A stretch of DNA of 64,000 nucleotides from an uncultured Rhodobacterales bacterium. Its GTDB lineage: Bacteria > Pseudomonadota > Alphaproteobacteria > Rhodobacterales > Rhodobacteraceae. Location of the stretch: contig CAIQOV010000049.1 in NCBI GenBank assembly GCA_903873585.1, positions 62,001-126,000 of the forward strand, given 5' to 3'. Of this stretch, positions 1 to 64,000 are shown piece by piece. The stretch's first letter is position 1; each line of letters begins with the position of its first letter. Below the pieces are notes generated by a model, which made no database searches, was not told the origin of the DNA, and saw only the letters and a list, made by a program, of their open reading frames with translations. The position numbers and the translations under genes are program-made.

Positions 1-852
1 CAGCAGCGCGAGGCGGAAGAGAACCTGCGCCTGCTGTATGTGGCACTTACCCGCGCGCGGTGTTGGTTGATTGTGGCGGGGCATGGCAAGGCGTCGAAAG
101 ACGGCGCTTGGCATAAGATTGTGTCTGAAGGCATGGCGCGTCTGGAAACCACGCCTGTTGCGGGTGGCCTGCGCCACCAATCGGGCACTTGGCCCGATGC
201 CAGCCTGCGAGCGCAAGCGCTGGCCGCACCAGACGCAGCGCCCGAAGACTGGATGTTCCTGCAAACCGAACACCCCGCCAAGGCGAATGCGGTGCTTTCG
301 CCGTCTGACCTAGGCGGTGCTAAAGCGCTGGCAGGGGCCTTGGGCGTGGACACCGAAGCCGCCAAAGCGCGCGGTACAGCGCTGCATCTGTTGCTGCAAC
401 ACCTGCCCGACCATCCGCCCGCCCATTGGCCGCAGGTGGCAGCAGGCCTGTTGGGTGACGGCTTCCCCGACCTTTACGACCAAGCCAAAGCCCTTCTAAC
501 CGCCCCAGCTTTGCAACATATCTTCACAACCGGCCTGTCCGAGGTTGCCCTAACCGCCCCTTGGGGCGACCAACGCCTGTTGGGCACGATTGACCGTTTG
601 ATCGTGCACCCCGACCATGTGCTGGCGGTCGACTTCAAAAGCAACCGCACCGTGCCCGCCACGCCGCAAGCCGTGCCCGAAGGCATTCTGCGCCAGATGG
701 GGGCTTATCAGGCGATGCTGGAACAGCTTTACACCCGCCCCATCCACCTTGCGATCTTGTGGACCGAAACTGGCAGCCTGATGTCGCTTGACCCCGATAT
801 CCTGCGCACAGCTTTAGGGCGTGCCACGACCAATGGTGTCGCCAACCCTTGA
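1..852 (+). CDS. addA: Double-strand break repair helicase AddA, C-terminal part (5' truncated by window)
   Basis: Open frame from base 1 (QQREAEENLRLLYVALTRAR, UvrD/AddA helicase motif) continuing through a RecB-like nuclease region (VLAVDFKSNRTVP, GAYQAML). Confidence 0.88.
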   Translation, partial: QQREAEENLRLLYVALTRARCWLIVAGHGKASKDGAWHKIVSEGMARLETTPVAGGLRHQSGTWPDASLRAQALAAPDAAPEDWMFLQTEHPAKANAVLSPSDLGGAKALAGALGVDTEAAKARGTALHLLLQHLPDHPPAHWPQVAAGLLGDGFPDLYDQAKALLTAPALQHIFTTGLSEVALTAPWGDQRLLGTIDRLIVHPDHVLAVDFKSNRTVPATPQAVPEGILRQMGAYQAMLEQLYTRPIHLAILWTETGSLMSLDPDILRTALGRATTNGVANP

Positions 853-906
853 CGCAGAGGCTTGGGCTTCATAAGTTCCTAATCTGAAATCCCTAGGAGA
901 TATATC

Positions 907-1233
907 ATGGGCGCCGCAACCGTTGCCGTGACCGATTCCACCTTTAACAAAGAAGTGCGCCAATCCGCGATCCCCGTCGTCGTCGACTTCTGGGCCGAAT
1001 GGTGCGGACCCTGCCGCCAGATTGGCCCAGCTTTGGAAGAACTGGCGCTGGAATACGGCGGCAAGATCAAGATCGTCAAAGTGAACGTCGATGAAAACCC
1101 CGAAAGCCCCGCCGCTTTGGGCGTGCGCGGCATCCCGTCGCTGTTCTTGTTCAAAGACGGTCAGGTTGTGTCGAACAAAGTCGGCGCAGCGCCTAAGGCC
1201 GCTTTGGCCAACTGGATCAATTCGTCGATCTAA
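907..1233 (+). CDS. trxA: Thioredoxin
   Basis: [19 protein letters not shown] active site, typical 108-aa thioredoxin. Confidence 0.96.
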
Positions 1234-1255
1234 TCGACCCCACACCCTCACAAAC

Positions 1256-1277
1256 GGGCGCCTTCGGGCGCCCTTTT
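1256..1277 (+). terminator. Rho-independent terminator after trxA
   Basis: GGGCGCC-TTCG-GGCGCCC stem-loop followed by TTTT. Confidence 0.85.
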
Positions 1278-1294
1278 CGTTTTCACCGAGGTGT

Positions 1295-1335
1295 AAATAC
1301 TCCACGGGGGGTCTGGGGGGTGTGAAACCCCCCAG
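1295..1335. repeat. Intergenic G/C-tract hairpin element (copy A)
   Basis: AAATACTCCACGGGGGGTCTGGGGGGTGTGAAACCCCCCAG; 8-bp stem CTGGGGGG/CCCCCCAG with TGTGAAA loop; related to the element at 22489-22562. Confidence 0.7.
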
Positions 1336-1353
1336 CCGAGGCCGCTGCGCGGT

Positions 1354-1977
1354 TTACTTGCGGCGCAGGTAAACGTAATAGGCCCCGCCGCCGCCGTGTT
1401 TTAGATGGGATTCCGTCACTTGCAGCACGGCGGGGCCAAGCGGGGCCATGCGCAGCCAGTGGGGCACTTGGTGGCGCAGAACGCCGGTGCGGGTGGGGAT
1501 GGGGCCGTGATCGGCGGCGGGTTTGCCTTTGCCGGTGATCACCAGCACCAGCCGCAATCCGGCGGTTTGGGCGTTCAGGATAAAGCGGATCAGTTCGGGA
1601 TGCGCCTCGGCCATGGTAAGGCCGTGCAAGTCAATACGGGCTTCAGGCTCTAGCTTGCCGCGCGTCATTTTGGCGTGTTTGCGCGCATCCATTTGCAGGG
1701 GGGCTTGGGCCAACGCCTCGGCTGGCGTGGGAGCAATGTGGGCGGCTGATCGCAGCGGGCGGGCCTTTTCGCCCAAGCGAAAGGCGGTGAAGTGCGGCTT
1801 GGGCTGCGCGATAGGATCGGCGTGGCCCATCACGGGGGCCGCGACCGTTTCAACCACGGGCAGCGGTTTGGCTTTGCGCAAACGTGCCAAGGCCGCTTCG
1901 GACAACGGGCGGATGGTGCGCGCCACGTCGTGCCAAAGCTGCTCTTCTTCCGGTTTCAGGGTGCGTCGGCGCGACAT
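1354..1977 (-). CDS. Smr/MutS2 C-terminal domain protein
   Basis: RIDLHGLTMAEAHPELIRFI...LVITGKGKP, characteristic Smr domain. Confidence 0.9.
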   Translation of the reverse strand: MSRRRTLKPEEEQLWHDVARTIRPLSEAALARLRKAKPLPVVETVAAPVMGHADPIAQPKPHFTAFRLGEKARPLRSAAHIAPTPAEALAQAPLQMDARKHAKMTRGKLEPEARIDLHGLTMAEAHPELIRFILNAQTAGLRLVLVITGKGKPAADHGPIPTRTGVLRHQVPHWLRMAPLGPAVLQVTESHLKHGGGGAYYVYLRRK

Positions 1978-1989
1978 GGGTGTTCAGGC

Positions 1990-2637
1990 TTAGTCGCTGG
2001 TGGCTGTCAGTTGCCAGTTTGGATCACCCGCCCCCATGACGCGCGAAAACGTCCATGTGTCACGCTCGCGCTGAATGGCGGTGGCGTTGCCCTCGATCAC
2101 AGCGCCAGACGCATCCCGCACGGCGCGGATCACTTCGCCGACAAACCGCACCGAGATTTCGGCCCGCTTGGTGGTTTTGTCAAACTCTGCCACGGCCAGC
2201 GTCATTTCGCGCAGACCCACGAAGCTTGACGTCACCGTCAGCCCGCGCGCGGTGCGGTCGGCCACGGCGGCGTCAAAGCTTTGCTCGACCTCGTCGCCCA
2301 CAAAGGGGCGGATGCGGTCGATCTCGCCTTTGTCGAACGCCATCAAGATCATCTCATAAGCGCCGCGCGCGCCTTTGAGGAACTCTGTCACCGAAAAGGC
2401 CGGTTCAGTCCCCTTCATCGCCGCGAGGGCAGAGCGTGACGCTTCATCGCCCACGTTGTTGATGATATCATCATCGAGCGATCCTTCGATCACCTCTAGC
2501 TTGGCCCCCGATTTGGCCGTGGGGGCAGCGGCGGTGGGTTCATACCCATCGCGCGTGCCCAAGACAGAGCGCAGTTTCAGGATCAGGAAAATCGCGATCC
2601 CGGCGAGGACGATAAGCTGGATCGGTACAGAGCTCAT
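1990..2637 (-). CDS. Tim44/TimA-domain membrane-anchored protein
   Basis: N-terminal TM (MSSVPIQLIVLAGIAIFLILKLRSVLG), Tim44-like FLKGARGAYEMILMAFDKGEIDRIRPFV; start chosen at internal ATG. Confidence 0.85.
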   Translation of the reverse strand: MSSVPIQLIVLAGIAIFLILKLRSVLGTRDGYEPTAAAPTAKSGAKLEVIEGSLDDDIINNVGDEASRSALAAMKGTEPAFSVTEFLKGARGAYEMILMAFDKGEIDRIRPFVGDEVEQSFDAAVADRTARGLTVTSSFVGLREMTLAVAEFDKTTKRAEISVRFVGEVIRAVRDASGAVIEGNATAIQRERDTWTFSRVMGAGDPNWQLTATSD

Positions 2638-2742
2638 GGGGAACCTATCTGAAGGGTGGCTGTCGGGCGTCTTCAAGCTTATGTAAGGGCTGGGTGGGCC
2701 CAAGTCCACCTGTGGGGCCGCAAGAATTAAGGGGCTGCGAAA

Positions 2743-3210
2743 ATGCGCTTGGTTTGGCTGCTTTTGGCTTGGACGATGGTTGAAATCGGGCTGTTTGCCG
2801 CCATTGGTGGGCAAATTGGCGTGCTGGCGACGTGGGCTGTCGTCTTGGGCAGCGCTGCGGGGGGCATTTGGTTGATCCGCTGGCAAAAGCGCGGGCTTGG
2901 CGGCGATGTGTTTGGCGACCTGCGCTCACTTCGGGCGGGGGTGAATACGGCGGCGCATTCGGCTTTGATCGTACTGGCGGGGGTGTTGCTGATTTTGCCG
3001 GGCTTTCTGACCGATGTTTTGGGGTTGGTTTTGCTGATCCCCTGGGTGCAAAACTGGATCATCGCCGACCTGTCGCGCCGCGCCACATCAGCCGCCGTGA
3101 ATGGCACGATGAGTGCGATGCGCCATAGGCACCGCGCTGCGCCCGATGATGTGATTGACGCGCAAGGTATCGACGTGACCCCGCCAGACGACCACCCCCG
3201 CCAGCCTTAA
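2743..3210 (+). CDS. fxsA: FxsA family membrane protein
   Basis: Small polytopic protein with GVLLILPGFLTDVLGLVLLIP motif. Confidence 0.88.
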   Translation: MRLVWLLLAWTMVEIGLFAAIGGQIGVLATWAVVLGSAAGGIWLIRWQKRGLGGDVFGDLRSLRAGVNTAAHSALIVLAGVLLILPGFLTDVLGLVLLIPWVQNWIIADLSRRATSAAVNGTMSAMRHRHRAAPDDVIDAQGIDVTPPDDHPRQP

Positions 3211-3286
3211 GGCCCACCCGTCTTAAGGATGGACCAAGCCCTGCGGCCCTGCTAGGAACGCTGTGACCAAATCGCAGGGGCTTATT

Positions 3287-3787
3287 ATGGCGGACGAGAA
3301 CGAGACGGAAAACGGGGCAGCGCCTCAGGTAAAGATGCAAGCGCTGGCGCAGTATATTCGCGACCTGTCGTTTGAAAATGTGGTGGCCCAAAAGGGCATC
3401 AGCAGCAACGATGTGCAGCCCGATATTCAGGTGGGCGTGAACCTTGATGCACGCCAGCGCGCGCAGGCCAACACCTATGACGTGATTGCCAAGTTCAAAA
3501 TCACCTCGACCAACAAAGCCAATGGCGAAACCCTGTTCTTGCTAGAACTGGAATATGGCGGCGTGTTCTTTGTGGAAGGCGTTCCGGCAGAGCAACTGCA
3601 CCCGTTCTTGCTGATCGAATGCCCGCGCCTGTTGTTCCCCTTCGTGCGCCGGATCATTTCGGATGTGACGCAAGACGGCGGCTTTCCTGCGCTGAACATC
3701 GACAACGTCGATTTCTTGGCGCTGTATCGCAGCGAAATGGCGCGCCGTGCGCAATTGGCAGCGGCAACGCCCGTGGCTTCGGCTTAA
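3287..3787 (+). CDS. secB: Protein-export chaperone SecB
   Basis: [15 protein letters not shown]...[36 protein letters not shown]-type sequence. Confidence 0.95.
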   Translation: [166 protein letters not shown]

Positions 3788-4479
3788 GAGCGTTTCAACC
3801 AAACCGCAGCGTCGCCCATCTTGGCCAAAAAGGCCTGATGGGCGGCCTGTTCTTCTTCGGTCAGGCGCGGTGCCAGCGGGCTAGGACGCGCCTTTGCGCG
3901 GCCCGCTTGGGTGGCGCGTTGGTGCGCGGCGGTTTGGGCCGCAGCGGTGGCCAGCACAAAATCGGGCTGACGGCCGCCGATCAGTTCCAGATACACCTCT
4001 GCCAGCAATTCACAATCTAACAGCGCGCCGTGCTTTTCGCGGGCCGAATTGTCGATGCCAAAGCGGCGGCACAATGCGTCAAGTGACGCAGGCGCGCCGG
4101 GAAACTTGCGCCGCGCCATCGCCACGGTATCAAGCGATTGCGACATGGGCAGGCCAGGGTGGCCAAGGGCTGTCAGTTCGGCGTTCAGAAACTTCATATC
4201 AAAGGCGGCGTTGTGGATGACCAAGGTCGCCTCACCCACAAATTCGATAAAGTCGCGGGCAATGGATTTGAACACCGGTTTGTCGCGCAGAAAATCGTCG
4301 CCGAGGCCATGCACCTCGAACGCTTCTTTGGGCATGGCGCGTTCGGGGTTGATGTATTGATGATAAACGCGCCCCGTGGGCATTTTGTTGAGCAGTTCTA
4401 TCGCGCCGATTTCAACGATGCGGTGGCCTTCGGAAGGTTCAAAGCCGGTGGTTTCAGTATCAAGAACGATTTCACGCAT
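3784..4479 (-). CDS. dnaQ: DNA polymerase III epsilon subunit
   Basis: REIVLDTETTGFEPSEGHRIVEIGAIEL exonuclease motif I. Confidence 0.95.
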   Translation of the reverse strand: MREIVLDTETTGFEPSEGHRIVEIGAIELLNKMPTGRVYHQYINPERAMPKEAFEVHGLGDDFLRDKPVFKSIARDFIEFVGEATLVIHNAAFDMKFLNAELTALGHPGLPMSQSLDTVAMARRKFPGAPASLDALCRRFGIDNSAREKHGALLDCELLAEVYLELIGGRQPDFVLATAAAQTAAHQRATQAGRAKARPSPLAPRLTEEEQAAHQAFLAKMGDAAVWLKRS

Positions 4480-5065
4480 CTTTGGACCGGATATGGGTAA
4501 GCAAGGCCATCACATAGGCGCGGGTTGAAGCCACGTCGAGCGTTTCGACGATATGGGTGGCGCGGGCGCGCTTTTGGGCATCGGGCATTTGGCGCTGCAA
4601 AATCAGGTCGAACTGCGCTTGGGTCATGCCTTGACGCGACAGAACGCGGGCGCGCTGCACATCGGGCGGGGCGGTGACCAGAAGGGTCGCGTCCATTTCA
4701 GCATCGGTGCCTTTTTCGAACAGCAGGGGAATGTCGAACAGGGCGATGTCGGCGTTGATGTCGGCCAGAAACTGGGCGCGGTCGGCGGCGACAAGGGGGT
4801 GCACCACGGCCTCGATCTGGGGCAGGGCACTTGGGTCTTGCGCTATCCAAGTTTTCAGCGCCCCACGGTGAATTGCGCCTTGCGATAGGGCTTGCGGGCA
4901 AAGGGCGGCGATGGGGGCAACGGCTGCCCCGCCTTTGGCGTAAAGCCGATGCACGGCAGCGTCGGCATCCCAAACGGGAATGCCTTCAGCCGCAAACATC
5001 GCGGCGGTGGTGGATTTGCCCATGCCGATGGACCCTGTCAGCCCAAGGCGGAAAGGGGTGGTCAT
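4472..5065 (-). CDS. coaE: Dephospho-CoA kinase
   Basis: FRLGLTGSIGMGKSTTAAMFAAEGIPVWDADAAVH P-loop. Confidence 0.95.
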   Translation of the reverse strand: MTTPFRLGLTGSIGMGKSTTAAMFAAEGIPVWDADAAVHRLYAKGGAAVAPIAALCPQALSQGAIHRGALKTWIAQDPSALPQIEAVVHPLVAADRAQFLADINADIALFDIPLLFEKGTDAEMDATLLVTAPPDVQRARVLSRQGMTQAQFDLILQRQMPDAQKRARATHIVETLDVASTRAYVMALLTHIRSKDA

Positions 5066-5901
5066 TGGCCTAACACGGCGCTTCGGGTGGCATCATCGAC
5101 CTGCGGGCGTTGGCCAAACCAGCGTTCAAACCCTGGCGCGCCTTGGTGCAGCAGCATTCCCAGACCGTCGACGATATGAGCCCCACGGCTTTGCGCCTCG
5201 GTCAAGAAGGGGGTCATAAGGGGGGTGTAGACCAGATCGGTGGCGACTGCGCCTGCTTCCAATTGATCCAACGGCAGGCGCAGGTCGGGCTTACCCGTCA
5301 TGCCCAAAGAGGTGGCGTTGATGACAAGGGCAGCGCCGGCCAACATATCGCCGGCGTGCGACCAATCGTAAATGACAAGGCGACCGCCAAAATCGCGTTT
5401 CAGCACCTCGGTCCGAAGGCGGGTGCGGTTGGCGATGCGGATTTCGGGGATGCCAGCCTCTATCAAGGCGGCGATAACCGCGCGGGCAGCACCCCCCGCG
5501 CCGAACAGCGCCGCGGGGCCTGTCGCCGCTTGCCAGTGCGCAGCGAGCTGGCGCAGGTTGGCCATAAAGCCAACGCCGTCGGTGTTATCGGCGTGAATCT
5601 TGCCATCAGCGCGAAAAATCAGGGTGTTGGCGGCCCCGATCAAAGCGGCGCGGTCGGTGACGACATCGGCCAGTTTCAGCACCGCCTCTTTATGCGGAAT
5701 CGTCACGTTCACCCCGACAAAGCCCAGCTTGGGCAGCATGGCCAAGGCCTGTGGCAGATCGGCGGCAGAGACATCCATCGGGATGTAATGCCCTTTGATG
5801 CCATAGCGTGCCAACCAATGGCCATGCAGCAGCGGCGACCGGCTGTGCGCGATGGGGTGGCCGATCACACCGGCAAGGGGAATGCGGGGCAGCTCTGTCA
5901 T
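5062..5901 (-). CDS. aroE: Shikimate dehydrogenase
   Basis: [24 protein letters not shown]...[10 protein letters not shown]; start set at MTELPRIPL. Confidence 0.94.
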
Positions 5902-6494
5902 GCGGGGATGAAACCTCGAAGCGAGAGATAGGAAAGAAGGGGCAAAAGCGGCAGGCCTAGGATGGTAAAGTAGTCGCCTTCGATGGCAGAGAAAAGCCTG
6001 ATCCCTTCGGCTTCTAATTGATAGCCGCCAACGGAATGCTGAAGGGCGGGCCAAGTGCGGTCAAGGTAGGCGTCAAGATAGGCGTCAGAGGCTTGGCGCA
6101 TGGTAAGGCGCGCCACACCAACATGCCGCCAAATGGGCTGGCCTTCGTGATATAGAACGGCGGCTGACAGCAATTGGTGGGTGTGACCCGACAGGTCAAC
6201 CAATTGTTGGCGTGCTTCGGCGCGGCTGGTGGGCTTAGAGAACAAGCGCGCGCCAAGGGCCAAGATCTGGTCGCACCCCAAGACCAAAGCCTGCGGATGG
6301 CGCTGTCCGAGTTTCAACGCCTTCGCCTCGGCCAGAGCGTCGGCGATATCGCGGGGGGTGGCGTCTTCGGCTTGCAGGGCAGCGCGCAGGGCGTCTTCAT
6401 CTATGCGGGCAGGGTGGGCCTGCACCGGAACACCCGCGTTTTGCAACAAGGTTAGGCGGATGGTGGACTGTGAGGCCAAAAGCAGCGGGGTCAT
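5898..6494 (-). CDS. maf: Maf/YhdE family nucleotide pyrophosphatase
   Basis: [19 protein letters not shown]...[16 protein letters not shown]; internal start MTPLLLASQ. Confidence 0.9.
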
Positions 6495-6890
6495 GCGGTT
6501 TACCTTGGGGATGTGTCTGTGGACAATGCGGGTTTGTTCTAAGGGTGAAAAGGGGGTGAAGTGGGAAGGGGGCAAAGTTCTGGTTGCGCGGGGCAAGAAC
6601 GAAAGCAGACTTTCCACAGGTGGACAACGCATTTGAGCGGCTGTGTAAAAGAGCGCGAGCTGAGTTATCCACAGGGTGAGAATGATGGGATTTGAAAATA
6701 TCAAGTGTCTGAATCTGCTGCGCTATTTGCAGATTTCACGCAAATTCGTCCACAGAACAAAATGACATTCTCCACAGACTTTGACCTGTGGACAACTTGG
6801 CGGAGGAAAGCCACAATCCAGATACCCACGGGGCCTATTACATCATCAACTCTTTCTCTATCTTTATTATTAGATAGTAGGGGAACACAC
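6495..6890. other. oriC: Probable chromosomal replication origin (oriC)
   Basis: Intergenic maf/hemJ region with perfect DnaA box TTATCCACA (6665-6673) and near matches TGTGGACAA (6518-6526, 6787-6795), TTTCCACAG (6611), GGTGGACAA (6619-6627), TCGTCCACA (6746-6754), TTCTCCACA (6768-6776), plus an AT-rich stretch TCTTTATTATTAGATAG; neighbours rho/mnmE/mnmG/rsmG/parAB. Confidence 0.85.
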
Positions 6891-7340
6891 ATGACTGACC
6901 TTTTGGCGCTTTGGTATCCGTGGGTAAAAACGCTGCACGTCATTTCGGTGATCGCGTGGATGGCGGGGCTGTTCTATTTGCCACGGTTGTTCGTTTACCA
7001 TGTGGAACAGGTCGAAAAGGGCACAGCCACCGACGCGATGTTTCAAACGATGGAGCGGCGGTTGTTAAAGGCGATTATGTCGCCTGCGATGATCGCCACG
7101 TGGGTGTTTGGGCTGTGCTTGGTCGTGACACCCGGAATTGTGGATTGGGGCGCTGTGTGGCCTTGGACGAAGGCTGCGTCGGTGCTGGGGATGACGTGGT
7201 TTCACATGTGGCTAGGGATGCGGCGTAAAGATTTTGTGGCGGGCCGAAATGCGGTCAGCGGGCGGCATTACCGTATGATGAACGAAGTGCCGACGCTGCT
7301 GATGGTGGTGATTGTCGCCTCGGTGATCGTGAAATTCTGA
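6891..7340 (+). CDS. hemJ: Protoporphyrinogen oxidase HemJ
   Basis: WVKTLHVISVIAWMAGLFYLPRLFVYH...RRKDFVAGRNAVSGRHYRMMNEVPTLLMVVIV. Confidence 0.93.
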   Translation: MTDLLALWYPWVKTLHVISVIAWMAGLFYLPRLFVYHVEQVEKGTATDAMFQTMERRLLKAIMSPAMIATWVFGLCLVVTPGIVDWGAVWPWTKAASVLGMTWFHMWLGMRRKDFVAGRNAVSGRHYRMMNEVPTLLMVVIVASVIVKF

Positions 7341-7463
7341 AAGGTTGACTTTTGGCGGGGTTGGGCCTAGGTCGGGCGGGCGTGGCCGTCCGGCCGTAAA
7401 CGCATTTCTATGACATCGCTGCACGGCACCCAGGCGCGCCCTTGGTGCTATTGAGGGTTATCC

Positions 7464-8735
7464 ATGACGATTGAACACCTGAATCTTGCCGATCTGAAAG
7501 CAAAGACGCCGGCGGAACTGCTGGCGATGGCCGAAGAATGGGAGATTGAGAACGCGCCTTCGATGCGCAAGGGCGAGATGATGTTCTCGATCTTGAAAGA
7601 GCATGCGGAAGAGGGCTGGGAAATCGGCGGCGACGGCGTTTTGGAAGTGCTGCAAGACGGGTTTGGTTTCTTGCGGTCAACCTCGGCCAACTACCTGCCG
7701 GGACCGGATGATATCTACGTTTCCGCCGACATTCTGCGCCAGTTCAGCCTGCGCACCGGCGATACGATTGAAGGGTTGATGCAAGCGCCCCGTGACGGCG
7801 AGCGCTATTTCAGCATCACGAAAGTGACGCGGATCAACTTTGACGACCCTGAAAAAGCGCGTCACAAGGTGTTGTTTGATAACCTGACGCCGCTTTACCC
7901 CGACGAGCGCCTGAAGATGGAGGTCGAAGACCCTACCATCAAGGATAGGTCGGCGCGAATCATCGACTTGGTGTGCCCGATTGGCAAAGGCCAGCGGGCG
8001 CTGATTGTGGCCCCGCCGCGCACGGGTAAGACGGTTTTGCTGCAAAACATCGCCAATTCCATCGCGACCAACCATCCCGAATGCTACCTGATCGTGCTGC
8101 TGATCGACGAACGGCCCGAAGAAGTGACCGATATGCAGCGCAGCGTGAAGGGGGAAGTGGTGTCTTCGACCTTTGACGAACCCGCATCGCGCCACGTTGC
8201 GGTTGCGGAAATGGTCATCGAAAAGGCCAAGCGCTTGGTGGAACACAAGCGCGATGTGGTGATTTTGCTGGATTCGATCACGCGGTTGGGGCGGGCGTTT
8301 AACACGGTTGTGCCATCGTCGGGCAAGGTTTTGACCGGTGGTGTGGATGCCAATGCATTGCAGCGCCCGAAGCGGTTTTTTGGCGCGGCGCGCAATATTG
8401 AAGAGGGTGGCAGCCTGACGATCATCGCCACGGCGCTGATTGATACCGGCAGCCGAATGGATGAAGTGATTTTTGAAGAATTCAAAGGCACCGGCAACTC
8501 GGAAATCGTGCTGGACCGTAAGGTTGCCGATAAGCGCGTGTTCCCAGCCATCGACATCTTGAAATCGGGCACGCGGAAAGAGGAATTGTTGGTCGAAAAG
8601 ACAGACCTGCAAAAGACTTACGTGCTGCGCCGCATCTTGAACCCGATGGGAACGACCGACGCGATCGAGTTCTTGTTGGGCAAGTTGAAGCAGACCAAGT
8701 CAAACGGCGAATTCTTCGAATCGATGAACTCGTAA
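7464..8735 (+). CDS. rho: Transcription termination factor Rho
   Basis: Full-length Rho: [37 protein letters not shown]. Confidence 0.98.
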
Positions 8736-8744
8736 GGGGTTGTG

Positions 8745-10025
8745 ATGGGCGACACGATCTTTGCCCTAGCCTCGGCGCGGGGCAAGGCGGGTGTGGCGGT
8801 GATGCGGGTGTCTGGCCCGCAGGCGCATGGTGCCTTGGCGCAGCTATGCGCTGTGCCCGTGGCGCGGCAGGCGGCCTTGCGGCGGTTGGTGTGGCAGGGG
8901 CAAATGTTGGACGAGGCCTTGGTGCTGGTGTTCGACGAAGGTGCCAGCTTTACCGGCGAAAAAAGCGTTGAATTACAAGTGCATGGCAGCTTGGGCGTGA
9001 TAAAGGCGCTGACGCAGGCGCTTGCGCAGATGGGGTTGCGGCAAGCGGAAGCGGGCGAATTCACGCGGCGCGCTTTGGAAAACGGGCGACTGGATCTGGC
9101 GCAGGTGGAAGGCTTGGCGGACCTGATCGACGCCGAGACAGAGGCGCAACGCCGTCAGGCACTGCGGGTTTTGTCGGGCGCCGTAGGTAAGCGTGCAGAG
9201 GGCTGGCGCAAGGATTTGATTCGCGCTGGGGCTTTGGTGGAAGCGACGATTGATTTTGCCGATGAAGATGTGCCCGTTGATGTGACGCCAGAGGTGTTGG
9301 GGTTGATTGACGGGTTGCTGACCGACCTGCGGCGGGAAATCGCTGGCGCGAGCGTGGCAGAGCGGGTGCGCGACGGGTTCGAGGTTGCAATTATTGGCGC
9401 GCCAAATGCTGGAAAATCTACTCTTTTGAATGCGTTAGCAGGACGAGAGGCTGCTATCACTTCGGAAATCGCAGGCACAACGCGCGATGTGATTGAAGTG
9501 CGGATGGATCTGGATGGCTTGGCTGTGACCTTGCTGGACACGGCAGGTTTGCGCGAAACGGCCGATCCGGTGGAACAAATTGGCGTGGCGCGTGCCCTTG
9601 CGCGGGCGGGTACCGCGGATCTGCGGGTGTTTTTGTTGGACCATGACGGCGAAGTGCTGCTGATGACACCAAAGGACGAGGATATCGTGGTGCAGGGCAA
9701 AGCTGATGTGCGCCCACGCAATGGCGCTGTTTCGGGGCGCACGGGGCAGGGGTTGGACCAGTTGGTGGCCCGCATTACGGCGGTTTTGGCGGGAAAAGCG
9801 GCCTCTGCCGGGGTGATGACGCGCGAAAGGCATAAGGTTGCGATGATTCGTGCGGTAGAGGCTATGGAATCAGCGCGAAATCAGGTACAAGGGTTTGGGG
9901 GCGCTGCCGAACTGGTGGCGCTTGATCTGCGGCGTGCGGCGCGGGCCTTGGATATGCTGGTTGGGCGCGTGGATACTGAGAATTTGCTGGACGAAATTTT
10001 CGCCAGCTTTTGCATAGGCAAGTGA
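8745..10025 (+). CDS. mnmE: tRNA modification GTPase MnmE
   Basis: [22 protein letters not shown]...[31 protein letters not shown]...FCIGK C-terminus. Confidence 0.97.
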
Positions 10026-10027
10026 GG

Positions 10028-11905
10028 ATGTTTCACGTGAAACATTTCGATGTGGTGGTGATTGGGGGCGGGCACGCTGGGGCAGAAGCCGCGGCGGCGG
10101 CTGTGCGTGTGGGCGCGCGCACGGCCTTGATTTCAATGCGGAAAGATCGCATCGGGGTCATGTCGTGCAACCCTGCGATTGGGGGTTTGGGCAAGGGCCA
10201 TCTTGTGCGCGAAGTCGACGCGCTGGATGGCATTATGGGGCTGGCGGCGGATGCAGCGGGCATTCAGTTTCGCCTGCTCAATCGCCGCAAGGGCCCTGCT
10301 GTGCAAGGCCCGCGCACGCAGGCTGACCGCAAGCTGTACCGCCAAGCCATTCAGGCGCTGCTGGCGCGGCAACCGGGGCTTGAGATTATCGAAGGCGAAG
10401 TGGTTGATCTGATTGACGGACCAAATGGCAGCGTGTCAGGCGTTGAATTGCTAGATGGAACGACGCTTACGGCGACGGCTATTGTGCTGACCGCCGGCAC
10501 GTTCTTGAATGGCATCATCCACGTGGGCGATCAACACCGCTCTGGCGGACGTGAGGGGGATGTCGCCTCGGAGCGCTTGGCGCACAGGTTGGCAGGCTTG
10601 GGGTTGAAGCGCGGGCGTTTGAAAACCGGAACGCCGCCGCGATTGGATGGCAAGACAATCGCTTGGGAGGGGCTTGATGTTCAGCCCGGCGATGATGAAC
10701 CTGTGATGCTGTCATTTCTCAATCGGGCCCCGCAGGTTCGGCAAGTGGCCTGCGGAATCACCCATACCAACGAACGCACCCATGACATTGTCCGCGCCAA
10801 TCTAGGTCGGTCGGCGATGTATGGTGGGCATATTGAGGGCGTGGGGCCGCGCTATTGCCCGTCGATCGAAGATAAAGTGGTGCGCTTTGCCGACAAAACG
10901 GGGCATCAGATTTTTCTAGAGCCTGAGGGGCTGGATGATGACACGGTGTATCCCAACGGCATCTCAACCTCGCTTCCGGCGGATGTGCAACATGAATATG
11001 TGCGCAGCATCAAGGGGTTAGAGAATGTAACCATTCTGCAACCCGGCTACGCGATTGAATACGACTTCTTCGACCCGTCTTCCCTGCGACCCACGTTGGA
11101 AAGCACGGTAAAGGGCTTGTACTTTGCGGGCCAAATCAACGGCACAACTGGCTATGAAGAAGCGGCCGCGCAGGGGCTTGTGGCCGGCGCCAATGCGGCG
11201 GCGGCGGCTTTGGGGCGTGCGCCTGTGCTGTTTTCGCGAACGGATAGCTACATTGGCGTGATGCTGGACGATCTGATTTCGCGCGGTGTGACGGAGCCGT
11301 ATCGGATGTTCACCTCGCGTGCAGAATATCGCCTGCACCTGCGCGCTGACAATGCGGACCAGCGGATGACTGGATTGGGGCTTGCGGCGGGTTTGGTGGG
11401 TGAGACGCGCGCTAAGATTTACGCTGATAAAATGGCGCGAATCGGGGCGGCGAATGCGGTTTTGGCCGCGCGAACCTGTACGCCACAAGAGCTTCAGGCC
11501 GTTGGAATTGGCGTCAGCCGTGACGGTGCGACGCGGAGCCTTCTGCAAGTTTTAGCATTTGCCGAAACGGAATGGACGCAGATTGATCAACTTGCGCCGC
11601 AGATGGTTTCAGTTGATTCGGAAACAAAGGCGCAGGTTTGGCGCGACGCGCTATATGCGCAGTATTTGCACCGTGAGCGGGCAGATGCCGACACGTTGCG
11701 CCGTAATGAATTGCAGCGCATTCCCGACGAACTCGACTTTACCAACCTTCCGGGGTTGTCAAACGAATTGGCAGCCAAACTTCAGCGCCGTCGCCCGTCA
11801 AACTTGGCTGAGGCTGAGCGTATCGAAGGCATGACGCCTGCAGCTTTGCTGCTGGTGCTGGCCCATTGTCGCAAGGCGAATTCAGCACGGGCGGTGGGGC
11901 AATGA
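10028..11905 (+). CDS. mnmG: tRNA uridine-5-carboxymethylaminomethyl(34) synthesis enzyme MnmG
   Basis: [26 protein letters not shown]; starts MFHVKH, encoded by parS. Confidence 0.97.
10029..10044. promoter_or_regulatory. parS: parS centromere site 1
   Basis: Perfect palindrome TGTTTCACGTGAAACA within the mnmG start region. Confidence 0.95.
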
Positions 11906-12531
11906 CACATTTGGCCCGAGGGATAGCGCCAGATTGGCTGGATGTTTCACGTGAAACACTCGTCAAGTTGGATGCCTTGCTGGCGCTGGTTGAAAAGTGG
12001 AACCCGGCGATCAACTTGGTCGCCCCCGGTAGTCTGCCAGACGCATGGCAACGACATGTTATCGATTCTGCACAGCTTTTTCCGCTTTTTCCACCGCAAG
12101 CCCGTGAAGCAGCAGATTTTGGCAGCGGTGCTGGATTTCCAGGCTTGGTTCTCGCAATCTTGGCCCAATCGGCTTTGCCGCAATTGCATATGACACTGGT
12201 GGAATCCGACAAGCGCAAGGCTACATTTCTGTCGCAAGCGGCACGGCAGTTGGATTTGTCTGTCACCGTTTTGACGGATCGTGCCGAAGTATTGCCACCG
12301 CTGAAGGCTGATGTGGTGACAGCCCGCGCCTTGGCCCCGTTGATCACGCTGTGTGCCATCGCCGCCCGGCATTTGACCGCGGATGGGGTGGCGATTTTTC
12401 CAAAAGGGACGCAATTTGATAAGGAATTGGCAGAAGCGGCCAGCGAATGGCAATTTCAGGTGCAACATCGCCAAAGCCAAACTGATCCTGCGGGGCGGAT
12501 ATTAACGCTTAAAGGCATTCAACATGCCTGA
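11902..12531 (+). CDS. rsmG: 16S rRNA (guanine527-N7)-methyltransferase
   Basis: [12 protein letters not shown]...[19 protein letters not shown] overlap with mnmG. Confidence 0.95.
11943..11958. promoter_or_regulatory. parS: parS centromere site 2
   Basis: Perfect TGTTTCACGTGAAACA inside rsmG, encoding VSRET. Confidence 0.95.
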
Positions 12532-13333
12532 TTTCAGCCGCGACACCCAAGCGCATATCATTGCCATAGCCAACCAGAAAGGCGGCGTGGGTAAGACGAC
12601 GACGGCCATCAACTTAGCGGCGGGGTTGGTGGAACTTGGCGCTAAGGTGCTGCTGATCGACCTTGACCCGCAGGGCAATGCCTCAACAGGGTTGGGGATA
12701 GCTGTGGATGCGCGGCTTTCCACAACCTATGACATTTTGATTGAAGACCGCCCCGTGACAGAGGTGATCCAACCCACAGCAATCGAGAACCTGTTGATAT
12801 GCCCCGCGAATTCGGACCTCGCCTCGGCCGATATTGATCTGGTTTCGAACGAAAAGCGCATATTTTTGCTGCATGATGCGCTTAGGGATGCCGCGCTAGA
12901 AGCTTTGGCTTTTGATTTTGTTCTGATTGATTGCCCGCCGTCGCTTAGCTTGTTGACGGTGAATGCCTTTGTGGCTGCCCACGCCGTGCTGGTGCCACTT
13001 CAGGCAGAGTTTTATGCGTTGGAAGGGCTTTCTCAACTGATGCTCACGGTGCGAAAAATTCGCACGACAGCCAATCCCGGTCTTCGCATTGAAGGCGTGG
13101 TGATGACAATGGCTGATTCGCGCAATCGGTTAAGCCAGCAGGTCGAAGGCGACGCGCGGGCGACTTTGGGGGATTTGGTGTTCAAAACCGTGATCCCGCG
13201 CAATGTACGCCTGTCAGAAGCGCCCTCTTTCGCGTTGCCGGTGATGCAGTATGATCCGACATCAAAGGGGACAGAGGCCTATCGTGCCCTGTCGGCTGAA
13301 ATTATGGCGCGGCACCCGCGCCCGCGCAGGTAG
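12524..13333 (+). CDS. parA: Chromosome partitioning ATPase ParA
   Basis: IIAIANQKGGVGKTTTAINLAAGLVELGAKVLLIDLDPQGNASTGLGI. Confidence 0.97.
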   Translation: MPDFSRDTQAHIIAIANQKGGVGKTTTAINLAAGLVELGAKVLLIDLDPQGNASTGLGIAVDARLSTTYDILIEDRPVTEVIQPTAIENLLICPANSDLASADIDLVSNEKRIFLLHDALRDAALEALAFDFVLIDCPPSLSLLTVNAFVAAHAVLVPLQAEFYALEGLSQLMLTVRKIRTTANPGLRIEGVVMTMADSRNRLSQQVEGDARATLGDLVFKTVIPRNVRLSEAPSFALPVMQYDPTSKGTEAYRALSAEIMARHPRPRR

Positions 13334-13339
13334 GGGCAC

Positions 13340-14248
13340 ATGGAAAAGAAAAGCGAACGTCGTGGTCTTGGTCGCGGTCTTTCTGCGCTTTTGGCTGATG
13401 TAAACCCTTCGTCAACGGCGGCCATGACCGGCCCCGATGTCGCGCGGCCGACCCAAGTTTTGGCCGTGGAGCGGGTTCAGCCCAACCCAAACCAACCCCG
13501 CCGTGCCTTTGCGCCAGATGCTTTGGACCAGTTGGCGCAATCGATTCGCCAAAAAGGCATTGTGCAGCCGCTGATTGTGCGGGCGATCGGGCAAGACGGC
13601 CAATATGAAATCGTCGCGGGTGAACGGCGGTGGCGTGCCGCGCAGATTGCGGGTTTGCATGAAGTGCCCGTCGTTGTGCGTGAATTTGACGACGTCGAAG
13701 TGCTGGAAATCGCGATAATTGAGAATATTCAGCGCGAGGATTTGAACCCGATTGAAGAAGCTTTGGCCTATCGTCAGTTGATTGACCGCTTCGGCCATAC
13801 CCAAGAAAAGCTCGCCGAAGCGCTGTCACGCAGCCGCAGCCATGTCACTAACCTATTGCGTTTGTTGACACTTCCAGGATTGGTGCAGGATTTTGTCTCG
13901 ACCGGCGCCTTGTCTGCTGGCCATGCGCGTGCACTGGTTTCGGCTCCGAATCCGGCAGAGTTGGCGGTGGCGGTGATCAAGCGTGGCCTGTCGGTGCGTG
14001 AGACTGAGCGGTTGGCAAAAACGGTGATCGCAAAGCCGGTTCGGGGCAGTCGAAAGCCCGAGAAAGACGCCGACACCCGCGCAATTGAGGCTGATTTGTC
14101 GGCAAATTTACACATGATGGTCAAGATTGATCATGGCGGTATGGATGAAGGCGGTGTTCTGACGATCAAATACCGCACGCTTGATGATCTTGATTTGCTG
14201 TGTGACGTTTTGTCCAAGATCCCGCGCGATATGATGGATGGGCGCTAA
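13340..14248 (+). CDS. parB: Chromosome partitioning protein ParB
   Basis: RGLGRGLSALLADV...QPNPNQPRRAF...VAGERRWRAAQIAGL. Confidence 0.97.
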   Translation: MEKKSERRGLGRGLSALLADVNPSSTAAMTGPDVARPTQVLAVERVQPNPNQPRRAFAPDALDQLAQSIRQKGIVQPLIVRAIGQDGQYEIVAGERRWRAAQIAGLHEVPVVVREFDDVEVLEIAIIENIQREDLNPIEEALAYRQLIDRFGHTQEKLAEALSRSRSHVTNLLRLLTLPGLVQDFVSTGALSAGHARALVSAPNPAELAVAVIKRGLSVRETERLAKTVIAKPVRGSRKPEKDADTRAIEADLSANLHMMVKIDHGGMDEGGVLTIKYRTLDDLDLLCDVLSKIPRDMMDGR

Positions 14249-14255
14249 GCGCTTG

Positions 14256-15413
14256 TTATACCAACAAATCTCGTAAGATCGCGTTCAGCAACAGCCGTCC
14301 TTCGGCCGTTGTTTTCAGTTGGCCCGCGTTACGCCGCACCAATCCAGCCGTTTCCAGATCAAGTATCTTGGCTTCCGGCAGATTATAACCCGAAATCGCT
14401 TTAAAGCGCGCAAGGTCGCTACCTTCGGCCAAGCGCAGCGACATCAGCAGATATTCCATCGTGTGATCTTCGCGCGTGATTGGGATGCGCGGCGATTCCC
14501 CTGCTAAACCGGCTTCAACCGTTTGCAGCCAAGCTCCCGGTTGCTTGGGCGCTTCAGTTGCCCAGCGGCGTTGGTTTAGCGTCAGCCTGCCGTGGGCACC
14601 TGGGCCAATTCCGGCATAATCCCCCATCCGCCAATAGATCAGGTTGTGCCGCGATTCTTGCCCCAGTTTGGCGTGGTTAGAAACCTCATACCCCGGCAAT
14701 CCGGCCGCTTCGCACATCTCTTGCGTCATCAGGTACATATCCGATGCGGCATCTTCATCGGGCAGCCCGCGCAATTGCCCAAGATTATGGCGCGCACCAA
14801 AGACCGTGCCATCCTCGATCGTCAGTTGGTACAGCGACAAATGGGTCGGATCCATCGCCAGCGCTTCGGCTAACTCCGCCTGCCAAGCTTCTGGCGTCTG
14901 GTCTTGTCGGGCATAGATCAGGTCAAAACTGACGCGATCAAAGATATTGCGGGCGATGTCATAAGCGGCTTTTCCTTCGGCGACCGAGTGCATTCGCCCC
15001 AATCGGCGCAGGTCGGCATCGTTCAGGGCCTGCACTCCGATTGAGATTCGGTTCACTCCCGCATCGCGGTAGCCCGCGAAACGGCCCGCTTCGACGGAAC
15101 CGGGGTTTGCTTCCATCGTGATTTCGACGTCGTTGGCCAGCGTCCAGGTGTCGCGCACCTGCTGCAAAATGGCGGCAACCAAGTCAGGGTCCATCAAAGA
15201 TGGCGTTCCGCCGCCGAAAAAGACCGAGGTCAGCACCCGCCCTTTGGTCTCTGCGCCTACCCGCGCGATTTCAGCCAAGTACGCGTTTTTCCAGCGCAAT
15301 TGGTCAATATGGGCAGCCACATGGCTGTTAAAGTCGCAATACGGGCATTTTGATTGGCAAAAAGGCCAGTGCAAGTACAGGCCGAAACCGCCGTTTTGCC
15401 AGTCTTCTGTCAT
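14256..15413 (-). CDS. hemW: Radical SAM heme chaperone HemW
   Basis: GLYLHWPFCQSKCPYCDFNSHV...FFGGGTPSLM. Confidence 0.93.
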   Translation of the reverse strand: MTEDWQNGGFGLYLHWPFCQSKCPYCDFNSHVAAHIDQLRWKNAYLAEIARVGAETKGRVLTSVFFGGGTPSLMDPDLVAAILQQVRDTWTLANDVEITMEANPGSVEAGRFAGYRDAGVNRISIGVQALNDADLRRLGRMHSVAEGKAAYDIARNIFDRVSFDLIYARQDQTPEAWQAELAEALAMDPTHLSLYQLTIEDGTVFGARHNLGQLRGLPDEDAASDMYLMTQEMCEAAGLPGYEVSNHAKLGQESRHNLIYWRMGDYAGIGPGAHGRLTLNQRRWATEAPKQPGAWLQTVEAGLAGESPRIPITREDHTMEYLLMSLRLAEGSDLARFKAISGYNLPEAKILDLETAGLVRRNAGQLKTTAEGRLLLNAILRDLLV

Positions 15414-15793
15414 CCCTTAAAGGCCGTCACTTCGATTTCAACTTTCATTTCGGGGCGAATGAGCCCTGCAATGACCATCGTCGCCGCAGGCCTAATATCA
15501 CCCAAAGTGGCCCCCAGCACCGGCACCAATGCATCAACAAGGGCCGCGTCGGTGACGGTATATTGCACGCGCACGATGTCGGCCATGTCAAACCCCGCCT
15601 CAGCAAGCACGCCCGCAATGGTTGTAAAGCAATTGCGCCCTTGATCGGCGATGCTGTCAGGCATTTGCATTGTCGCGTAGTCATAGCCCGTCACGCCCGA
15701 CACAAAGCACCACCCGCCCTTAACTATCGCGCGGCTGTAACCCATGGTCGCCTCAAACGGGGATCCGGTGGAAATATGTTTCACGTGAAACAT
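15410..15793 (-). CDS. RidA family protein
   Basis: RAIVKGGWCFVSGVTGYD...NCFTTIAGVLAEAG...MVIAGLIRPEMKVEIEVTA; N-terminus MFHVKH encoded by parS. Confidence 0.88.
   Translation of the reverse strand: MFHVKHISTGSPFEATMGYSRAIVKGGWCFVSGVTGYDYATMQMPDSIADQGRNCFTTIAGVLAEAGFDMADIVRVQYTVTDAALVDALVPVLGATLGDIRPAATMVIAGLIRPEMKVEIEVTAFKG
15777..15792. promoter_or_regulatory. parS: parS centromere site 3
   Basis: Perfect TGTTTCACGTGAAACA at the rdgB stop / ridA-like start junction. Confidence 0.95.
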
Positions 15794-16392
15794 TCCTCGA
15801 TCAGTTTGGCAAAGGCGTCGGCGCGGTGGCTGATTTTGTTTTTCAGCGCGTCGTCCATCTCACCAAAGGTTTCCAAATATCCATCGGGCATGAAAATCGG
15901 GTCGTAGCCGTGGCCCTGCGTGCCACGCATAGGCCAAACGATCTGGCCTTCCACGCGGCCCGCAAACACCTGTTCCGCACCATCCGGACGCACCAAAGCC
16001 AAGGTGCAGCAAAACGCGGCGCGACGTGGGGCAGGGGCCTGAACGGCGTCCAACAGCCCCCAAGTCTTCTCCATCGCCCGCCCAAAGTCGCGGCCCTTAG
16101 CGCCTTCTGCCCAATCGGCGGTGTAGATCCCCGGTGCACCGCCCAAAGCGTGCACCTCTAGCCCCGAATCGTCGGCCAAAGTCACAAATCCAGACGCGAC
16201 AGCTCCAGCCCGTGCTTTCAGTAAGGCATTGCCAGCAAAGGTGAATTCCGTCTCTGCCGGCTCGCCCAAGCCCAGATCGGTCAGTGATACCACCGAAACG
16301 CCAAAGGGCTGCAACAATGCCGAAATTTCGGCCAGTTTGCCACGGTTTCCGGTGGCCACCAACAGCGCTTCTTCGGCAGAAATCCGCATCAC
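15781..16392 (-). CDS. rdgB: XTP/dITP diphosphatase (RdgB/HAM1)
   Basis: [23 protein letters not shown]...FGRAMEKTW...[16 protein letters not shown]...[10 protein letters not shown]. Confidence 0.95.
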
Positions 16393-17102
16393 GCCACGGC
16401 AGCTTTCTGCGCAGCAACCAAATTCGCCACGCCTGCTTCGGCAAGATCCAGCAACTTGCTCATCTCGTCGCGTGAAAACGTCGCGCCTTCGGCTGACATT
16501 TGCACTTCAATCATGCGCCCACGCCCTGTGATCACAAAATTCCCGTCCGTTCCGGCGACAGAATCTTCAGCATAATCAAGGTCTAACACCTCTTGCCCCG
16601 CATAAACGCCACAAGACACAGCGGCAACATGGTCAATCATCGGGTCAGAGACAATCACACCCGCCTTCATCAACTTGTTCACCGCCAACCGCAGCGCCAC
16701 CCAGCCGCCCGTGATCGAAGCACAGCGCGTGCCACCATCGGCCTGTATCACATCGCAGTCGACCACGATCTGCCGCTCGCCCAAAGCCGAGCGATCCACC
16801 CCGGCGCGCAAGGCCCGCCCGATCAGGCGCTGAATTTCCTGCGTGCGGCCCGATTGCTTACCCATCGCGGCCTCGCGCTTGGTGCGCCCACCCGTGGCGC
16901 GCGGCAGCATCCCGTATTCTGCCGTCACCCAGCCCAGCCCCGTGCCCTTCAAAAAGCTCGGCGGCTTGTCCTCAATCGAGGCCGAACACAGCACATGCGT
17001 GTCGCCCATCTTGATCAGGCACGACCCTTCGGCATGTTTCATCACCCCGGCTTCAATCGAAACCGCCCGCATTTCATCCAATTTCCGGCCCGAGGGACGC
17101 AT
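16389..17102 (-). CDS. rph: Ribonuclease PH
   Basis: [44 protein letters not shown]. Confidence 0.97.
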
Positions 17103-17209
17103 GTTAGCACCTTGTGTTGCGTTCTTAACTACCTACCTCAGATATGGCGCAAAGCCGCAAAGGCGCAACCCCGATTGACGGGCCACCCCCGTGGTCCTAC
17201 CTAGAGAGA

Positions 17210-18331
17210 ATGTCTGACATATCCTCGATCCTGACAGAGATGAACGACCGCTCGCGCGAGGTGTTTCGCCGCGTGGTGGAATCCTATCTGAATTCGGGCG
17301 ATCCGGTAGGGTCGCGCACCCTTACGCGCACCATGACAGAAAAGCTGTCAGCGGCGACGATCCGCAACACGATGCAAGACCTTGAATTTCTTGGCCTTCT
17401 TGATAGCCCCCACGTCTCGGCAGGCCGCATCCCAACCCAACTTGGGCTGCGGATGTTCGTCGATGGGTTGATGGAGGTTGGCACGATCGACGATCAAGAT
17501 CGCGCCAAGATCGAATCGTCGATGGGCCGCGATGATGGCAATGTGACATCCTTGCTCGATCAAGTCGGCGCTGCGCTGTCGGGCATCACCCGTTCGGCCA
17601 GTCTGGTTTTGGCGCCCAAGCAAGAAACAGCAATCAAGCATATCGAATTTGTCAGCCTATCGCCCGACCGCGCGCTTGTGGTGCTGGTGTTTTCCGACGG
17701 CCATGTGGAAAACCGTCTGTTCACCCCGCCCCCCGGCCAAACGCCGTCTTCCATGCGCGAGGCGGCCAATTTCCTAAATGCCATTGCCGAAGGCCACCGC
17801 CTGTCCGAACTGCGCCCGCTGATTGCCGCCGAAATCGCCCGCCACCGCCAAGAGATTGATTCGTTGGCCCGTGATCTGGTCGAAAACGGCCTAGCCCTGT
17901 GGGAAAACGCAGGCGAGCGTGGCGAGCGCCTTATGGTGCGCGGCCAAGCGAATTTGATCGAGGCAGGGGGCGAATCCCTGAACCTTGACCGCATCCGCAC
18001 CCTGTTTGACGACCTCGAACGCAAACGCGACATCGCCGATTTTCTCGAAATGACCGACAGCGGCGAAGGCGTGCGCATTTTTATTGGGTCCGAGAACAAG
18101 CTTTTTTCACTTTCGGGTTCCACTCTGGTCGTTTCTCCCTATATGAACGCCGACCGTAAGATCATTGGCGCCGTGGGCGTCATCGGCCCGACCCGGCTTA
18201 ACTATGGCCGGATCGTTCCAATCGTCGACTATACGGCCCAACTGGTGGGTCGCATGGTTTCCGATCGGGGCAGGGCTAAGCTGGAAGGACATGAAGATGG
18301 CAGACGAAACGACAGGCACCGAAGATCTTGA
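17210..18331 (+). CDS. hrcA: Heat-inducible transcriptional repressor HrcA
   Basis: MNDRSREVFRRVVESYLNSGDPVGSRTL...IRNTMQDLEFLGLLDSPHVSAGRIPTQLGLRMFVDG. Confidence 0.96.
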   Translation: MSDISSILTEMNDRSREVFRRVVESYLNSGDPVGSRTLTRTMTEKLSAATIRNTMQDLEFLGLLDSPHVSAGRIPTQLGLRMFVDGLMEVGTIDDQDRAKIESSMGRDDGNVTSLLDQVGAALSGITRSASLVLAPKQETAIKHIEFVSLSPDRALVVLVFSDGHVENRLFTPPPGQTPSSMREAANFLNAIAEGHRLSELRPLIAAEIARHRQEIDSLARDLVENGLALWENAGERGERLMVRGQANLIEAGGESLNLDRIRTLFDDLERKRDIADFLEMTDSGEGVRIFIGSENKLFSLSGSTLVVSPYMNADRKIIGAVGVIGPTRLNYGRIVPIVDYTAQLVGRMVSDRGRAKLEGHEDGRRNDRHRRS

Positions 18332-18830
18332 CCTGCAGGAGTTTGATCCTGAGTTTGAGAATGATGAACTTACCGCCGCCTTGGCCGAGCGCGATGAGAT
18401 GCGCGACCGCTATATGCGCGCCTTGGCCGATGCCGAAAACGCCCGCAAACGTGGCGACCGTGACCGGCGCGAGGCTGAGCAGTACGGCTCTACCCGCTTG
18501 GCGCGTGACCTTTTGCCCGTCTACGACAACCTCAAGCGCGCCCTGACGGCTGTGCCCGAAGAGCTGAAAACCCAAGCCGCCGCCCTGACCGAAGGCGTGG
18601 AACTGACGTTGCGCGAGCTGACCTCTGTCATGACCAAGCACGGCGTTAAGCCCATCGCGCCGCAGATCGGCGATGTGTTCGATGCCCAGACGATGGAGGC
18701 GATGTTTGAAGCCCCGCTGCCCGGTACCAAAGTCGGCACGATCATTCAGGTGATGACCGAAGGCTTCATGCTGCACGACCGCCTGCTGCGCGCCGCACAA
18801 GTGGGCGTTTCCTCTAACACCCAAGGCTGA
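18291..18830 (+). CDS. grpE: Nucleotide exchange factor GrpE
   Basis: DRYMRALADAENARKRGDRDRREAEQYG...GDVFDAQTMEAMFEAPLPGTKVGTIIQVMTEGFMLHDRLLRAAQVGVS. Confidence 0.95.
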   Translation: MKMADETTGTEDLDLQEFDPEFENDELTAALAERDEMRDRYMRALADAENARKRGDRDRREAEQYGSTRLARDLLPVYDNLKRALTAVPEELKTQAAALTEGVELTLRELTSVMTKHGVKPIAPQIGDVFDAQTMEAMFEAPLPGTKVGTIIQVMTEGFMLHDRLLRAAQVGVSSNTQG

Positions 18831-18833
18831 CCT

Positions 18834-18861
18834 GTAGGGTGCGTGCTTGCACGCACCCTAC
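18834..18861. terminator. Perfect 13-bp inverted repeat between convergent grpE and mutS (probable bidirectional terminator or repeat hairpin)
   Basis: GTAGGGTGCGTGC-TT-GCACGCACCCTAC; ends directly at the mutS stop codon. Confidence 0.7.
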
Positions 18862-21450
18862 CTATTCCTTCAGCAAACCTTTCAATTCATACAAAGCCGC
18901 CAAAGCCTCGCGCGGGGTCAGCTCATCCGGGCTAATCTCGCGCAAGCGGGCCTCGGCCACCGAAGGCGCAGCAACCGCGACCGCCTGCACGGGTGCTGCA
19001 CGAAACAGCGGCAGATCGTCGATCAACGCCCTTTGCCCTGGCCTATCACGGTCGCCCTGTTCCAACGTCTCTAGCACCACCTTGGCGCGGTCCACCACCA
19101 CCTGCGGCAAGCCCGCCAAGCGCGCCACCTGCACGCCGTAGCTGCGGTCAGCCGCGCCTTGCTGCACTTCGTGCAGAAAGATCACATCGCCTTCCCATTC
19201 CTTGACCCGCACCGTGGCGTTGGTAACGCCCTTTAGCTTGCCCGCCAGCGCCGTCATTTCATGATAATGCGTGGCAAATAGCGCGCGGCTGCGGTTCACA
19301 TCGTGCAGATGTTCCAGCGTGGCCCAAGCAATCGAAAGCCCGTCATAAGTCGCCGTTCCGCGCCCGATTTCATCCAAGATCACCAAAGCGCGCTCGTCGG
19401 CTTGGTTCAAAATCGCCGCCGTTTCCACCATCTCAACCATAAAGGTCGACCGCCCCCTTGCCAGATCATCCGCCGCCCCGACACGGCTGAAAATCTGGCT
19501 CACCAGCCCGATATGCGCCGCCTTGGCGGGCACATAAGACCCCATCTGCGCCAATAGGGCGATCACCGCATTTTGCCGCAGGAATGTGGATTTCCCCGCC
19601 ATGTTCGGCCCCGTCACCAGCCAAATCGCCGGAGTATCGGCGCGCGTCAAAGCACAATCATTTGGCACAAAGGCCAAGCCCTGCCGTTTCAGCGCACGCT
19701 CTACCACCGGATGTCGCCCGCCTTGCACCACAAAGGCGTGGCTGTCATCCACCACCGGCGCGCACCAATCTTCCGCCACCGCCAGATCGGCCAGTGCTGC
19801 CGCCAGATCCAACTCCGCCAGCCCCCGCGCCGCCGCCGCAATTGCCGCCGCCTGCGCCAAAACCGCAGCCCGAAGCGCCTCAAAATGCGCCTTTTCCTGC
19901 TCTAGCGCCAGATTGCCCGCGTTCAGGATGCGGGTTTCCATCTCGGCCAGTTCCACCGTGGCAAAGCGCATCACATTGGCATTGGTTTGGCGGTGAATAA
20001 ACCGCCCCCCGCCCATCAGCTTGTCGGCATGGGTGGATGTCACCTCGATAAAATACCCCAAGACATTGTTATGCTTGATCTTAAGCGAGGATATGCCCGT
20101 CTCCTGAATATACTCCGCCTGCATATCCCCCACCACACCGCGCCCTTCATCGCGCAGCCGCCGTGTCGCATCCAACTCGGCATCGTGGCCCGTGGCGATA
20201 TAGCCGCCATCGCGCAGCATAAGCGGCGGTTCCGCCACCAAGGCGCGGTCCAGCAGGTCAACCAGCCCCTCATGCCCCCGCAGCGCAGCCAAGGCCTCGC
20301 CCAAGCCGTCTGGCGCTTCAGGCAGGCTGATCTGAAGCGCCTGCGAAAGGCCCGCCCGTATCGCCGCCAAATCGCGCGGCCCGCCCCTGTCTAGCGCCAA
20401 GCGCGACAGTGCCCTGTCCATATCCGGCACCATCCGCAGCGCCGCGCGAAGGTCGTGGCGGGCTGCGCCCTCAACCAACCAGCGCACCCCGTCCAACCGC
20501 CGTGCAACCACCGTCCCATCGCGTGACGGGCTTGATAACCGCGCCTCTAGCAGGCGTGCCCCCGCCGCTGTCACCGTGCGGTCAATCGCGGCGAGCAATG
20601 ATCCTTCCCGCCCGCCTGACAGCGCCTGCGTCAGTTCCAGATTGCGCCGTGTCGCGGCATCAATCTGCACCGTCCCCCCACTCGCCTCGCGCACGGGGGC
20701 GCGCAGCAAGGGCAGGTTGCCGCGCTGCGTTAGGTCTAAATACTCCACCACAGCGCCCATGGCTGAAACCTCGGCCCGCCCGAACCCGCCAAAGGCCGCC
20801 AACCCCGCCACCCCGAACAGCGCCGAAACCCGCGCTTCGGCCCCCGCCGAATCAAAACTGCCCCGCGACAGGGCGGTGATCGCAGCGCCAGCTTCGCGCA
20901 CCACATCGGCCCACACCGTTTCACGCGCTTCCGATACCAGCACTTCACGCGGGGCCAACCGCGCCAGTTCCGCCGAAAGCCGCGCTGGTGGGCAAGGCAT
21001 CACGCGAAACTCACCTGTGGAAATATCCGCCCAAGCTAGCGCGCCCTCATCGCGCACCTCGGCAAAGGCGCACAGGTAGTTCGACCGCCGCGCTTCCAGC
21101 AGGCAGTCTTCGGTCAGCGTGCCGGGTGTCACCAAGCGCACCACGTCGCGCTTGACTACCGACTTATAGCCACGCTTCTTGGCCTCGGCTGGGTCTTCCA
21201 TCTGCTCGGCAATCGCCACACGAAAGCCTTTGCGGATCAGCGCCAGCAGATAGCCTTCCGCCGCATGCACCGGCACGCCGCACATCTGGATCGGTTGGCC
21301 TTGGTGCGTGCCGCGTTTGGTCAGCGCAATATCCAGCGCCTCTGACGCTTCCACCGCGTCTTGAAAGAACATCTCGTAAAAGTCGCCCATCCGGTAAAAC
21401 AGCAGCGCGCCCGCATAGCGCGCCTTGATTTCCAGATATTGCGCCATCAT
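18862..21450 (-). CDS. mutS: DNA mismatch repair protein MutS
   Basis: MMAQYLEIKARYAGALLFYRMGDFYEMFFQDA...VTGPNMAGKSTFLRQNAVIALLAQMGSYVPA; ORF opens further upstream (21579), start uncertain. Confidence 0.96.
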   Translation of the reverse strand: MMAQYLEIKARYAGALLFYRMGDFYEMFFQDAVEASEALDIALTKRGTHQGQPIQMCGVPVHAAEGYLLALIRKGFRVAIAEQMEDPAEAKKRGYKSVVKRDVVRLVTPGTLTEDCLLEARRSNYLCAFAEVRDEGALAWADISTGEFRVMPCPPARLSAELARLAPREVLVSEARETVWADVVREAGAAITALSRGSFDSAGAEARVSALFGVAGLAAFGGFGRAEVSAMGAVVEYLDLTQRGNLPLLRAPVREASGGTVQIDAATRRNLELTQALSGGREGSLLAAIDRTVTAAGARLLEARLSSPSRDGTVVARRLDGVRWLVEGAARHDLRAALRMVPDMDRALSRLALDRGGPRDLAAIRAGLSQALQISLPEAPDGLGEALAALRGHEGLVDLLDRALVAEPPLMLRDGGYIATGHDAELDATRRLRDEGRGVVGDMQAEYIQETGISSLKIKHNNVLGYFIEVTSTHADKLMGGGRFIHRQTNANVMRFATVELAEMETRILNAGNLALEQEKAHFEALRAAVLAQAAAIAAAARGLAELDLAAALADLAVAEDWCAPVVDDSHAFVVQGGRHPVVERALKRQGLAFVPNDCALTRADTPAIWLVTGPNMAGKSTFLRQNAVIALLAQMGSYVPAKAAHIGLVSQIFSRVGAADDLARGRSTFMVEMVETAAILNQADERALVILDEIGRGTATYDGLSIAWATLEHLHDVNRSRALFATHYHEMTALAGKLKGVTNATVRVKEWEGDVIFLHEVQQGAADRSYGVQVARLAGLPQVVVDRAKVVLETLEQGDRDRPGQRALIDDLPLFRAAPVQAVAVAAPSVAEARLREISPDELTPREALAALYELKGLLKE

Positions 21451-21559
21451 CGGCGTGACGTCATCTTGCACGGGCACCCCCAAGGTTGGCCATGACCCTA
21501 TCCAAGCCTTTCCTTCCCCGAAAGCCCCCCTTAACCTTGCACGCAAAAGGGGGCCCGCC

Positions 21560-22459
21560 ATGACCGACAATGTTTCCACCCATCAGGCCGAAGATGACGC
21601 CCGCAACGAGGCGATCTTGATCTATGTGAACGGCCAGATCGTGCCCAAGGCCCAAGCCATGGTGTCTGTCTATGACAGCGGCTTTATGCTGGGCGATGGC
21701 GTGTGGGAAGGCATCCGCCTTTATAACGGCACTTGGTCGTTTCTGGATGAACACCTTGACCGCCTGTTTGAAGCGGCTAAGGCGGTTGACATCGACATCG
21801 GCCTAACCCGCGCCCAACTGGTGCAAGCGATCTTTGACACCCAAGCCGCCAATGGCATGACAAGCGACGCCCACGCCCGCCTGATGGTGACGCGCGGCGT
21901 AAAAACCCGCCCCTTCCAGCACCCCAAACTGTCGCAGCGCGGACCGACCGTTGTGATCATTATGGAGCATTCTCGACCCAAACTCCCCCGCCCGATCCGC
22001 TTGGCCACCGTGCCCCACCTGCGCGGATTGCCGATGACGCAAGACCCCAAGCTCAACAGCCATTCCAAGCTGAACTGCATCCTCGCCTGCATCGCCGCCG
22101 AAAAAGCCGGCGCGGACGAGGCGTTGATGTTGGATGTGCACGGTTTCGTCAACACCACCAACGCCTGCAACTTCTTCATCGTGCGCAAGGGTCAGGTCTG
22201 GACCAGCACAGGTGACTACTGCATGAACGGCATCACCCGCCAAAAGGTGATCGACCTGTGCCGCGCCAACGCCATCCCCGTGTTTGAGCGTAACTTCAGC
22301 CTTGTAGAGACCTATAGCGCCGACGAGGCTTTCCTCACCGGCACCTTCGGCGCGCAAACCCCCGTCAGCACGATCGACGGGCGCGTGATCGGCACCGGCG
22401 AACTTGGCCCCATCACCCAAAAAATCCGCGCCCTGTACAAAGATTTGGTCGGCACATGA
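21560..22459 (+). CDS. Aminotransferase class IV (branched-chain/D-amino-acid aminotransferase-like)
   Basis: VYDSGFMLGDGVWEGIRLYNG...NACNFFIVRKGQVWTST...GITRQKVIDLC. Confidence 0.9.
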   Translation: MTDNVSTHQAEDDARNEAILIYVNGQIVPKAQAMVSVYDSGFMLGDGVWEGIRLYNGTWSFLDEHLDRLFEAAKAVDIDIGLTRAQLVQAIFDTQAANGMTSDAHARLMVTRGVKTRPFQHPKLSQRGPTVVIIMEHSRPKLPRPIRLATVPHLRGLPMTQDPKLNSHSKLNCILACIAAEKAGADEALMLDVHGFVNTTNACNFFIVRKGQVWTSTGDYCMNGITRQKVIDLCRANAIPVFERNFSLVETYSADEAFLTGTFGAQTPVSTIDGRVIGTGELGPITQKIRALYKDLVGT

Positions 22460-22460
22460 C

Positions 22461-22562
22461 CCCCCGCACCCCCCTTTCATACTTGCCCAAATATTCCACG
22501 GGGGTGCGGGGGTGTGAAACCCCCGCTTTTGAACAGCGGGTGCGGGGGTGTGAAACCCCCGC
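22461..22562. repeat. Compound G/C-tract hairpin repeat (copy B; two 36-bp-spaced hairpins plus an upstream complementary tract)
   Basis: CCCCCGCACCCCC (22461-22473) complementary to GGGGGTGCGGGGG (22500-22512); two GCGGGGG-TGTGAAA-CCCCCGC hairpins at 22506-22526 and 22542-22562. Confidence 0.75.
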
Positions 22563-22586
22563 TCTTGTCCCAAGCGAGACGTTACA

Positions 22587-23321
22587 ATGACCCCAGACCC
22601 AAACCGCATCGCCATGTGGAGCGGCCCGCGCAACCTGTCCACCGCCATGATGTATGCCTTCGCCGCACGGGGCGATTGCGCCGTTTGGGACGAACCCTTT
22701 TACGCCGCCTATCTTGCCGCCACGGGCATTGACCACCCCATGACAGCCGAGGTTATCGCGGCAGGTCAGCCTGACCCCGCCAAGGTCGCCAGCGCCTGCC
22801 TAGGCCCCATTCCCGCCGCACAGCGCCTGTTTTACCAAAAGCACATGACGCTGCACATGATCCCCGCCTTTGATCGCGCTTTTATGCGGGGGTTGACCAA
22901 TGTCTTCCTAATCCGCCACCCCGCGCGGGTGGTGGCGAGTTATTCCAAAAAGCGCGAAAGCCCGACCTTGGCGGACCTTGGCTTTGTCCAACAGGCAGAG
23001 TTGTTTGATCAGGTGGCCCAGTGGCAGGGGTCAGCACCCTTGGTGGTCGATAGTTTCGACATCCGCGCAAACCCGCGCGATACGCTCGCCAAACTGTGCG
23101 CTGCGCTGAATATTCCCTTCACCGAAGCCATGCTGCACTGGCCGGCAGGCCCCAAACCCTTTGACGGCGTTTGGGCGCCGCATTGGTATAACGCTGTTCA
23201 TCAATCCACGGGCCTAGATGACCCCGAAAGCCCGTTGCCCGATCTGCCGCCCCAGTTCCAAAAGCTGGCCGATGCTGCCATGCCGCATTATGAAACGCTG
23301 GCAGCACTGGCCATCAAATGA
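22587..23321 (+). CDS. Sulfotransferase-like P-loop family protein
   Basis: IAMWSGPRNLSTAMMYAFAARGDCAVWDEPFYAAYL...NVFLIRHPARVVASYSKK, sulfotransferase 5'-PSB-like and downstream motifs. Confidence 0.78.
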   Translation: MTPDPNRIAMWSGPRNLSTAMMYAFAARGDCAVWDEPFYAAYLAATGIDHPMTAEVIAAGQPDPAKVASACLGPIPAAQRLFYQKHMTLHMIPAFDRAFMRGLTNVFLIRHPARVVASYSKKRESPTLADLGFVQQAELFDQVAQWQGSAPLVVDSFDIRANPRDTLAKLCAALNIPFTEAMLHWPAGPKPFDGVWAPHWYNAVHQSTGLDDPESPLPDLPPQFQKLADAAMPHYETLAALAIK

Positions 23322-23323
23322 CA

Positions 23324-23350
23324 AAGGCCGGGGAAATCCCCGGCCTTGTT
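23324..23350 (+). terminator. Terminator hairpin
   Basis: AAGGCCGGGG-AAAT-CCCCGGCCTT followed by GTT. Confidence 0.8.
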
Positions 23351-23369
23351 TCACGCACCTTCTAAACGC

Positions 23370-24599
23370 TCACTTCACCCGCGCATTGCGTGCCGCGATC
23401 AGCTTCAACCGCAGCCCGTTCAGCGTGATGAAGCCTTGCGCGTCTTTTTGGTCGTAAGCGCCGGCGTCTTCTTCAAACGTCACGTGCTTTTCGGAATACA
23501 GCGAATAGGCCGACCACCGCGCCACTGTGCGCGCCGATCCCTTGTACAGCTTCACCCGCACCGTGCCCGACACCCGCTCTTGGCTTTTGTCGATCAAGGC
23601 TTGCAGCATCTCACGCTCGGGCGAGAACCAAAAACCGTTGTAAATCAATTCGGCATAGCGCGGCATGATCGAATCTTTCAGATGCCCCGCGCCAGAATCG
23701 AGCGTGATCTGTTCAATCCCACGGTGCGCTTCCAGCAAGATCGTGCCGCCGGGGGTTTCATAAACCCCGCGCGATTTCATGCCGACAAAGCGGTTTTCCA
23801 CCAAGTCCAATCTGCCCACGCCATGCTTGCCGCCGATTTCGTTCAGCTTGGTCAAGATCGTGGCGGGTGACATGGCCACCCCGTTAATCGCCACCGCATC
23901 GCCCGCTTCAAAGGTGATTTCCACCATTTCAGCCTGATCAGGGGCCTCTTCAGGGCTGACAGTGCGCTGATAGACAAACTCGGGCGCTTCTTCGGCGGGG
24001 TTTTCCAGAACCTTGCCCTCAGACGAGGTGTGCAGCAAATTCGCATCCACCGAGAAGGGCGCTTCGCCGCGCTTGTCCTTGGCGATTGGGATCTGGTTCG
24101 CTTCGGCAAATTCCAACAGCTTGGTGCGTGAGGTCAAATCCCACAACCGCCAAGGCGCTATCACCTTGATCGCAGGGTCCAAGGCCGCTGCCGACAGTTC
24201 AAAGCGCACCTGATCGTTGCCCTTGCCAGTCGCGCCATGCGCCACCGCATCAGCGCCGGTTTCATGCGCAATCCGCACCAGATGCTGCGAAATCAGCGGG
24301 CGGGCGATGGATGTGCCCAGCAAATATAGCCCTTCGTACAGGGCATTGGCGCGGAACATCGGGAATACGAAATCGCGCACGAATTCTTCGCGCACATCGA
24401 CGATATGGATGTTTTCCGGCTTGATCCCCATCAGGATCGCCTTTTGGCGCGCCGGTTCCAGCTCTTCGCCCTGTCCGAGGTCGGCGGTGAATGTGACCAC
24501 CTCGCAGCCGTATTCGGTTTGCAGCCATTTCAGGATGATCGAGGTGTCGAGCCCGCCAGAATAGGCCAGCACGACTTTCTTGGGCTTGAAGGTGGACAT
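23370..24599 (-). CDS. argG: Argininosuccinate synthase
   Basis: [40 protein letters not shown]. Confidence 0.98.
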
Positions 24600-24738
24600 A
24601 GGGGCGCTCCCACAGCAAAAACTGTGCGGGGTCTAGTCAGTTTTTGCCAAGGGAACAAGTCGCATCGACACCCCAGCGCGGGGGTGGGGGCACAAAGTTT
24701 GCCCAAAGCCCCTGCGGGGTGATTCGCGCCGCTTAAGG

Positions 24739-25188
24739 CTACAGCCCAATCCGCGCCATAGCGCCAAACAGCATCGCGCGGTCGCCCACGTTGTCCAGCA
24801 AATCCAGCGCCACCCTTGCGGGGGCCCAAACCGCCGTATGCCCCGCCTCGGACGGGGGGCCTAGGCACAGGGTTGGGCGCGCCACATAGATCGTGCAGAC
24901 CTTTTCGGCCCACATGTCGTATTCCGGCATAAAGGTGAACCGCCGATAGGTGCCCAGCCAGCGCGGCGGGCCGATATGCCAGCCGGTTTCCTCATAAACT
25001 TCGCGGTGCAGGGCGGCGATTGGTGCTTCGCCTTTATCAATCCCGCCGCCGGGCAACTGGTATTCGGGGACCGGCGCTGCCTGATGCGTCAACAACACCT
25101 CGCCCCCGCGCAACAGCACGCCGTAGACCCCCGGCCTGCGCCGATAGGGTTTTCCTGCCTTAACAGCCTCGCCATAGCGTCTGATCAT
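24739..25188 (-). CDS. NUDIX hydrolase
   Basis: LPGGGIDKGEAPIAALHREVYEETGWHIG Nudix box; start chosen at MIRRYGEAVKAG. Confidence 0.85.
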   Translation of the reverse strand: MIRRYGEAVKAGKPYRRRPGVYGVLLRGGEVLLTHQAAPVPEYQLPGGGIDKGEAPIAALHREVYEETGWHIGPPRWLGTYRRFTFMPEYDMWAEKVCTIYVARPTLCLGPPSEAGHTAVWAPARVALDLLDNVGDRAMLFGAMARIGL

Positions 25189-25265
25189 GGCTTTCCCCCT
25201 TGGTGCTGCGGTTGCTCTGCCTATATAGGCGCGGTATGCCAAGCTTGGCACGTTAAGGAAACCCC

Positions 25266-26267
25266 ATGGCCTCTGGAACCACCATCACTTGGGACGATAC
25301 CGTCCTGCCCTTTCAGCTGGATGTCAGCGACATTCGCGGCCGCGTTGTCCGTTTGGACGGCGCGCTGGACGAGATTTTAAGCCAGCACCAATACCCGCCC
25401 CAGATCGAAGCCTTGGTCGCTGAAACCGCTTTGCTGACGGCATTGATCGGGCAATCCATCAAACTGCGCTGGAAACTGTCGTTGCAGGTGCGCGGCAAAG
25501 GGGCTGCGCGGTTGATTGCGACCGATTACTACGGCCCCAGCGACGATGGCGAACCCGCCCGCATTCGCGCCTATGCCAGCTATGATGCCGAACGGCTTGA
25601 TCCTGAAGCCAGCGCCTATTCCCAAGTGGGCGAGGGGTATTTTGCCGTCATGCTAGATCAGGGCGCGGGGATGACGCCCTATCAGGGCTTTACCCCCATT
25701 GCTGGCAATTCCCTGTCAGACTGCGCGCAGACCTACTTTGCCCAATCCGAACAACTGCCCACCCGTTTCGCGCTGACCTTTGGCAAAAGCCAGATGCCGG
25801 GTGAAGCGCCGCATTGGCGGGGCGGCGGGGTGATGTTGCAGCATATGCCGCAGGTTGGCCTAAGTGTGGCCTCTCCCGAAGGGACGGGCGAGGGCGGGTT
25901 GTTGACCCATACCGATATTCTCGCCGGCGAACCCGCTGAGAATTGGACGCGGGTGAACACCCTGCTGGATACCGTCGAAGAACTGGAACTGATCGGCCCC
26001 ACGGTGGCCCCTACTGAGCTTTTGGTGCGGCTGTTTCACGAAGAAGGCCCGCGGGTGTTTGATGCAACGCCAGTGCATTTCGGCTGCTCATGCTCGGCTG
26101 AAAAGGTGCATCAGACCATGTCGATCTATTCGCAAAAAGACATCGCCCACATGACCACCCCCGAAGGCATCGTCACCGCCGATTGCCAATTCTGCGGCGC
26201 GCATTACGAATTTGATCCCAAAACCCTAGGGTTTGAGGCGAAAAAGGCCGAGGGCGATGCCGAATGA
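25266..26267 (+). CDS. hslO: Hsp33 family redox chaperone
   Basis: C-terminal zinc/redox motif FGCSCSAEKV...CQFCGAHYEFD. Confidence 0.94.
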   Translation: MASGTTITWDDTVLPFQLDVSDIRGRVVRLDGALDEILSQHQYPPQIEALVAETALLTALIGQSIKLRWKLSLQVRGKGAARLIATDYYGPSDDGEPARIRAYASYDAERLDPEASAYSQVGEGYFAVMLDQGAGMTPYQGFTPIAGNSLSDCAQTYFAQSEQLPTRFALTFGKSQMPGEAPHWRGGGVMLQHMPQVGLSVASPEGTGEGGLLTHTDILAGEPAENWTRVNTLLDTVEELELIGPTVAPTELLVRLFHEEGPRVFDATPVHFGCSCSAEKVHQTMSIYSQKDIAHMTTPEGIVTADCQFCGAHYEFDPKTLGFEAKKAEGDAE

Positions 26268-26847
26268 CCTGACCCGCCTGATCGCTGCTTTGGCGCGGTC
26301 GGGCGGGGCCTCGTCTGACTTTGACCTAAATCCGGGGTTGATCCCTAAGGATATGCCCTTGCGCGCGGCGGCGGTTTTGGTGGGGATTGTGCCCGATCCA
26401 TCCGGATCGCGCGTGATCCTGACCAAACGCGCCTCGCATCTGAAACACCATCCCGGCCAGATCGCTTTCCCCGGTGGCAAGCAAGAGGCGAGCGATGCCA
26501 GCCTTGAAGACACCGCCCTGCGCGAAGCGCATGAAGAGGTGGGCCTGCCCGCCGCCCGCGTGCGCCTGTTGGGCCGCTTGGCCCCGCACCAAACGGTCAC
26601 AGGCTTTCAGATGACCCCCATCTTGGCCGAGGTTGCCCCCTTTACCCCCGCCCCCGACGCGGGCGAGGTGGAAGAGGTGTTCACCGTGCCCTTGTCGCAC
26701 CTGCTGAACCCCGCAAGCTACGCCATCGAACGCCGCCAATGGCGCGGGGTGTGGCGGTCTTATTATGTTGTGCCGTGGGGGCCTTATTACATCTGGGGGG
26801 CCACCGCGCGCATTCTGCGCGGTTTGGCGGAAAGGGCAGCGCCATGA
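26257..26847 (+). CDS. CoA pyrophosphatase (NUDIX)
   Basis: HPGQIAFPGGKQEASDASLEDTALREAHEEVGL. Confidence 0.9.
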   Translation: MPNDLTRLIAALARSGGASSDFDLNPGLIPKDMPLRAAAVLVGIVPDPSGSRVILTKRASHLKHHPGQIAFPGGKQEASDASLEDTALREAHEEVGLPAARVRLLGRLAPHQTVTGFQMTPILAEVAPFTPAPDAGEVEEVFTVPLSHLLNPASYAIERRQWRGVWRSYYVVPWGPYYIWGATARILRGLAERAAP

Positions 26848-27986
26848 AAATATCGGGCGATTGGCTGACTCGCCCTGCCACACAAGCACTTTGCGCAGCG
26901 CTGCAAGCGGGGGGCCACCGCATTTTGTTTGTGGGCGGCTGCGTGCGCAACGCCTTGCTGGGCGAGGCGGTGGGCGATCTTGATCTGGCCACCGATGCCT
27001 TGCCCGATCAAGTGATGCGCTTGGCTGAAGCGGCGGGCTTTAAGGCCATTCCCACGGGCATTGACCACGGCACCGTCACCGTGCTGGCCGGTGGTTTGCC
27101 GCATGAAATCACCACCTTTCGCCATGATGTGCATACCGATGGCCGCCATGCCGTGGTGGCCTATTCCACCGATCTGGCACAAGACGCCGCACGGCGCGAT
27201 TTCACCATGAACGCGCTGTATGCCGACCCAGCGGGCGAAGTGATCGACCCCTTGGGCGGCTTGCCCGACCTATTGGCCCGCCGCCTGCGCTTTGTGGGCG
27301 ACCCCGCGCAGCGCATCCGCGAAGATTACCTGCGCATCCTGCGTTTTTTCCGCTTTTCAGCCACCTACGGCGACCCCGCGCTGGGCATGGATGCCGAAGG
27401 TTTGGCCGCTTGCGCAGACCTTGCCGACGGGATCGACGCCCTAAGCCGCGAGCGTATCGGGGCCGAGATGCGCAAGCTTTTATCTGCCTGCGACCCTGCG
27501 CCTGCCTTGGCCAGCATGGCTACCACTGGCGTGTTGCGGCACATTCTGACAGGTGCTGACCCGCGCTATATTGCGCCCTTGGTGCATCTGGAAGCGGGGG
27601 CAACGCCCCACTGGCAGCGCCGCCTTGTGGTGCTGGGGGGCCAAGATTGGGCCGATGCGTTGCGCCTGTCGCGGTCAGAACAGGGGGCGATGGCCCGTTT
27701 GCGCGACCAGATCGGTGGCACGCTGTCGCCTGCTGCTTTGGGTTGGAAATTGGGCGCGCAAGCGGGGGCCGATGCGGTGCTGGCCCGCGCTGCGTTGCTG
27801 GAAAGCCCCTTGCTCGCACAGTGGCAAGCCGATGTTGCGCGCGGAGCCTCCAGCCGTTTTCCCGTGAATTCAGCTGACCTGATGCCTCAGCTTTCCGGCC
27901 CTGCTTTGGGTGCAAAACTGGCGCTGCTGGAAAGTCGCTGGCTGGCCAGCGACCTGCGCCTAACCCGCCAAGACCTTCTGGCCTAA
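26844..27986 (+). CDS. cca: CCA tRNA nucleotidyltransferase / poly(A) polymerase family
   Basis: GHRILFVGGCVRNALLGEAVGDLDLATDALPDQV...RRDFTMNALY. Confidence 0.9.
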   Translation: MKISGDWLTRPATQALCAALQAGGHRILFVGGCVRNALLGEAVGDLDLATDALPDQVMRLAEAAGFKAIPTGIDHGTVTVLAGGLPHEITTFRHDVHTDGRHAVVAYSTDLAQDAARRDFTMNALYADPAGEVIDPLGGLPDLLARRLRFVGDPAQRIREDYLRILRFFRFSATYGDPALGMDAEGLAACADLADGIDALSRERIGAEMRKLLSACDPAPALASMATTGVLRHILTGADPRYIAPLVHLEAGATPHWQRRLVVLGGQDWADALRLSRSEQGAMARLRDQIGGTLSPAALGWKLGAQAGADAVLARAALLESPLLAQWQADVARGASSRFPVNSADLMPQLSGPALGAKLALLESRWLASDLRLTRQDLLA

Positions 27987-28045
27987 GCGCGGTTTCCCTT
28001 GGGGCGATTTTGCGCTATATCCGCTAGGCAATCCAAAGGCCAAGC

Positions 28046-29896
28046 ATGTTCAAATTCTTTGAGGGGTTGATCGACCCCTACGCCCCCTATACCCAAACCG
28101 ACACGCCGCCGCGCCAGTTGTGGCCGTTTCTGGCCGACTATATCCGCCCCTTTCGCAAGGTTTTCGCCGTCACCGCGCTGTTTTCAACGCTGAATGCGGC
28201 GTCGGAAGTGGGGTTGCTGTGGTATTTGGGGCATTTGGTAGACCTGCTCGGCCAAGGCACGCCTGCCAGCGTTTGGGCGGCGCATGGGACAGAGATTATC
28301 TTGGTGGCCTTGGCGATCGTGTTCATCCGCCCGATCATCGGCGGCACGAATGTGGCGCTGTTGCATAACACGATCCTTACCAACTTTGGCACCATGATGC
28401 GCTGGCGCGCCCACGCCCATGTGCTGCGCCAACCCGTAGGCTGGTTTGAAAGCGATTTTGCCGGTCGCATCGCCAACCGCATCATGCAGGCCCCTCCTGC
28501 GGCGGGGGATGCGGTGTTTCAGGTGTTCGATGCGGTGGCTTTCGCCTCGACCACCTTGATCGCGGCGGCCATCATGCTGGCCAATGCCGATGTGCGCCTG
28601 CTGATCCCCTTGGTGGCGTGGTTTGTGGGCTATGTGTCGTTGATGCGCTGGACGATCAAGCGCGCTGGCCCCGCCTCGATGGCCAGTTCTGAGGCGCGGT
28701 CTGCGGTGACGGGCCGTGTGGTTGATAGCTATACGAACATTCATTCGGTAAAGCTTTTCGCCCATGATGACCGCGAATTGGCCTATGCCAAAGAATCGAT
28801 CGAAGGCGCGCGGACCACCTTTCAAAAGGAAATGCGCATCGTCACCGTGATGGACACGACCCTGACATTCCTGAACGGGTTGATGGTTACGGGCGTGTCA
28901 GGCTGGGCGATTTATCTGTGGTATCACGCCAGCGCCTCGGTTGGGTTGGTGGCGGCGGCGGTGGCTTTGGTGCTGCGACTGCATTCGATGACCTATTGGA
29001 TCATGTGGGCCACGACGAATTTGGTGCAAAACCTTGGCACGGTGCAGGAAGGCATGCAAACCATCACCCAGCCCGTGACGCTGGTCGATAACAAAGACGC
29101 CAAGCCACTGGATTTTCAGCAAGGTCTGATCGAAATCAACGCCGTCAGCCACCACTACGGGCGCGGAGCGGGCGGGTTGCAGAACCTGTCGCTGACCGTG
29201 CGACCGGGCGAGAAGATCGGGCTGATCGGGCGGTCGGGCGCGGGCAAATCGACGTTGGTCAAGCTTATCTTGCGGTTCTACGACACCGAGGAGGGGCAGA
29301 TTTTGATCGACGGGCAAGACATCGCCCACGTCACCCAAGCCAGCCTGCGCCGTCAGATCGGCATGGTGCAGCAAGACAGCAGCCTGATGCACCGCTCGGT
29401 GCGCGAAAACATCCTGTACGCCCGCCCTGATGCGGGCGAAGCCGCGATGCTCGCTGCCGCCAAACAGGCCGAAGCGCATGAGTTTATTCTGACACTGGAA
29501 GACCCGCAGGGCCGCAAGGGCTATGATGCCCATGTGGGCGAGCGGGGGGTGAAACTGTCGGGCGGGCAGCGCCAGCGGGTGGCTTTGGCGCGTGTGATCT
29601 TGAAAGACGCGCCGATTTTGATCTTGGATGAAGCCACCAGCGCGCTGGATTCCGAAGCGGAAGCCGCCATTCAAACCGCCCTGTTCGGCGTGATGCAGGG
29701 CAAAACCGTGATCGCCATCGCCCACCGCCTTTCCACCATCGCCGCGATGGACCGGATCGTGGTTCTAGACGGCGGACATATCGTAGAGCAGGGCCACCAC
29801 AGCGCCCTTCTGGCCAAGAATGGCCTTTACGCGCAATTCTGGGCGCGCCAATCCGGCGGCTTTCTGCGCGATGATCTGGAAAATACCGCCCCATGA
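28046..29896 (+). CDS. ABC transporter, fused permease/ATPase (half-transporter 1)
   Basis: Six-TM-like region, Walker A GRSGAGKSTLVKLILRFYDTEEGQI, LSGGQRQRVALARVIL. Confidence 0.93.
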   Translation: MFKFFEGLIDPYAPYTQTDTPPRQLWPFLADYIRPFRKVFAVTALFSTLNAASEVGLLWYLGHLVDLLGQGTPASVWAAHGTEIILVALAIVFIRPIIGGTNVALLHNTILTNFGTMMRWRAHAHVLRQPVGWFESDFAGRIANRIMQAPPAAGDAVFQVFDAVAFASTTLIAAAIMLANADVRLLIPLVAWFVGYVSLMRWTIKRAGPASMASSEARSAVTGRVVDSYTNIHSVKLFAHDDRELAYAKESIEGARTTFQKEMRIVTVMDTTLTFLNGLMVTGVSGWAIYLWYHASASVGLVAAAVALVLRLHSMTYWIMWATTNLVQNLGTVQEGMQTITQPVTLVDNKDAKPLDFQQGLIEINAVSHHYGRGAGGLQNLSLTVRPGEKIGLIGRSGAGKSTLVKLILRFYDTEEGQILIDGQDIAHVTQASLRRQIGMVQQDSSLMHRSVRENILYARPDAGEAAMLAAAKQAEAHEFILTLEDPQGRKGYDAHVGERGVKLSGGQRQRVALARVILKDAPILILDEATSALDSEAEAAIQTALFGVMQGKTVIAIAHRLSTIAAMDRIVVLDGGHIVEQGHHSALLAKNGLYAQFWARQSGGFLRDDLENTAP

Positions 29897-31728
29897 TGCT
29901 TGGCCCCGCAATCGCGCCGTTTCAGCCCACCGATCTGCCACCCCCCGCGCGCCCCTTGCCGTTCTTTGGCTGGGCGCTGCGCGGTGCTTGGGCGGGGGTG
30001 TTGTGGGCGACGTTTTGGTCGGCCATCGCAGGCTCGCTTGAAGCGGTCAGCGCCACCATTCTGGGCCATGTGATCGACGCCGCCAGCGGTACGCCGTCGC
30101 AGGTGTTCAACCAGCACTGGCAGTTGTTCGCCATCTTCGCGGCGTTTTATCTGGTCGTGCGGCCATTGGTGTTTGGCATCAACACCTCGGCCCTGTCGCT
30201 GATCATCGAACCTAACTTGTTCCCGCTGATCTTGTCGCGCTTGCATCGCTGGACCTTGGGGCATTCTGTCACCTTCTTTGACAACGATTTCGCAGGGCGC
30301 ATCGCGCAAAAGCAGATGCAAACGGCGCGGGCTGCGACGGATGTGGTGTCGGGCACGATTGAAACGGCGGCTTTCGCGCTGGCTTCGGTGATCGGGTCTG
30401 TCGCGTTGATGGTGGCGATTGACGGAGCGGTCTCGTTGGTGCTGCTGGCTTGGGTTGTCGCTTACGGCTTGTTCATTCGCTACTACCTGCGCCGTGTGCG
30501 GGGGGCCTCGGCGATGCGGGCCTCGGCAAGGGCGAATGTTACGGGGCAGATTGTCGACACCGTGACGAATATGAAAACTGTCAAGCTGTTCGCCCATACC
30601 GAACACGAAGACCGCGTGGCGCTGGATGCGATGCAAAGCTTTCGCGATTCTGCGATGGTGTACGGGGCCATATCCTCATGGTTCCGCTTTAACCTGATGG
30701 GTTTGGCGGGGATTTTGCCTGTTTTGATGGTGGGGGCTACCGTTTGGCTTTGGTCAACGGGCGCGGCGACGGCGGGGGATATTGCCGCAGCAGGCGCTGT
30801 CAGCTTTCGCTTGGCGCAGATGACGGGGTGGGTTTCGTTCTCGCTGATGGGTATCTTTGGCAATCTGGGCGAGGTCGAAGACGGCCTGCGCACCCTAACA
30901 CCGCCCTATTCGCTGACCGATGCGCCCGATGCAAGTGAAATGCCACGTGCCAAGGGGCAGATCACGATGGACCATGTGTCCTTCGCCTATGGTCGCAAGG
31001 CAGGCGGGTTGCGGGATGTGTCGCTAAGCGTGGCACCGGGGGAAAAGATCGGCATCGTGGGTGCCTCGGGTGCTGGCAAGTCGACCTTGGTGGCGTTGTT
31101 TTTGCGGCTTTATGACACGGAAAGCGGGCAAATCCGGCTCGACGGCATAGATGTGCGCACTGTCACCCAAGAATCCCTGCGCCGTCAGATTGGCATGGTC
31201 ACGCAGGAAACCGCGATGTTCAACCGTTCTGCGCGTGAGAATATCTTGTACGGCCGCCCCGATGCCACCGACGATGAGATGTTCGCCGCCGCCCGCGCCG
31301 CCGAAGCGCATGAGTTTATTCTGACGCTGAAAGACCACCAAGGCCGCAGCGGCTATGACGCCTATCTGGGCGAGCGTGGGGTGAAGCTGTCAGGCGGCCA
31401 GCGCCAGCGCATCGCTTTGGCGCGCGCTTTCCTGAAAGACGCGCCGATTTTGGTGCTGGATGAAGCGACCTCGGCCCTTGATTCTGAAATTGAAGCCAGC
31501 GTTCAGGAAGCCCTAGGCCGCATCATGCAGGACAAAACGGTGCTGGCCATCGCCCACCGCCTGTCAACCATTGCCGAAATGGACCGGATCATTGTGCTAG
31601 ATCAGGGCCATATCGTCGAACAAGGCACCCATCCGCAGCTTTTGGCCCTTGGGGGGCTTTACGCGCGCTACTGGAACCGTCAAAGCGGCGGCTTCATCGG
31701 CGTTGAAGACAAGGAAGCGGCAGAGTGA
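29893..31728 (+). CDS. ABC transporter, fused permease/ATPase (half-transporter 2)
   Basis: Walker A GASGAGKSTLVALFLRLYDTESGQI, LSGGQRQRIALARAFL; ATGA overlap with preceding gene. Confidence 0.93.
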   Translation: MMLGPAIAPFQPTDLPPPARPLPFFGWALRGAWAGVLWATFWSAIAGSLEAVSATILGHVIDAASGTPSQVFNQHWQLFAIFAAFYLVVRPLVFGINTSALSLIIEPNLFPLILSRLHRWTLGHSVTFFDNDFAGRIAQKQMQTARAATDVVSGTIETAAFALASVIGSVALMVAIDGAVSLVLLAWVVAYGLFIRYYLRRVRGASAMRASARANVTGQIVDTVTNMKTVKLFAHTEHEDRVALDAMQSFRDSAMVYGAISSWFRFNLMGLAGILPVLMVGATVWLWSTGAATAGDIAAAGAVSFRLAQMTGWVSFSLMGIFGNLGEVEDGLRTLTPPYSLTDAPDASEMPRAKGQITMDHVSFAYGRKAGGLRDVSLSVAPGEKIGIVGASGAGKSTLVALFLRLYDTESGQIRLDGIDVRTVTQESLRRQIGMVTQETAMFNRSARENILYGRPDATDDEMFAAARAAEAHEFILTLKDHQGRSGYDAYLGERGVKLSGGQRQRIALARAFLKDAPILVLDEATSALDSEIEASVQEALGRIMQDKTVLAIAHRLSTIAEMDRIIVLDQGHIVEQGTHPQLLALGGLYARYWNRQSGGFIGVEDKEAAE

Positions 31729-32945
31729 CTTTCACCATAGCGCGACTGGGCCATTTGGGCGACGGGATCATCCAAGGGCCTGAAGGGTCGATCTTTGCTC
31801 CGCAAACCTTGCCCGGTGAAGAGGTTGACGGCACGGTTAAAGGCGACAGCTTGGCCGATGTGCGGATTTTGACACCCTCTGTCCACCGCGTGAAACCGCC
31901 TTGCACCCATGCGCGCACCTGTGGCGGTTGCATGATGCAGCACGCGTCAGATGCGTTTGTGGCAGATTGGAAAACCACGATTGTGCGCACGGCCCTTGCA
32001 GCCCAAGGGCTAGAGGCCGATTTGCGCCCCATCATCACATCCCCCCCCCGATCACGCCGCCGCGCCACTTTGGCGGCAAGGCGGACCAAGGGCGGGGTTC
32101 TGATGGGCTTTCATTCCCGCGCGTCAGATGTGCTGGTGGGCGTGCCTCAGTGCCAATTGCTGCACCCCGATCTGATCAGCGCCTTTCCAGCGCTTGAGGC
32201 GATTGCGAAGCTGGGCGGATCGCGCACCCAAGAAATGGATCTGGCAATCACGCGCACCACGTCAGGGCCAGATGTGGCCGTCACAGGCGGCAAGCCCGCC
32301 GATTCCACTCAGCGGATGGACTTGGCGCGCTTGGTGGAAGCCTTCGGCCTGTCGCGCCTTAGCTGGAACGGCGAGGTCATCGCCCAACGCGCCCAACCCA
32401 TGATGCGCTTTGGTCGCGCCAATGTGCCCCTGCCCGTGGGCGCATTCTTGCAACCGACAGCCGAAGGCGAAGCCGCCCTGCTGGCCTGTGTGAAAGAGGC
32501 CGTAGGCCCCGCCCGCCGCATCATCGACCTGTTTGCGGGTATTGGCACCTTTGGCCTGCCCTTGGCTGAAAACGCCGAAATTCACGCGGTTGAAGGCGAT
32601 GTTGCGATGCTGACCGCACTCGACAAAGGCTTTCGCATGGCCGAGGGCATCAAGCGGGTGACAAATGACATCCGCGACCTGTACCGCCGCCCGCTGGAAC
32701 CTGATGAGTTCAAGGGCTATGACGCTGTCGTCATCGACCCGCCGCGCGCAGGGGCTGAAGCGCAAAGTCACACCTTGGCGAGGTCGAAAGTGCCCGTGAT
32801 TGCCGCCGTCTCGTGCAACCCCGCCACCTTTGCCCGCGACGCCAAGATTTTGACCCAAGCGGGCTACAAGCTGAACTGGGTGCAGGTCGTCGACCAATTC
32901 CGCTGGTCGCCCCATGTGGAATTAGCCGCTCAATTCACGCTTTAA
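31725..32945 (+). CDS. Class I SAM-dependent RNA methyltransferase (RlmD/TrmA-type)
   Basis: CTHARTCGGCMMQH Fe-S-type motif, IDLFAGIGTFGLPLA, VIDPPRAGAEAQ, AVSCNPATFARDA. Confidence 0.9.
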   Translation: MTFTIARLGHLGDGIIQGPEGSIFAPQTLPGEEVDGTVKGDSLADVRILTPSVHRVKPPCTHARTCGGCMMQHASDAFVADWKTTIVRTALAAQGLEADLRPIITSPPRSRRRATLAARRTKGGVLMGFHSRASDVLVGVPQCQLLHPDLISAFPALEAIAKLGGSRTQEMDLAITRTTSGPDVAVTGGKPADSTQRMDLARLVEAFGLSRLSWNGEVIAQRAQPMMRFGRANVPLPVGAFLQPTAEGEAALLACVKEAVGPARRIIDLFAGIGTFGLPLAENAEIHAVEGDVAMLTALDKGFRMAEGIKRVTNDIRDLYRRPLEPDEFKGYDAVVIDPPRAGAEAQSHTLARSKVPVIAAVSCNPATFARDAKILTQAGYKLNWVQVVDQFRWSPHVELAAQFTL

Positions 32946-33011
32946 CTGTAGGCCGCACTGGCAAGCCCGCCGCCTTTCGGCTAAATCGTAAAAAAACGAG
33001 GCGGGCAGATT

Positions 33012-33521
33012 ATGGCAGTTTTCCTTCGGGTCATCTTTGTGACCTTTGTAATGTTTGGGCTGGCCTCTTGCCTGCAACTGCCCAAAAGCGCCAAGCATTA
33101 TACCTATCACGGCGAAAGCGTCACGACGATCGAGGTGCATAAGGCCGATCGCAAGATGTTCTTGCTGCATGGCCATAAGGTGCTGAAAGAATACCACATC
33201 CAGCTTGGCGGCAATCCGGTTGGCCCCAAGCACTTTGAAGGCGATGGCAAAACGCCCGAAGGCGCTTACCGCATCAGCCAGCACAACCCGAAATCAACCT
33301 ATCACCTGTCGTTGCGCATATCCTACCCCAATGACGCCCAACGTGCCTTTGCCAAGAAGGCGGGCAAACAGCCGGGGGGGGATATTTTCATCCACGGCCA
33401 GCCCTATTGGACAAATGTTAAGGGCGATTGGACGGTGGGCTGCATCGCTGTCACCGACAAAGAGGTCGAAGAGATCTACGCGATGGTCAAAGACGGCACG
33501 CAGATCAACATCTATCCCTAA
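33012..33521 (+). CDS. L,D-transpeptidase family lipoprotein
   Basis: Lipobox-like FGLASC; DIFIHGQPYW...GDWTVGCIAVTDKEVEEIY YkuD catalytic motif. Confidence 0.87.
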   Translation: MAVFLRVIFVTFVMFGLASCLQLPKSAKHYTYHGESVTTIEVHKADRKMFLLHGHKVLKEYHIQLGGNPVGPKHFEGDGKTPEGAYRISQHNPKSTYHLSLRISYPNDAQRAFAKKAGKQPGGDIFIHGQPYWTNVKGDWTVGCIAVTDKEVEEIYAMVKDGTQINIYP

Positions 33522-33533
33522 GCGCAGATCGGC

Positions 33534-34055
33534 TTAAAGGGCGTTGGTGCCCAATAGCATCGTCCACCACAGCTTGCCCGACGGCTCTTGGAACCACGAA
33601 AAGCCCATTTCGGTGGCGCGTGAATCCAGCACCATATCGCGGGTGTCAGCTTGGTTCATCCAGTCGGAAAGCGTGACCAGTTCGGTCTGGTAGGTTTCCG
33701 AAATCAGCTCTCCCAGCAGTTTGCCGGTGTAGCCCACCCGCTGCACCCGTACCAAGGGCGACGATCCATCCGACCCAAAGTGCCAAGGGCGGTTTTGCAC
33801 CGCCATGTCGCGCGAATGGGTGGCGCAGGCGGCGATCAAAGCGGCATTAAATTGCACCTGCGGCACGCCCTTGCTTTGGCGCAGCGCGTTGACGCCATCG
33901 AGCATCCGGTACGAAATGACTGATTCGTCGCCCGGCTTGATGTGATACACCTGCGGCAACGGTTTGCCGTCTGACCCAACCGGGGCGGGGGCGGGTTTGG
34001 CGCAAGCTGCCAAAGCCGCCGCGGCACCAAGAAGCAAAGCCCTGCGTCGATCCAT
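33534..34055 (-). CDS. CAP/SCP-domain lipoprotein
   Basis: LAAC lipobox, RMLDGVNALRQSKGVPQVQFNAALIAACATHSRDMA CAP domain. Confidence 0.85.
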   Translation of the reverse strand: MDRRRALLLGAAAALAACAKPAPAPVGSDGKPLPQVYHIKPGDESVISYRMLDGVNALRQSKGVPQVQFNAALIAACATHSRDMAVQNRPWHFGSDGSSPLVRVQRVGYTGKLLGELISETYQTELVTLSDWMNQADTRDMVLDSRATEMGFSWFQEPSGKLWWTMLLGTNAL

Positions 34056-34245
34056 TCTGCGTCACCTGTCTTGGGCCCCGATCGGGCCTTAGAAATCTAT
34101 TCGCCGTCTGTAGCGCATATCTTCGCCAAGAAAAACCCATGGCAAGGTCTGGCCGGTTCTCTGGGCTGTGAATTGCCGCTGCCGCCCGTTCGGTGTAAGA
34201 CCGCCCTAAATAAAGCCAAGGCCGCGACAAAAAGGAGATCAGCGC

Positions 34246-34854
34246 ATGACTGACGACACCAAATCCCTAGGACGCCGCTTGTTCATGACAGGTGCTGCGG
34301 CAGGGCTTACGGCAGCGGCCCTTCCAGCACAGGCGCAGAACTTTGCCAACTCGACCGAGTTTGAAACCCCCACGACCGAAGGCAACGAGCGGGCGAATAT
34401 TTCCAGTTTCCGGTTGCTGGCGTGGCAGGATTACTTCGCCAACACTGACAACGGCGCGATTTTGGTCGATATCACCTCACGCGCGCTGCATTTTTGGTCG
34501 CAGGATCAGTCGATCTATCGGCTTTACCCAACCTCGGTGCCACTGACCGAACAGTTGACCAAGCGCGGCAGCACCAGCGTGATCAAGAAAGTTGTCAACC
34601 CGCGCTGGGTGGCGACAAAGGGCGAGTTGGAACGCAACCCCGATTGGCCCGCATCTGTTGAAGGCGGATCGCCTGAAAATCCCTTGGGAATCAGGGCTTT
34701 GTATTTGGGTTGGCCCAGCTACCGCATTCATGGAACCCACGACACGCGCAAGATTGGCCGCCGTTCGTCAAACGGCTGCATAGGTCTGTACAACGAACAG
34801 ATCGTTGAACTGTTCGACTTGGCCTCAGTCGGTACACAGGTCTTGCTGATCTAG
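34246..34854 (+). CDS. L,D-transpeptidase, probable Tat substrate
   Basis: Twin-Arg-like SLGRRLFMTGAAAGLTAAALPAQA; YRIHGTHDTRKIGRRSSNGCIGLYNEQIVELFD YkuD motif. Confidence 0.87.
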   Translation: MTDDTKSLGRRLFMTGAAAGLTAAALPAQAQNFANSTEFETPTTEGNERANISSFRLLAWQDYFANTDNGAILVDITSRALHFWSQDQSIYRLYPTSVPLTEQLTKRGSTSVIKKVVNPRWVATKGELERNPDWPASVEGGSPENPLGIRALYLGWPSYRIHGTHDTRKIGRRSSNGCIGLYNEQIVELFDLASVGTQVLLI

Positions 34855-35082
34855 CTTGCCATCTGTCTTCTAGGTTTTGATGTGTCAGAATTGTGACGAT
34901 TGCGGCCGATAAGCCGCGAACTGTTGCTTTTTTGGCGATTATTGCAGGTTTTGTTGCAAAAAATCTTCTGAAACTGTTGCAATGTTGCTTGCGACCTGCT
35001 TGTAAAGCAACAAGAGGAACTTTCTTGGGCGCGCCCGCCGCCTCTGCCAACCTACGGTTGGGCGCTTTAAATGGAGAATACT

Positions 35083-35265
35083 ATGAAAAAGATCGCTCTG
35101 GCTGCTGCTTTGACCTTGGCTGCTTCGACCGCTTTCGCTGGCGGCGTTGCTGAACCCACCGTTGCTCCGGCTGAAGTCGCTGCAACCACCTCGTCGTCGG
35201 CTGGCGGCATGGTTGTTCCGCTGCTGCTGCTGTTGGTTGTCGCTGCTGTTGCATCGTCGAACTAA
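35083..35265 (+). CDS. Tiny predicted secreted/membrane protein, paralog 1 (60 aa)
   Basis: MKKIALAAALTLAASTAFAGG signal peptide; C-terminus TTSSSAGGMVVPLLLLLVVAAVASSN shared with 35484-35669. Confidence 0.82.
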   Translation: MKKIALAAALTLAASTAFAGGVAEPTVAPAEVAATTSSSAGGMVVPLLLLLVVAAVASSN

Positions 35266-35298
35266 TCTAAGCGCGGTCCAGTTTTCTGGTACCGCCCC

Positions 35299-35328
35299 AA
35301 AGACGGCAGTCTGACTGCCGTCTTTTTC
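35299..35328 (+). terminator. Terminator after paralog 1
   Basis: AAAGACGGCAGT-CTG-ACTGCCGTCTTT, T-rich tail. Confidence 0.88.
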
Positions 35329-35483
35329 TTTGTGTGCTGTGGCAAATTGGGCAATACTTGCGCAAATGCTAGCTTGGGCAGTTGCAAAAGCGCTGCCGAA
35401 ATGCTTTTATGCTGCCACGAGCAACAATTCTGTCGCGTCCCAAACGGATTAAGCGGCTGAATAAAACAAAAACGGAGATCAAA

Positions 35484-35669
35484 ATGAAAAAATTCGCTCT
35501 CGCCGCCGCCCTGACGCTGGCTGCTTCGACCGCTTTCGCTGGCGGCATGGCTGCACCGGTTGTTGAAGCTGCACCGGTTGTCGCAGAAACCACCTCGTCG
35601 TCGGCTGGCGGCATGGTTGTTCCGCTGCTGCTGCTGCTGGTTGTCGCTGCTGTCGCTTCGTCGAACTGA
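35484..35669 (+). CDS. Tiny predicted secreted/membrane protein, paralog 2 (61 aa)
   Basis: MKKFALAAALTLAASTAFAGG...TTSSSAGGMVVPLLLLLVVAAVASSN. Confidence 0.82.
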   Translation: MKKFALAAALTLAASTAFAGGMAAPVVEAAPVVAETTSSSAGGMVVPLLLLLVVAAVASSN

Positions 35670-35718
35670 GCTTTCCTGTCTGAAGCACGCTTCAGAACGA
35701 CAGGCATTGAATTCAAAG

Positions 35719-35744
35719 GGACGGCAGGCAACTGCCGTCCTTTT
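35719..35744 (+). terminator. Terminator after paralog 2
   Basis: GGACGGCAG-GCAA-CTGCCGTCC-TTTT. Confidence 0.85.
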
Positions 35745-35753
35745 ACTTTGCGC

Positions 35754-36815
35754 TTAAGCCAGCCAGCCGCTTAGGTTTTCGCGGATGATGCCAGACAGCG
35801 CTGCGATATGGGCGGGCTGGTCGTTCAGGCAGGGAATATAAGTAAAGCTTTCGCCGCCAGCGTGCATAAAGGCTTCGCAAATCTCGCCCTGAATTTCTTC
35901 CAGCGTTTCAATGCAATCAGCGGAGAAGGCGGGGGCCATGACCGCGATGCGCTTCTTACCTGCCTTCGCCAGTTCCGCCACGTGTTCGACGGTATAGGGT
36001 TTAAGCCAAACTTCGCGGCCAAAGACCGACTGGAAGCTGACATCAATCGCCCCCTTTTCCCATCCCAATGCCTCGCGCAGCAGGCGGGTCGTTTTCATGC
36101 ACTGGCAATGATAGGGGTCGCCCTCCATCAAATAGCGCAGGGGCATGCCGTGATAGCTGGTCACCAGAACGTCGGGCTTATGGTCAAGCTTGGCATAGGC
36201 ATCGGTCACTGATTGCGCCAAGGCGTTGATATAAAGCGGATGTTCGAAATACTCAGCCACAGTGCGCACCGCAGGTTGGCGCTTTTCACTGGCCAAGGCG
36301 CGAAAGAAGGCGTCGTTGGCGGTGGCCGATGTGGCACCCGCATAGTGCGGATACAGCGGGAAAAACACGATCTTCTCGCACCCTGCCGCGATCATCGCCT
36401 TAACCTTGGACGCGGTCGAGGGGTTGCCATAGCGCATGCAGAAATCAACCATGATCCGGTCACCGTAAACTTGCGTCAAATTCTCGGCAATGGCGGCGGT
36501 TTGCTGTTTGGTGATCGTCAGCAACGGGCTTTCGTTCCGGTCATGGTTCCAGATCGACTTGTAGTTCGCCCCCGACTTAGAGGGCCGCACCGTCAAGATA
36601 ATGCCCTGCAAGATCGGTTGCCATTTCCAATCGGGCAGATCCACCACGCGCTTATCCGACAAAAACTCGTTCAGATAGCGGCGCATGGACCAATAATCAT
36701 AGCCATCGGGCGTGCCCAGATTGGCCAGAAGAACGCCCACCCGAGCGGTTTTCACGACAGGGTGGCTGGCCGGTGCATGGGCCAAGCGTCCGGTTCCGGG
36801 GGCGACATCCGTCAT
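35754..36815 (-). CDS. hemH: Ferrochelatase
   Basis: VGVLLANLGTPDGYDYWSMRRYLNEFLSDKRVVDLP; FSADCIETLEEI. Confidence 0.96.
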   Translation of the reverse strand: MTDVAPGTGRLAHAPASHPVVKTARVGVLLANLGTPDGYDYWSMRRYLNEFLSDKRVVDLPDWKWQPILQGIILTVRPSKSGANYKSIWNHDRNESPLLTITKQQTAAIAENLTQVYGDRIMVDFCMRYGNPSTASKVKAMIAAGCEKIVFFPLYPHYAGATSATANDAFFRALASEKRQPAVRTVAEYFEHPLYINALAQSVTDAYAKLDHKPDVLVTSYHGMPLRYLMEGDPYHCQCMKTTRLLREALGWEKGAIDVSFQSVFGREVWLKPYTVEHVAELAKAGKKRIAVMAPAFSADCIETLEEIQGEICEAFMHAGGESFTYIPCLNDQPAHIAALSGIIRENLSGWLA

Positions 36816-36837
36816 CTGGTGCTCCTTGATTCGTTAG

Positions 36838-36858
36838 GGACAGATAGTGGCATTCTGC
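36838..36858. repeat. Direct repeat, left end of island (att-like)
   Basis: GGACAGATAGTGGCATTCTGC; 20/21 identical to 39999-40019. Confidence 0.85.
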
Positions 36859-36937
36859 TTTTCATCACCAAATACCCCTTATTCCCTTAGAAATAAGGCT
36901 TTCCGCTACTGTTTTGGATACTAAAACCGATACTATC

Positions 36938-37930
36938 ATGTCTTTACTTCGTGGCTCACACTGCTACCAAGGCTTCATTACTAGGGGAGCACCAGAAATG
37001 CCATTCCATCCCGCAACACTTAGTTTTCTCCCCTCAAAGGGCAAATACTACGCCAGTGTGACGATCCCCAAAGACCTACAAGCACAGTTTGGCAAAACCC
37101 AGATCAAGAGGTCTACAGGCACGGCAGACCGCAAAGAAGCACAGCGCCGCTTGCACTCGCTCGAACAGGAAATCTACAAGTTATTCAACCCCATTAAAGA
37201 CGAGGTGGAGTTCTTCGCTGCTGCATTGCAAGCGACATGGGATGAAGACTTTGTGACAGACGAAGAACTGAATGATCCCCAAAAGCTAAGGCAAGCCCTC
37301 GCCCACTTACTCAAAGTCGCTCAGACAGAATCGAAGCGTCCAAGATTGCCTTGGGATCAAGAAGACGGCGAAGCAGGGTGGCTTAAAGACTTTGCCACAG
37401 ACACTGCCGTTCCTGCTCTTACCAAGATGCACAATGACACCTTCGCCAACGGCGATAGACGTTACTGGGTTCCAGAGTACATTGACCACAAAAAGTCGAA
37501 GGAAGAAACAGCAGCTTTCTTGGCTACATTTTCGGTGTGGCTTGATGCTGGTGGTCTCCAAGAGCTGCGAGACTGGTTTGAACTGGTCGTCTGTGAAGAG
37601 CGTATGTTCAGGACTGCACCTGACACTGAGGCCAAGACTGAGATAACCACTAGGGACAAGACTGCGGACTATCAGGTTGAACTCCAAGACTTCTTAGAGC
37701 CAAGAAAAGGGGGATTTGTCTTCAGCGTTACTCAGATTCAGGCTGATAGGTTTAGGTATCTTGCTGAGAGAGATATTGCTGCGGTTCTTAGGGAAATGGG
37801 GTTCATTGAAAAGCGTAGACTGAGTTATGGGCGTGCCCGTTTGTGGGAACATACTGATCTGGTCGTCAGTAAGGACGAAAAGGCTCATATCTGGTCAAAA
37901 GAAGCTGAAAACAGTCGACTCAGGGGCTAG
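36938..37930 (+). CDS. Chimeric mobile-element protein: integrase-type N-terminus (DUF6538-like) with phage primase-like C-terminal region
   Basis: N-terminus KYYASVTIPKDLQAQFGKTQIKRSTGTADRKEAQRRL; C-terminal GDRRYWVPEYIDHKK...AGGLQELRDWFEL...TAPDTEAKTEI...ERDIAAVLREMGFIEKRRLSYGRARLWEH; no tyrosine recombinase catalytic motif seen. ORF also open from a TTG at 36914. Confidence 0.55.
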   Translation: MSLLRGSHCYQGFITRGAPEMPFHPATLSFLPSKGKYYASVTIPKDLQAQFGKTQIKRSTGTADRKEAQRRLHSLEQEIYKLFNPIKDEVEFFAAALQATWDEDFVTDEELNDPQKLRQALAHLLKVAQTESKRPRLPWDQEDGEAGWLKDFATDTAVPALTKMHNDTFANGDRRYWVPEYIDHKKSKEETAAFLATFSVWLDAGGLQELRDWFELVVCEERMFRTAPDTEAKTEITTRDKTADYQVELQDFLEPRKGGFVFSVTQIQADRFRYLAERDIAAVLREMGFIEKRRLSYGRARLWEHTDLVVSKDEKAHIWSKEAENSRLRG

Positions 37931-38081
37931 ACAGCTTTAGCCGTTAGAGTGGCAAAGCCACAAAAGTAGCAAGGGTGAGGGGGCTGGCACTACCCCCCCT
38001 AACCAAGTACTCATTATGTAAATTGGAGACTGCCGATCCACGGCCCTGATGGCATACCACCAAAAAGTACGGAGCCACTCG

Positions 38082-39185
38082 ATGAGATTTGTGCGCGTTC
38101 TCGCTTCTGCCGTCCTGACATTAACTGCGTCTGTGGCGGGCGCAGAGGGCCGTCTTGGTCTCGGGGAGTGGAGCGCATTCAAACCTTATCAGGTCACTGG
38201 AGTTCTATCGTCTAATCAGATTTTGGTGCTTCAAGCAGATGTCTATTTCACCTGCCAACTCGATGACCAAGGCACATTTATTGATCTTTCGCCGTGCCAG
38301 CCTATCCTGACGTCCGGTCAAAGGGACTATATCGCAGCACAGGAAGTGGCGGCAGAAAAGGCTTATCAAGACCGTTTGAAAGCTGAAGCGCAGCGCCTTA
38401 AGGATGAAGTGGCGAAAGCAGAAGAGAGAGCCAAAGCCATGTCCGAAATCCCACAAGTGAATGCGCTATCGATCAAGAATGCAATTATTTCAATTGGAAA
38501 AGATGATCGCTGTAGAATTACACTTAATGGCCCTACGATTAATGGAATCTTCTGGAGATTAAGTGTGGATGGCGCAAAACTTGATAAGAACCAAAATAAA
38601 TATGTGAAAGAACTGATTAATGATACATTTACTAAAATGATATGGTCCGGAGAGATTTCTTACTTAGCAGATGGCTCTGCAGGAAAAAAAATAACTGACT
38701 GCAAACTTCCTGACTCTAACCCGTCTACCATCGATACTTCTGAGGCAGATCAGGCAGCAATTGACGCGGCCATAGACGATGCAACGGCACCAGATTTGGT
38801 ACCTACCCCTACCATGACAGATCAGAAGAATGACGGCCCCGAAGTGACTAATGATACATCACTTGGCGTGGCACTTAACTCATATCAAGTTGATCATCTG
38901 CGCCAAGTCATCGGGCCAATGTGGAACATAGGCTCTTTGTCAACCGAAGCCAGTCGCGTGACCGTGACCATGCGCGTCCAGTTATCAAAGGATCAAAAGG
39001 TTCTGTCGGTCGAGATGGTCGAGTTCACCGGTGGTACGGCCGAAGCCGCCCAGCAAGCCTTTGAAGCGGCCAAGCGCGCTGTGATCCGAGGGGCTCTTAG
39101 GGGTCTAGGCTTGCCGCCCGATGGCTACGAAAGTTGGAAATCGTTTCTGATCACATTTGATACCAGCAAAGGTGAAATTCGGTAA
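38082..39185 (+). CDS. Secreted protein with TolA/TonB C-terminal-like domain
   Basis: Signal peptide MRFVRVLASAVLTLTASVAGA; C-terminus LRQVIGPMWNIGSLSTEASRVTVTMRVQLSKDQKV...AFEAAKRAVIRG...LPPDGYESWKSFLITFD. Confidence 0.6.
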   Translation: MRFVRVLASAVLTLTASVAGAEGRLGLGEWSAFKPYQVTGVLSSNQILVLQADVYFTCQLDDQGTFIDLSPCQPILTSGQRDYIAAQEVAAEKAYQDRLKAEAQRLKDEVAKAEERAKAMSEIPQVNALSIKNAIISIGKDDRCRITLNGPTINGIFWRLSVDGAKLDKNQNKYVKELINDTFTKMIWSGEISYLADGSAGKKITDCKLPDSNPSTIDTSEADQAAIDAAIDDATAPDLVPTPTMTDQKNDGPEVTNDTSLGVALNSYQVDHLRQVIGPMWNIGSLSTEASRVTVTMRVQLSKDQKVLSVEMVEFTGGTAEAAQQAFEAAKRAVIRGALRGLGLPPDGYESWKSFLITFDTSKGEIR

Positions 39186-39201
39186 AACAGACTGTTTGGC
39201 G

Positions 39202-39525
39202 CTAGGGTTTAGGTAATTTGGTTATGAATCCTGACTTAAGGTAAGCATCGAGTGTTTCAAATCCGTTCACGCTTTTGACAGGGTAATACCGTATTCCTGA
39301 AGTGTCTGAACAAGGATCAAGACGAAGATAAGCGGCTGTCCGTGATGGGCTGTCCATATTCGCCGTACTGATAGTGATTGCAACTTCACTCCCAGCAAGA
39401 ATTTCGGCAGTGAAGTCACTGGCCCAAGTATCCAGTTCCCTAAATGGGGCTGCCCCAGAAACCATCAAAAGTCCATCGCTTACGCACGTACTATACGCGC
39501 CAATTCGCATTTTGTCGCCAACCAT
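39202..39525 (-). CDS. Island hypothetical protein (possibly 3' part of a split gene)
   Basis: Open frame; coherent reading extends upstream to about 39570 (NVERENDYGTVFADLMVGDKMRIG) without a start. Confidence 0.45.
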   Translation of the reverse strand: MVGDKMRIGAYSTCVSDGLLMVSGAAPFRELDTWASDFTAEILAGSEVAITISTANMDSPSRTAAYLRLDPCSDTSGIRYYPVKSVNGFETLDAYLKSGFITKLPKP

Positions 39526-39758
39526 AAGATCAGCAAAAACTGTACCATAATCGTTCTCTCGTTCAACATTTCACTCTCAATCTTATGCTTTTTCCTGAAC
39601 TGCATCAAAATGTCCTTCACTATATGCTCGTTTACAGTCTCTTGGCTCTTCTGAAGCCTAAGAACATCCCGACCCATGATGTCGCTAGTCCTGTAAAAGT
39701 AACCGCCTAAGAAGGTCTTTTGCAGCCGAACTTGCTGCGTCTTTCTCTCAGTCGCCAT
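39480..39758 (-). CDS. Island hypothetical protein (possibly 5' part of a split gene)
   Basis: MATERKTQQVRLQKTFLGGYFYRTSDIMGRDVLRLQKSQETVNEHIVKDILMQFRKKHKIESE...; overlaps the next ORF in a different frame. Confidence 0.45.
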   Translation of the reverse strand: MATERKTQQVRLQKTFLGGYFYRTSDIMGRDVLRLQKSQETVNEHIVKDILMQFRKKHKIESEMLNERTIMVQFLLILWLATKCELARIVRA

Positions 39759-39998
39759 AGAAATATTCCCGTCTTTACCCTCTCAAGGGTTTTGTTGTGG
39801 CACCATGTTTTCCTGAATTTTTGCTGGTTCGTATGCGGACACCCCACGAGCATGGGTGTCTTTATCTTGCATACTGATGTTGTGGCTCGTTACTTGCTGC
39901 AAGCAGCAACTGGTGAAGCGAATGGATACTACATTCACTACTATTTCGGATACTACGCCTAGGCTTAAGTATCTGTAATTGTTAGATTTTAATTATTA

Positions 39999-40019
39999 GG
40001 ACAGATAGTGGCAATCTGC
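39999..40019. repeat. Direct repeat, right end of island (att-like)
   Basis: GGACAGATAGTGGCAATCTGC. Confidence 0.85.
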
Positions 40020-40025
40020 GCCAAA

Positions 40026-40838
40026 TCAAATACCTGCATCGCGGGGCAGTTTGACTTCGGGCACCAAAAGCACATCTGACAGGCGCTTTGCGGCGGAACC
40101 GGGGCGCAGGGGTTTGGGTTGGCTGTCGGCGGGGGCCCAGCCGGTCAGCACCACAATTTCAAACGTCGCGGGAATTTTGCCATCAGCGCCGCCGTAGGTT
40201 TGCTGGTAAAGCTCTGCCGCACGGGCGAAAACAGCGCGCTGCGTCGGCTTGCGCAGGCGGGCGGCCATCGCGTTGCCCTCGCCCATCGCGCGCAGGTCTT
40301 GCATCAGGTGAAAGGCGTCGCGGTAGCGCACTTGGGTGCTAAAGATGTCGGCCACGGGCAAGGCAAAGCCCGCGCGTTGCAACAAGCCGCCCAAATCGCG
40401 GATCTCTGCCATGGGCAGCACGCGCGGCGACAGGCCGCCTGTCACTTCGGCTTCAGCCTGCGCCAAACAGGCGCGCAACTCGTGCAGGGTTTGGCCCGCA
40501 AACAGCAGCGCCATAAACCAACCGTCAGGCTTTAGCGCACGGCGGCATTGCACCAGTTGGCCAACCGGATCATTCGCCCAATGCAGCGCCAGCGCGTGCA
40601 CCACCAAGTCGTGCGCGGTTTGGGACAGGTTTAGCACCTCGTCGTCGGCAATTGTGGACATTTCTGGCCAAAGTTGCGGGAATCCTGTCACGACCATGGG
40701 GGCTGTAAAGGTTCTGTTAACCTCGATCAGTCTTTCCTGAACTTCGGATACGACCATCTCTTGCAAGAATAGCGCTGTGGCCTTTTGGCGGTTGCGCAAA
40801 AGCTGGGGGCGGTCGGTTAAGATGGGCACGGTCTGCAT
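40026..40838 (-). CDS. SAM-dependent methyltransferase (BioC/NDUFAF5-like)
   Basis: DLVVHALALHWANDPVGQLVQCRRALKPDGWFMALLFAGQTLHELRACL. Confidence 0.8.
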   Translation of the reverse strand: MQTVPILTDRPQLLRNRQKATALFLQEMVVSEVQERLIEVNRTFTAPMVVTGFPQLWPEMSTIADDEVLNLSQTAHDLVVHALALHWANDPVGQLVQCRRALKPDGWFMALLFAGQTLHELRACLAQAEAEVTGGLSPRVLPMAEIRDLGGLLQRAGFALPVADIFSTQVRYRDAFHLMQDLRAMGEGNAMAARLRKPTQRAVFARAAELYQQTYGGADGKIPATFEIVVLTGWAPADSQPKPLRPGSAAKRLSDVLLVPEVKLPRDAGI

Positions 40839-40861
40839 AGCGCGGACCATAGGAGCGCGCG

Positions 40862-41584
40862 ATGGGATTGCAAGCCTTGCTACACATGGCCTACCCGCCG
40901 CAGTGCATCACCTGCGGCGCGCGGGTGACCAGCGACTTTGGCATATGCGGCGATTGCTGGCGCGACACGCCGTTTATCACGGGCTTGGTGTGCAATCACT
41001 GTGGCATTCCCCTGCCGGGGGAAGAGGCCGACGCGCCGGTTTTGTGCGACGATTGCCTAACCATCGCCCGCCCGTGGCGCGCGGGGCGTGCGGCGTTGTT
41101 GTACCACGAAAACGGCCGCCAGCTGGTGCTGGCGTTGAAACACGCTGATCGGCTTGATCTTGCCCACCCTGCGGCGGAATGGATGTTCAAAGCGGCCCAA
41201 CCCTTGCTTGCCCCCGATATTCTGGTGGCCCCCGTGCCGCTGCATTGGTGGCGCTTGGTGCAGCGGCGCTACAACCAAGCGGCGGTTTTGTCGGCACGGA
41301 TCGCCAAGCTGGCAAAGGTCGCGCATTGCCCCGACCTTTTGCAGCGCCCTCGCCCCACCGGATCACAAGAGGGTCGCACCCGCGAGGGGCGCTTTGCCAA
41401 TATGGCGGGCGCGTTAACGCTGCATCCGCGGCGGGCGGCGCAAGTAAAGGGGCGGCATATCTTGCTGGTGGATGATGTCATGACATCAGGCGCAACTTTG
41501 GCTGCGGGGGCAGAGGCTTGCTTGGCGGCAGGGGCTACGGATGTATCTGTTTTGGTCATGGCGCGCGTTGCGAAACAGGCTTAA
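40862..41584 (+). CDS. ComF family phosphoribosyltransferase
   Basis: CITCGARVTSDFGICGDCW zinc-finger, LLVDDVMTSGATLAAGAEACLAAGA PRPP motif. Confidence 0.92.
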   Translation: MGLQALLHMAYPPQCITCGARVTSDFGICGDCWRDTPFITGLVCNHCGIPLPGEEADAPVLCDDCLTIARPWRAGRAALLYHENGRQLVLALKHADRLDLAHPAAEWMFKAAQPLLAPDILVAPVPLHWWRLVQRRYNQAAVLSARIAKLAKVAHCPDLLQRPRPTGSQEGRTREGRFANMAGALTLHPRRAAQVKGRHILLVDDVMTSGATLAAGAEACLAAGATDVSVLVMARVAKQA

Positions 41585-41632
41585 AATGGTAGGGTAAGGC
41601 CAAGCCCTCAGGCCGCCCCAAGGATGATCTTG

Positions 41633-41887
41633 ATGAAATCTGTCGAAATCTACACCACGCAAACCTGCCCCTATTGCCAAGCCGCCAAGCGCTTGCTGAC
41701 CAAGAAAGGCGTGGTATTCACCGAGATTGACGTGGGCCGCGACCCCTCCTTGCGTGACGCGATGACCCGCCGCGCCAATGGCGGGCGCACCGTGCCGCAG
41801 ATATTCATTGGCAACCAGCACGTCGGCGGCTGCGATGATCTGCACGCGCTAGACCATGACGGCAAACTTGATCCGATGCTGGCCTAA
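41633..41887 (+). CDS. grxC: Glutaredoxin 3
   Basis: VEIYTTQTCPYCQAAKRLLTKKGVVFTEIDV...RTVPQIFIGNQHVGGCDDL. Confidence 0.95.
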   Translation: MKSVEIYTTQTCPYCQAAKRLLTKKGVVFTEIDVGRDPSLRDAMTRRANGGRTVPQIFIGNQHVGGCDDLHALDHDGKLDPMLA

Positions 41888-41890
41888 GCG

Positions 41891-42721
41891 ATGCGGGCAG
41901 CTTTGGTTCAACTGACCGTCACCGACGATCCCGTGGCCAATCTGGCCGCGACCTTGGGCTTTGTGCGCCAAGCCCATGCGCAGGGGGTACAGTTTATCCT
42001 GACGCCTGAATGCACCAACGGCCTGTGGTCAAACCGTGCTGCGCAAAAGGCCGTGCTGCGGCGCGAAGAAGATGACCCAACCCTCGCCGCCCTGCGGGAC
42101 GAGGCGGCTAAGTTGGGCGTTTGGCTGCTGATTGGGTCAATCGCGCTGTTGACGGGCGATGAAGACGGCCGCTTTGCCAACCGCTCATTCCTGATCCGCC
42201 CCGATGCCACCATCGCGGCGCGCTATGACAAGATCCATATGTTTGACGTGAACGTGTCAGAGGCCGAGGTTTACCGCGAATCAGCCGCGTTTCGCCCCGG
42301 AAGCCAAGCCGTCATCGCGCAAACGCCCTTTGCGCCCATCGGGATGACCGTTTGCTACGATGTTCGCTTTGCCAACCTGTACCGCAGGCTTGCCCAAGGT
42401 GGGGCGCAGATCATCACCGTGCCAGCCGCCTTTAACCACATCACGGGGGCTGCCCATTGGGAAACCCTGCTGCGCGCCCGTGCGATTGAAAACGGCGCTT
42501 TCGTTTTGGCCCCCGCGCAGACTGGCTTTCACGCCGAAGCGGATGGCAAAGGTCGGCGCACTTACGGCCACAGCTTGGCTATCGCCCCTTGGGGAGAGGT
42601 GCTGGCCGATGGTGGAACCGACCCCGGTGTGACGCTGGTGGATATAGACCTGACCCAAGTGGCCGATGCGCGCCGCCGTGTGCCCTCGTTGCAGCACGAT
42701 CGGGGCTTTGACGGGCCATGA
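41891..42721 (+). CDS. Carbon-nitrogen hydrolase family (Nit-like)
   Basis: LTPECTNGLWSNR, YDKIHMFDV, GMTVCYDVRFANLYRRLAQGGAQIITVPAAF. Confidence 0.9.
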   Translation: MRAALVQLTVTDDPVANLAATLGFVRQAHAQGVQFILTPECTNGLWSNRAAQKAVLRREEDDPTLAALRDEAAKLGVWLLIGSIALLTGDEDGRFANRSFLIRPDATIAARYDKIHMFDVNVSEAEVYRESAAFRPGSQAVIAQTPFAPIGMTVCYDVRFANLYRRLAQGGAQIITVPAAFNHITGAAHWETLLRARAIENGAFVLAPAQTGFHAEADGKGRRTYGHSLAIAPWGEVLADGGTDPGVTLVDIDLTQVADARRRVPSLQHDRGFDGP

Positions 42722-43161
42722 GTGAGCGCCTTGAAGATCTGGCCGTCTCTTTGTTTGGAGAGTTGTTGACGGCTGATCAACTGGCGCGCAACCGCATCTC
42801 TAAAGCCCTGCCCAAAGGGATGGAGCTTTCGCATTTTTCCGTGCTGAACCACCTTGCTGGCGTGCAAGACGAACGCACCCCCGCCCAACTCGCCAAGGCG
42901 TTTCACGTCACCCGTGGGGCCATGACCAACACCCTGTCCAAGCTGGAATGGGCAGGCCATATCCACATCCGCCCCGATTGGGATGATGCGCGGCGCAAGT
43001 TCGTAGCGATCAGCCCCGCAGGCCGCGCCGCGCGCGATGCGGCGGTGCAAGCCGTGGTGCCGGTGATTGGCGATCTGGTCAAAGCCCTAGGCGCTGACCG
43101 CGTGCGCGCCGTTTTGCCGGTGCTGCGCGAATTGCGCACGCGCTTGGAAGACGGCGAGTAA
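42718..43161 (+). CDS. MarR family transcriptional regulator
   Basis: FSVLNHLAGVQDERTPAQLAKAFHVTRGAMTNTLSKLEWAGHIHIRPDWDDARRKFVAISPAG. Confidence 0.88.
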   Translation: MSERLEDLAVSLFGELLTADQLARNRISKALPKGMELSHFSVLNHLAGVQDERTPAQLAKAFHVTRGAMTNTLSKLEWAGHIHIRPDWDDARRKFVAISPAGRAARDAAVQAVVPVIGDLVKALGADRVRAVLPVLRELRTRLEDGE

Positions 43162-43164
43162 CCG

Positions 43165-44298
43165 CTACTGCACGCCGTTATAAACCGCCCGTGACCCTGC
43201 GAACATGCCGGTGAACAGCCGCACGGTGTTGGTTGTATTCACCAGCGTGCTTTCGGTGACCAGCACCAAATCGCGATCCTGAATCATGAAAGACCCCGCG
43301 CTGAACAGCCCGTCGGCTTTGGTCAGGTCAAAGGCGAACACCATCTGCGCTTTGGGCGGCCCCTGCGTCGCTTTGGCGCTGACCGCTGCGGCCGGATAGG
43401 CGCGCAACACCAAGATGGCCCTAGGGTTGGCCATGTCTTGGTTGACCCCGCCTATCAACGACATCGCCTCTAGCGTCGTCACGGTGTCGCGCGGGAAGTC
43501 GATCACCGTCTCGCGCCCTGCTGCGCCGAGCGACAGGAAATAGCGCTTGTCGGGCTGAACAAAGATTTTGTCGTTGCCGATCAAGGTTGTATCAAGCTCT
43601 GGATGCGACAGCAGCTTTTCTGCGGCAATCGTGTACATCTTGCCGCCGCGCTGCAAATTCACCTGCGGGTTGGCCATGTTGCCCGGAATGCCACCAGATT
43701 GCGCCAAGGCTGACGTGATCGTCATCCCCGCATCGGCCAAAGGCAAAGTGCCGGGGTTGGGCACGCCGGATATAACGTGGACCGAGTTCTGCAACCCCGC
43801 CACCGCGTTCAATTGCACTTGGGCCGAGGGGATGATCTCGTGAAGCTTCCCCTCTACCTTGCTGCGCGCGGCTGTGGCGGTCATGCCCGCCACCTGCACA
43901 TCGCCGACATAGGGCAAAAAGATCGTGCCCGCGCTAGAGACTCGCAGGTCGGGCAGTTGGATAACCTTCTGTCCCGCCTGACCAAGCAATGAGGATTCGT
44001 CATTGTCCCACACCGCAAGGCTTACCCTGTCGCCCGCCTGAATGATGGCGTCGGGTGCCACGGTTTTGTGCGCGATCCAGTCGGTGTTTTGAACGGGGTG
44101 GCTGTTGGGCCAAGATTGAACGGTGGCCAGCGTGTCTTGCGTCACCATCTGAACCGCAAAGGTCGACCCCGCAGCTTGGGCCCCCGCGACAACTTGTTGC
44201 ATATTCGCAACGTCTTGGGGCGCGCTACAGGCCGACAGCGCGAAAGCCAAACCGAAAGCACAAAGCCTATGGCCGCTAGGCCGTAACAACTGACGCAT
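43165..44298 (-). CDS. Polysaccharide biosynthesis/export (Wza-like) lipoprotein
   Basis: LSAC lipobox, IQAGDRVSLAVWDND...VSSAGTIFLPYVGDVQVAGMTATAARSKVEGKL SLBB/export motif. Confidence 0.85.
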   Translation of the reverse strand: MRQLLRPSGHRLCAFGLAFALSACSAPQDVANMQQVVAGAQAAGSTFAVQMVTQDTLATVQSWPNSHPVQNTDWIAHKTVAPDAIIQAGDRVSLAVWDNDESSLLGQAGQKVIQLPDLRVSSAGTIFLPYVGDVQVAGMTATAARSKVEGKLHEIIPSAQVQLNAVAGLQNSVHVISGVPNPGTLPLADAGMTITSALAQSGGIPGNMANPQVNLQRGGKMYTIAAEKLLSHPELDTTLIGNDKIFVQPDKRYFLSLGAAGRETVIDFPRDTVTTLEAMSLIGGVNQDMANPRAILVLRAYPAAAVSAKATQGPPKAQMVFAFDLTKADGLFSAGSFMIQDRDLVLVTESTLVNTTNTVRLFTGMFAGSRAVYNGVQ

Positions 44299-44503
44299 AA
44301 TAGATCCCTAAGGCCTGTCAAAATCGAACAGGATTGTCACAAGTGCCGCAGCATACCGACTGCCCCCTATGGGTCAACAAGAATAGCGGTAGCCCGCCGC
44401 TTGGTTCGGTGCGAATTTGTGAAATTCTAAGGGTGCGGTCAAATCTTGATTGTTGAAACGAAAGTGTTTACGAAAGTGCGATAGAATTTGAAAGATCAAC
44501 CCA

Positions 44504-46648
44504 TTGCGCAAGCTCGTTTCATACCTGCGACCCTTCGGCCTTGCCGCTCTGTTTAACCTGATCGCCGCACTTTGCGCGCAAGCACAGATGCACCCCGATT
44601 TGAACCTGTCGGGGCAGACTGGCCTAATTGATATGCCCTCTGGTGAACAGATGGCGGATGGCTACCTTTCGCTTGACCATTCCCAATTCGGTCCGGTCGT
44701 CAGAAACGCCCTGCGGTTTCAAATCACCCCGCGCCTGTCAGGCACCTTTCGCTATGTCGGCCTGCATGATTATGAAAAACACCTGTGCCAGCCTGATTGT
44801 GCCGATGGCAAAGACACCTACACCTACTACGACCGCAACTTTGACATCAGCTATCAAATCCTGACGGAAAGCCGCTTTTTGCCCGCTGTCACGATCGGGG
44901 TGCAAGATTTTGTCGGGACGGGCCTGTTCTCGGCCGAATATGTGGCGGGCACTAAGGCGCTGGGCCCAAGGCTTAAGGTCACAGGTGGGGTCGGGTTCGG
45001 GCGGTTGGGCAGTTACAACGCCTTCGGCCAACCCTTCGGCCCACGCGAAAAGATCGACTTTGGCCTTGGGGGCAAGATTTCTTACAAGCAATGGTTTCAA
45101 GGGGATGCGGCCCTGTTTGGCGGGCTAGAGTATCAGATCACCCCCAAGTGGACCGCAAAGGCCGAATATTCCTCTGACGCTTATGCCGAGGAATCGGCTC
45201 GGCGCCGAATGTTTGACCGCAACAGCCCCATGAACTACGGGCTAGAGTATGCTCCCAACCCCGCCTTCCGCTTTGGTGTTTATGCGCTGTATGGCAGCGA
45301 AATTGGCCTCAGTTTAAGCGCCACGCTGAACCCCGATCAACGCCCGCAGGGCGGAATCGGCGGCCCTGCGCCCTTGCCCATCCGCCCGCGCCCTGCTGAC
45401 CGCGCGGCTTGGGCCCGCGATTGGGTGGCACAGCCCGACATAAACGAAGCCGTGACGCGCAGTTTGGCTGCAACGCTGAAGGATACGGGGATTGTCATTC
45501 AATCTGTCGGCCTGACGGCCACCACGGCGCAGGTCAGGTTTCAAAACACAACCTATGACGCCACGGCCCAAGCGATTGGCCGCCTTGCCCGCGCGATGGC
45601 TTGGGTTTTGCCCGCCTCGGTTGAACACTTCCAGATCGTGCCGGTCGAGCATGGCATGGCGGGCAGTATGGTTGTTGTGAACCGCACCGATCTAGAGCGG
45701 TTTGAATTCGCCCCCGACGGGGCCACCTTGCTGCGCGCGCAAACGCAAATCAAAACGCCGAGCGCGCCGCTGTCTGGCACCACGATCAACCCCGACCCCG
45801 CGCCGCGTTTAACGTGGTCTTTGCTGCCCTATGTTCACACCCGCCAGTTTGATCCGACCAACCCGCTGCAAGCCAGCCTTGGTCTGCGCCTGTCCGGCCA
45901 ATATGACCTTGCGCCCGGAATGTTCCTGTCCGGTGCTGTCACCGATGTGATTGTCAGCAGTATCAACGGGTCAGCCGATGAAACCTCTGTTCTGCCGCAC
46001 GTTCGGTCGAGTTCGGTGCTGTATGACACGCAGGCCAATCCTGATGTCGAAACCCTGACGCTGGCCTATTTCACGGGTCTTGCCCCCAACGTCTTTGGCC
46101 GCATCACCGCGGGTTATCTTGAACGCGGCTTTGCCGGTCTTTCCACCGAGGTGCTTTACCGCCCCACCAGCAAGCCTTGGGCCTTGGGGGTCGAGGCGAA
46201 CTCTGTCGCGCAGCGTGACACCGATGGGCTGTTGGGTTTTGGCCAGTACAGCTATGCGGTCGCGACAGGCCATGTGTCGGGCTATCTTGATCTGCGCGGC
46301 GGATACCACGCGCAAGTGGATGTGGGCCGCTATCTGGCGGGCGACAAAGGTGCCACGCTTAGCCTATCCCGAGAATTTGAGAATGGCTGGTCTGTCGGGG
46401 TTTACGCCACCAAAACCGATGTCTCGGCCGAGGATTTCGGCGAAGGCTCTTTTGACAAGGGCATCACGCTGCAAATTCCCTTGGCGTGGTTTTTCGGCAA
46501 GCCCACCCGCGATATGCGCACCACGACCATTCGGCCCATCGGGCGCGATGGCGGGGCGCGCTTGGAGGTGGACGACCGGCTGTATTCGGTTTTGCGCAGT
46601 TACGATCAGCGCAAGATCGACGCGCAATGGGGGCGGGTTTGGAAATGA
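44504..46648 (+). CDS. YjbH domain-containing outer membrane protein (TTG start likely)
   Basis: HPDLNLSGQTGLIDMPSGEQMADGYLSLDHSQFG, YjbH-type sequence; C-terminal FGEGSFDKGITLQIPLAWFFGKPT. Confidence 0.87.
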   Translation: MRKLVSYLRPFGLAALFNLIAALCAQAQMHPDLNLSGQTGLIDMPSGEQMADGYLSLDHSQFGPVVRNALRFQITPRLSGTFRYVGLHDYEKHLCQPDCADGKDTYTYYDRNFDISYQILTESRFLPAVTIGVQDFVGTGLFSAEYVAGTKALGPRLKVTGGVGFGRLGSYNAFGQPFGPREKIDFGLGGKISYKQWFQGDAALFGGLEYQITPKWTAKAEYSSDAYAEESARRRMFDRNSPMNYGLEYAPNPAFRFGVYALYGSEIGLSLSATLNPDQRPQGGIGGPAPLPIRPRPADRAAWARDWVAQPDINEAVTRSLAATLKDTGIVIQSVGLTATTAQVRFQNTTYDATAQAIGRLARAMAWVLPASVEHFQIVPVEHGMAGSMVVVNRTDLERFEFAPDGATLLRAQTQIKTPSAPLSGTTINPDPAPRLTWSLLPYVHTRQFDPTNPLQASLGLRLSGQYDLAPGMFLSGAVTDVIVSSINGSADETSVLPHVRSSSVLYDTQANPDVETLTLAYFTGLAPNVFGRITAGYLERGFAGLSTEVLYRPTSKPWALGVEANSVAQRDTDGLLGFGQYSYAVATGHVSGYLDLRGGYHAQVDVGRYLAGDKGATLSLSREFENGWSVGVYATKTDVSAEDFGEGSFDKGITLQIPLAWFFGKPTRDMRTTTIRPIGRDGGARLEVDDRLYSVLRSYDQRKIDAQWGRVWK

Positions 46649-47328
46649 CGCGCAAGAAAACGGCCTGCCTTGTTGGTCTGCTTGGGCTGCTCGCCGGATG
46701 CGGCAACGATCAAACGGCGCAAGAAAGCCTGTCGCGCCTTCCCAAGGGAAAGGCGCTTGGGGCCATGGTGACGGCGATCTTCGTCAAACCACAGCCCTTC
46801 CGCGCCGATCCGGCGGCTGTGGCCACGGTGCGGGGGGCCTTGGAAAAGGCCGGTCAGCCTGTGCTTTTGGTGACGGTGCCATCGCGTGGCGCCGATTTGT
46901 TCGCGCCCTATGGCCAAAATGGGCCTGTCATCACATGGGCCACCTCTGCGCAGCAAAGCATCGCGCTAGACGATGGGCTGTTGGTGGCAACCCGTGGCTT
47001 TGGGCCAGATTTGATGTCGGCCTCTGTCCCAAGTCTGGCGCAAGTTTCGCGCGCTACGGGCACCAGTCACCGCGATTACTACGACCTGGATGGAGCGGAC
47101 CAAAACCGCCACTTTGCCTATGATTGCACCTTTGCGCCCGCTGGAATGGAAGCGGTTGAGGTTTTTGGCGCGACCTATCCCACGCGCAAAGTGACCGAAT
47201 CATGCGCTGGGCCTGATGCGTCGTTTGTGAACATCTACTGGTTTGATGCTGACGGTCGTCTGCGCCAAAGCGACCAGCACGCCACGCCGGGCCTGCCCAC
47301 AGTGCAAATCGGGCGCGTTGTTGACTGA
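46645..47328 (+). CDS. YjbF/GfcB-like lipoprotein
   Basis: LLGLLAGCGND lipobox; ATGA overlap with the YjbH-like gene; VEVFGATYPTRKVTESCAG. Confidence 0.75.
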   Translation: MTRKKTACLVGLLGLLAGCGNDQTAQESLSRLPKGKALGAMVTAIFVKPQPFRADPAAVATVRGALEKAGQPVLLVTVPSRGADLFAPYGQNGPVITWATSAQQSIALDDGLLVATRGFGPDLMSASVPSLAQVSRATGTSHRDYYDLDGADQNRHFAYDCTFAPAGMEAVEVFGATYPTRKVTESCAGPDASFVNIYWFDADGRLRQSDQHATPGLPTVQIGRVVD

Positions 47329-47400
47329 CGGGTGGCGCGATCTTTACAAAGCGGCCCACTTAAGATATAACCAAAGTTGTGTTTCGTATGGAGACTTCGA

Positions 47401-47649
47401 ATGAAAAAACTTACCGCAACAATCTTGGCCCTGTGCCTGACTTCAACCGCTGTGTTTTCAGCACCCCTGATCCCTGCGCCAGCCACCGTTGCGGGTGGTG
47501 TCGGCGCGGCTGCACCTGTCGGTGCTGCGGCTGGTGTCGCTGGTGCGGCGGCTGGGATTGGCGCTATCGGCGGCGCGCTTGGACTTGGGCTTTTGGGCGT
47601 GGTGGCTGCCGTCGCGGTAAGTGGCGGCACAACATCCAAGACGAATTAA
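47401..47649 (+). CDS. Small Gly/Ala-rich secreted protein (YjbE-like)
   Basis: MKKLTATILALCLTSTAVFSA signal peptide, G/A-rich body, SGGTTSKTN end. Confidence 0.7.
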   Translation: MKKLTATILALCLTSTAVFSAPLIPAPATVAGGVGAAAPVGAAAGVAGAAAGIGAIGGALGLGLLGVVAAVAVSGGTTSKTN

Positions 47650-47740
47650 CGAATAAATCGGCCCCTTTGCAAATTAGCAGGCGCGCAAGCTTGGTGCGCC
47701 TGCTATAAAGTTTTGCGAACCGAACAAAGGGGAATCCGGT

Positions 47741-48586
47741 GTGCGTCGTCTACGGCTTCAGCCCGATTTTCTGGCCTTTCTGCTGCGCCTATACCGCCGC
47801 ACGGAACAGGCAGAGCTTGACCTGATCTCTGCCGGCGTGGCGTTTTTCGGCTTTCTGGCCTTGTTTCCCGCCGCTGCCGCGCTGATTGCGATTTGGGGCA
47901 CGGTGTTTGACCCTTCGGTGATCGAAACCCAGCTTGCCCTGTTGAAAGGCTTTCTGCCGCCCGATGCGCTGACGCTTTTGCAAGAACAGGTGCAAGCCCT
48001 GTTGCAAATGCGCGGCTCGCAACTGGGGTGGACAACGGCGCTATCAACCCTGTTTGCCCTTTGGTCGGCGCGGGCTGGGGTGGCGGCTTTGATACGGGGT
48101 TTGAATGCCATTCACCACATGCCCAACCGTCGCGGCGGGCACCATCAGTTGCAAGCCGTCTTGCTGACGCTTGCGCTGATTGGGCTGGCGCTGTCGGCCA
48201 TGCTGGTCACGGTTGTGGCACCGCTGATCATCGGCCTGCTGCCCTTGCCGGGGGATGATGCCGTGCTTTTGCACCGCGCGAACTTGGCGCTGGGGGTGGT
48301 TCTGGTGCTGTCCTCATTGGGGCTGGCCTATCGGTTTGGGCCAAACCACGGCGCAACGCATCCGCCGCTGTTCAGTTGGGGGTTGTTGGTGGCGGTGGTT
48401 TTGTGGGCAATGGCCGCGCGGGGCTTTATGTTGTATCTGGCGAACTTTCCGTCTTACAACCGCGTTTACGGATCCATTGGCGCGGTGGTTGTGCTGCTGA
48501 TCTGGCTTTACGTCAGCGCTTACACGGTTCTTTTGGGCGCTGCGGTTGATGCTGAATTGCACCGCAGGCGCAAACCTGACGCTTAG
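47741..48586 (+). CDS. YihY/virulence factor BrkB family membrane protein
   Basis: AGVAFFGFLALFPAAAALIAIWG; YNRVYGSIGAVVVLLIWLYVSAYTVLLGAAVDAELH. Confidence 0.93.
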   Translation: MRRLRLQPDFLAFLLRLYRRTEQAELDLISAGVAFFGFLALFPAAAALIAIWGTVFDPSVIETQLALLKGFLPPDALTLLQEQVQALLQMRGSQLGWTTALSTLFALWSARAGVAALIRGLNAIHHMPNRRGGHHQLQAVLLTLALIGLALSAMLVTVVAPLIIGLLPLPGDDAVLLHRANLALGVVLVLSSLGLAYRFGPNHGATHPPLFSWGLLVAVVLWAMAARGFMLYLANFPSYNRVYGSIGAVVVLLIWLYVSAYTVLLGAAVDAELHRRRKPDA

Positions 48587-51500
48587 TAGTCGCGCGTCAG
48601 GAACAGGCCCAAACCTGTCGTCCCTTCGGAATCGGTATGGGTTTTGGCGGTGATATGGCGGCCAAGGTCATAGTTCAGGCTGATCGAGGATGTGCCCCCT
48701 TGCCCCATTGTCACTTCGCTATAAGCCTTATCGCCCAGATACTTACCCGCTGTCACCGTGGTGTTGCCCGTGCCATCGGCCTGCACGTCCAAGTTATCCA
48801 GCAAGGTCTTGCGCCGCAGCGCGCCCATCACGCCGTCACCCCCCCGACCTGCAAGCGACGCTACCGCAGAGGCCAGTTGCGCCGCCTGAAAAGCGCTGAT
48901 TTTGTCTAGCCCGCGATCAAACAACAGATGCGCCAGAACCTGTTCCTGCGGCAAATCGGGGGAAGAGGTAAAGGTGACGGCAGGGTTGGTCGCCTCTCCC
49001 TCGATCAGCACAGAGGACGTGATGCCCCCGCTTTCGATCCCCGCCAGAATGCGCACATAGGGCACCAAAGCGCCCTGCAATTGCACTTGCGCCTCTGTCA
49101 GAACCAGCCGCCGACCCAGAATATCCAACCGCCCCCGCAGCAGGTTGAACGCGCCCGATGGGGCGATCTTGGCCGTTGTGCCGCGCAAAATCAGCGTGCC
49201 GCCCAGTTCAGCATCTAGCCCGCGCCCCCGCACAAACACCTGATTGGGTGCAGACAGCGTTACATTCAGCGCATAGCCCGCGCCCCCACGCGCCGTGCCG
49301 CTGCTTGGCCCAAGCCCCGCGCGCTGACGGGTGGCCGCAGACGCCGCAGGCTCGTTGATATGGCGCAGGTCGGGCAAATCGCCCGCCACTGTGGCATTGG
49401 TTGAGGGGATTTGCAGCTCTGTCTTGCCAAGGCTGACTGCGCCCGCAATCACCCCTCCGCCAAAGGCTGGCCCGCTTAAGGTCAGCGAGCCTGTCGCCGT
49501 GGTTGCATAAAGCTGCGGGTCACGCAGAACCACACTGTCCAGCGCAAAGGTCAGGTCGGCGGGGTGCGGCGCTGTCAGCCCCATGCTGCCCGTAACCCCC
49601 AGCTTGCCGCCCGTGCTAACGCCGGCCTGCCCCGACAGTTGGGCGGTTCCGCGGCCAAGTCTGGCGGTCAAGGCGACCTCTTTCAGCGCAAAAGGCAGCG
49701 TCGGGTCAGCCAAACGCCCGCCGGAAAGCGCCACAGTGCCGTTAAGTGAGGAGAGCGCGAAGGGCCCGTTCAGCCTGACATCATAGCGCAAGGCACCCTC
49801 TAGCGACCTTGGCGCGATCAGAACGTTGGCAAGCGCTGCTGCGCTTGTACCGGTGATCTTAAGGTCAGCCGTTTTGTAATCGGGCGAAAGCGTGCCTGCG
49901 ACGGTGGCCTTCATCTGCGCAGGCCCTTGCACTGTCAGATCCAGCCCCATCCCGCCCGCCGTGCTGTGCGCCAAACCGGCAAGCTTCACAGTCCCCGGAA
50001 ACTTTGGCAGCAACAGGCCCAGATTGGCCAGTTGCGCTGACACGGTTAGGTCGCCCGCTTGGCCGTCGCTTGCGGCTGCAACCTTGGCCGTGATCTGGCC
50101 ATTGGCCAGATCAGCCGAGATAAGCCGCATCCCTTGCGACCCAAGCGCCAGCTTTGCCGAAAGCCTTGACGCGCCCCGCAACAGAATATCGCTTTGCGCT
50201 TGCCCTATCGCCAGATCACTGCTCGAAGCTTGCAGCGTCAAAACGCTGTCGCCCGCAGGCCCTTGCAGAGTCGCGGTGCCTTGCAGTGCGCCGCTATAGT
50301 TTGCGCCTAGAGCGGATAGATCGCCCAGTTGCACCGCTGCGGTCAGATCGGTGCGGCTATCGGTCAGCGTGCCCGACACGTTCGCCGACAGGCTTGCCGC
50401 TTGCAGGTTCAAGGCGCGCAGGGTTGTGCCCGTGACGTCGCGCTTGGCTGACAGAGTTAGCTTGCTCTCGCCCGCCAAAAGGCTGTCAACCTGCGCCACG
50501 CCCAAGCCCAAAGCTTGGCCCATCACCGATCCTGTCAGATCAAACGCCCCGCTTAACGGATCAAGGCTGCCCGTTAGATCAAAACCCGCCGCCCCCGTTA
50601 GGTTTTGCCCCGCAACGCCCGACAGGCGCGCGATGTCATCATATTGCCCAGAAACATGGCCCTGCAACGCCGCCATCTGGCCAAGGTTCCCCTTAGCCGT
50701 GATGGCATAACCGGGGGCGGTCAGCGACAGGTGGCTGATCTGCAACGCCCCCGTGCCCGCTTTCCAGCCGAAGACCACCGACCCGTTCACATCAGGCCCA
50801 ACCGCCGCCATCCACCCCGCATCGGGCAGCGCCAGCCCTGCGGCCGAAAGTTGCGCTGTGCCGTCAAACATCCCATCGCGCAAGCGCCCTTGGGCCGAGA
50901 TCGCAGCGCTTTTTGCCTTAAACCCGCCCCGCACCAACCCGTTGATCGCCGCATCAAACTGCCAGACATCGCTTTGCGCCTGATCATAGCGCAGCGTTAG
51001 GTCAGCCCCGTTCAGCGTGATCGGCAATGCAAAGGCAGACGGCAGCGTCACCACCCCCGCATCCTGCGCCATCCGCCCCGTCAGGTTCAGCTTGCGCGGA
51101 TTGCCCTGCGCGTCCAGCGACATAAAGCCGTCCAGCTGCAAGGCTTGCGATGTCAGCGACAGGGTATCAATCTGCAAAGCGCCATCCGCCGCGCGCTCGC
51201 CTTTCACGCTCAGCGCCGTGTCGGGGCCAAAGAAGGCGGCGTATTGCGGTAAGAACAGCGGGGTTACATCGCCGCCCAGTTGCGCCGCAAAGGCGCGGTT
51301 GCCCTGCGCGTCATCGGCAAGGGTCAGATGCCCCGCCAGCCGTGGTTGCCCATCGGTGGCCAGCGACACCTGCGCGTCAAACTGCGCCAGCGGTCCGTGG
51401 CCTGCCAAAGTAAGCTGTGTGGCAGGCGTGCGCGGAATATGCAGCAGGGTGGCCGCGATGCCGCCCGCATCTTCGGCTGCATCCAGCGACAGGTCTAAGA

Positions 51501-52083
51501 CCTGCGTGGCGTTGGAATAGCCCGCTTGCAGCTTGACATGGCCCTGTGGCCCCGCATCCAGCCGTTGCAAATCCAGATGGGCTGCGCCCTCACCGCCCGA
51601 CAGGGTTAGGTCCGCCGTAAGGCGCGCCTCAACCGCTTGGCCCAGAACAGACGGGCCCAACACCACCCTTTGTGCTGCGATAGACTTGATGCTGATCGAC
51701 ACGGGCAAATCGGGCAGCGCCCAAGGCTTGGCTGTCACCGCAGGCAGCGACGAGGTGGGCTGGCCCTGCGGCAATCGTTCAAGGTCAACCTCGCCCGCCG
51801 ACAGGTCGGTGATCTGAATTTGGCCGGAAAGCAGGGCGCTGCGGCTCCAATCCAGCTTTACGTCTTTCAGGGTCAGCCAAACGCCTTGCGCATCGGCGAT
51901 GGTCAGTTGCGCTAGGCTGGCTTGGGTCGACAAAGCGCCTGCAAAGCCGTCGATTGTCACAACCCGCCCTGCGCCGGATAGGCTGTCTTGCAGCCACGTC
52001 GTTAGAAAATCTTTGTCAGCCGCGCTGTCGGCCATGGCTGCCAAGGGCATCAGTCCAAGCGCAAGGGCGAACCAGAACCGCAT
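48583..52083 (-). CDS. tamB: Translocation/assembly module TamB
   Basis: Very long beta-rich protein, C-terminal GAFNLLRGRLDILGRRLVLTEAQVQLQG...PEQVLAHLLFDRGLDKISAFQAAQLASAVASL DUF490; start at MRFWFALALGLMPL. Confidence 0.92.
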   Translation of the reverse strand: MRFWFALALGLMPLAAMADSAADKDFLTTWLQDSLSGAGRVVTIDGFAGALSTQASLAQLTIADAQGVWLTLKDVKLDWSRSALLSGQIQITDLSAGEVDLERLPQGQPTSSLPAVTAKPWALPDLPVSISIKSIAAQRVVLGPSVLGQAVEARLTADLTLSGGEGAAHLDLQRLDAGPQGHVKLQAGYSNATQVLDLSLDAAEDAGGIAATLLHIPRTPATQLTLAGHGPLAQFDAQVSLATDGQPRLAGHLTLADDAQGNRAFAAQLGGDVTPLFLPQYAAFFGPDTALSVKGERAADGALQIDTLSLTSQALQLDGFMSLDAQGNPRKLNLTGRMAQDAGVVTLPSAFALPITLNGADLTLRYDQAQSDVWQFDAAINGLVRGGFKAKSAAISAQGRLRDGMFDGTAQLSAAGLALPDAGWMAAVGPDVNGSVVFGWKAGTGALQISHLSLTAPGYAITAKGNLGQMAALQGHVSGQYDDIARLSGVAGQNLTGAAGFDLTGSLDPLSGAFDLTGSVMGQALGLGVAQVDSLLAGESKLTLSAKRDVTGTTLRALNLQAASLSANVSGTLTDSRTDLTAAVQLGDLSALGANYSGALQGTATLQGPAGDSVLTLQASSSDLAIGQAQSDILLRGASRLSAKLALGSQGMRLISADLANGQITAKVAAASDGQAGDLTVSAQLANLGLLLPKFPGTVKLAGLAHSTAGGMGLDLTVQGPAQMKATVAGTLSPDYKTADLKITGTSAAALANVLIAPRSLEGALRYDVRLNGPFALSSLNGTVALSGGRLADPTLPFALKEVALTARLGRGTAQLSGQAGVSTGGKLGVTGSMGLTAPHPADLTFALDSVVLRDPQLYATTATGSLTLSGPAFGGGVIAGAVSLGKTELQIPSTNATVAGDLPDLRHINEPAASAATRQRAGLGPSSGTARGGAGYALNVTLSAPNQVFVRGRGLDAELGGTLILRGTTAKIAPSGAFNLLRGRLDILGRRLVLTEAQVQLQGALVPYVRILAGIESGGITSSVLIEGEATNPAVTFTSSPDLPQEQVLAHLLFDRGLDKISAFQAAQLASAVASLAGRGGDGVMGALRRKTLLDNLDVQADGTGNTTVTAGKYLGDKAYSEVTMGQGGTSSISLNYDLGRHITAKTHTDSEGTTGLGLFLTRDY

Positions 52084-53894
52084 CAAAACGCCTGCCCCAA
52101 TCCAACGTAAATCTGCACGCCACTGCCCACGGCCCCGTGCACCGGCAGCGCCAAGTCTAGCCGGATCGGTCCCACCGCCGTGCCGTAGCGCAGGCCCAGC
52201 CCAGCGCCGGCTTGCCAATCGCTGTTCGCCCCCGTCACCGTGCCTTGCCCGACAGCGCCCGCATCCACAAAGCCCACCACGCCGATATTGGCGCTCACCT
52301 TCACCCGCGCCTCGACCGAGGCTGCAACAAAGGCCGTGCCGCCCGTATCTACCCAAGTCGAGCCGTCTTGCACCGAGATCCCTAGGCTTTGATAGGCCTG
52401 CCCCCGCACCGTGCCGCCGCCGCCGGAATAGAACAAATCGGTGCGCGGGGTGCCAAGGGCTGACGCCCAAAGAATAGCGCCGCCTTGCACACGGCCCGCC
52501 AGCACCGCGCCACCCTTTGCGCCCAAGGCCCTATAGGCGCGGGCATCCAAGGTTAGGCGTGCGCCATCGTCGGTTGCCCCAAAGCCGAAAAAGGGCTTGG
52601 CCCCTAGGTCAAGATAATAGCCCTTAGTCGCATCTGTCTTGCTGTCGCGCCGGTCTAACGTGGCCCCCAGCGGCAGTTGCAAACTGCGATAGGTGAAATT
52701 GCCTGCGCTGTCGTGGCCATCGGAAAAGTCATAGGCCACCGCCGCATGCGCTGTCAGCGTGTCGCTGAAATAATGCGTTAGGCCCACGCCCAGCGCCAAA
52801 GTGTCGGCGGTGTAGTCGGCATCGTCTTTATGGCCCAAGGCGGCTGACAGGTTCAGCGTTGAATCGGCATCGGGCGTGGCGGGGCGGTCTAGCGTGGTGC
52901 CCAGCGCGTAATCCAACCCGCTGCCCGAAGCGACGATGTTGCTCACCGCGCCTGTTACTTCAAACCGTTCGCCCCCGCCCAGAAGGTTGCGGTGTAACCA
53001 ACTGCCATTGACGCTTAGGCCGTCATTCGTCGCCACCTCGGCCCCAAAGGCGTAGCGGCGGGGCAGGGCTTCAGAGAGGTCGGCGGTGATGCCCAAAAGG
53101 TCGGGCGGGATGATGGTATCAGCCTCGGTCAAAGTGACGGATGAAAACACCCCGCTGCGGCGCAGACGCTGGGCTGCGCGAACCTCTTCGGCGGGGTCAA
53201 AGCGCTTGTCCGTCGGAAGGCCCGCAATCTTGCGCACGCGGTCGGGGCGGATATTTGTGGCGCCCTTCACCGTTAAATCGCCAAAGCGCAGAACGGGGCC
53301 GGGGTTTAGCCGCACGTCGACCGAAAGGGTGGCGCTGGCATGGTCGGCGGTAAGCGCTTGCTGTGCCACGGCGGCCTTGGCATGGCCGTGGCCCCGCCAG
53401 CCTTCAATCCCCGCCAGCACCGCTGCTTGCACTTGGCCCGCCCCCGCCAACTGGCCTGTGGCAAAGTCTGACGGCAGGGCTTGGCCCTGTGCCAAGGGTG
53501 CTACTTTGGCGGTGGAAAAGACAAAGGCAGGGCCGGGGTCAACACTGACCACCACCTTGCCAATGGCGCTGGGCGCATCGAGCGGGGCGATGCTGTCAGC
53601 CTCTCGCCCGTCAATCAAGACGTGGATCACGGGGCCATAGTGACCTGCGGCATACAGGGCTGACAAAAGCTTGCCATATTCCGCCCGCGCATCGGCGAAC
53701 AGGTCTAGCGCCGCTTTGTCCTTACCCGCCCCCACCAAGCCCGAGGCGGCGCGCAATTCGCGCGCCAGCACCTTATCGCTGCCGGACACGGTGAAGGTCA
53801 CGCCCTCTACCGCACGGCCCGGCAACGCACCTGCCACCAGTACCGCCAAAATGGCAGCGCTGGCCCAAAGCTTATGACTGACCGAAAGACCCAT
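52083..53894 (-). CDS. tamA: Autotransporter assembly factor TamA (BamA/Omp85 family)
   Basis: POTRA-like N-terminus, RNLLGGGERFEVTGAVSNI, GAGLGLRYGTAVGPIRLDLALPV C-terminal. Confidence 0.92.
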   Translation of the reverse strand: MGLSVSHKLWASAAILAVLVAGALPGRAVEGVTFTVSGSDKVLARELRAASGLVGAGKDKAALDLFADARAEYGKLLSALYAAGHYGPVIHVLIDGREADSIAPLDAPSAIGKVVVSVDPGPAFVFSTAKVAPLAQGQALPSDFATGQLAGAGQVQAAVLAGIEGWRGHGHAKAAVAQQALTADHASATLSVDVRLNPGPVLRFGDLTVKGATNIRPDRVRKIAGLPTDKRFDPAEEVRAAQRLRRSGVFSSVTLTEADTIIPPDLLGITADLSEALPRRYAFGAEVATNDGLSVNGSWLHRNLLGGGERFEVTGAVSNIVASGSGLDYALGTTLDRPATPDADSTLNLSAALGHKDDADYTADTLALGVGLTHYFSDTLTAHAAVAYDFSDGHDSAGNFTYRSLQLPLGATLDRRDSKTDATKGYYLDLGAKPFFGFGATDDGARLTLDARAYRALGAKGGAVLAGRVQGGAILWASALGTPRTDLFYSGGGGTVRGQAYQSLGISVQDGSTWVDTGGTAFVAASVEARVKVSANIGVVGFVDAGAVGQGTVTGANSDWQAGAGLGLRYGTAVGPIRLDLALPVHGAVGSGVQIYVGLGQAF

Positions 53895-54032
53895 GCTGGA
53901 AGTATATCCCCTTCGCCCGTTCTAAGCCATCCTGCGCCGCCTTCAACTTACATTGATCAGGCCCGCCCGCCGGAAAGGGCTGGATTTTTCTGCGCCCCCA
54001 TTGGAAAAGGTGCCAACCATAGGAGCGCGCGC

Positions 54033-55061
54033 ATGACATATATCCCCGCCGAAACCCGTTACGACCAGATGATTTACAACCGCTGCGGCAAGACCGGCCT
54101 GAAACTGCCGGCCATTTCGTTGGGCCTGTGGCACAACTTTGGCGATGATACGCCGCATCAGACCAAGCAGGCCATCTTGCACACCGCCTTTGATCTGGGC
54201 ATCACGCATTTTGACATCGCCAACAACTATGGCCCCCCCGCAGGGTCAGCCGAAACCGCGTTTGGCCGGATTATGGCCGAAGATTTCAGGGATCTGCGCG
54301 ATGAGATGATCATCTCGTCCAAGGCCGGCTATCATATGTGGAACGGCCCTTACGGCGAATGGGGCAGCCGCAAGTATCTGGTGGCATCGTGCGACCAAAG
54401 CCTGAAGCGCACGGGCCTGGAATACTTCGACATCTTCTATTCGCACCGCTTTGATCCTGATACGCCTTTGGAAGAAACCATGGGCGCGCTGGATTACATC
54501 GTGCGTTCAGGCCGCGCGCTGTATGCGGGGATTTCCAGCTACAACAGCCAGCGCACGCGCGAGGCGGCGGCGATTTTGAAAGACCTTGGCACGCCCTGCA
54601 TCATTCACCAGCCGTCTTACAACATTCTGAACCGCTGGGTTGAAACGGATGGCTTGAAAGAGACGTTGGGCGATCTGGGCATGGGTTCCATCGCCTTTGT
54701 GCCCTTGGCGCAGGGGATGCTGACGAACAAGTACCTCAAGGGCATTCCCAACGGCAGCCGCGCGTCCCAAGGCAAAAGCCTTGATCCGGGAGTGCTAACC
54801 GATCACGCCGTGGCCAGCCTGAACAAGCTGAACGATCTGGCGGCTTCGCGCGGCCAAACCTTGGCGCAAATGGCGCTGGCTTGGGTGCTGCGCGATGGGG
54901 GCATCACATCAGCCCTGATCGGGGCTTCTAAGCCTGAACAGGTCATTGATTGCGTCGGGGCCTTGGCGAACCTGTCTTTCACCGCCGCCGAACTGGCCGA
55001 GATTGACCGCATCAGCCTAGAGCGTGACATCAACCTTTGGGCAAAATCCTCGTCCGACTAA
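54033..55061 (+). CDS. Aldo/keto reductase (YghZ-like)
   Basis: LPAISLGLWHNFGDDTP...FDIANNYGPPAGSAETAFGRIM...YFDIFYSHRFDPDTPLEETMGAL. Confidence 0.93.
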   Translation: MTYIPAETRYDQMIYNRCGKTGLKLPAISLGLWHNFGDDTPHQTKQAILHTAFDLGITHFDIANNYGPPAGSAETAFGRIMAEDFRDLRDEMIISSKAGYHMWNGPYGEWGSRKYLVASCDQSLKRTGLEYFDIFYSHRFDPDTPLEETMGALDYIVRSGRALYAGISSYNSQRTREAAAILKDLGTPCIIHQPSYNILNRWVETDGLKETLGDLGMGSIAFVPLAQGMLTNKYLKGIPNGSRASQGKSLDPGVLTDHAVASLNKLNDLAASRGQTLAQMALAWVLRDGGITSALIGASKPEQVIDCVGALANLSFTAAELAEIDRISLERDINLWAKSSSD

Positions 55062-55094
55062 GCGCACGTGACCCAAGGGCGCACACCCCTTGGG

Positions 55095-55829
55095 TCAGCC
55101 TTTGCGGCTGGTGGTGACGTAATTGACCGACAGGTCGCGGGCAGACAGGCTCCACCCCCACGAGATGGGGTTAAAGACCATGCCTTTGCGGTCAACGGGC
55201 GTTAGGCCCGCGCGGTTGATTAGGGCATACAACTCATCGGGTGTGATGAACTTGGCCCAGTCATGCGTGCCTTTGGGCAACCAGCGCATCACCCATTCCG
55301 CCCCGATGATCGCCATCAGATAGCTTTTGGGGTTACGGTTCAGGGTGGAACACAGCATGATCCCGCCGGATTTGAGCAGATCATGGCAGGCGGTCAGATA
55401 GGCCAAAGGGTCGCTGACGTGTTCAACCACTTCCATGTTCAAAACCACATCAAACTGCTCACCCGCCGCCGCCAGATCTTCGGCGGTGGTGAAGCGATAG
55501 TCGATGGCAAGGCCAGAGGCTTGGGCGTGCACCTGCGCCACCGGAATGTTGCGCGGTGCGGCATCGGCCCCTACCACTTCGGCCCCCAAGCGCGCCATGG
55601 GTTCTGACAAAAGCCCCCCGCCGCAGCCAATGTCTAAAATCCGCAGCCCTGCAAAGGGCAAAGGCTTGGTCAAGTCCCGCCCATATTCGGCGGCGATTTG
55701 GGTTGTGATATAGTCTAACCGGCAGGGGTTCATCAAATGCAGCGGGCGGAATTTGCCGTTGGGGTTCCACCATTCGGCGGCCATCGCTTCAAATTTAGCG
55801 ACTTCACTGGGGTCGATGGTGGTTTGCAT
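55095..55829 (-). CDS. ubiG: Ubiquinone biosynthesis O-methyltransferase
   Basis: [33 protein letters not shown]...[19 protein letters not shown]. Confidence 0.95.
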
Positions 55830-55886
55830 GGCAAAAATCCTTCAAATGTCGTGTCAGCCGCTGTTAGAAACGTTATATAGGGCCTT

Positions 55887-56867
55887 ATGGATCATAGAGC
55901 AGGCCCAAAACGCGCGTCGGACTATCTTTACCCGCAGATCGAACCCTTCGATCAGCGCGTGATTGATGTTGGGCAGGGGCATAGCATCTATGTTGAACAA
56001 TGCGGCAACCCCCAAGGCGCGCCGGTTCTGGTGCTGCACGGCGGGCCGGGGGGCGGGTGTAGCCCTGCGATGCGGCGCTATTTTGACCCGCTGCATTACC
56101 GGATTGTGCTGTTTGACCAGCGCGGATGTGGCCGTTCGCGCCCCCATGCGCGGGTTGAAGCGAACACGACATGGGATTTGGTCGCTGATATTGAACGCAT
56201 CCGCACTGATCTGGGGGTCGATAAGTTCATCCTGTTCGGCGGCAGTTGGGGGGCCGCGCTTGCGCTGATCTACGCCATCACCCACCCCGCCCATGTCGCC
56301 CATCTGGTGCTGCGCGGCATTTTCTTGATGACGCGGTCGGAACTCGATTGGTTCTATGGTGGCGGGGCGGGGGCGTTTTTTCCGGATCTATGGGCGCGTT
56401 TCTTGGCCCCCATTCCTGAGCATGAGCAAGCCGACCTGATCGGTGCTTATCACCGCCGCCTGTTCTCGGGCGACTTGGCGGAAGAGATCAAGCTGGGGCG
56501 TGTCTGGTCGAATTGGGAAAACGCGCTGGCCTCGATCGCATCGGACGGCCCGTTTGGCGAAGGCCCGGCTGATTATGCCCGCGCCTTTGCCCGGCTGGAA
56601 AACCACTATTTCCAGAACGCTGGCTTCTTGGAATCCGACGGCTGGATCATGCAAAACCGTGCGCAGATTGAACATATCGGGGCGACCTTGGTGCAGGGCA
56701 GGCTAGACATGATCTGCCCGCCCAAGGCGGCGTGGACGCTGGCGCAGGGCTGGGCAAAATGCGATTTGCGGCTGATCCCCTTAGCAGGGCACGCCCTGTC
56801 AGAGCCGGGCATATCCGAGGCGTTGGTGGCCACCATGAACAGCCTGCGCAGCGACTTTCCGCGCTAG
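55887..56867 (+). CDS. pip: Prolyl aminopeptidase
   Basis: VLHGGPGGGCSPAMRRYFDPLHYRIVLFDQRGCGRSRPHA...FGGSWGAALALIYA. Confidence 0.94.
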   Translation: MDHRAGPKRASDYLYPQIEPFDQRVIDVGQGHSIYVEQCGNPQGAPVLVLHGGPGGGCSPAMRRYFDPLHYRIVLFDQRGCGRSRPHARVEANTTWDLVADIERIRTDLGVDKFILFGGSWGAALALIYAITHPAHVAHLVLRGIFLMTRSELDWFYGGGAGAFFPDLWARFLAPIPEHEQADLIGAYHRRLFSGDLAEEIKLGRVWSNWENALASIASDGPFGEGPADYARAFARLENHYFQNAGFLESDGWIMQNRAQIEHIGATLVQGRLDMICPPKAAWTLAQGWAKCDLRLIPLAGHALSEPGISEALVATMNSLRSDFPR

Positions 56868-58444
56868 GCCTGTTCGCCATCCACATAAACGCCCGCAATT
56901 TCAACCGCATCAGGGCGCTGGGCTAACCCCTGCACATCCCCACGCAGCAGCACCACATCGGCGCGCATCCCGACGGCAAGCTGCCCGCGCAGGGTGTCGG
57001 TGAACAGCGCATAGCTGCCAGCGTGGGTATAAGCGGCCAAAGCTTCGGCCAAGGTCAGCCGCTGGTCGGGTTGCCCTTGGCCCCAAGGCTGGCGCGACAG
57101 GGCGCAGTGCAAGGCGTGCAGGGGCGATAGCGGAGACACTGGCCAATCTGTGCCATAGGCCAGCACAACGCCTTGGTCTTTGATCGCCCGCCAAGGAAAG
57201 GTGTCTTTCCACCGCGCTTGCCCCATGATCGACACGGTGGGTTCCAAGGGCAAACCCGCCAGCCCCGGCGGATGCACGGGCTGCATGGATGCCACCACCC
57301 CCAAAGCGGCCAACCTCGGCAGGTCGGTGGGGTGGATCATGTCGATATGTTCAATCCGATGCCGCGCATCGCGGGGGCCGTTCTTGGCGCGGGCGGCGGC
57401 GTAGCCATCCAGCGTGGCACGCACCGCGCCATCGCCCACGGCGTGAACGGCAATTTGCAGGCCAAGCGCATAGGCTTCGATGCAGATTTGCGCAAACTCT
57501 TCAGCGTCAAACAGCGGAGCGGATCGAAATCCCGCCTTTTGCGGGTAATCATCGGTGCGAAAGGCGGTCCACGTATCAAACACGCCGTCCATGAACATTT
57601 TCACACGGCCAAAGCTTAGGCGACCAACGGGAGGTTGGGTGGCGGCGCGCAGCAGTTCCGCGCGGCGGGCGGGGGATTGGCCGGGAACCAGCGTCATGGG
57701 CAGGCTGACATTCAGGGGCAGGCCGTCTTGGGCCAACTCCTTAAGCAAGTCCGCCTGATACAGGTTGCCGTCCATATTCACCACGGTGGTGATCCCGTGG
57801 CGCAGGCATTCCTGCATGGCGCGCAGCAAAGCCGCCTTGTCGCTGGCGCGCTGGGCGGGGGTGATGGCTTGCGGCTCTTGCCCTGACAGGCCCAAACCTT
57901 CGCGCCCGCCCGAAGGGGCAAGGCGGCGCACAAGGTCCATCGCGGCGAATTCGCGCAACTCTCCGGTGGCCAGCCCGTCTGGGCCCGTCACCACCTCGGC
58001 CCCCGCCCCAGCATCGGCGCCGTGCAAAATGCCCGCCGCTTGCAAAGCCGCCGTATTGGCCCAAGCGCAGTGAAAATCGGTGGAGGTGATGCACAGCGCG
58101 CGGTCAGCCAGCACCGCATCCAAAGCGTGGCGGTCGGGGCGGCTTTCGCCCAACAGATCGTAATTCGCGCCGTAAGCGCAGACCATATCCCCGTCAGGCG
58201 TGGCGGCAGCGTGGCTGATCAGGGCCACCCGCAGCGCGCCCGCGTCATGCACCTGCGACAGGTTCAACTGCGCCAGCGTCACCCCGCCGCCAAACAAATG
58301 CGCATGGCTTTCGCAAAAAGCGGGCAGGGCGAGCAAGCCTTCGCCCTGTTTGGACGCCGGAACGATCCGCGCAATCCGCCCATCTTGTAGGTGCAGGTCA
58401 AACAGGCCCTCTTGCCCAAACAGGCGCACAGAGTCCAGCACCAT
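56864..58444 (-). CDS. Amidohydrolase family protein (YtcJ-like)
   Basis: LPAFCESHAHLFGGGVTL, HRIEHIDMIHPTDLPRLAALGVVASMQPVH, TDWPVSPLSPL. Confidence 0.9.
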   Translation of the reverse strand: MVLDSVRLFGQEGLFDLHLQDGRIARIVPASKQGEGLLALPAFCESHAHLFGGGVTLAQLNLSQVHDAGALRVALISHAAATPDGDMVCAYGANYDLLGESRPDRHALDAVLADRALCITSTDFHCAWANTAALQAAGILHGADAGAGAEVVTGPDGLATGELREFAAMDLVRRLAPSGGREGLGLSGQEPQAITPAQRASDKAALLRAMQECLRHGITTVVNMDGNLYQADLLKELAQDGLPLNVSLPMTLVPGQSPARRAELLRAATQPPVGRLSFGRVKMFMDGVFDTWTAFRTDDYPQKAGFRSAPLFDAEEFAQICIEAYALGLQIAVHAVGDGAVRATLDGYAAARAKNGPRDARHRIEHIDMIHPTDLPRLAALGVVASMQPVHPPGLAGLPLEPTVSIMGQARWKDTFPWRAIKDQGVVLAYGTDWPVSPLSPLHALHCALSRQPWGQGQPDQRLTLAEALAAYTHAGSYALFTDTLRGQLAVGMRADVVLLRGDVQGLAQRPDAVEIAGVYVDGEQA

Positions 58445-58447
58445 GGC

Positions 58448-60514
58448 CTAATCCTCAATCCTTGTGACTTCGCGGCGGAAGGGCAGCGCGTCGCCCAGAT
58501 CTGGCGCGTCCAGATCGCGGGCATAGCGGTGGCCGGCGTGGGTGGCCCAAGCGATGGGCGCAGGCGCTGCGGCATCGCCGATCACCTTGACCGAGCGTAT
58601 CCCCGCATCGGCCCAATCGCCCTGCCGCGCCATAAGGTCTAAGAACACCCCGTCGTTCGAGGTGCGAGAAGTCACAAGCACCACCACATCGCATTCAATC
58701 AGGCCACGCGCGTCAGTATAGGTGCAGCAGGTTTCCACCCCGCCCGCCTGCACCGCAGCAATCCCAGTGTTCAACCTAATCGCCACGCCCAAGCCCGCCA
58801 AACGGCGGTGAATTTGCGATTGCTCAAGGGTGTTCGCTGTCCAATCCGACACAAAGGCCGATGGCGTCACCAAGGAGACATCGCAGCCCTTTTGCGCGCA
58901 AAGTTCGGCCAGAACGCCGCCCATGTAATAGTGATCATCATCAAACACCACGACACGGCCCGAAGGGATGCGGCCTGCCATCAGATCATCGGGCGTAAAT
59001 ATGGGCGTTTGCGCGTTGATCGGCATGGGCACAACGTGCTGGCGCGCCACACCATCGGCCCGCCAAGTAGACCCTGTGGCGACACAAATGTGCTGGAAGC
59101 CAAAGGCCAAAACCTCCTCTGCCGTCAGGCGAGAGCCGGGGTACATCTGCACATTGGGCCGTTGGCCCAACTGATACAGTCGATAATCCGCCACCCGCCC
59201 CCAAGCCGACAGGCCGGGAAGTTGGCGTTCGCGCGCTACTCGGCCACCGTAGCTGTCCAGCGCCTCGGCCACGGCCACGTCATAACCGCGCAGGGCGGCT
59301 GCGCGTGCCGCCTCTAGCCCCGCTGGGCCTGATCCTATTATCAGCACCGACTGGCTTTCGCCTTTCGCTGCGATCTTTTCCGGATGCCAGCCGCGCCGCC
59401 ATTCTTCCATCCACGTCGGGTTCTGTGTGCAGCGGCCCATGCCTTGGGTCATGTCACCCGTCACACAGATGTTGCAGCCGATACATTCGCGGATGTCATC
59501 AATCCGGCCTTCATCAATCTTGCGCGGCAGGAAAGGGTCGGCAATCGACGGGCGCGCACAGCCGATGAAATCCAACCGCCCCTGCTTGATCATCCGTGCC
59601 ATCACATCGGGCGAGGTAAAGCGCCCAACCCCAACCACGGGGCGGGGGCTTAGGTCGCGAATGCCTGTCACCCAAGCCTCTTGCGCGGCCTCTTCCTTGA
59701 ACCGCGAGGGGCCAGAGCAGTCTTCCCACGTGCCCATCGCCAAATCCCACATGTCGGGCAGTTCGGCGTTCATCGCGATGAAATCGCGCACTTCGGCGTT
59801 GGAAAAGCCAAGCTGGCCGATGGTTTCATCCAAAGACACCCGCAGCGTCAGCGCCATCGTATCGCCCACAGCATCGCGCAGATCGGCCAGCACCTCGCGC
59901 GCAAAGCGCGAGCGGTTTTCCAGACTGCCGCCGTATTCATCGCTGCGCTGGTTGGTGGCGCGCGACAGGAAGTGCTGAAAGATGCCAAACCCATGCGCGC
60001 CGTACAGGCAAATCAGATCAAACCCCGCCAATTTGCTGCGCTTGGCGGCGTTCACAAACCAGCGGCGCAGGTTCTTGATATCGGTCTTGTCCATCGCGCG
60101 GGCCTGCACCGGATCGTTGGTAAAGGTGCGGATGGGCAGGGCCGATGGGGCAAGGGGCACTTCTTTGGTGTACATATTTGGGCCGTTGATGCCCGAATAG
60201 GCCAGTTGTATCCCCGCCAAAGCGCCATGGGTTTTCATCGCCGCCGCCATCTTGGCGATCGAGGGGATGTCTTTATCCTCCCACAGGCGCAGTTCGATGA
60301 AGGGGGTGATTTCAGACGAATGGTGCATTTCGGTCTGTTCGGTGAAGATCACACCCCACCCACCTTCAGCCTTGGTGGCGCGCATCGCGGCGGCGGCCGA
60401 AGGGTCGCGGTAGCCGCCGCCGTTGCAATGGGGCACCTGATAAAAGCGGTTCTTTGCCGTCAGCGGGCCAATCGCCATGGGTTCGAACAGAATATCATAG
60501 CGAGGGTCGCGCAT
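58448..60514 (-). CDS. FMN/FAD/Fe-S oxidoreductase of the trimethylamine-dehydrogenase/2,4-dienoyl-CoA-reductase (OYE) type
   Basis: FEPMAIGPLTAKNRFYQVPHCNGGG, CIGCNICVTGDMTQGMGRCTQNP Fe-S cysteines, VLIIGSGPAGLEAARAAALRGYDV. Confidence 0.9.
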   Translation of the reverse strand: MRDPRYDILFEPMAIGPLTAKNRFYQVPHCNGGGYRDPSAAAAMRATKAEGGWGVIFTEQTEMHHSSEITPFIELRLWEDKDIPSIAKMAAAMKTHGALAGIQLAYSGINGPNMYTKEVPLAPSALPIRTFTNDPVQARAMDKTDIKNLRRWFVNAAKRSKLAGFDLICLYGAHGFGIFQHFLSRATNQRSDEYGGSLENRSRFAREVLADLRDAVGDTMALTLRVSLDETIGQLGFSNAEVRDFIAMNAELPDMWDLAMGTWEDCSGPSRFKEEAAQEAWVTGIRDLSPRPVVGVGRFTSPDVMARMIKQGRLDFIGCARPSIADPFLPRKIDEGRIDDIRECIGCNICVTGDMTQGMGRCTQNPTWMEEWRRGWHPEKIAAKGESQSVLIIGSGPAGLEAARAAALRGYDVAVAEALDSYGGRVARERQLPGLSAWGRVADYRLYQLGQRPNVQMYPGSRLTAEEVLAFGFQHICVATGSTWRADGVARQHVVPMPINAQTPIFTPDDLMAGRIPSGRVVVFDDDHYYMGGVLAELCAQKGCDVSLVTPSAFVSDWTANTLEQSQIHRRLAGLGVAIRLNTGIAAVQAGGVETCCTYTDARGLIECDVVVLVTSRTSNDGVFLDLMARQGDWADAGIRSVKVIGDAAAPAPIAWATHAGHRYARDLDAPDLGDALPFRREVTRIED

Positions 60515-60518
60515 CAGA

Positions 60519-61448
60519 TCACACTCGCAAGATCAGTTTGGGCAAAAGGCTTTGCAGTTGGGTTTTGGCGTGATCAATAAAGGCTTGGATCGTCAGCGAG
60601 GAACTGGCCCCCTTGCGGTACAAAAGCCCGATTTGCATGGGCTGCACAGCGCCCGACAGCGGCACAAAGGCCAGCTTTCGCCCATCCGCCGCCAAATTCG
60701 AGAAGGGGCGGAAGTTTGATATGGAATAGCCAAACCCGTTGGCAACCAGCGAACGCACCACCTCTAGATCGCCGCTGCGTTCGACAATGCGCGGCTTGAC
60801 GCCTGCCTTTTCGAACAGCGACAGAAAATAGTCGGCGGAATAGGGAATATCCAGCAAGACCATCGGCAGGTCGCCCAGATCGGTGATCGACAGCGTTTCA
60901 CGGGTGGCAAGCGGGTGGTCGGCGGGCAGGGTGACAAAGGGCGGCAAGGTGCCAAGGTCGATGAAGGTCAGTTCGGGCGGCAAGGCCAGATCATAGGTCA
61001 GAACCACATCCAGCGTGCCGTCAAGCAGGCCCTTTAGCAAAGCACCTTGGTGGGTTTCAAGCTGGTGAAAATCGACAGCCGGATGCAGATCCATGAAACT
61101 GCGGCGCAGTTGGGGCACAACCATGCGCGCAAAGGTCAAAAGGCAACCGATGTTCAGGCTGCCCTTCACGGTGCCATGCAGTTGCGCCGCCAGTTCTGAC
61201 AGGGTGCGTGCGGCGGCAAGGGTGGCGATGGCTTCGCGGATGATCTCGAGCCCGGATGGGGTTGGTGTCATGCCTTGGGTGTGTTTGCGAAAGAACAGGG
61301 GCAGGCCCAGTTCAGCCTCTAGCTGCGCCAAAGCGGTTGAGATTGAAGGGGCGGATACATTCATCCGCTCTGCCGCCAAGGTGACAGATCCGGCTTGGCC
61401 AACGGCCACTAGATATTCCAACTGGCGCAGGGTAAAGCGCGTTGACAT
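60519..61448 (-). CDS. LysR family transcriptional regulator
   Basis: FTLRQLEYLVAVGQAGSVTLAAERMNVSAPSISTALAQLEAELGLPLFFRKHTQGMTPT. Confidence 0.94.
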   Translation of the reverse strand: MSTRFTLRQLEYLVAVGQAGSVTLAAERMNVSAPSISTALAQLEAELGLPLFFRKHTQGMTPTPSGLEIIREAIATLAAARTLSELAAQLHGTVKGSLNIGCLLTFARMVVPQLRRSFMDLHPAVDFHQLETHQGALLKGLLDGTLDVVLTYDLALPPELTFIDLGTLPPFVTLPADHPLATRETLSITDLGDLPMVLLDIPYSADYFLSLFEKAGVKPRIVERSGDLEVVRSLVANGFGYSISNFRPFSNLAADGRKLAFVPLSGAVQPMQIGLLYRKGASSSLTIQAFIDHAKTQLQSLLPKLILRV

Positions 61449-62122
61449 TATTTTTCTCCGGCTACGCCATAAGCAGGGGCGGCGCGCGGGTCTAGCGCGC
61501 GGGTTTGGTAAGCGCTCATCTGGGGTTTGTAGATGCCCCAAGCGCGGGTGATATGGGCGATGGGGTCGCCCTCTTCCCAATCGCAGCGCAGTTCGGCCAA
61601 GGGCCACGGGTGTTGGCCAACGATCAGCAATCCCGCCGAATGCACGGGGCCTGCTTCGCCGCCCAAGGCAAGGGCGGCTTGCATCGCTGTTAGCAAACGG
61701 TCGCCCAGATGGCCTTTGGCCGCACTAAAGGCCGTGACCATGGCGGTGGGAATGCCCTTGTCGGCCAGCAAATTGCCACCAGCGGCCACACCGTCCCCTT
61801 CAGCAGCGCCCCAAATGCCCAGCGCATTTTGCCCCGACCAAGTGGCCGTGCGCCCTTGCGCATCAACGCACAAAAGCTGGCGGTATTCGGGAAACTTTTC
61901 CTGCGCCACGGCTTGTTTGACAGCTTCGGGTGCAGAATGCCCAGCGGCCAGCAGATCAAGCATGGCATCGCCCAAAGCGGGGTTGGTGATGTTCTGGCTG
62001 GCCGCCGCCCCCACCCCCGCCCGCGCATAAGCGCAGCGCGCCGCAACGGCTGGAGAGGAGGACGAAATGGCCATGCCGAACTGGCCGGTTTGCGCGCAGC
62101 GCGCGACGATCGAGAATGTCAT
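61448..62122 (-). CDS. DUF1028 (Ntn-hydrolase-like) protein
   Basis: MTFSIVARCAQTGQFGMAISSSSPAVAARCAYARAGVGAAASQNITNP; TAATG overlap with lysR. Confidence 0.88.
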   Translation of the reverse strand: MTFSIVARCAQTGQFGMAISSSSPAVAARCAYARAGVGAAASQNITNPALGDAMLDLLAAGHSAPEAVKQAVAQEKFPEYRQLLCVDAQGRTATWSGQNALGIWGAAEGDGVAAGGNLLADKGIPTAMVTAFSAAKGHLGDRLLTAMQAALALGGEAGPVHSAGLLIVGQHPWPLAELRCDWEEGDPIAHITRAWGIYKPQMSAYQTRALDPRAAPAYGVAGEK

Positions 62123-62123
62123 A

Positions 62124-62540
62124 TCAATCAGGGATCACAGCGGTGGCGTCAATTTCCACCAGCCAATCAGGGCGCGCCAAGGCCACCACCGTCAGGCCAG
62201 TGCACACCGGATGCACGCCGCGAATGTATTCGCCCATGGTGCGGTAAACCGCCTCGCGGTGGCGCACATCGGTCAGGTAGACCACCAGTTTCACCAGATG
62301 CTCCATCTTGCCGCCGGCCTCTTCGATGATCTGCTGGATGTTTTGCATCACCTTATGGGTCTGTTCTGCCGCATCATGGCTGCCAAGGTTCACCGCTGTG
62401 TCCAAGTCTTGCGGGCAAGCGCCGCGAAACCACACGGTGCGCCCGCCGCGCGTGACAACGGCATGGGCCAGATCATTGTCGAGCTTTTGTTCAGGATAGG
62501 TGACTTTGGTGTTGAAGGGGCGAATGCGTTGGTGGGCCAT
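62124..62540 (-). CDS. RidA family protein
   Basis: LDNDLAHAVVTRGGRTVWFRGACPQDLD...EQTHKVMQNIQQIIEEAGGKMEHLVKLVVYLTDVRHREAVY. Confidence 0.9.
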   Translation of the reverse strand: MAHQRIRPFNTKVTYPEQKLDNDLAHAVVTRGGRTVWFRGACPQDLDTAVNLGSHDAAEQTHKVMQNIQQIIEEAGGKMEHLVKLVVYLTDVRHREAVYRTMGEYIRGVHPVCTGLTVVALARPDWLVEIDATAVIPD

Positions 62541-62566
62541 CGGGCACTCCAAGGTTAGGGGTTGGG

Positions 62567-63850
62567 TCAAACGGGCGGGTGGCCCGTGCCTTGATAGGCA
62601 AGATAGGCGCGCTGTTTGGCGATGTGGTCGGCGACGTGTTTGGCATCATGCCACACGCCCCAAATAAAGGATGACCCGCGCCGAGATTGATAGGGCAGGC
62701 CAAGGAAGTAGATACCGGGTTCGGTGGAAACACCGCGCTGATGCTTGGGGCGGCCCGCGCTGTCAAATGCGTTGACGTTCAGCCAAGTGTAATCGCGCTC
62801 AAACCCTGTGGCCCAGATGATTGTGGTGATGCCCGCCTGTGCCAAGTCTAGCGATAAGATCGGGTTTGTCAGGCAATCTGGATCAGGCCCGATGATATGC
62901 GCTTCAGGCTCTGGCGGCAGGGTTAGGCCGGTGCGGGTGACAAAGGCATCCGCCTCGCCCAGCACGGAAAGATAGTCGGAATCCCCCTTGGCGATATTGG
63001 TGGCAAGGTCCGGCGCAAAGCGCATGGTGCCATGATCGAACCCGCTGGTCTTGCCCAAAAGCACCATGCCCTTGGTGGCCAGCTTGCGGAAATCCACCGT
63101 CTGCCCGCCATGCGCGCCGCTGACGGCAATGGTGACATGGGCTGATCCGGGGGTATATTCGGTATCCCATTTGTTCAAAACGCCCAGCCACCAGACAAAA
63201 TCGCGCCCCCGATAGCTGCGCGGCGGGCGGCCATGCGGGCCGACCGACAGGTAAACCTTGCGCCCCGATTCCAGCAATTCAGCCGAGATTTGCGCGCCGG
63301 ACGACCCCGCGCCCACCACCAGCACCGCGCCCTGAGGCAGCTGCGCGGGGTTACGATAGGCGCTGGAGTGCATCTGCGTCATGCCGCTGTCTTGTGGCAC
63401 GGTATCGGGCACAATCGGCCGCTGAAACGCGCCAGTGGCGGCGATCACATACTCGGCTTCAAAAGCCCCAGCCGAGGTTTCCACCGCAAACCCGGCCCGC
63501 CCTTCCAGACGGCTGGCCTTGGTCACGGTGACACCGCAGCGGATGGGGGCTGCGATCTTTTTGGCGTAGATTTCAAAGTATTCGGCCACGGCTTCCTTGC
63601 CAACAAAGGCATCGGGATGCGCGTTGGGAAATTCCATCCCTGGAAAGCGGTCGTGCCATGCGGGGCCATTGGCCACAAGCGAATCCCAGCGTTCCGACCG
63701 CCAGCGTTCGGCGATCCGCCCGCGTTCCACCACCAGATGGGAAATGCCGCAGCGGGTCAAATGCTCGCTCATCGCCACGCCGGCCTGACCGCCGCCCACG
63801 ACCAAGGCCTCCACCTTTTCGACCGGTCCGGAATGGGCATTCTGTGTCAT
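62567..63850 (-). CDS. Flavin-containing monooxygenase
   Basis: VVGGGQAGVAMSEHL, VLVVGAGSSGAQISAELLESGRKVYLS, IIWATGFERDYTWL. Confidence 0.9.
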   Translation of the reverse strand: MTQNAHSGPVEKVEALVVGGGQAGVAMSEHLTRCGISHLVVERGRIAERWRSERWDSLVANGPAWHDRFPGMEFPNAHPDAFVGKEAVAEYFEIYAKKIAAPIRCGVTVTKASRLEGRAGFAVETSAGAFEAEYVIAATGAFQRPIVPDTVPQDSGMTQMHSSAYRNPAQLPQGAVLVVGAGSSGAQISAELLESGRKVYLSVGPHGRPPRSYRGRDFVWWLGVLNKWDTEYTPGSAHVTIAVSGAHGGQTVDFRKLATKGMVLLGKTSGFDHGTMRFAPDLATNIAKGDSDYLSVLGEADAFVTRTGLTLPPEPEAHIIGPDPDCLTNPILSLDLAQAGITTIIWATGFERDYTWLNVNAFDSAGRPKHQRGVSTEPGIYFLGLPYQSRRGSSFIWGVWHDAKHVADHIAKQRAYLAYQGTGHPPV

Positions 63851-63931
63851 GGCTGTTCGTTCCGATCTATTTGTGGCGGCACTTTGACCGCCCCTATCCT
63901 TAATGCCAAGAGAAAAATCTCAGGGCTTGGA

Positions 63932-64000
63932 TTAGGCACAAGCTAAGGCCCAAGCGGCAATCGTGGCGGGGTCTTCGGGCAAGGGTTCGGCCAGATGGTC
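63932..64000 (-). CDS. C-terminal fragment of a CDS truncated by the window end (function unknown)
   Basis: Frame reads ...DHLAEPLPEDPATIAAWALACA* on the minus strand. Confidence 0.5.
   Translation of the reverse strand, partial: DHLAEPLPEDPATIAAWALACA

Follow-up and report, generated by a model that had tools for sequence, protein, structure and literature searches.

Within the window, the 64,000-nucleotide stretch of an uncultured Rhodobacterales genome analysed here, one open reading frame (ORF) raises the question of what a mobile element might gain from exporting a copy of the far end of TolA. The original prediction read this ORF as mobile-element cargo for a secreted protein resembling the TolA C-terminus, and suggested that it might serve as a decoy or superinfection-exclusion factor. 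TolA domain III (TolA-III) and superinfection exclusion are both already known; secreted, element-borne and repeatedly captured TolA-III fusions were not described in the literature searched, which covered a minority of subscription journals. We therefore class the protein neither as TolA nor as a proven exclusion factor. Table 1 lists the features of the locus.

Table 1 Features of the fusion gene and of the element that carries it
Feature	Position	Strand	Basis
Secreted TolA-III fusion gene	38082..39185	+	Intact ORF, 367 aa; dN/dS of TolA-III part 0.07-0.21 vs congeneric tolA (including time before element decay)
RBS-like GGAG	38071..38074	+	Sequence; 7 nt ahead of ATG 38082
Sec-type signal peptide, A-x-A type cleavage site, no lipobox	38082..38144	+	By eye
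AT-rich core, predicted four-cysteine periplasmic domain with long helix	38145..38717	+	Distant kin: nuoD-linked secreted protein
Linker taken with tolA 3′ end	38724..38834	+	DTSEADQAAIDAAIDDATAP, compare host DTSAADQAAIDAALADATAP
TolA domain III	38835..39182	+	73% identity to host TolA; pLDDT, Foldseek, tree
attL-like direct repeat GGACAGATAGTGGCATTCTGC, left element end	36838..36858	.	20/21 match to 39999-40019
attR-like direct repeat, right element end	39999..40019	.	21 bp, pairs with 36838-36858
Chimeric integrase/primase ORF	36998..37930	+	Pfam; parents are separate genes of the G397 sibling element (97% and 94% identity)
Small ORF, probably a gene fragment	39202..39525	-	No Pfam or PHROGs match; no match in sibling element
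Primase-helicase N-terminal remnant, residues 1-72	39543..39758	-	86% identity

A composite reading frame with a predicted export signal

The ORF combines stretches of strikingly different composition. Its GC content varies from 34 to 59% in 240-nt windows, and this internal range of 0.246 is the widest among the 26 long ORFs of the window (next ORF, 0.171; median, 0.092), so that the extreme GC mosaicism noted in the original prediction holds, as do its hand counts, which are exact (33.3% for 38461-38520, 21.7% for 38581-38640 and 63.3% for 39001-39060). Positions 38415-38723 within the AT-rich core have 37.9% GC, and GC3 amounts to 0.42 in the N-terminal and central part and 0.59 in the TolA part, compared with 0.64 in host tolA. 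The export signal likewise appears to be present, as a Sec-type signal peptide read by eye with its cleavage point between MRFVRVLASAVLTLTASVAGA and EG.

No full-length relative emerged when the complete 367-residue protein was searched against GTDB contigs, IMG/VR, phages and plasmids. No model in Pfam, PADLOC or NCBIfam matched it, matches in PHROGs and in a viral fold library stayed at chance level, and PADLOC-DB likewise gave no match for seven relatives.

The C-terminal part derives from TolA of the host genus

Residues from about 214 to 367 match the C-terminus of host TolA, with 67% identity over 158 residues when the linker is included and 73% over 112 residues. In the AlphaFold (AF2) model, this domain is predicted with a pLDDT of about 90-97 in the order alpha-beta-beta-alpha-beta, and the five best fold matches in the PDB according to Foldseek are all TolA-III (2x9a, 6s3w, 1lr0, 1tol and 1s62; probabilities 0.95-1.00, E 0.005-0.07), whereas a sequence-profile search of the PDB was unsuccessful. 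Sequence identity, tree and predicted fold concur in assigning the C-terminus to TolA domain III, as had been proposed.

The host tolA lies on contig C43 in the order tolR-tolA-tolB, and the fusion gene lies in an integrated element on contig C49. In the tree, the mobile TolA-III groups with five congeneric TolA rows (support 100/92), and its neighbour is the TolA of genome G397 (96/80). Because the mobile copy nests among congeneric TolA sequences, the TolA part of the fusion is, as judged by phylogeny, a capture from the tolA of its host genus. Comparison of this part with congeneric tolA gave dN/dS values of 0.07-0.21, with dS near saturation in some pairs and over spans that also take in time preceding the decay of the element. 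Such low ratios point to purifying selection on the TolA-III fold, and this constraint stands despite the broken integrase and primase of the element.

The original prediction had also drawn attention to a methionine in place of cysteine before WN and a glycine in place of cysteine after AIIR. Both cysteines (C-W-N and R-C) are present in most TolA domains of the family, and their replacement is indeed atypical at that level; it is not, however, specific to the copy, as both are missing from host TolA, its close congeners and the mobile copy alike (loci L002 and L040-L049). Because TolA of the host genus shares the loss of both, the glycine is a host trait, and we reject the idea that the changes are a functional hallmark of the mobile gene.

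A four-cysteine front part with distant kin

A search of the 397 family genomes with the first 212 residues gave no close relative, and no other copy of the front part turned up in the genus. A weak match pointed to a secreted protein that is encoded at nuoD in the genome of another member of the Rhodobacteraceae (G227), and from there to relatives in further genomes; to these proteins the front part is ~20-25% identical over the first 210 residues, and the single-sequence matches with the nuoD-linked protein are weak but reciprocal. Scored with an independent HMM of eleven nuoD-type proteins, from whose build the fusion protein was left out, the mature front part reached 34 bits, mostly within its first half, whereas none of 500 shuffles exceeded 5.2 bits. 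Furthermore, all four cysteines align across every row compared. A genome-wide search of the genus with an eight-row nuo-type profile did not recover the fusion gene, and the kinship must therefore be distant. Taken as a sequence relationship, the homology between the front part and the nuoD-linked four-cysteine protein appears real but distant. With a core foreign to the genus and a TolA-III taken from it, the proposed assembly of a foreign core and a host-type domain is upheld.

The fusion gene itself is not in a nuo operon; it belongs to an element flanked by hemH on one side and a methyltransferase gene on the other. Proteins of the nuoD-linked four-cysteine type were collected from loci L004 and L093-L103, with the nuo context read in G227. 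One relative in this family has no match in NCBIfam, just as the fusion protein has none in Pfam.

The fusion gene lies in a rearranged, decayed element

The 21-bp repeats enclose 3.2 kb at this site, and two congeners (G402 and G409) retain an uninterrupted site with a single copy of the repeat core, substantiating the view that the gene is mobile-element cargo. A sibling element of 8.7 kb (L057) occupies the same site in G397 and encodes a DUF6538 tyrosine integrase, a serine recombinase, two zinc-ribbon YbjQ proteins, a VRR-NUC protein and a DUF5906/VapE-like primase. ORF 36998-37930 of the 3.2-kb element consists of residues 1-154 of the DUF6538 tyrosine integrase followed by residues 263-422 of the inverted DUF5906/VapE-like primase-helicase. 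Because the parents are separate genes in the sibling, oppositely oriented and about 6.5 kb apart, this ORF is pieced together from two unrelated genes, and the comparison indicates that an inversion inside the element joined the start of the integrase to the primase C-terminus. By the same comparison, the 3.2-kb element is a rearranged and decayed version of a sibling-type element.

One gene of the sibling element in G397 shares its upstream region and signal peptide with the fusion gene (85% identity over 94 bp in the start region) but breaks off immediately past the signal peptide. The most parsimonious interpretation is that the fusion cargo gene was present in the common ancestor of both elements and was lost in G397. 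At L057 8935-11119, the two YbjQ genes and the VRR-NUC gene occupy the place of the TolA-III gene. The element primase gave no match when used as an IMG/VR query, and only remote VapE-like relatives were found in 198 genomes of the order.

Secreted TolA-III proteins recur on mobile DNA

Searches beyond the locus recovered the architecture of signal peptide, module and TolA-III (X-TolA-III) on prophages, plasmids and islands, with front modules that differ. Dispersed genes of this kind occur in G274, Thalassovita mediterranea (G077), Haematobacter missouriensis (G300), an Actibacterium MAG (G318), G200 and one more MAG. Two prophage types (L106/L107 and L108) encode such proteins beside portal, capsid and tape-measure genes, and four Phaeobacter plasmids encode them next to PDC-S19/DUF3644 and a fertility-inhibition factor. 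At the island loci inspected, the neighbours include ZorA/ZorB-like, HATPase/TOP6A-like, PDC-S48-like, ThsB-TIR-like, AIPR/MzaE and Mrr genes, a defence-gene neighbourhood that was read at the X-TolA-III loci alone and in which individual matches such as the ZorA-like one are weak. Moreover, an operon-like overlap of a few bases with the upstream gene was observed for YbjQ in L088 and for a DEDDh nuclease in L090.

In Thalassovita mediterranea, a same-strand run (L088 391-9715) comprises genes for YbjQ, X-TolA-III, a HATPase/TOP6A-like protein, two unknown proteins, and ZorA-like and ZorB-like proteins, the last with a GmrSD_C end. From its gene content, this run is a candidate defence operon.

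Genes for a signal peptide plus TolA-III also directly adjoin tolA itself in about 13 of the 397 family genomes and in the congeners G401 and G405, and are possibly the chromosomal counterpart of the mobile copies. Examples of such pairs are L046/L055, L048/L056, L059/L079, L066/L080 and L067/L084.

On the tree, the dispersed secreted copies require 7 label changes, at least 4 of them forced by well-supported branches, and the copies of G274 (99/96) and G300 (99/86) group with the TolA of their own hosts. Deeper branching is unsure because the alignment is short. The tree indicates that the TolA tip has been taken from tolA repeatedly.

TolA-III may be one of several interchangeable ends

A zinc-ribbon YbjQ gene followed by an overlapping gene for a secreted protein was found at L087 and L088, where the protein ends in TolA-III (pairs at 8173-9616 and 8232-9715, respectively), and at L145 and L147, where other C-termini follow. 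The L147 protein is 64% identical to the G274 protein over the first 149 residues and wholly different thereafter, and the Ig-like stretch of L145 (a reading by eye, with no model match) also occurs in the TolA-III proteins of the plasmids and of L108. As front modules are common to TolA-III proteins and proteins with other ends, TolA-III looks like one among several interchangeable C-terminal ends.

The pairs of YbjQ and secreted-protein genes resemble a modular two-gene unit. For the front module of another family, fold matches to PsbP, RnlA and DcrB were weak and mixed and were set aside.

A putative block to Tol-dependent entry

Phage fd docks on TolA-III through its pIII-N1 domain; when pIII-N1 is present as a soluble domain in the periplasm, E. 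coli becomes resistant to colicin A and its phage uptake drops by 4 logs (PMC10424213). TolA-III also binds the N-terminus of TolB (PMC8928145), and group A bacteriocins dock at it as well (PMC10424213, PMC8928145). By analogy, a soluble TolA-III that lacks the motor anchor could obstruct this interface too, in this case as the host partner.

In the mechanism that we favour, a mobile element would have fused the 3′ end of a tolA gene, comprising the end of the linker and domain III, onto an exported domain with four cysteines. The product would be a soluble periplasmic protein presenting the TolA-III docking surface without the membrane anchor by which TolA is linked to the TolQR motor. Competing with the real TolA, it would occupy either the N-terminus of TolB or the segments with which incoming phages (adsorption proteins) or bacteriocins (translocation domains) bind TolA; Tol-dependent import would stall, and the host of the element would be protected. 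We infer export, periplasmic location, binding, competition and protection for the fusion protein, and assign a probability of roughly 0.4 to the reading that it blocks the entry of Tol-dependent phages or bacteriocins, which we favour over the three alternatives considered below. The decoy idea gains plausibility because prophages, plasmids and islands of defence-gene homologues all carry this architecture and because the 3′ end of tolA has been captured repeatedly; this recurrence suggests a decoy or entry blocker, short of proof. We know of no phage or bacteriocin that uses TolA in the host group, nor did the literature searched contain one, and that on TolA decoys, YbjQ pairing and Tol-dependent phages of roseobacters offered nothing usable.

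Foremost among the alternatives, although in our view unlikely, is that free TolA-III competes for TolB or Pal and thereby alters outer-membrane stability, vesiculation, division or lysis, in which case the gain would be spread of the element or adaptation of the cell, and phage protection would be secondary. The signal-peptide and TolA-III genes adjoining tolA appear to suit a Tol-Pal role equally well, and the carriage of such genes by two prophage types also speaks for it. The dispersed copies, however, adjoin homologues of defence genes rather than lysis or envelope genes, and front modules vary although TolA-III alone would be enough.

We give somewhat less credence to the idea that TolA-III merely docks the protein to TolB or Pal at the envelope and leaves the effector role to the variable front module. 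The conservation and variety of the front modules may mean that TolA-III is only a targeting part, and both the modules shared with YbjQ-paired secreted proteins of other C-termini and the retention of all four cysteines in the front domain of the fusion protein agree with this; on the other side, kin of that front domain exist alone without TolA-III, and TolA-III is the part that is common to all copies and captured repeatedly. That the ORF is a chance relic of a dead element without current function is improbable: an inversion has joined truncated pieces of the integrase and primase, no promoter-like site was detected for the ORF and the sibling element has lost the gene past the signal peptide, but the ORF itself is unbroken and preceded by an RBS-like sequence, similar genes are intact in other genomes, and dN/dS is low in TolA-III, albeit in comparisons that include time before the decay.

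Beyond the single protein, entry blocking leads to a broader proposal, which we advance more tentatively: mobile elements of Rhodobacterales would repeatedly have fused host-lineage TolA-III to exported modules, giving receptor-mimic exclusion factors against Tol-dependent phages or bacteriocins, some of them in an operon with zinc-ribbon YbjQ and with swappable C-terminal ends. If this is true, Tol-dependent entry would be a major and so far unseen battleground in alphaproteobacteria, and the repeated copying of TolA-III into exported proteins would amount to receptor mimicry serving exclusion. On that view, Rhodobacterales should encounter Tol-dependent phages or bacteriocins that are as yet unknown, and the common architecture would offer a route to further factors that are mostly missed by Pfam, PHROGs, PADLOC and NCBIfam models.

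Relation to known proteins

The fusion protein shares domain III and the linker end with TolA (tolQRAB cluster; TIGR02794), at 67-73% identity to that of the host. TolA, however, has an N-terminal transmembrane TolQR anchor (a conserved ISG.GH-type helix) in place of the cleavable-type signal peptide and different N-terminus of the fusion protein, and a long Pro/Ala/Glu-rich domain II of which the fusion keeps only the last ~35 linker residues; it is encoded in the tolQRAB cluster, whereas the fusion gene lies outside the tol cluster. The nuoD-linked protein of G227 and its Rhodobacteraceae relatives have a signal peptide and four cysteines as in the fusion but end there, without TolA-III.

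Periplasmic pIII N1 of filamentous phage offers a parallel, as this soluble domain acts at the TolA-III interface and stops Tol-dependent import (PMC10424213), with the partners reversed: pIII N1 mimics the invader and binds TolA, whereas the soluble piece of the fusion is the host-side TolA-III. P22 SieA, a prophage superinfection-exclusion protein (PMC10883804), is comparable by description in that the fusion, too, is encoded by an element and would act against entry at the envelope. Unlike the fusion, for which exclusion is putative, SieA has not been described as copying a receptor domain. In common with exclusion factors, the fusion is encoded by a mobile element, as seen from the att repeats and empty sites, and its relatives lie on prophages and plasmids.

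The closest architectural parallels are the X-TolA-III proteins of L106, L108, P0001 and L087-L090, which, like the fusion, combine a signal peptide, a module and TolA-III on mobile or island DNA. Their front modules differ from that of the fusion, and in L106 TolA-III comes first. In several of them, a YbjQ or defence-like gene overlaps upstream, a feature lost or absent in the 3.2-kb element.
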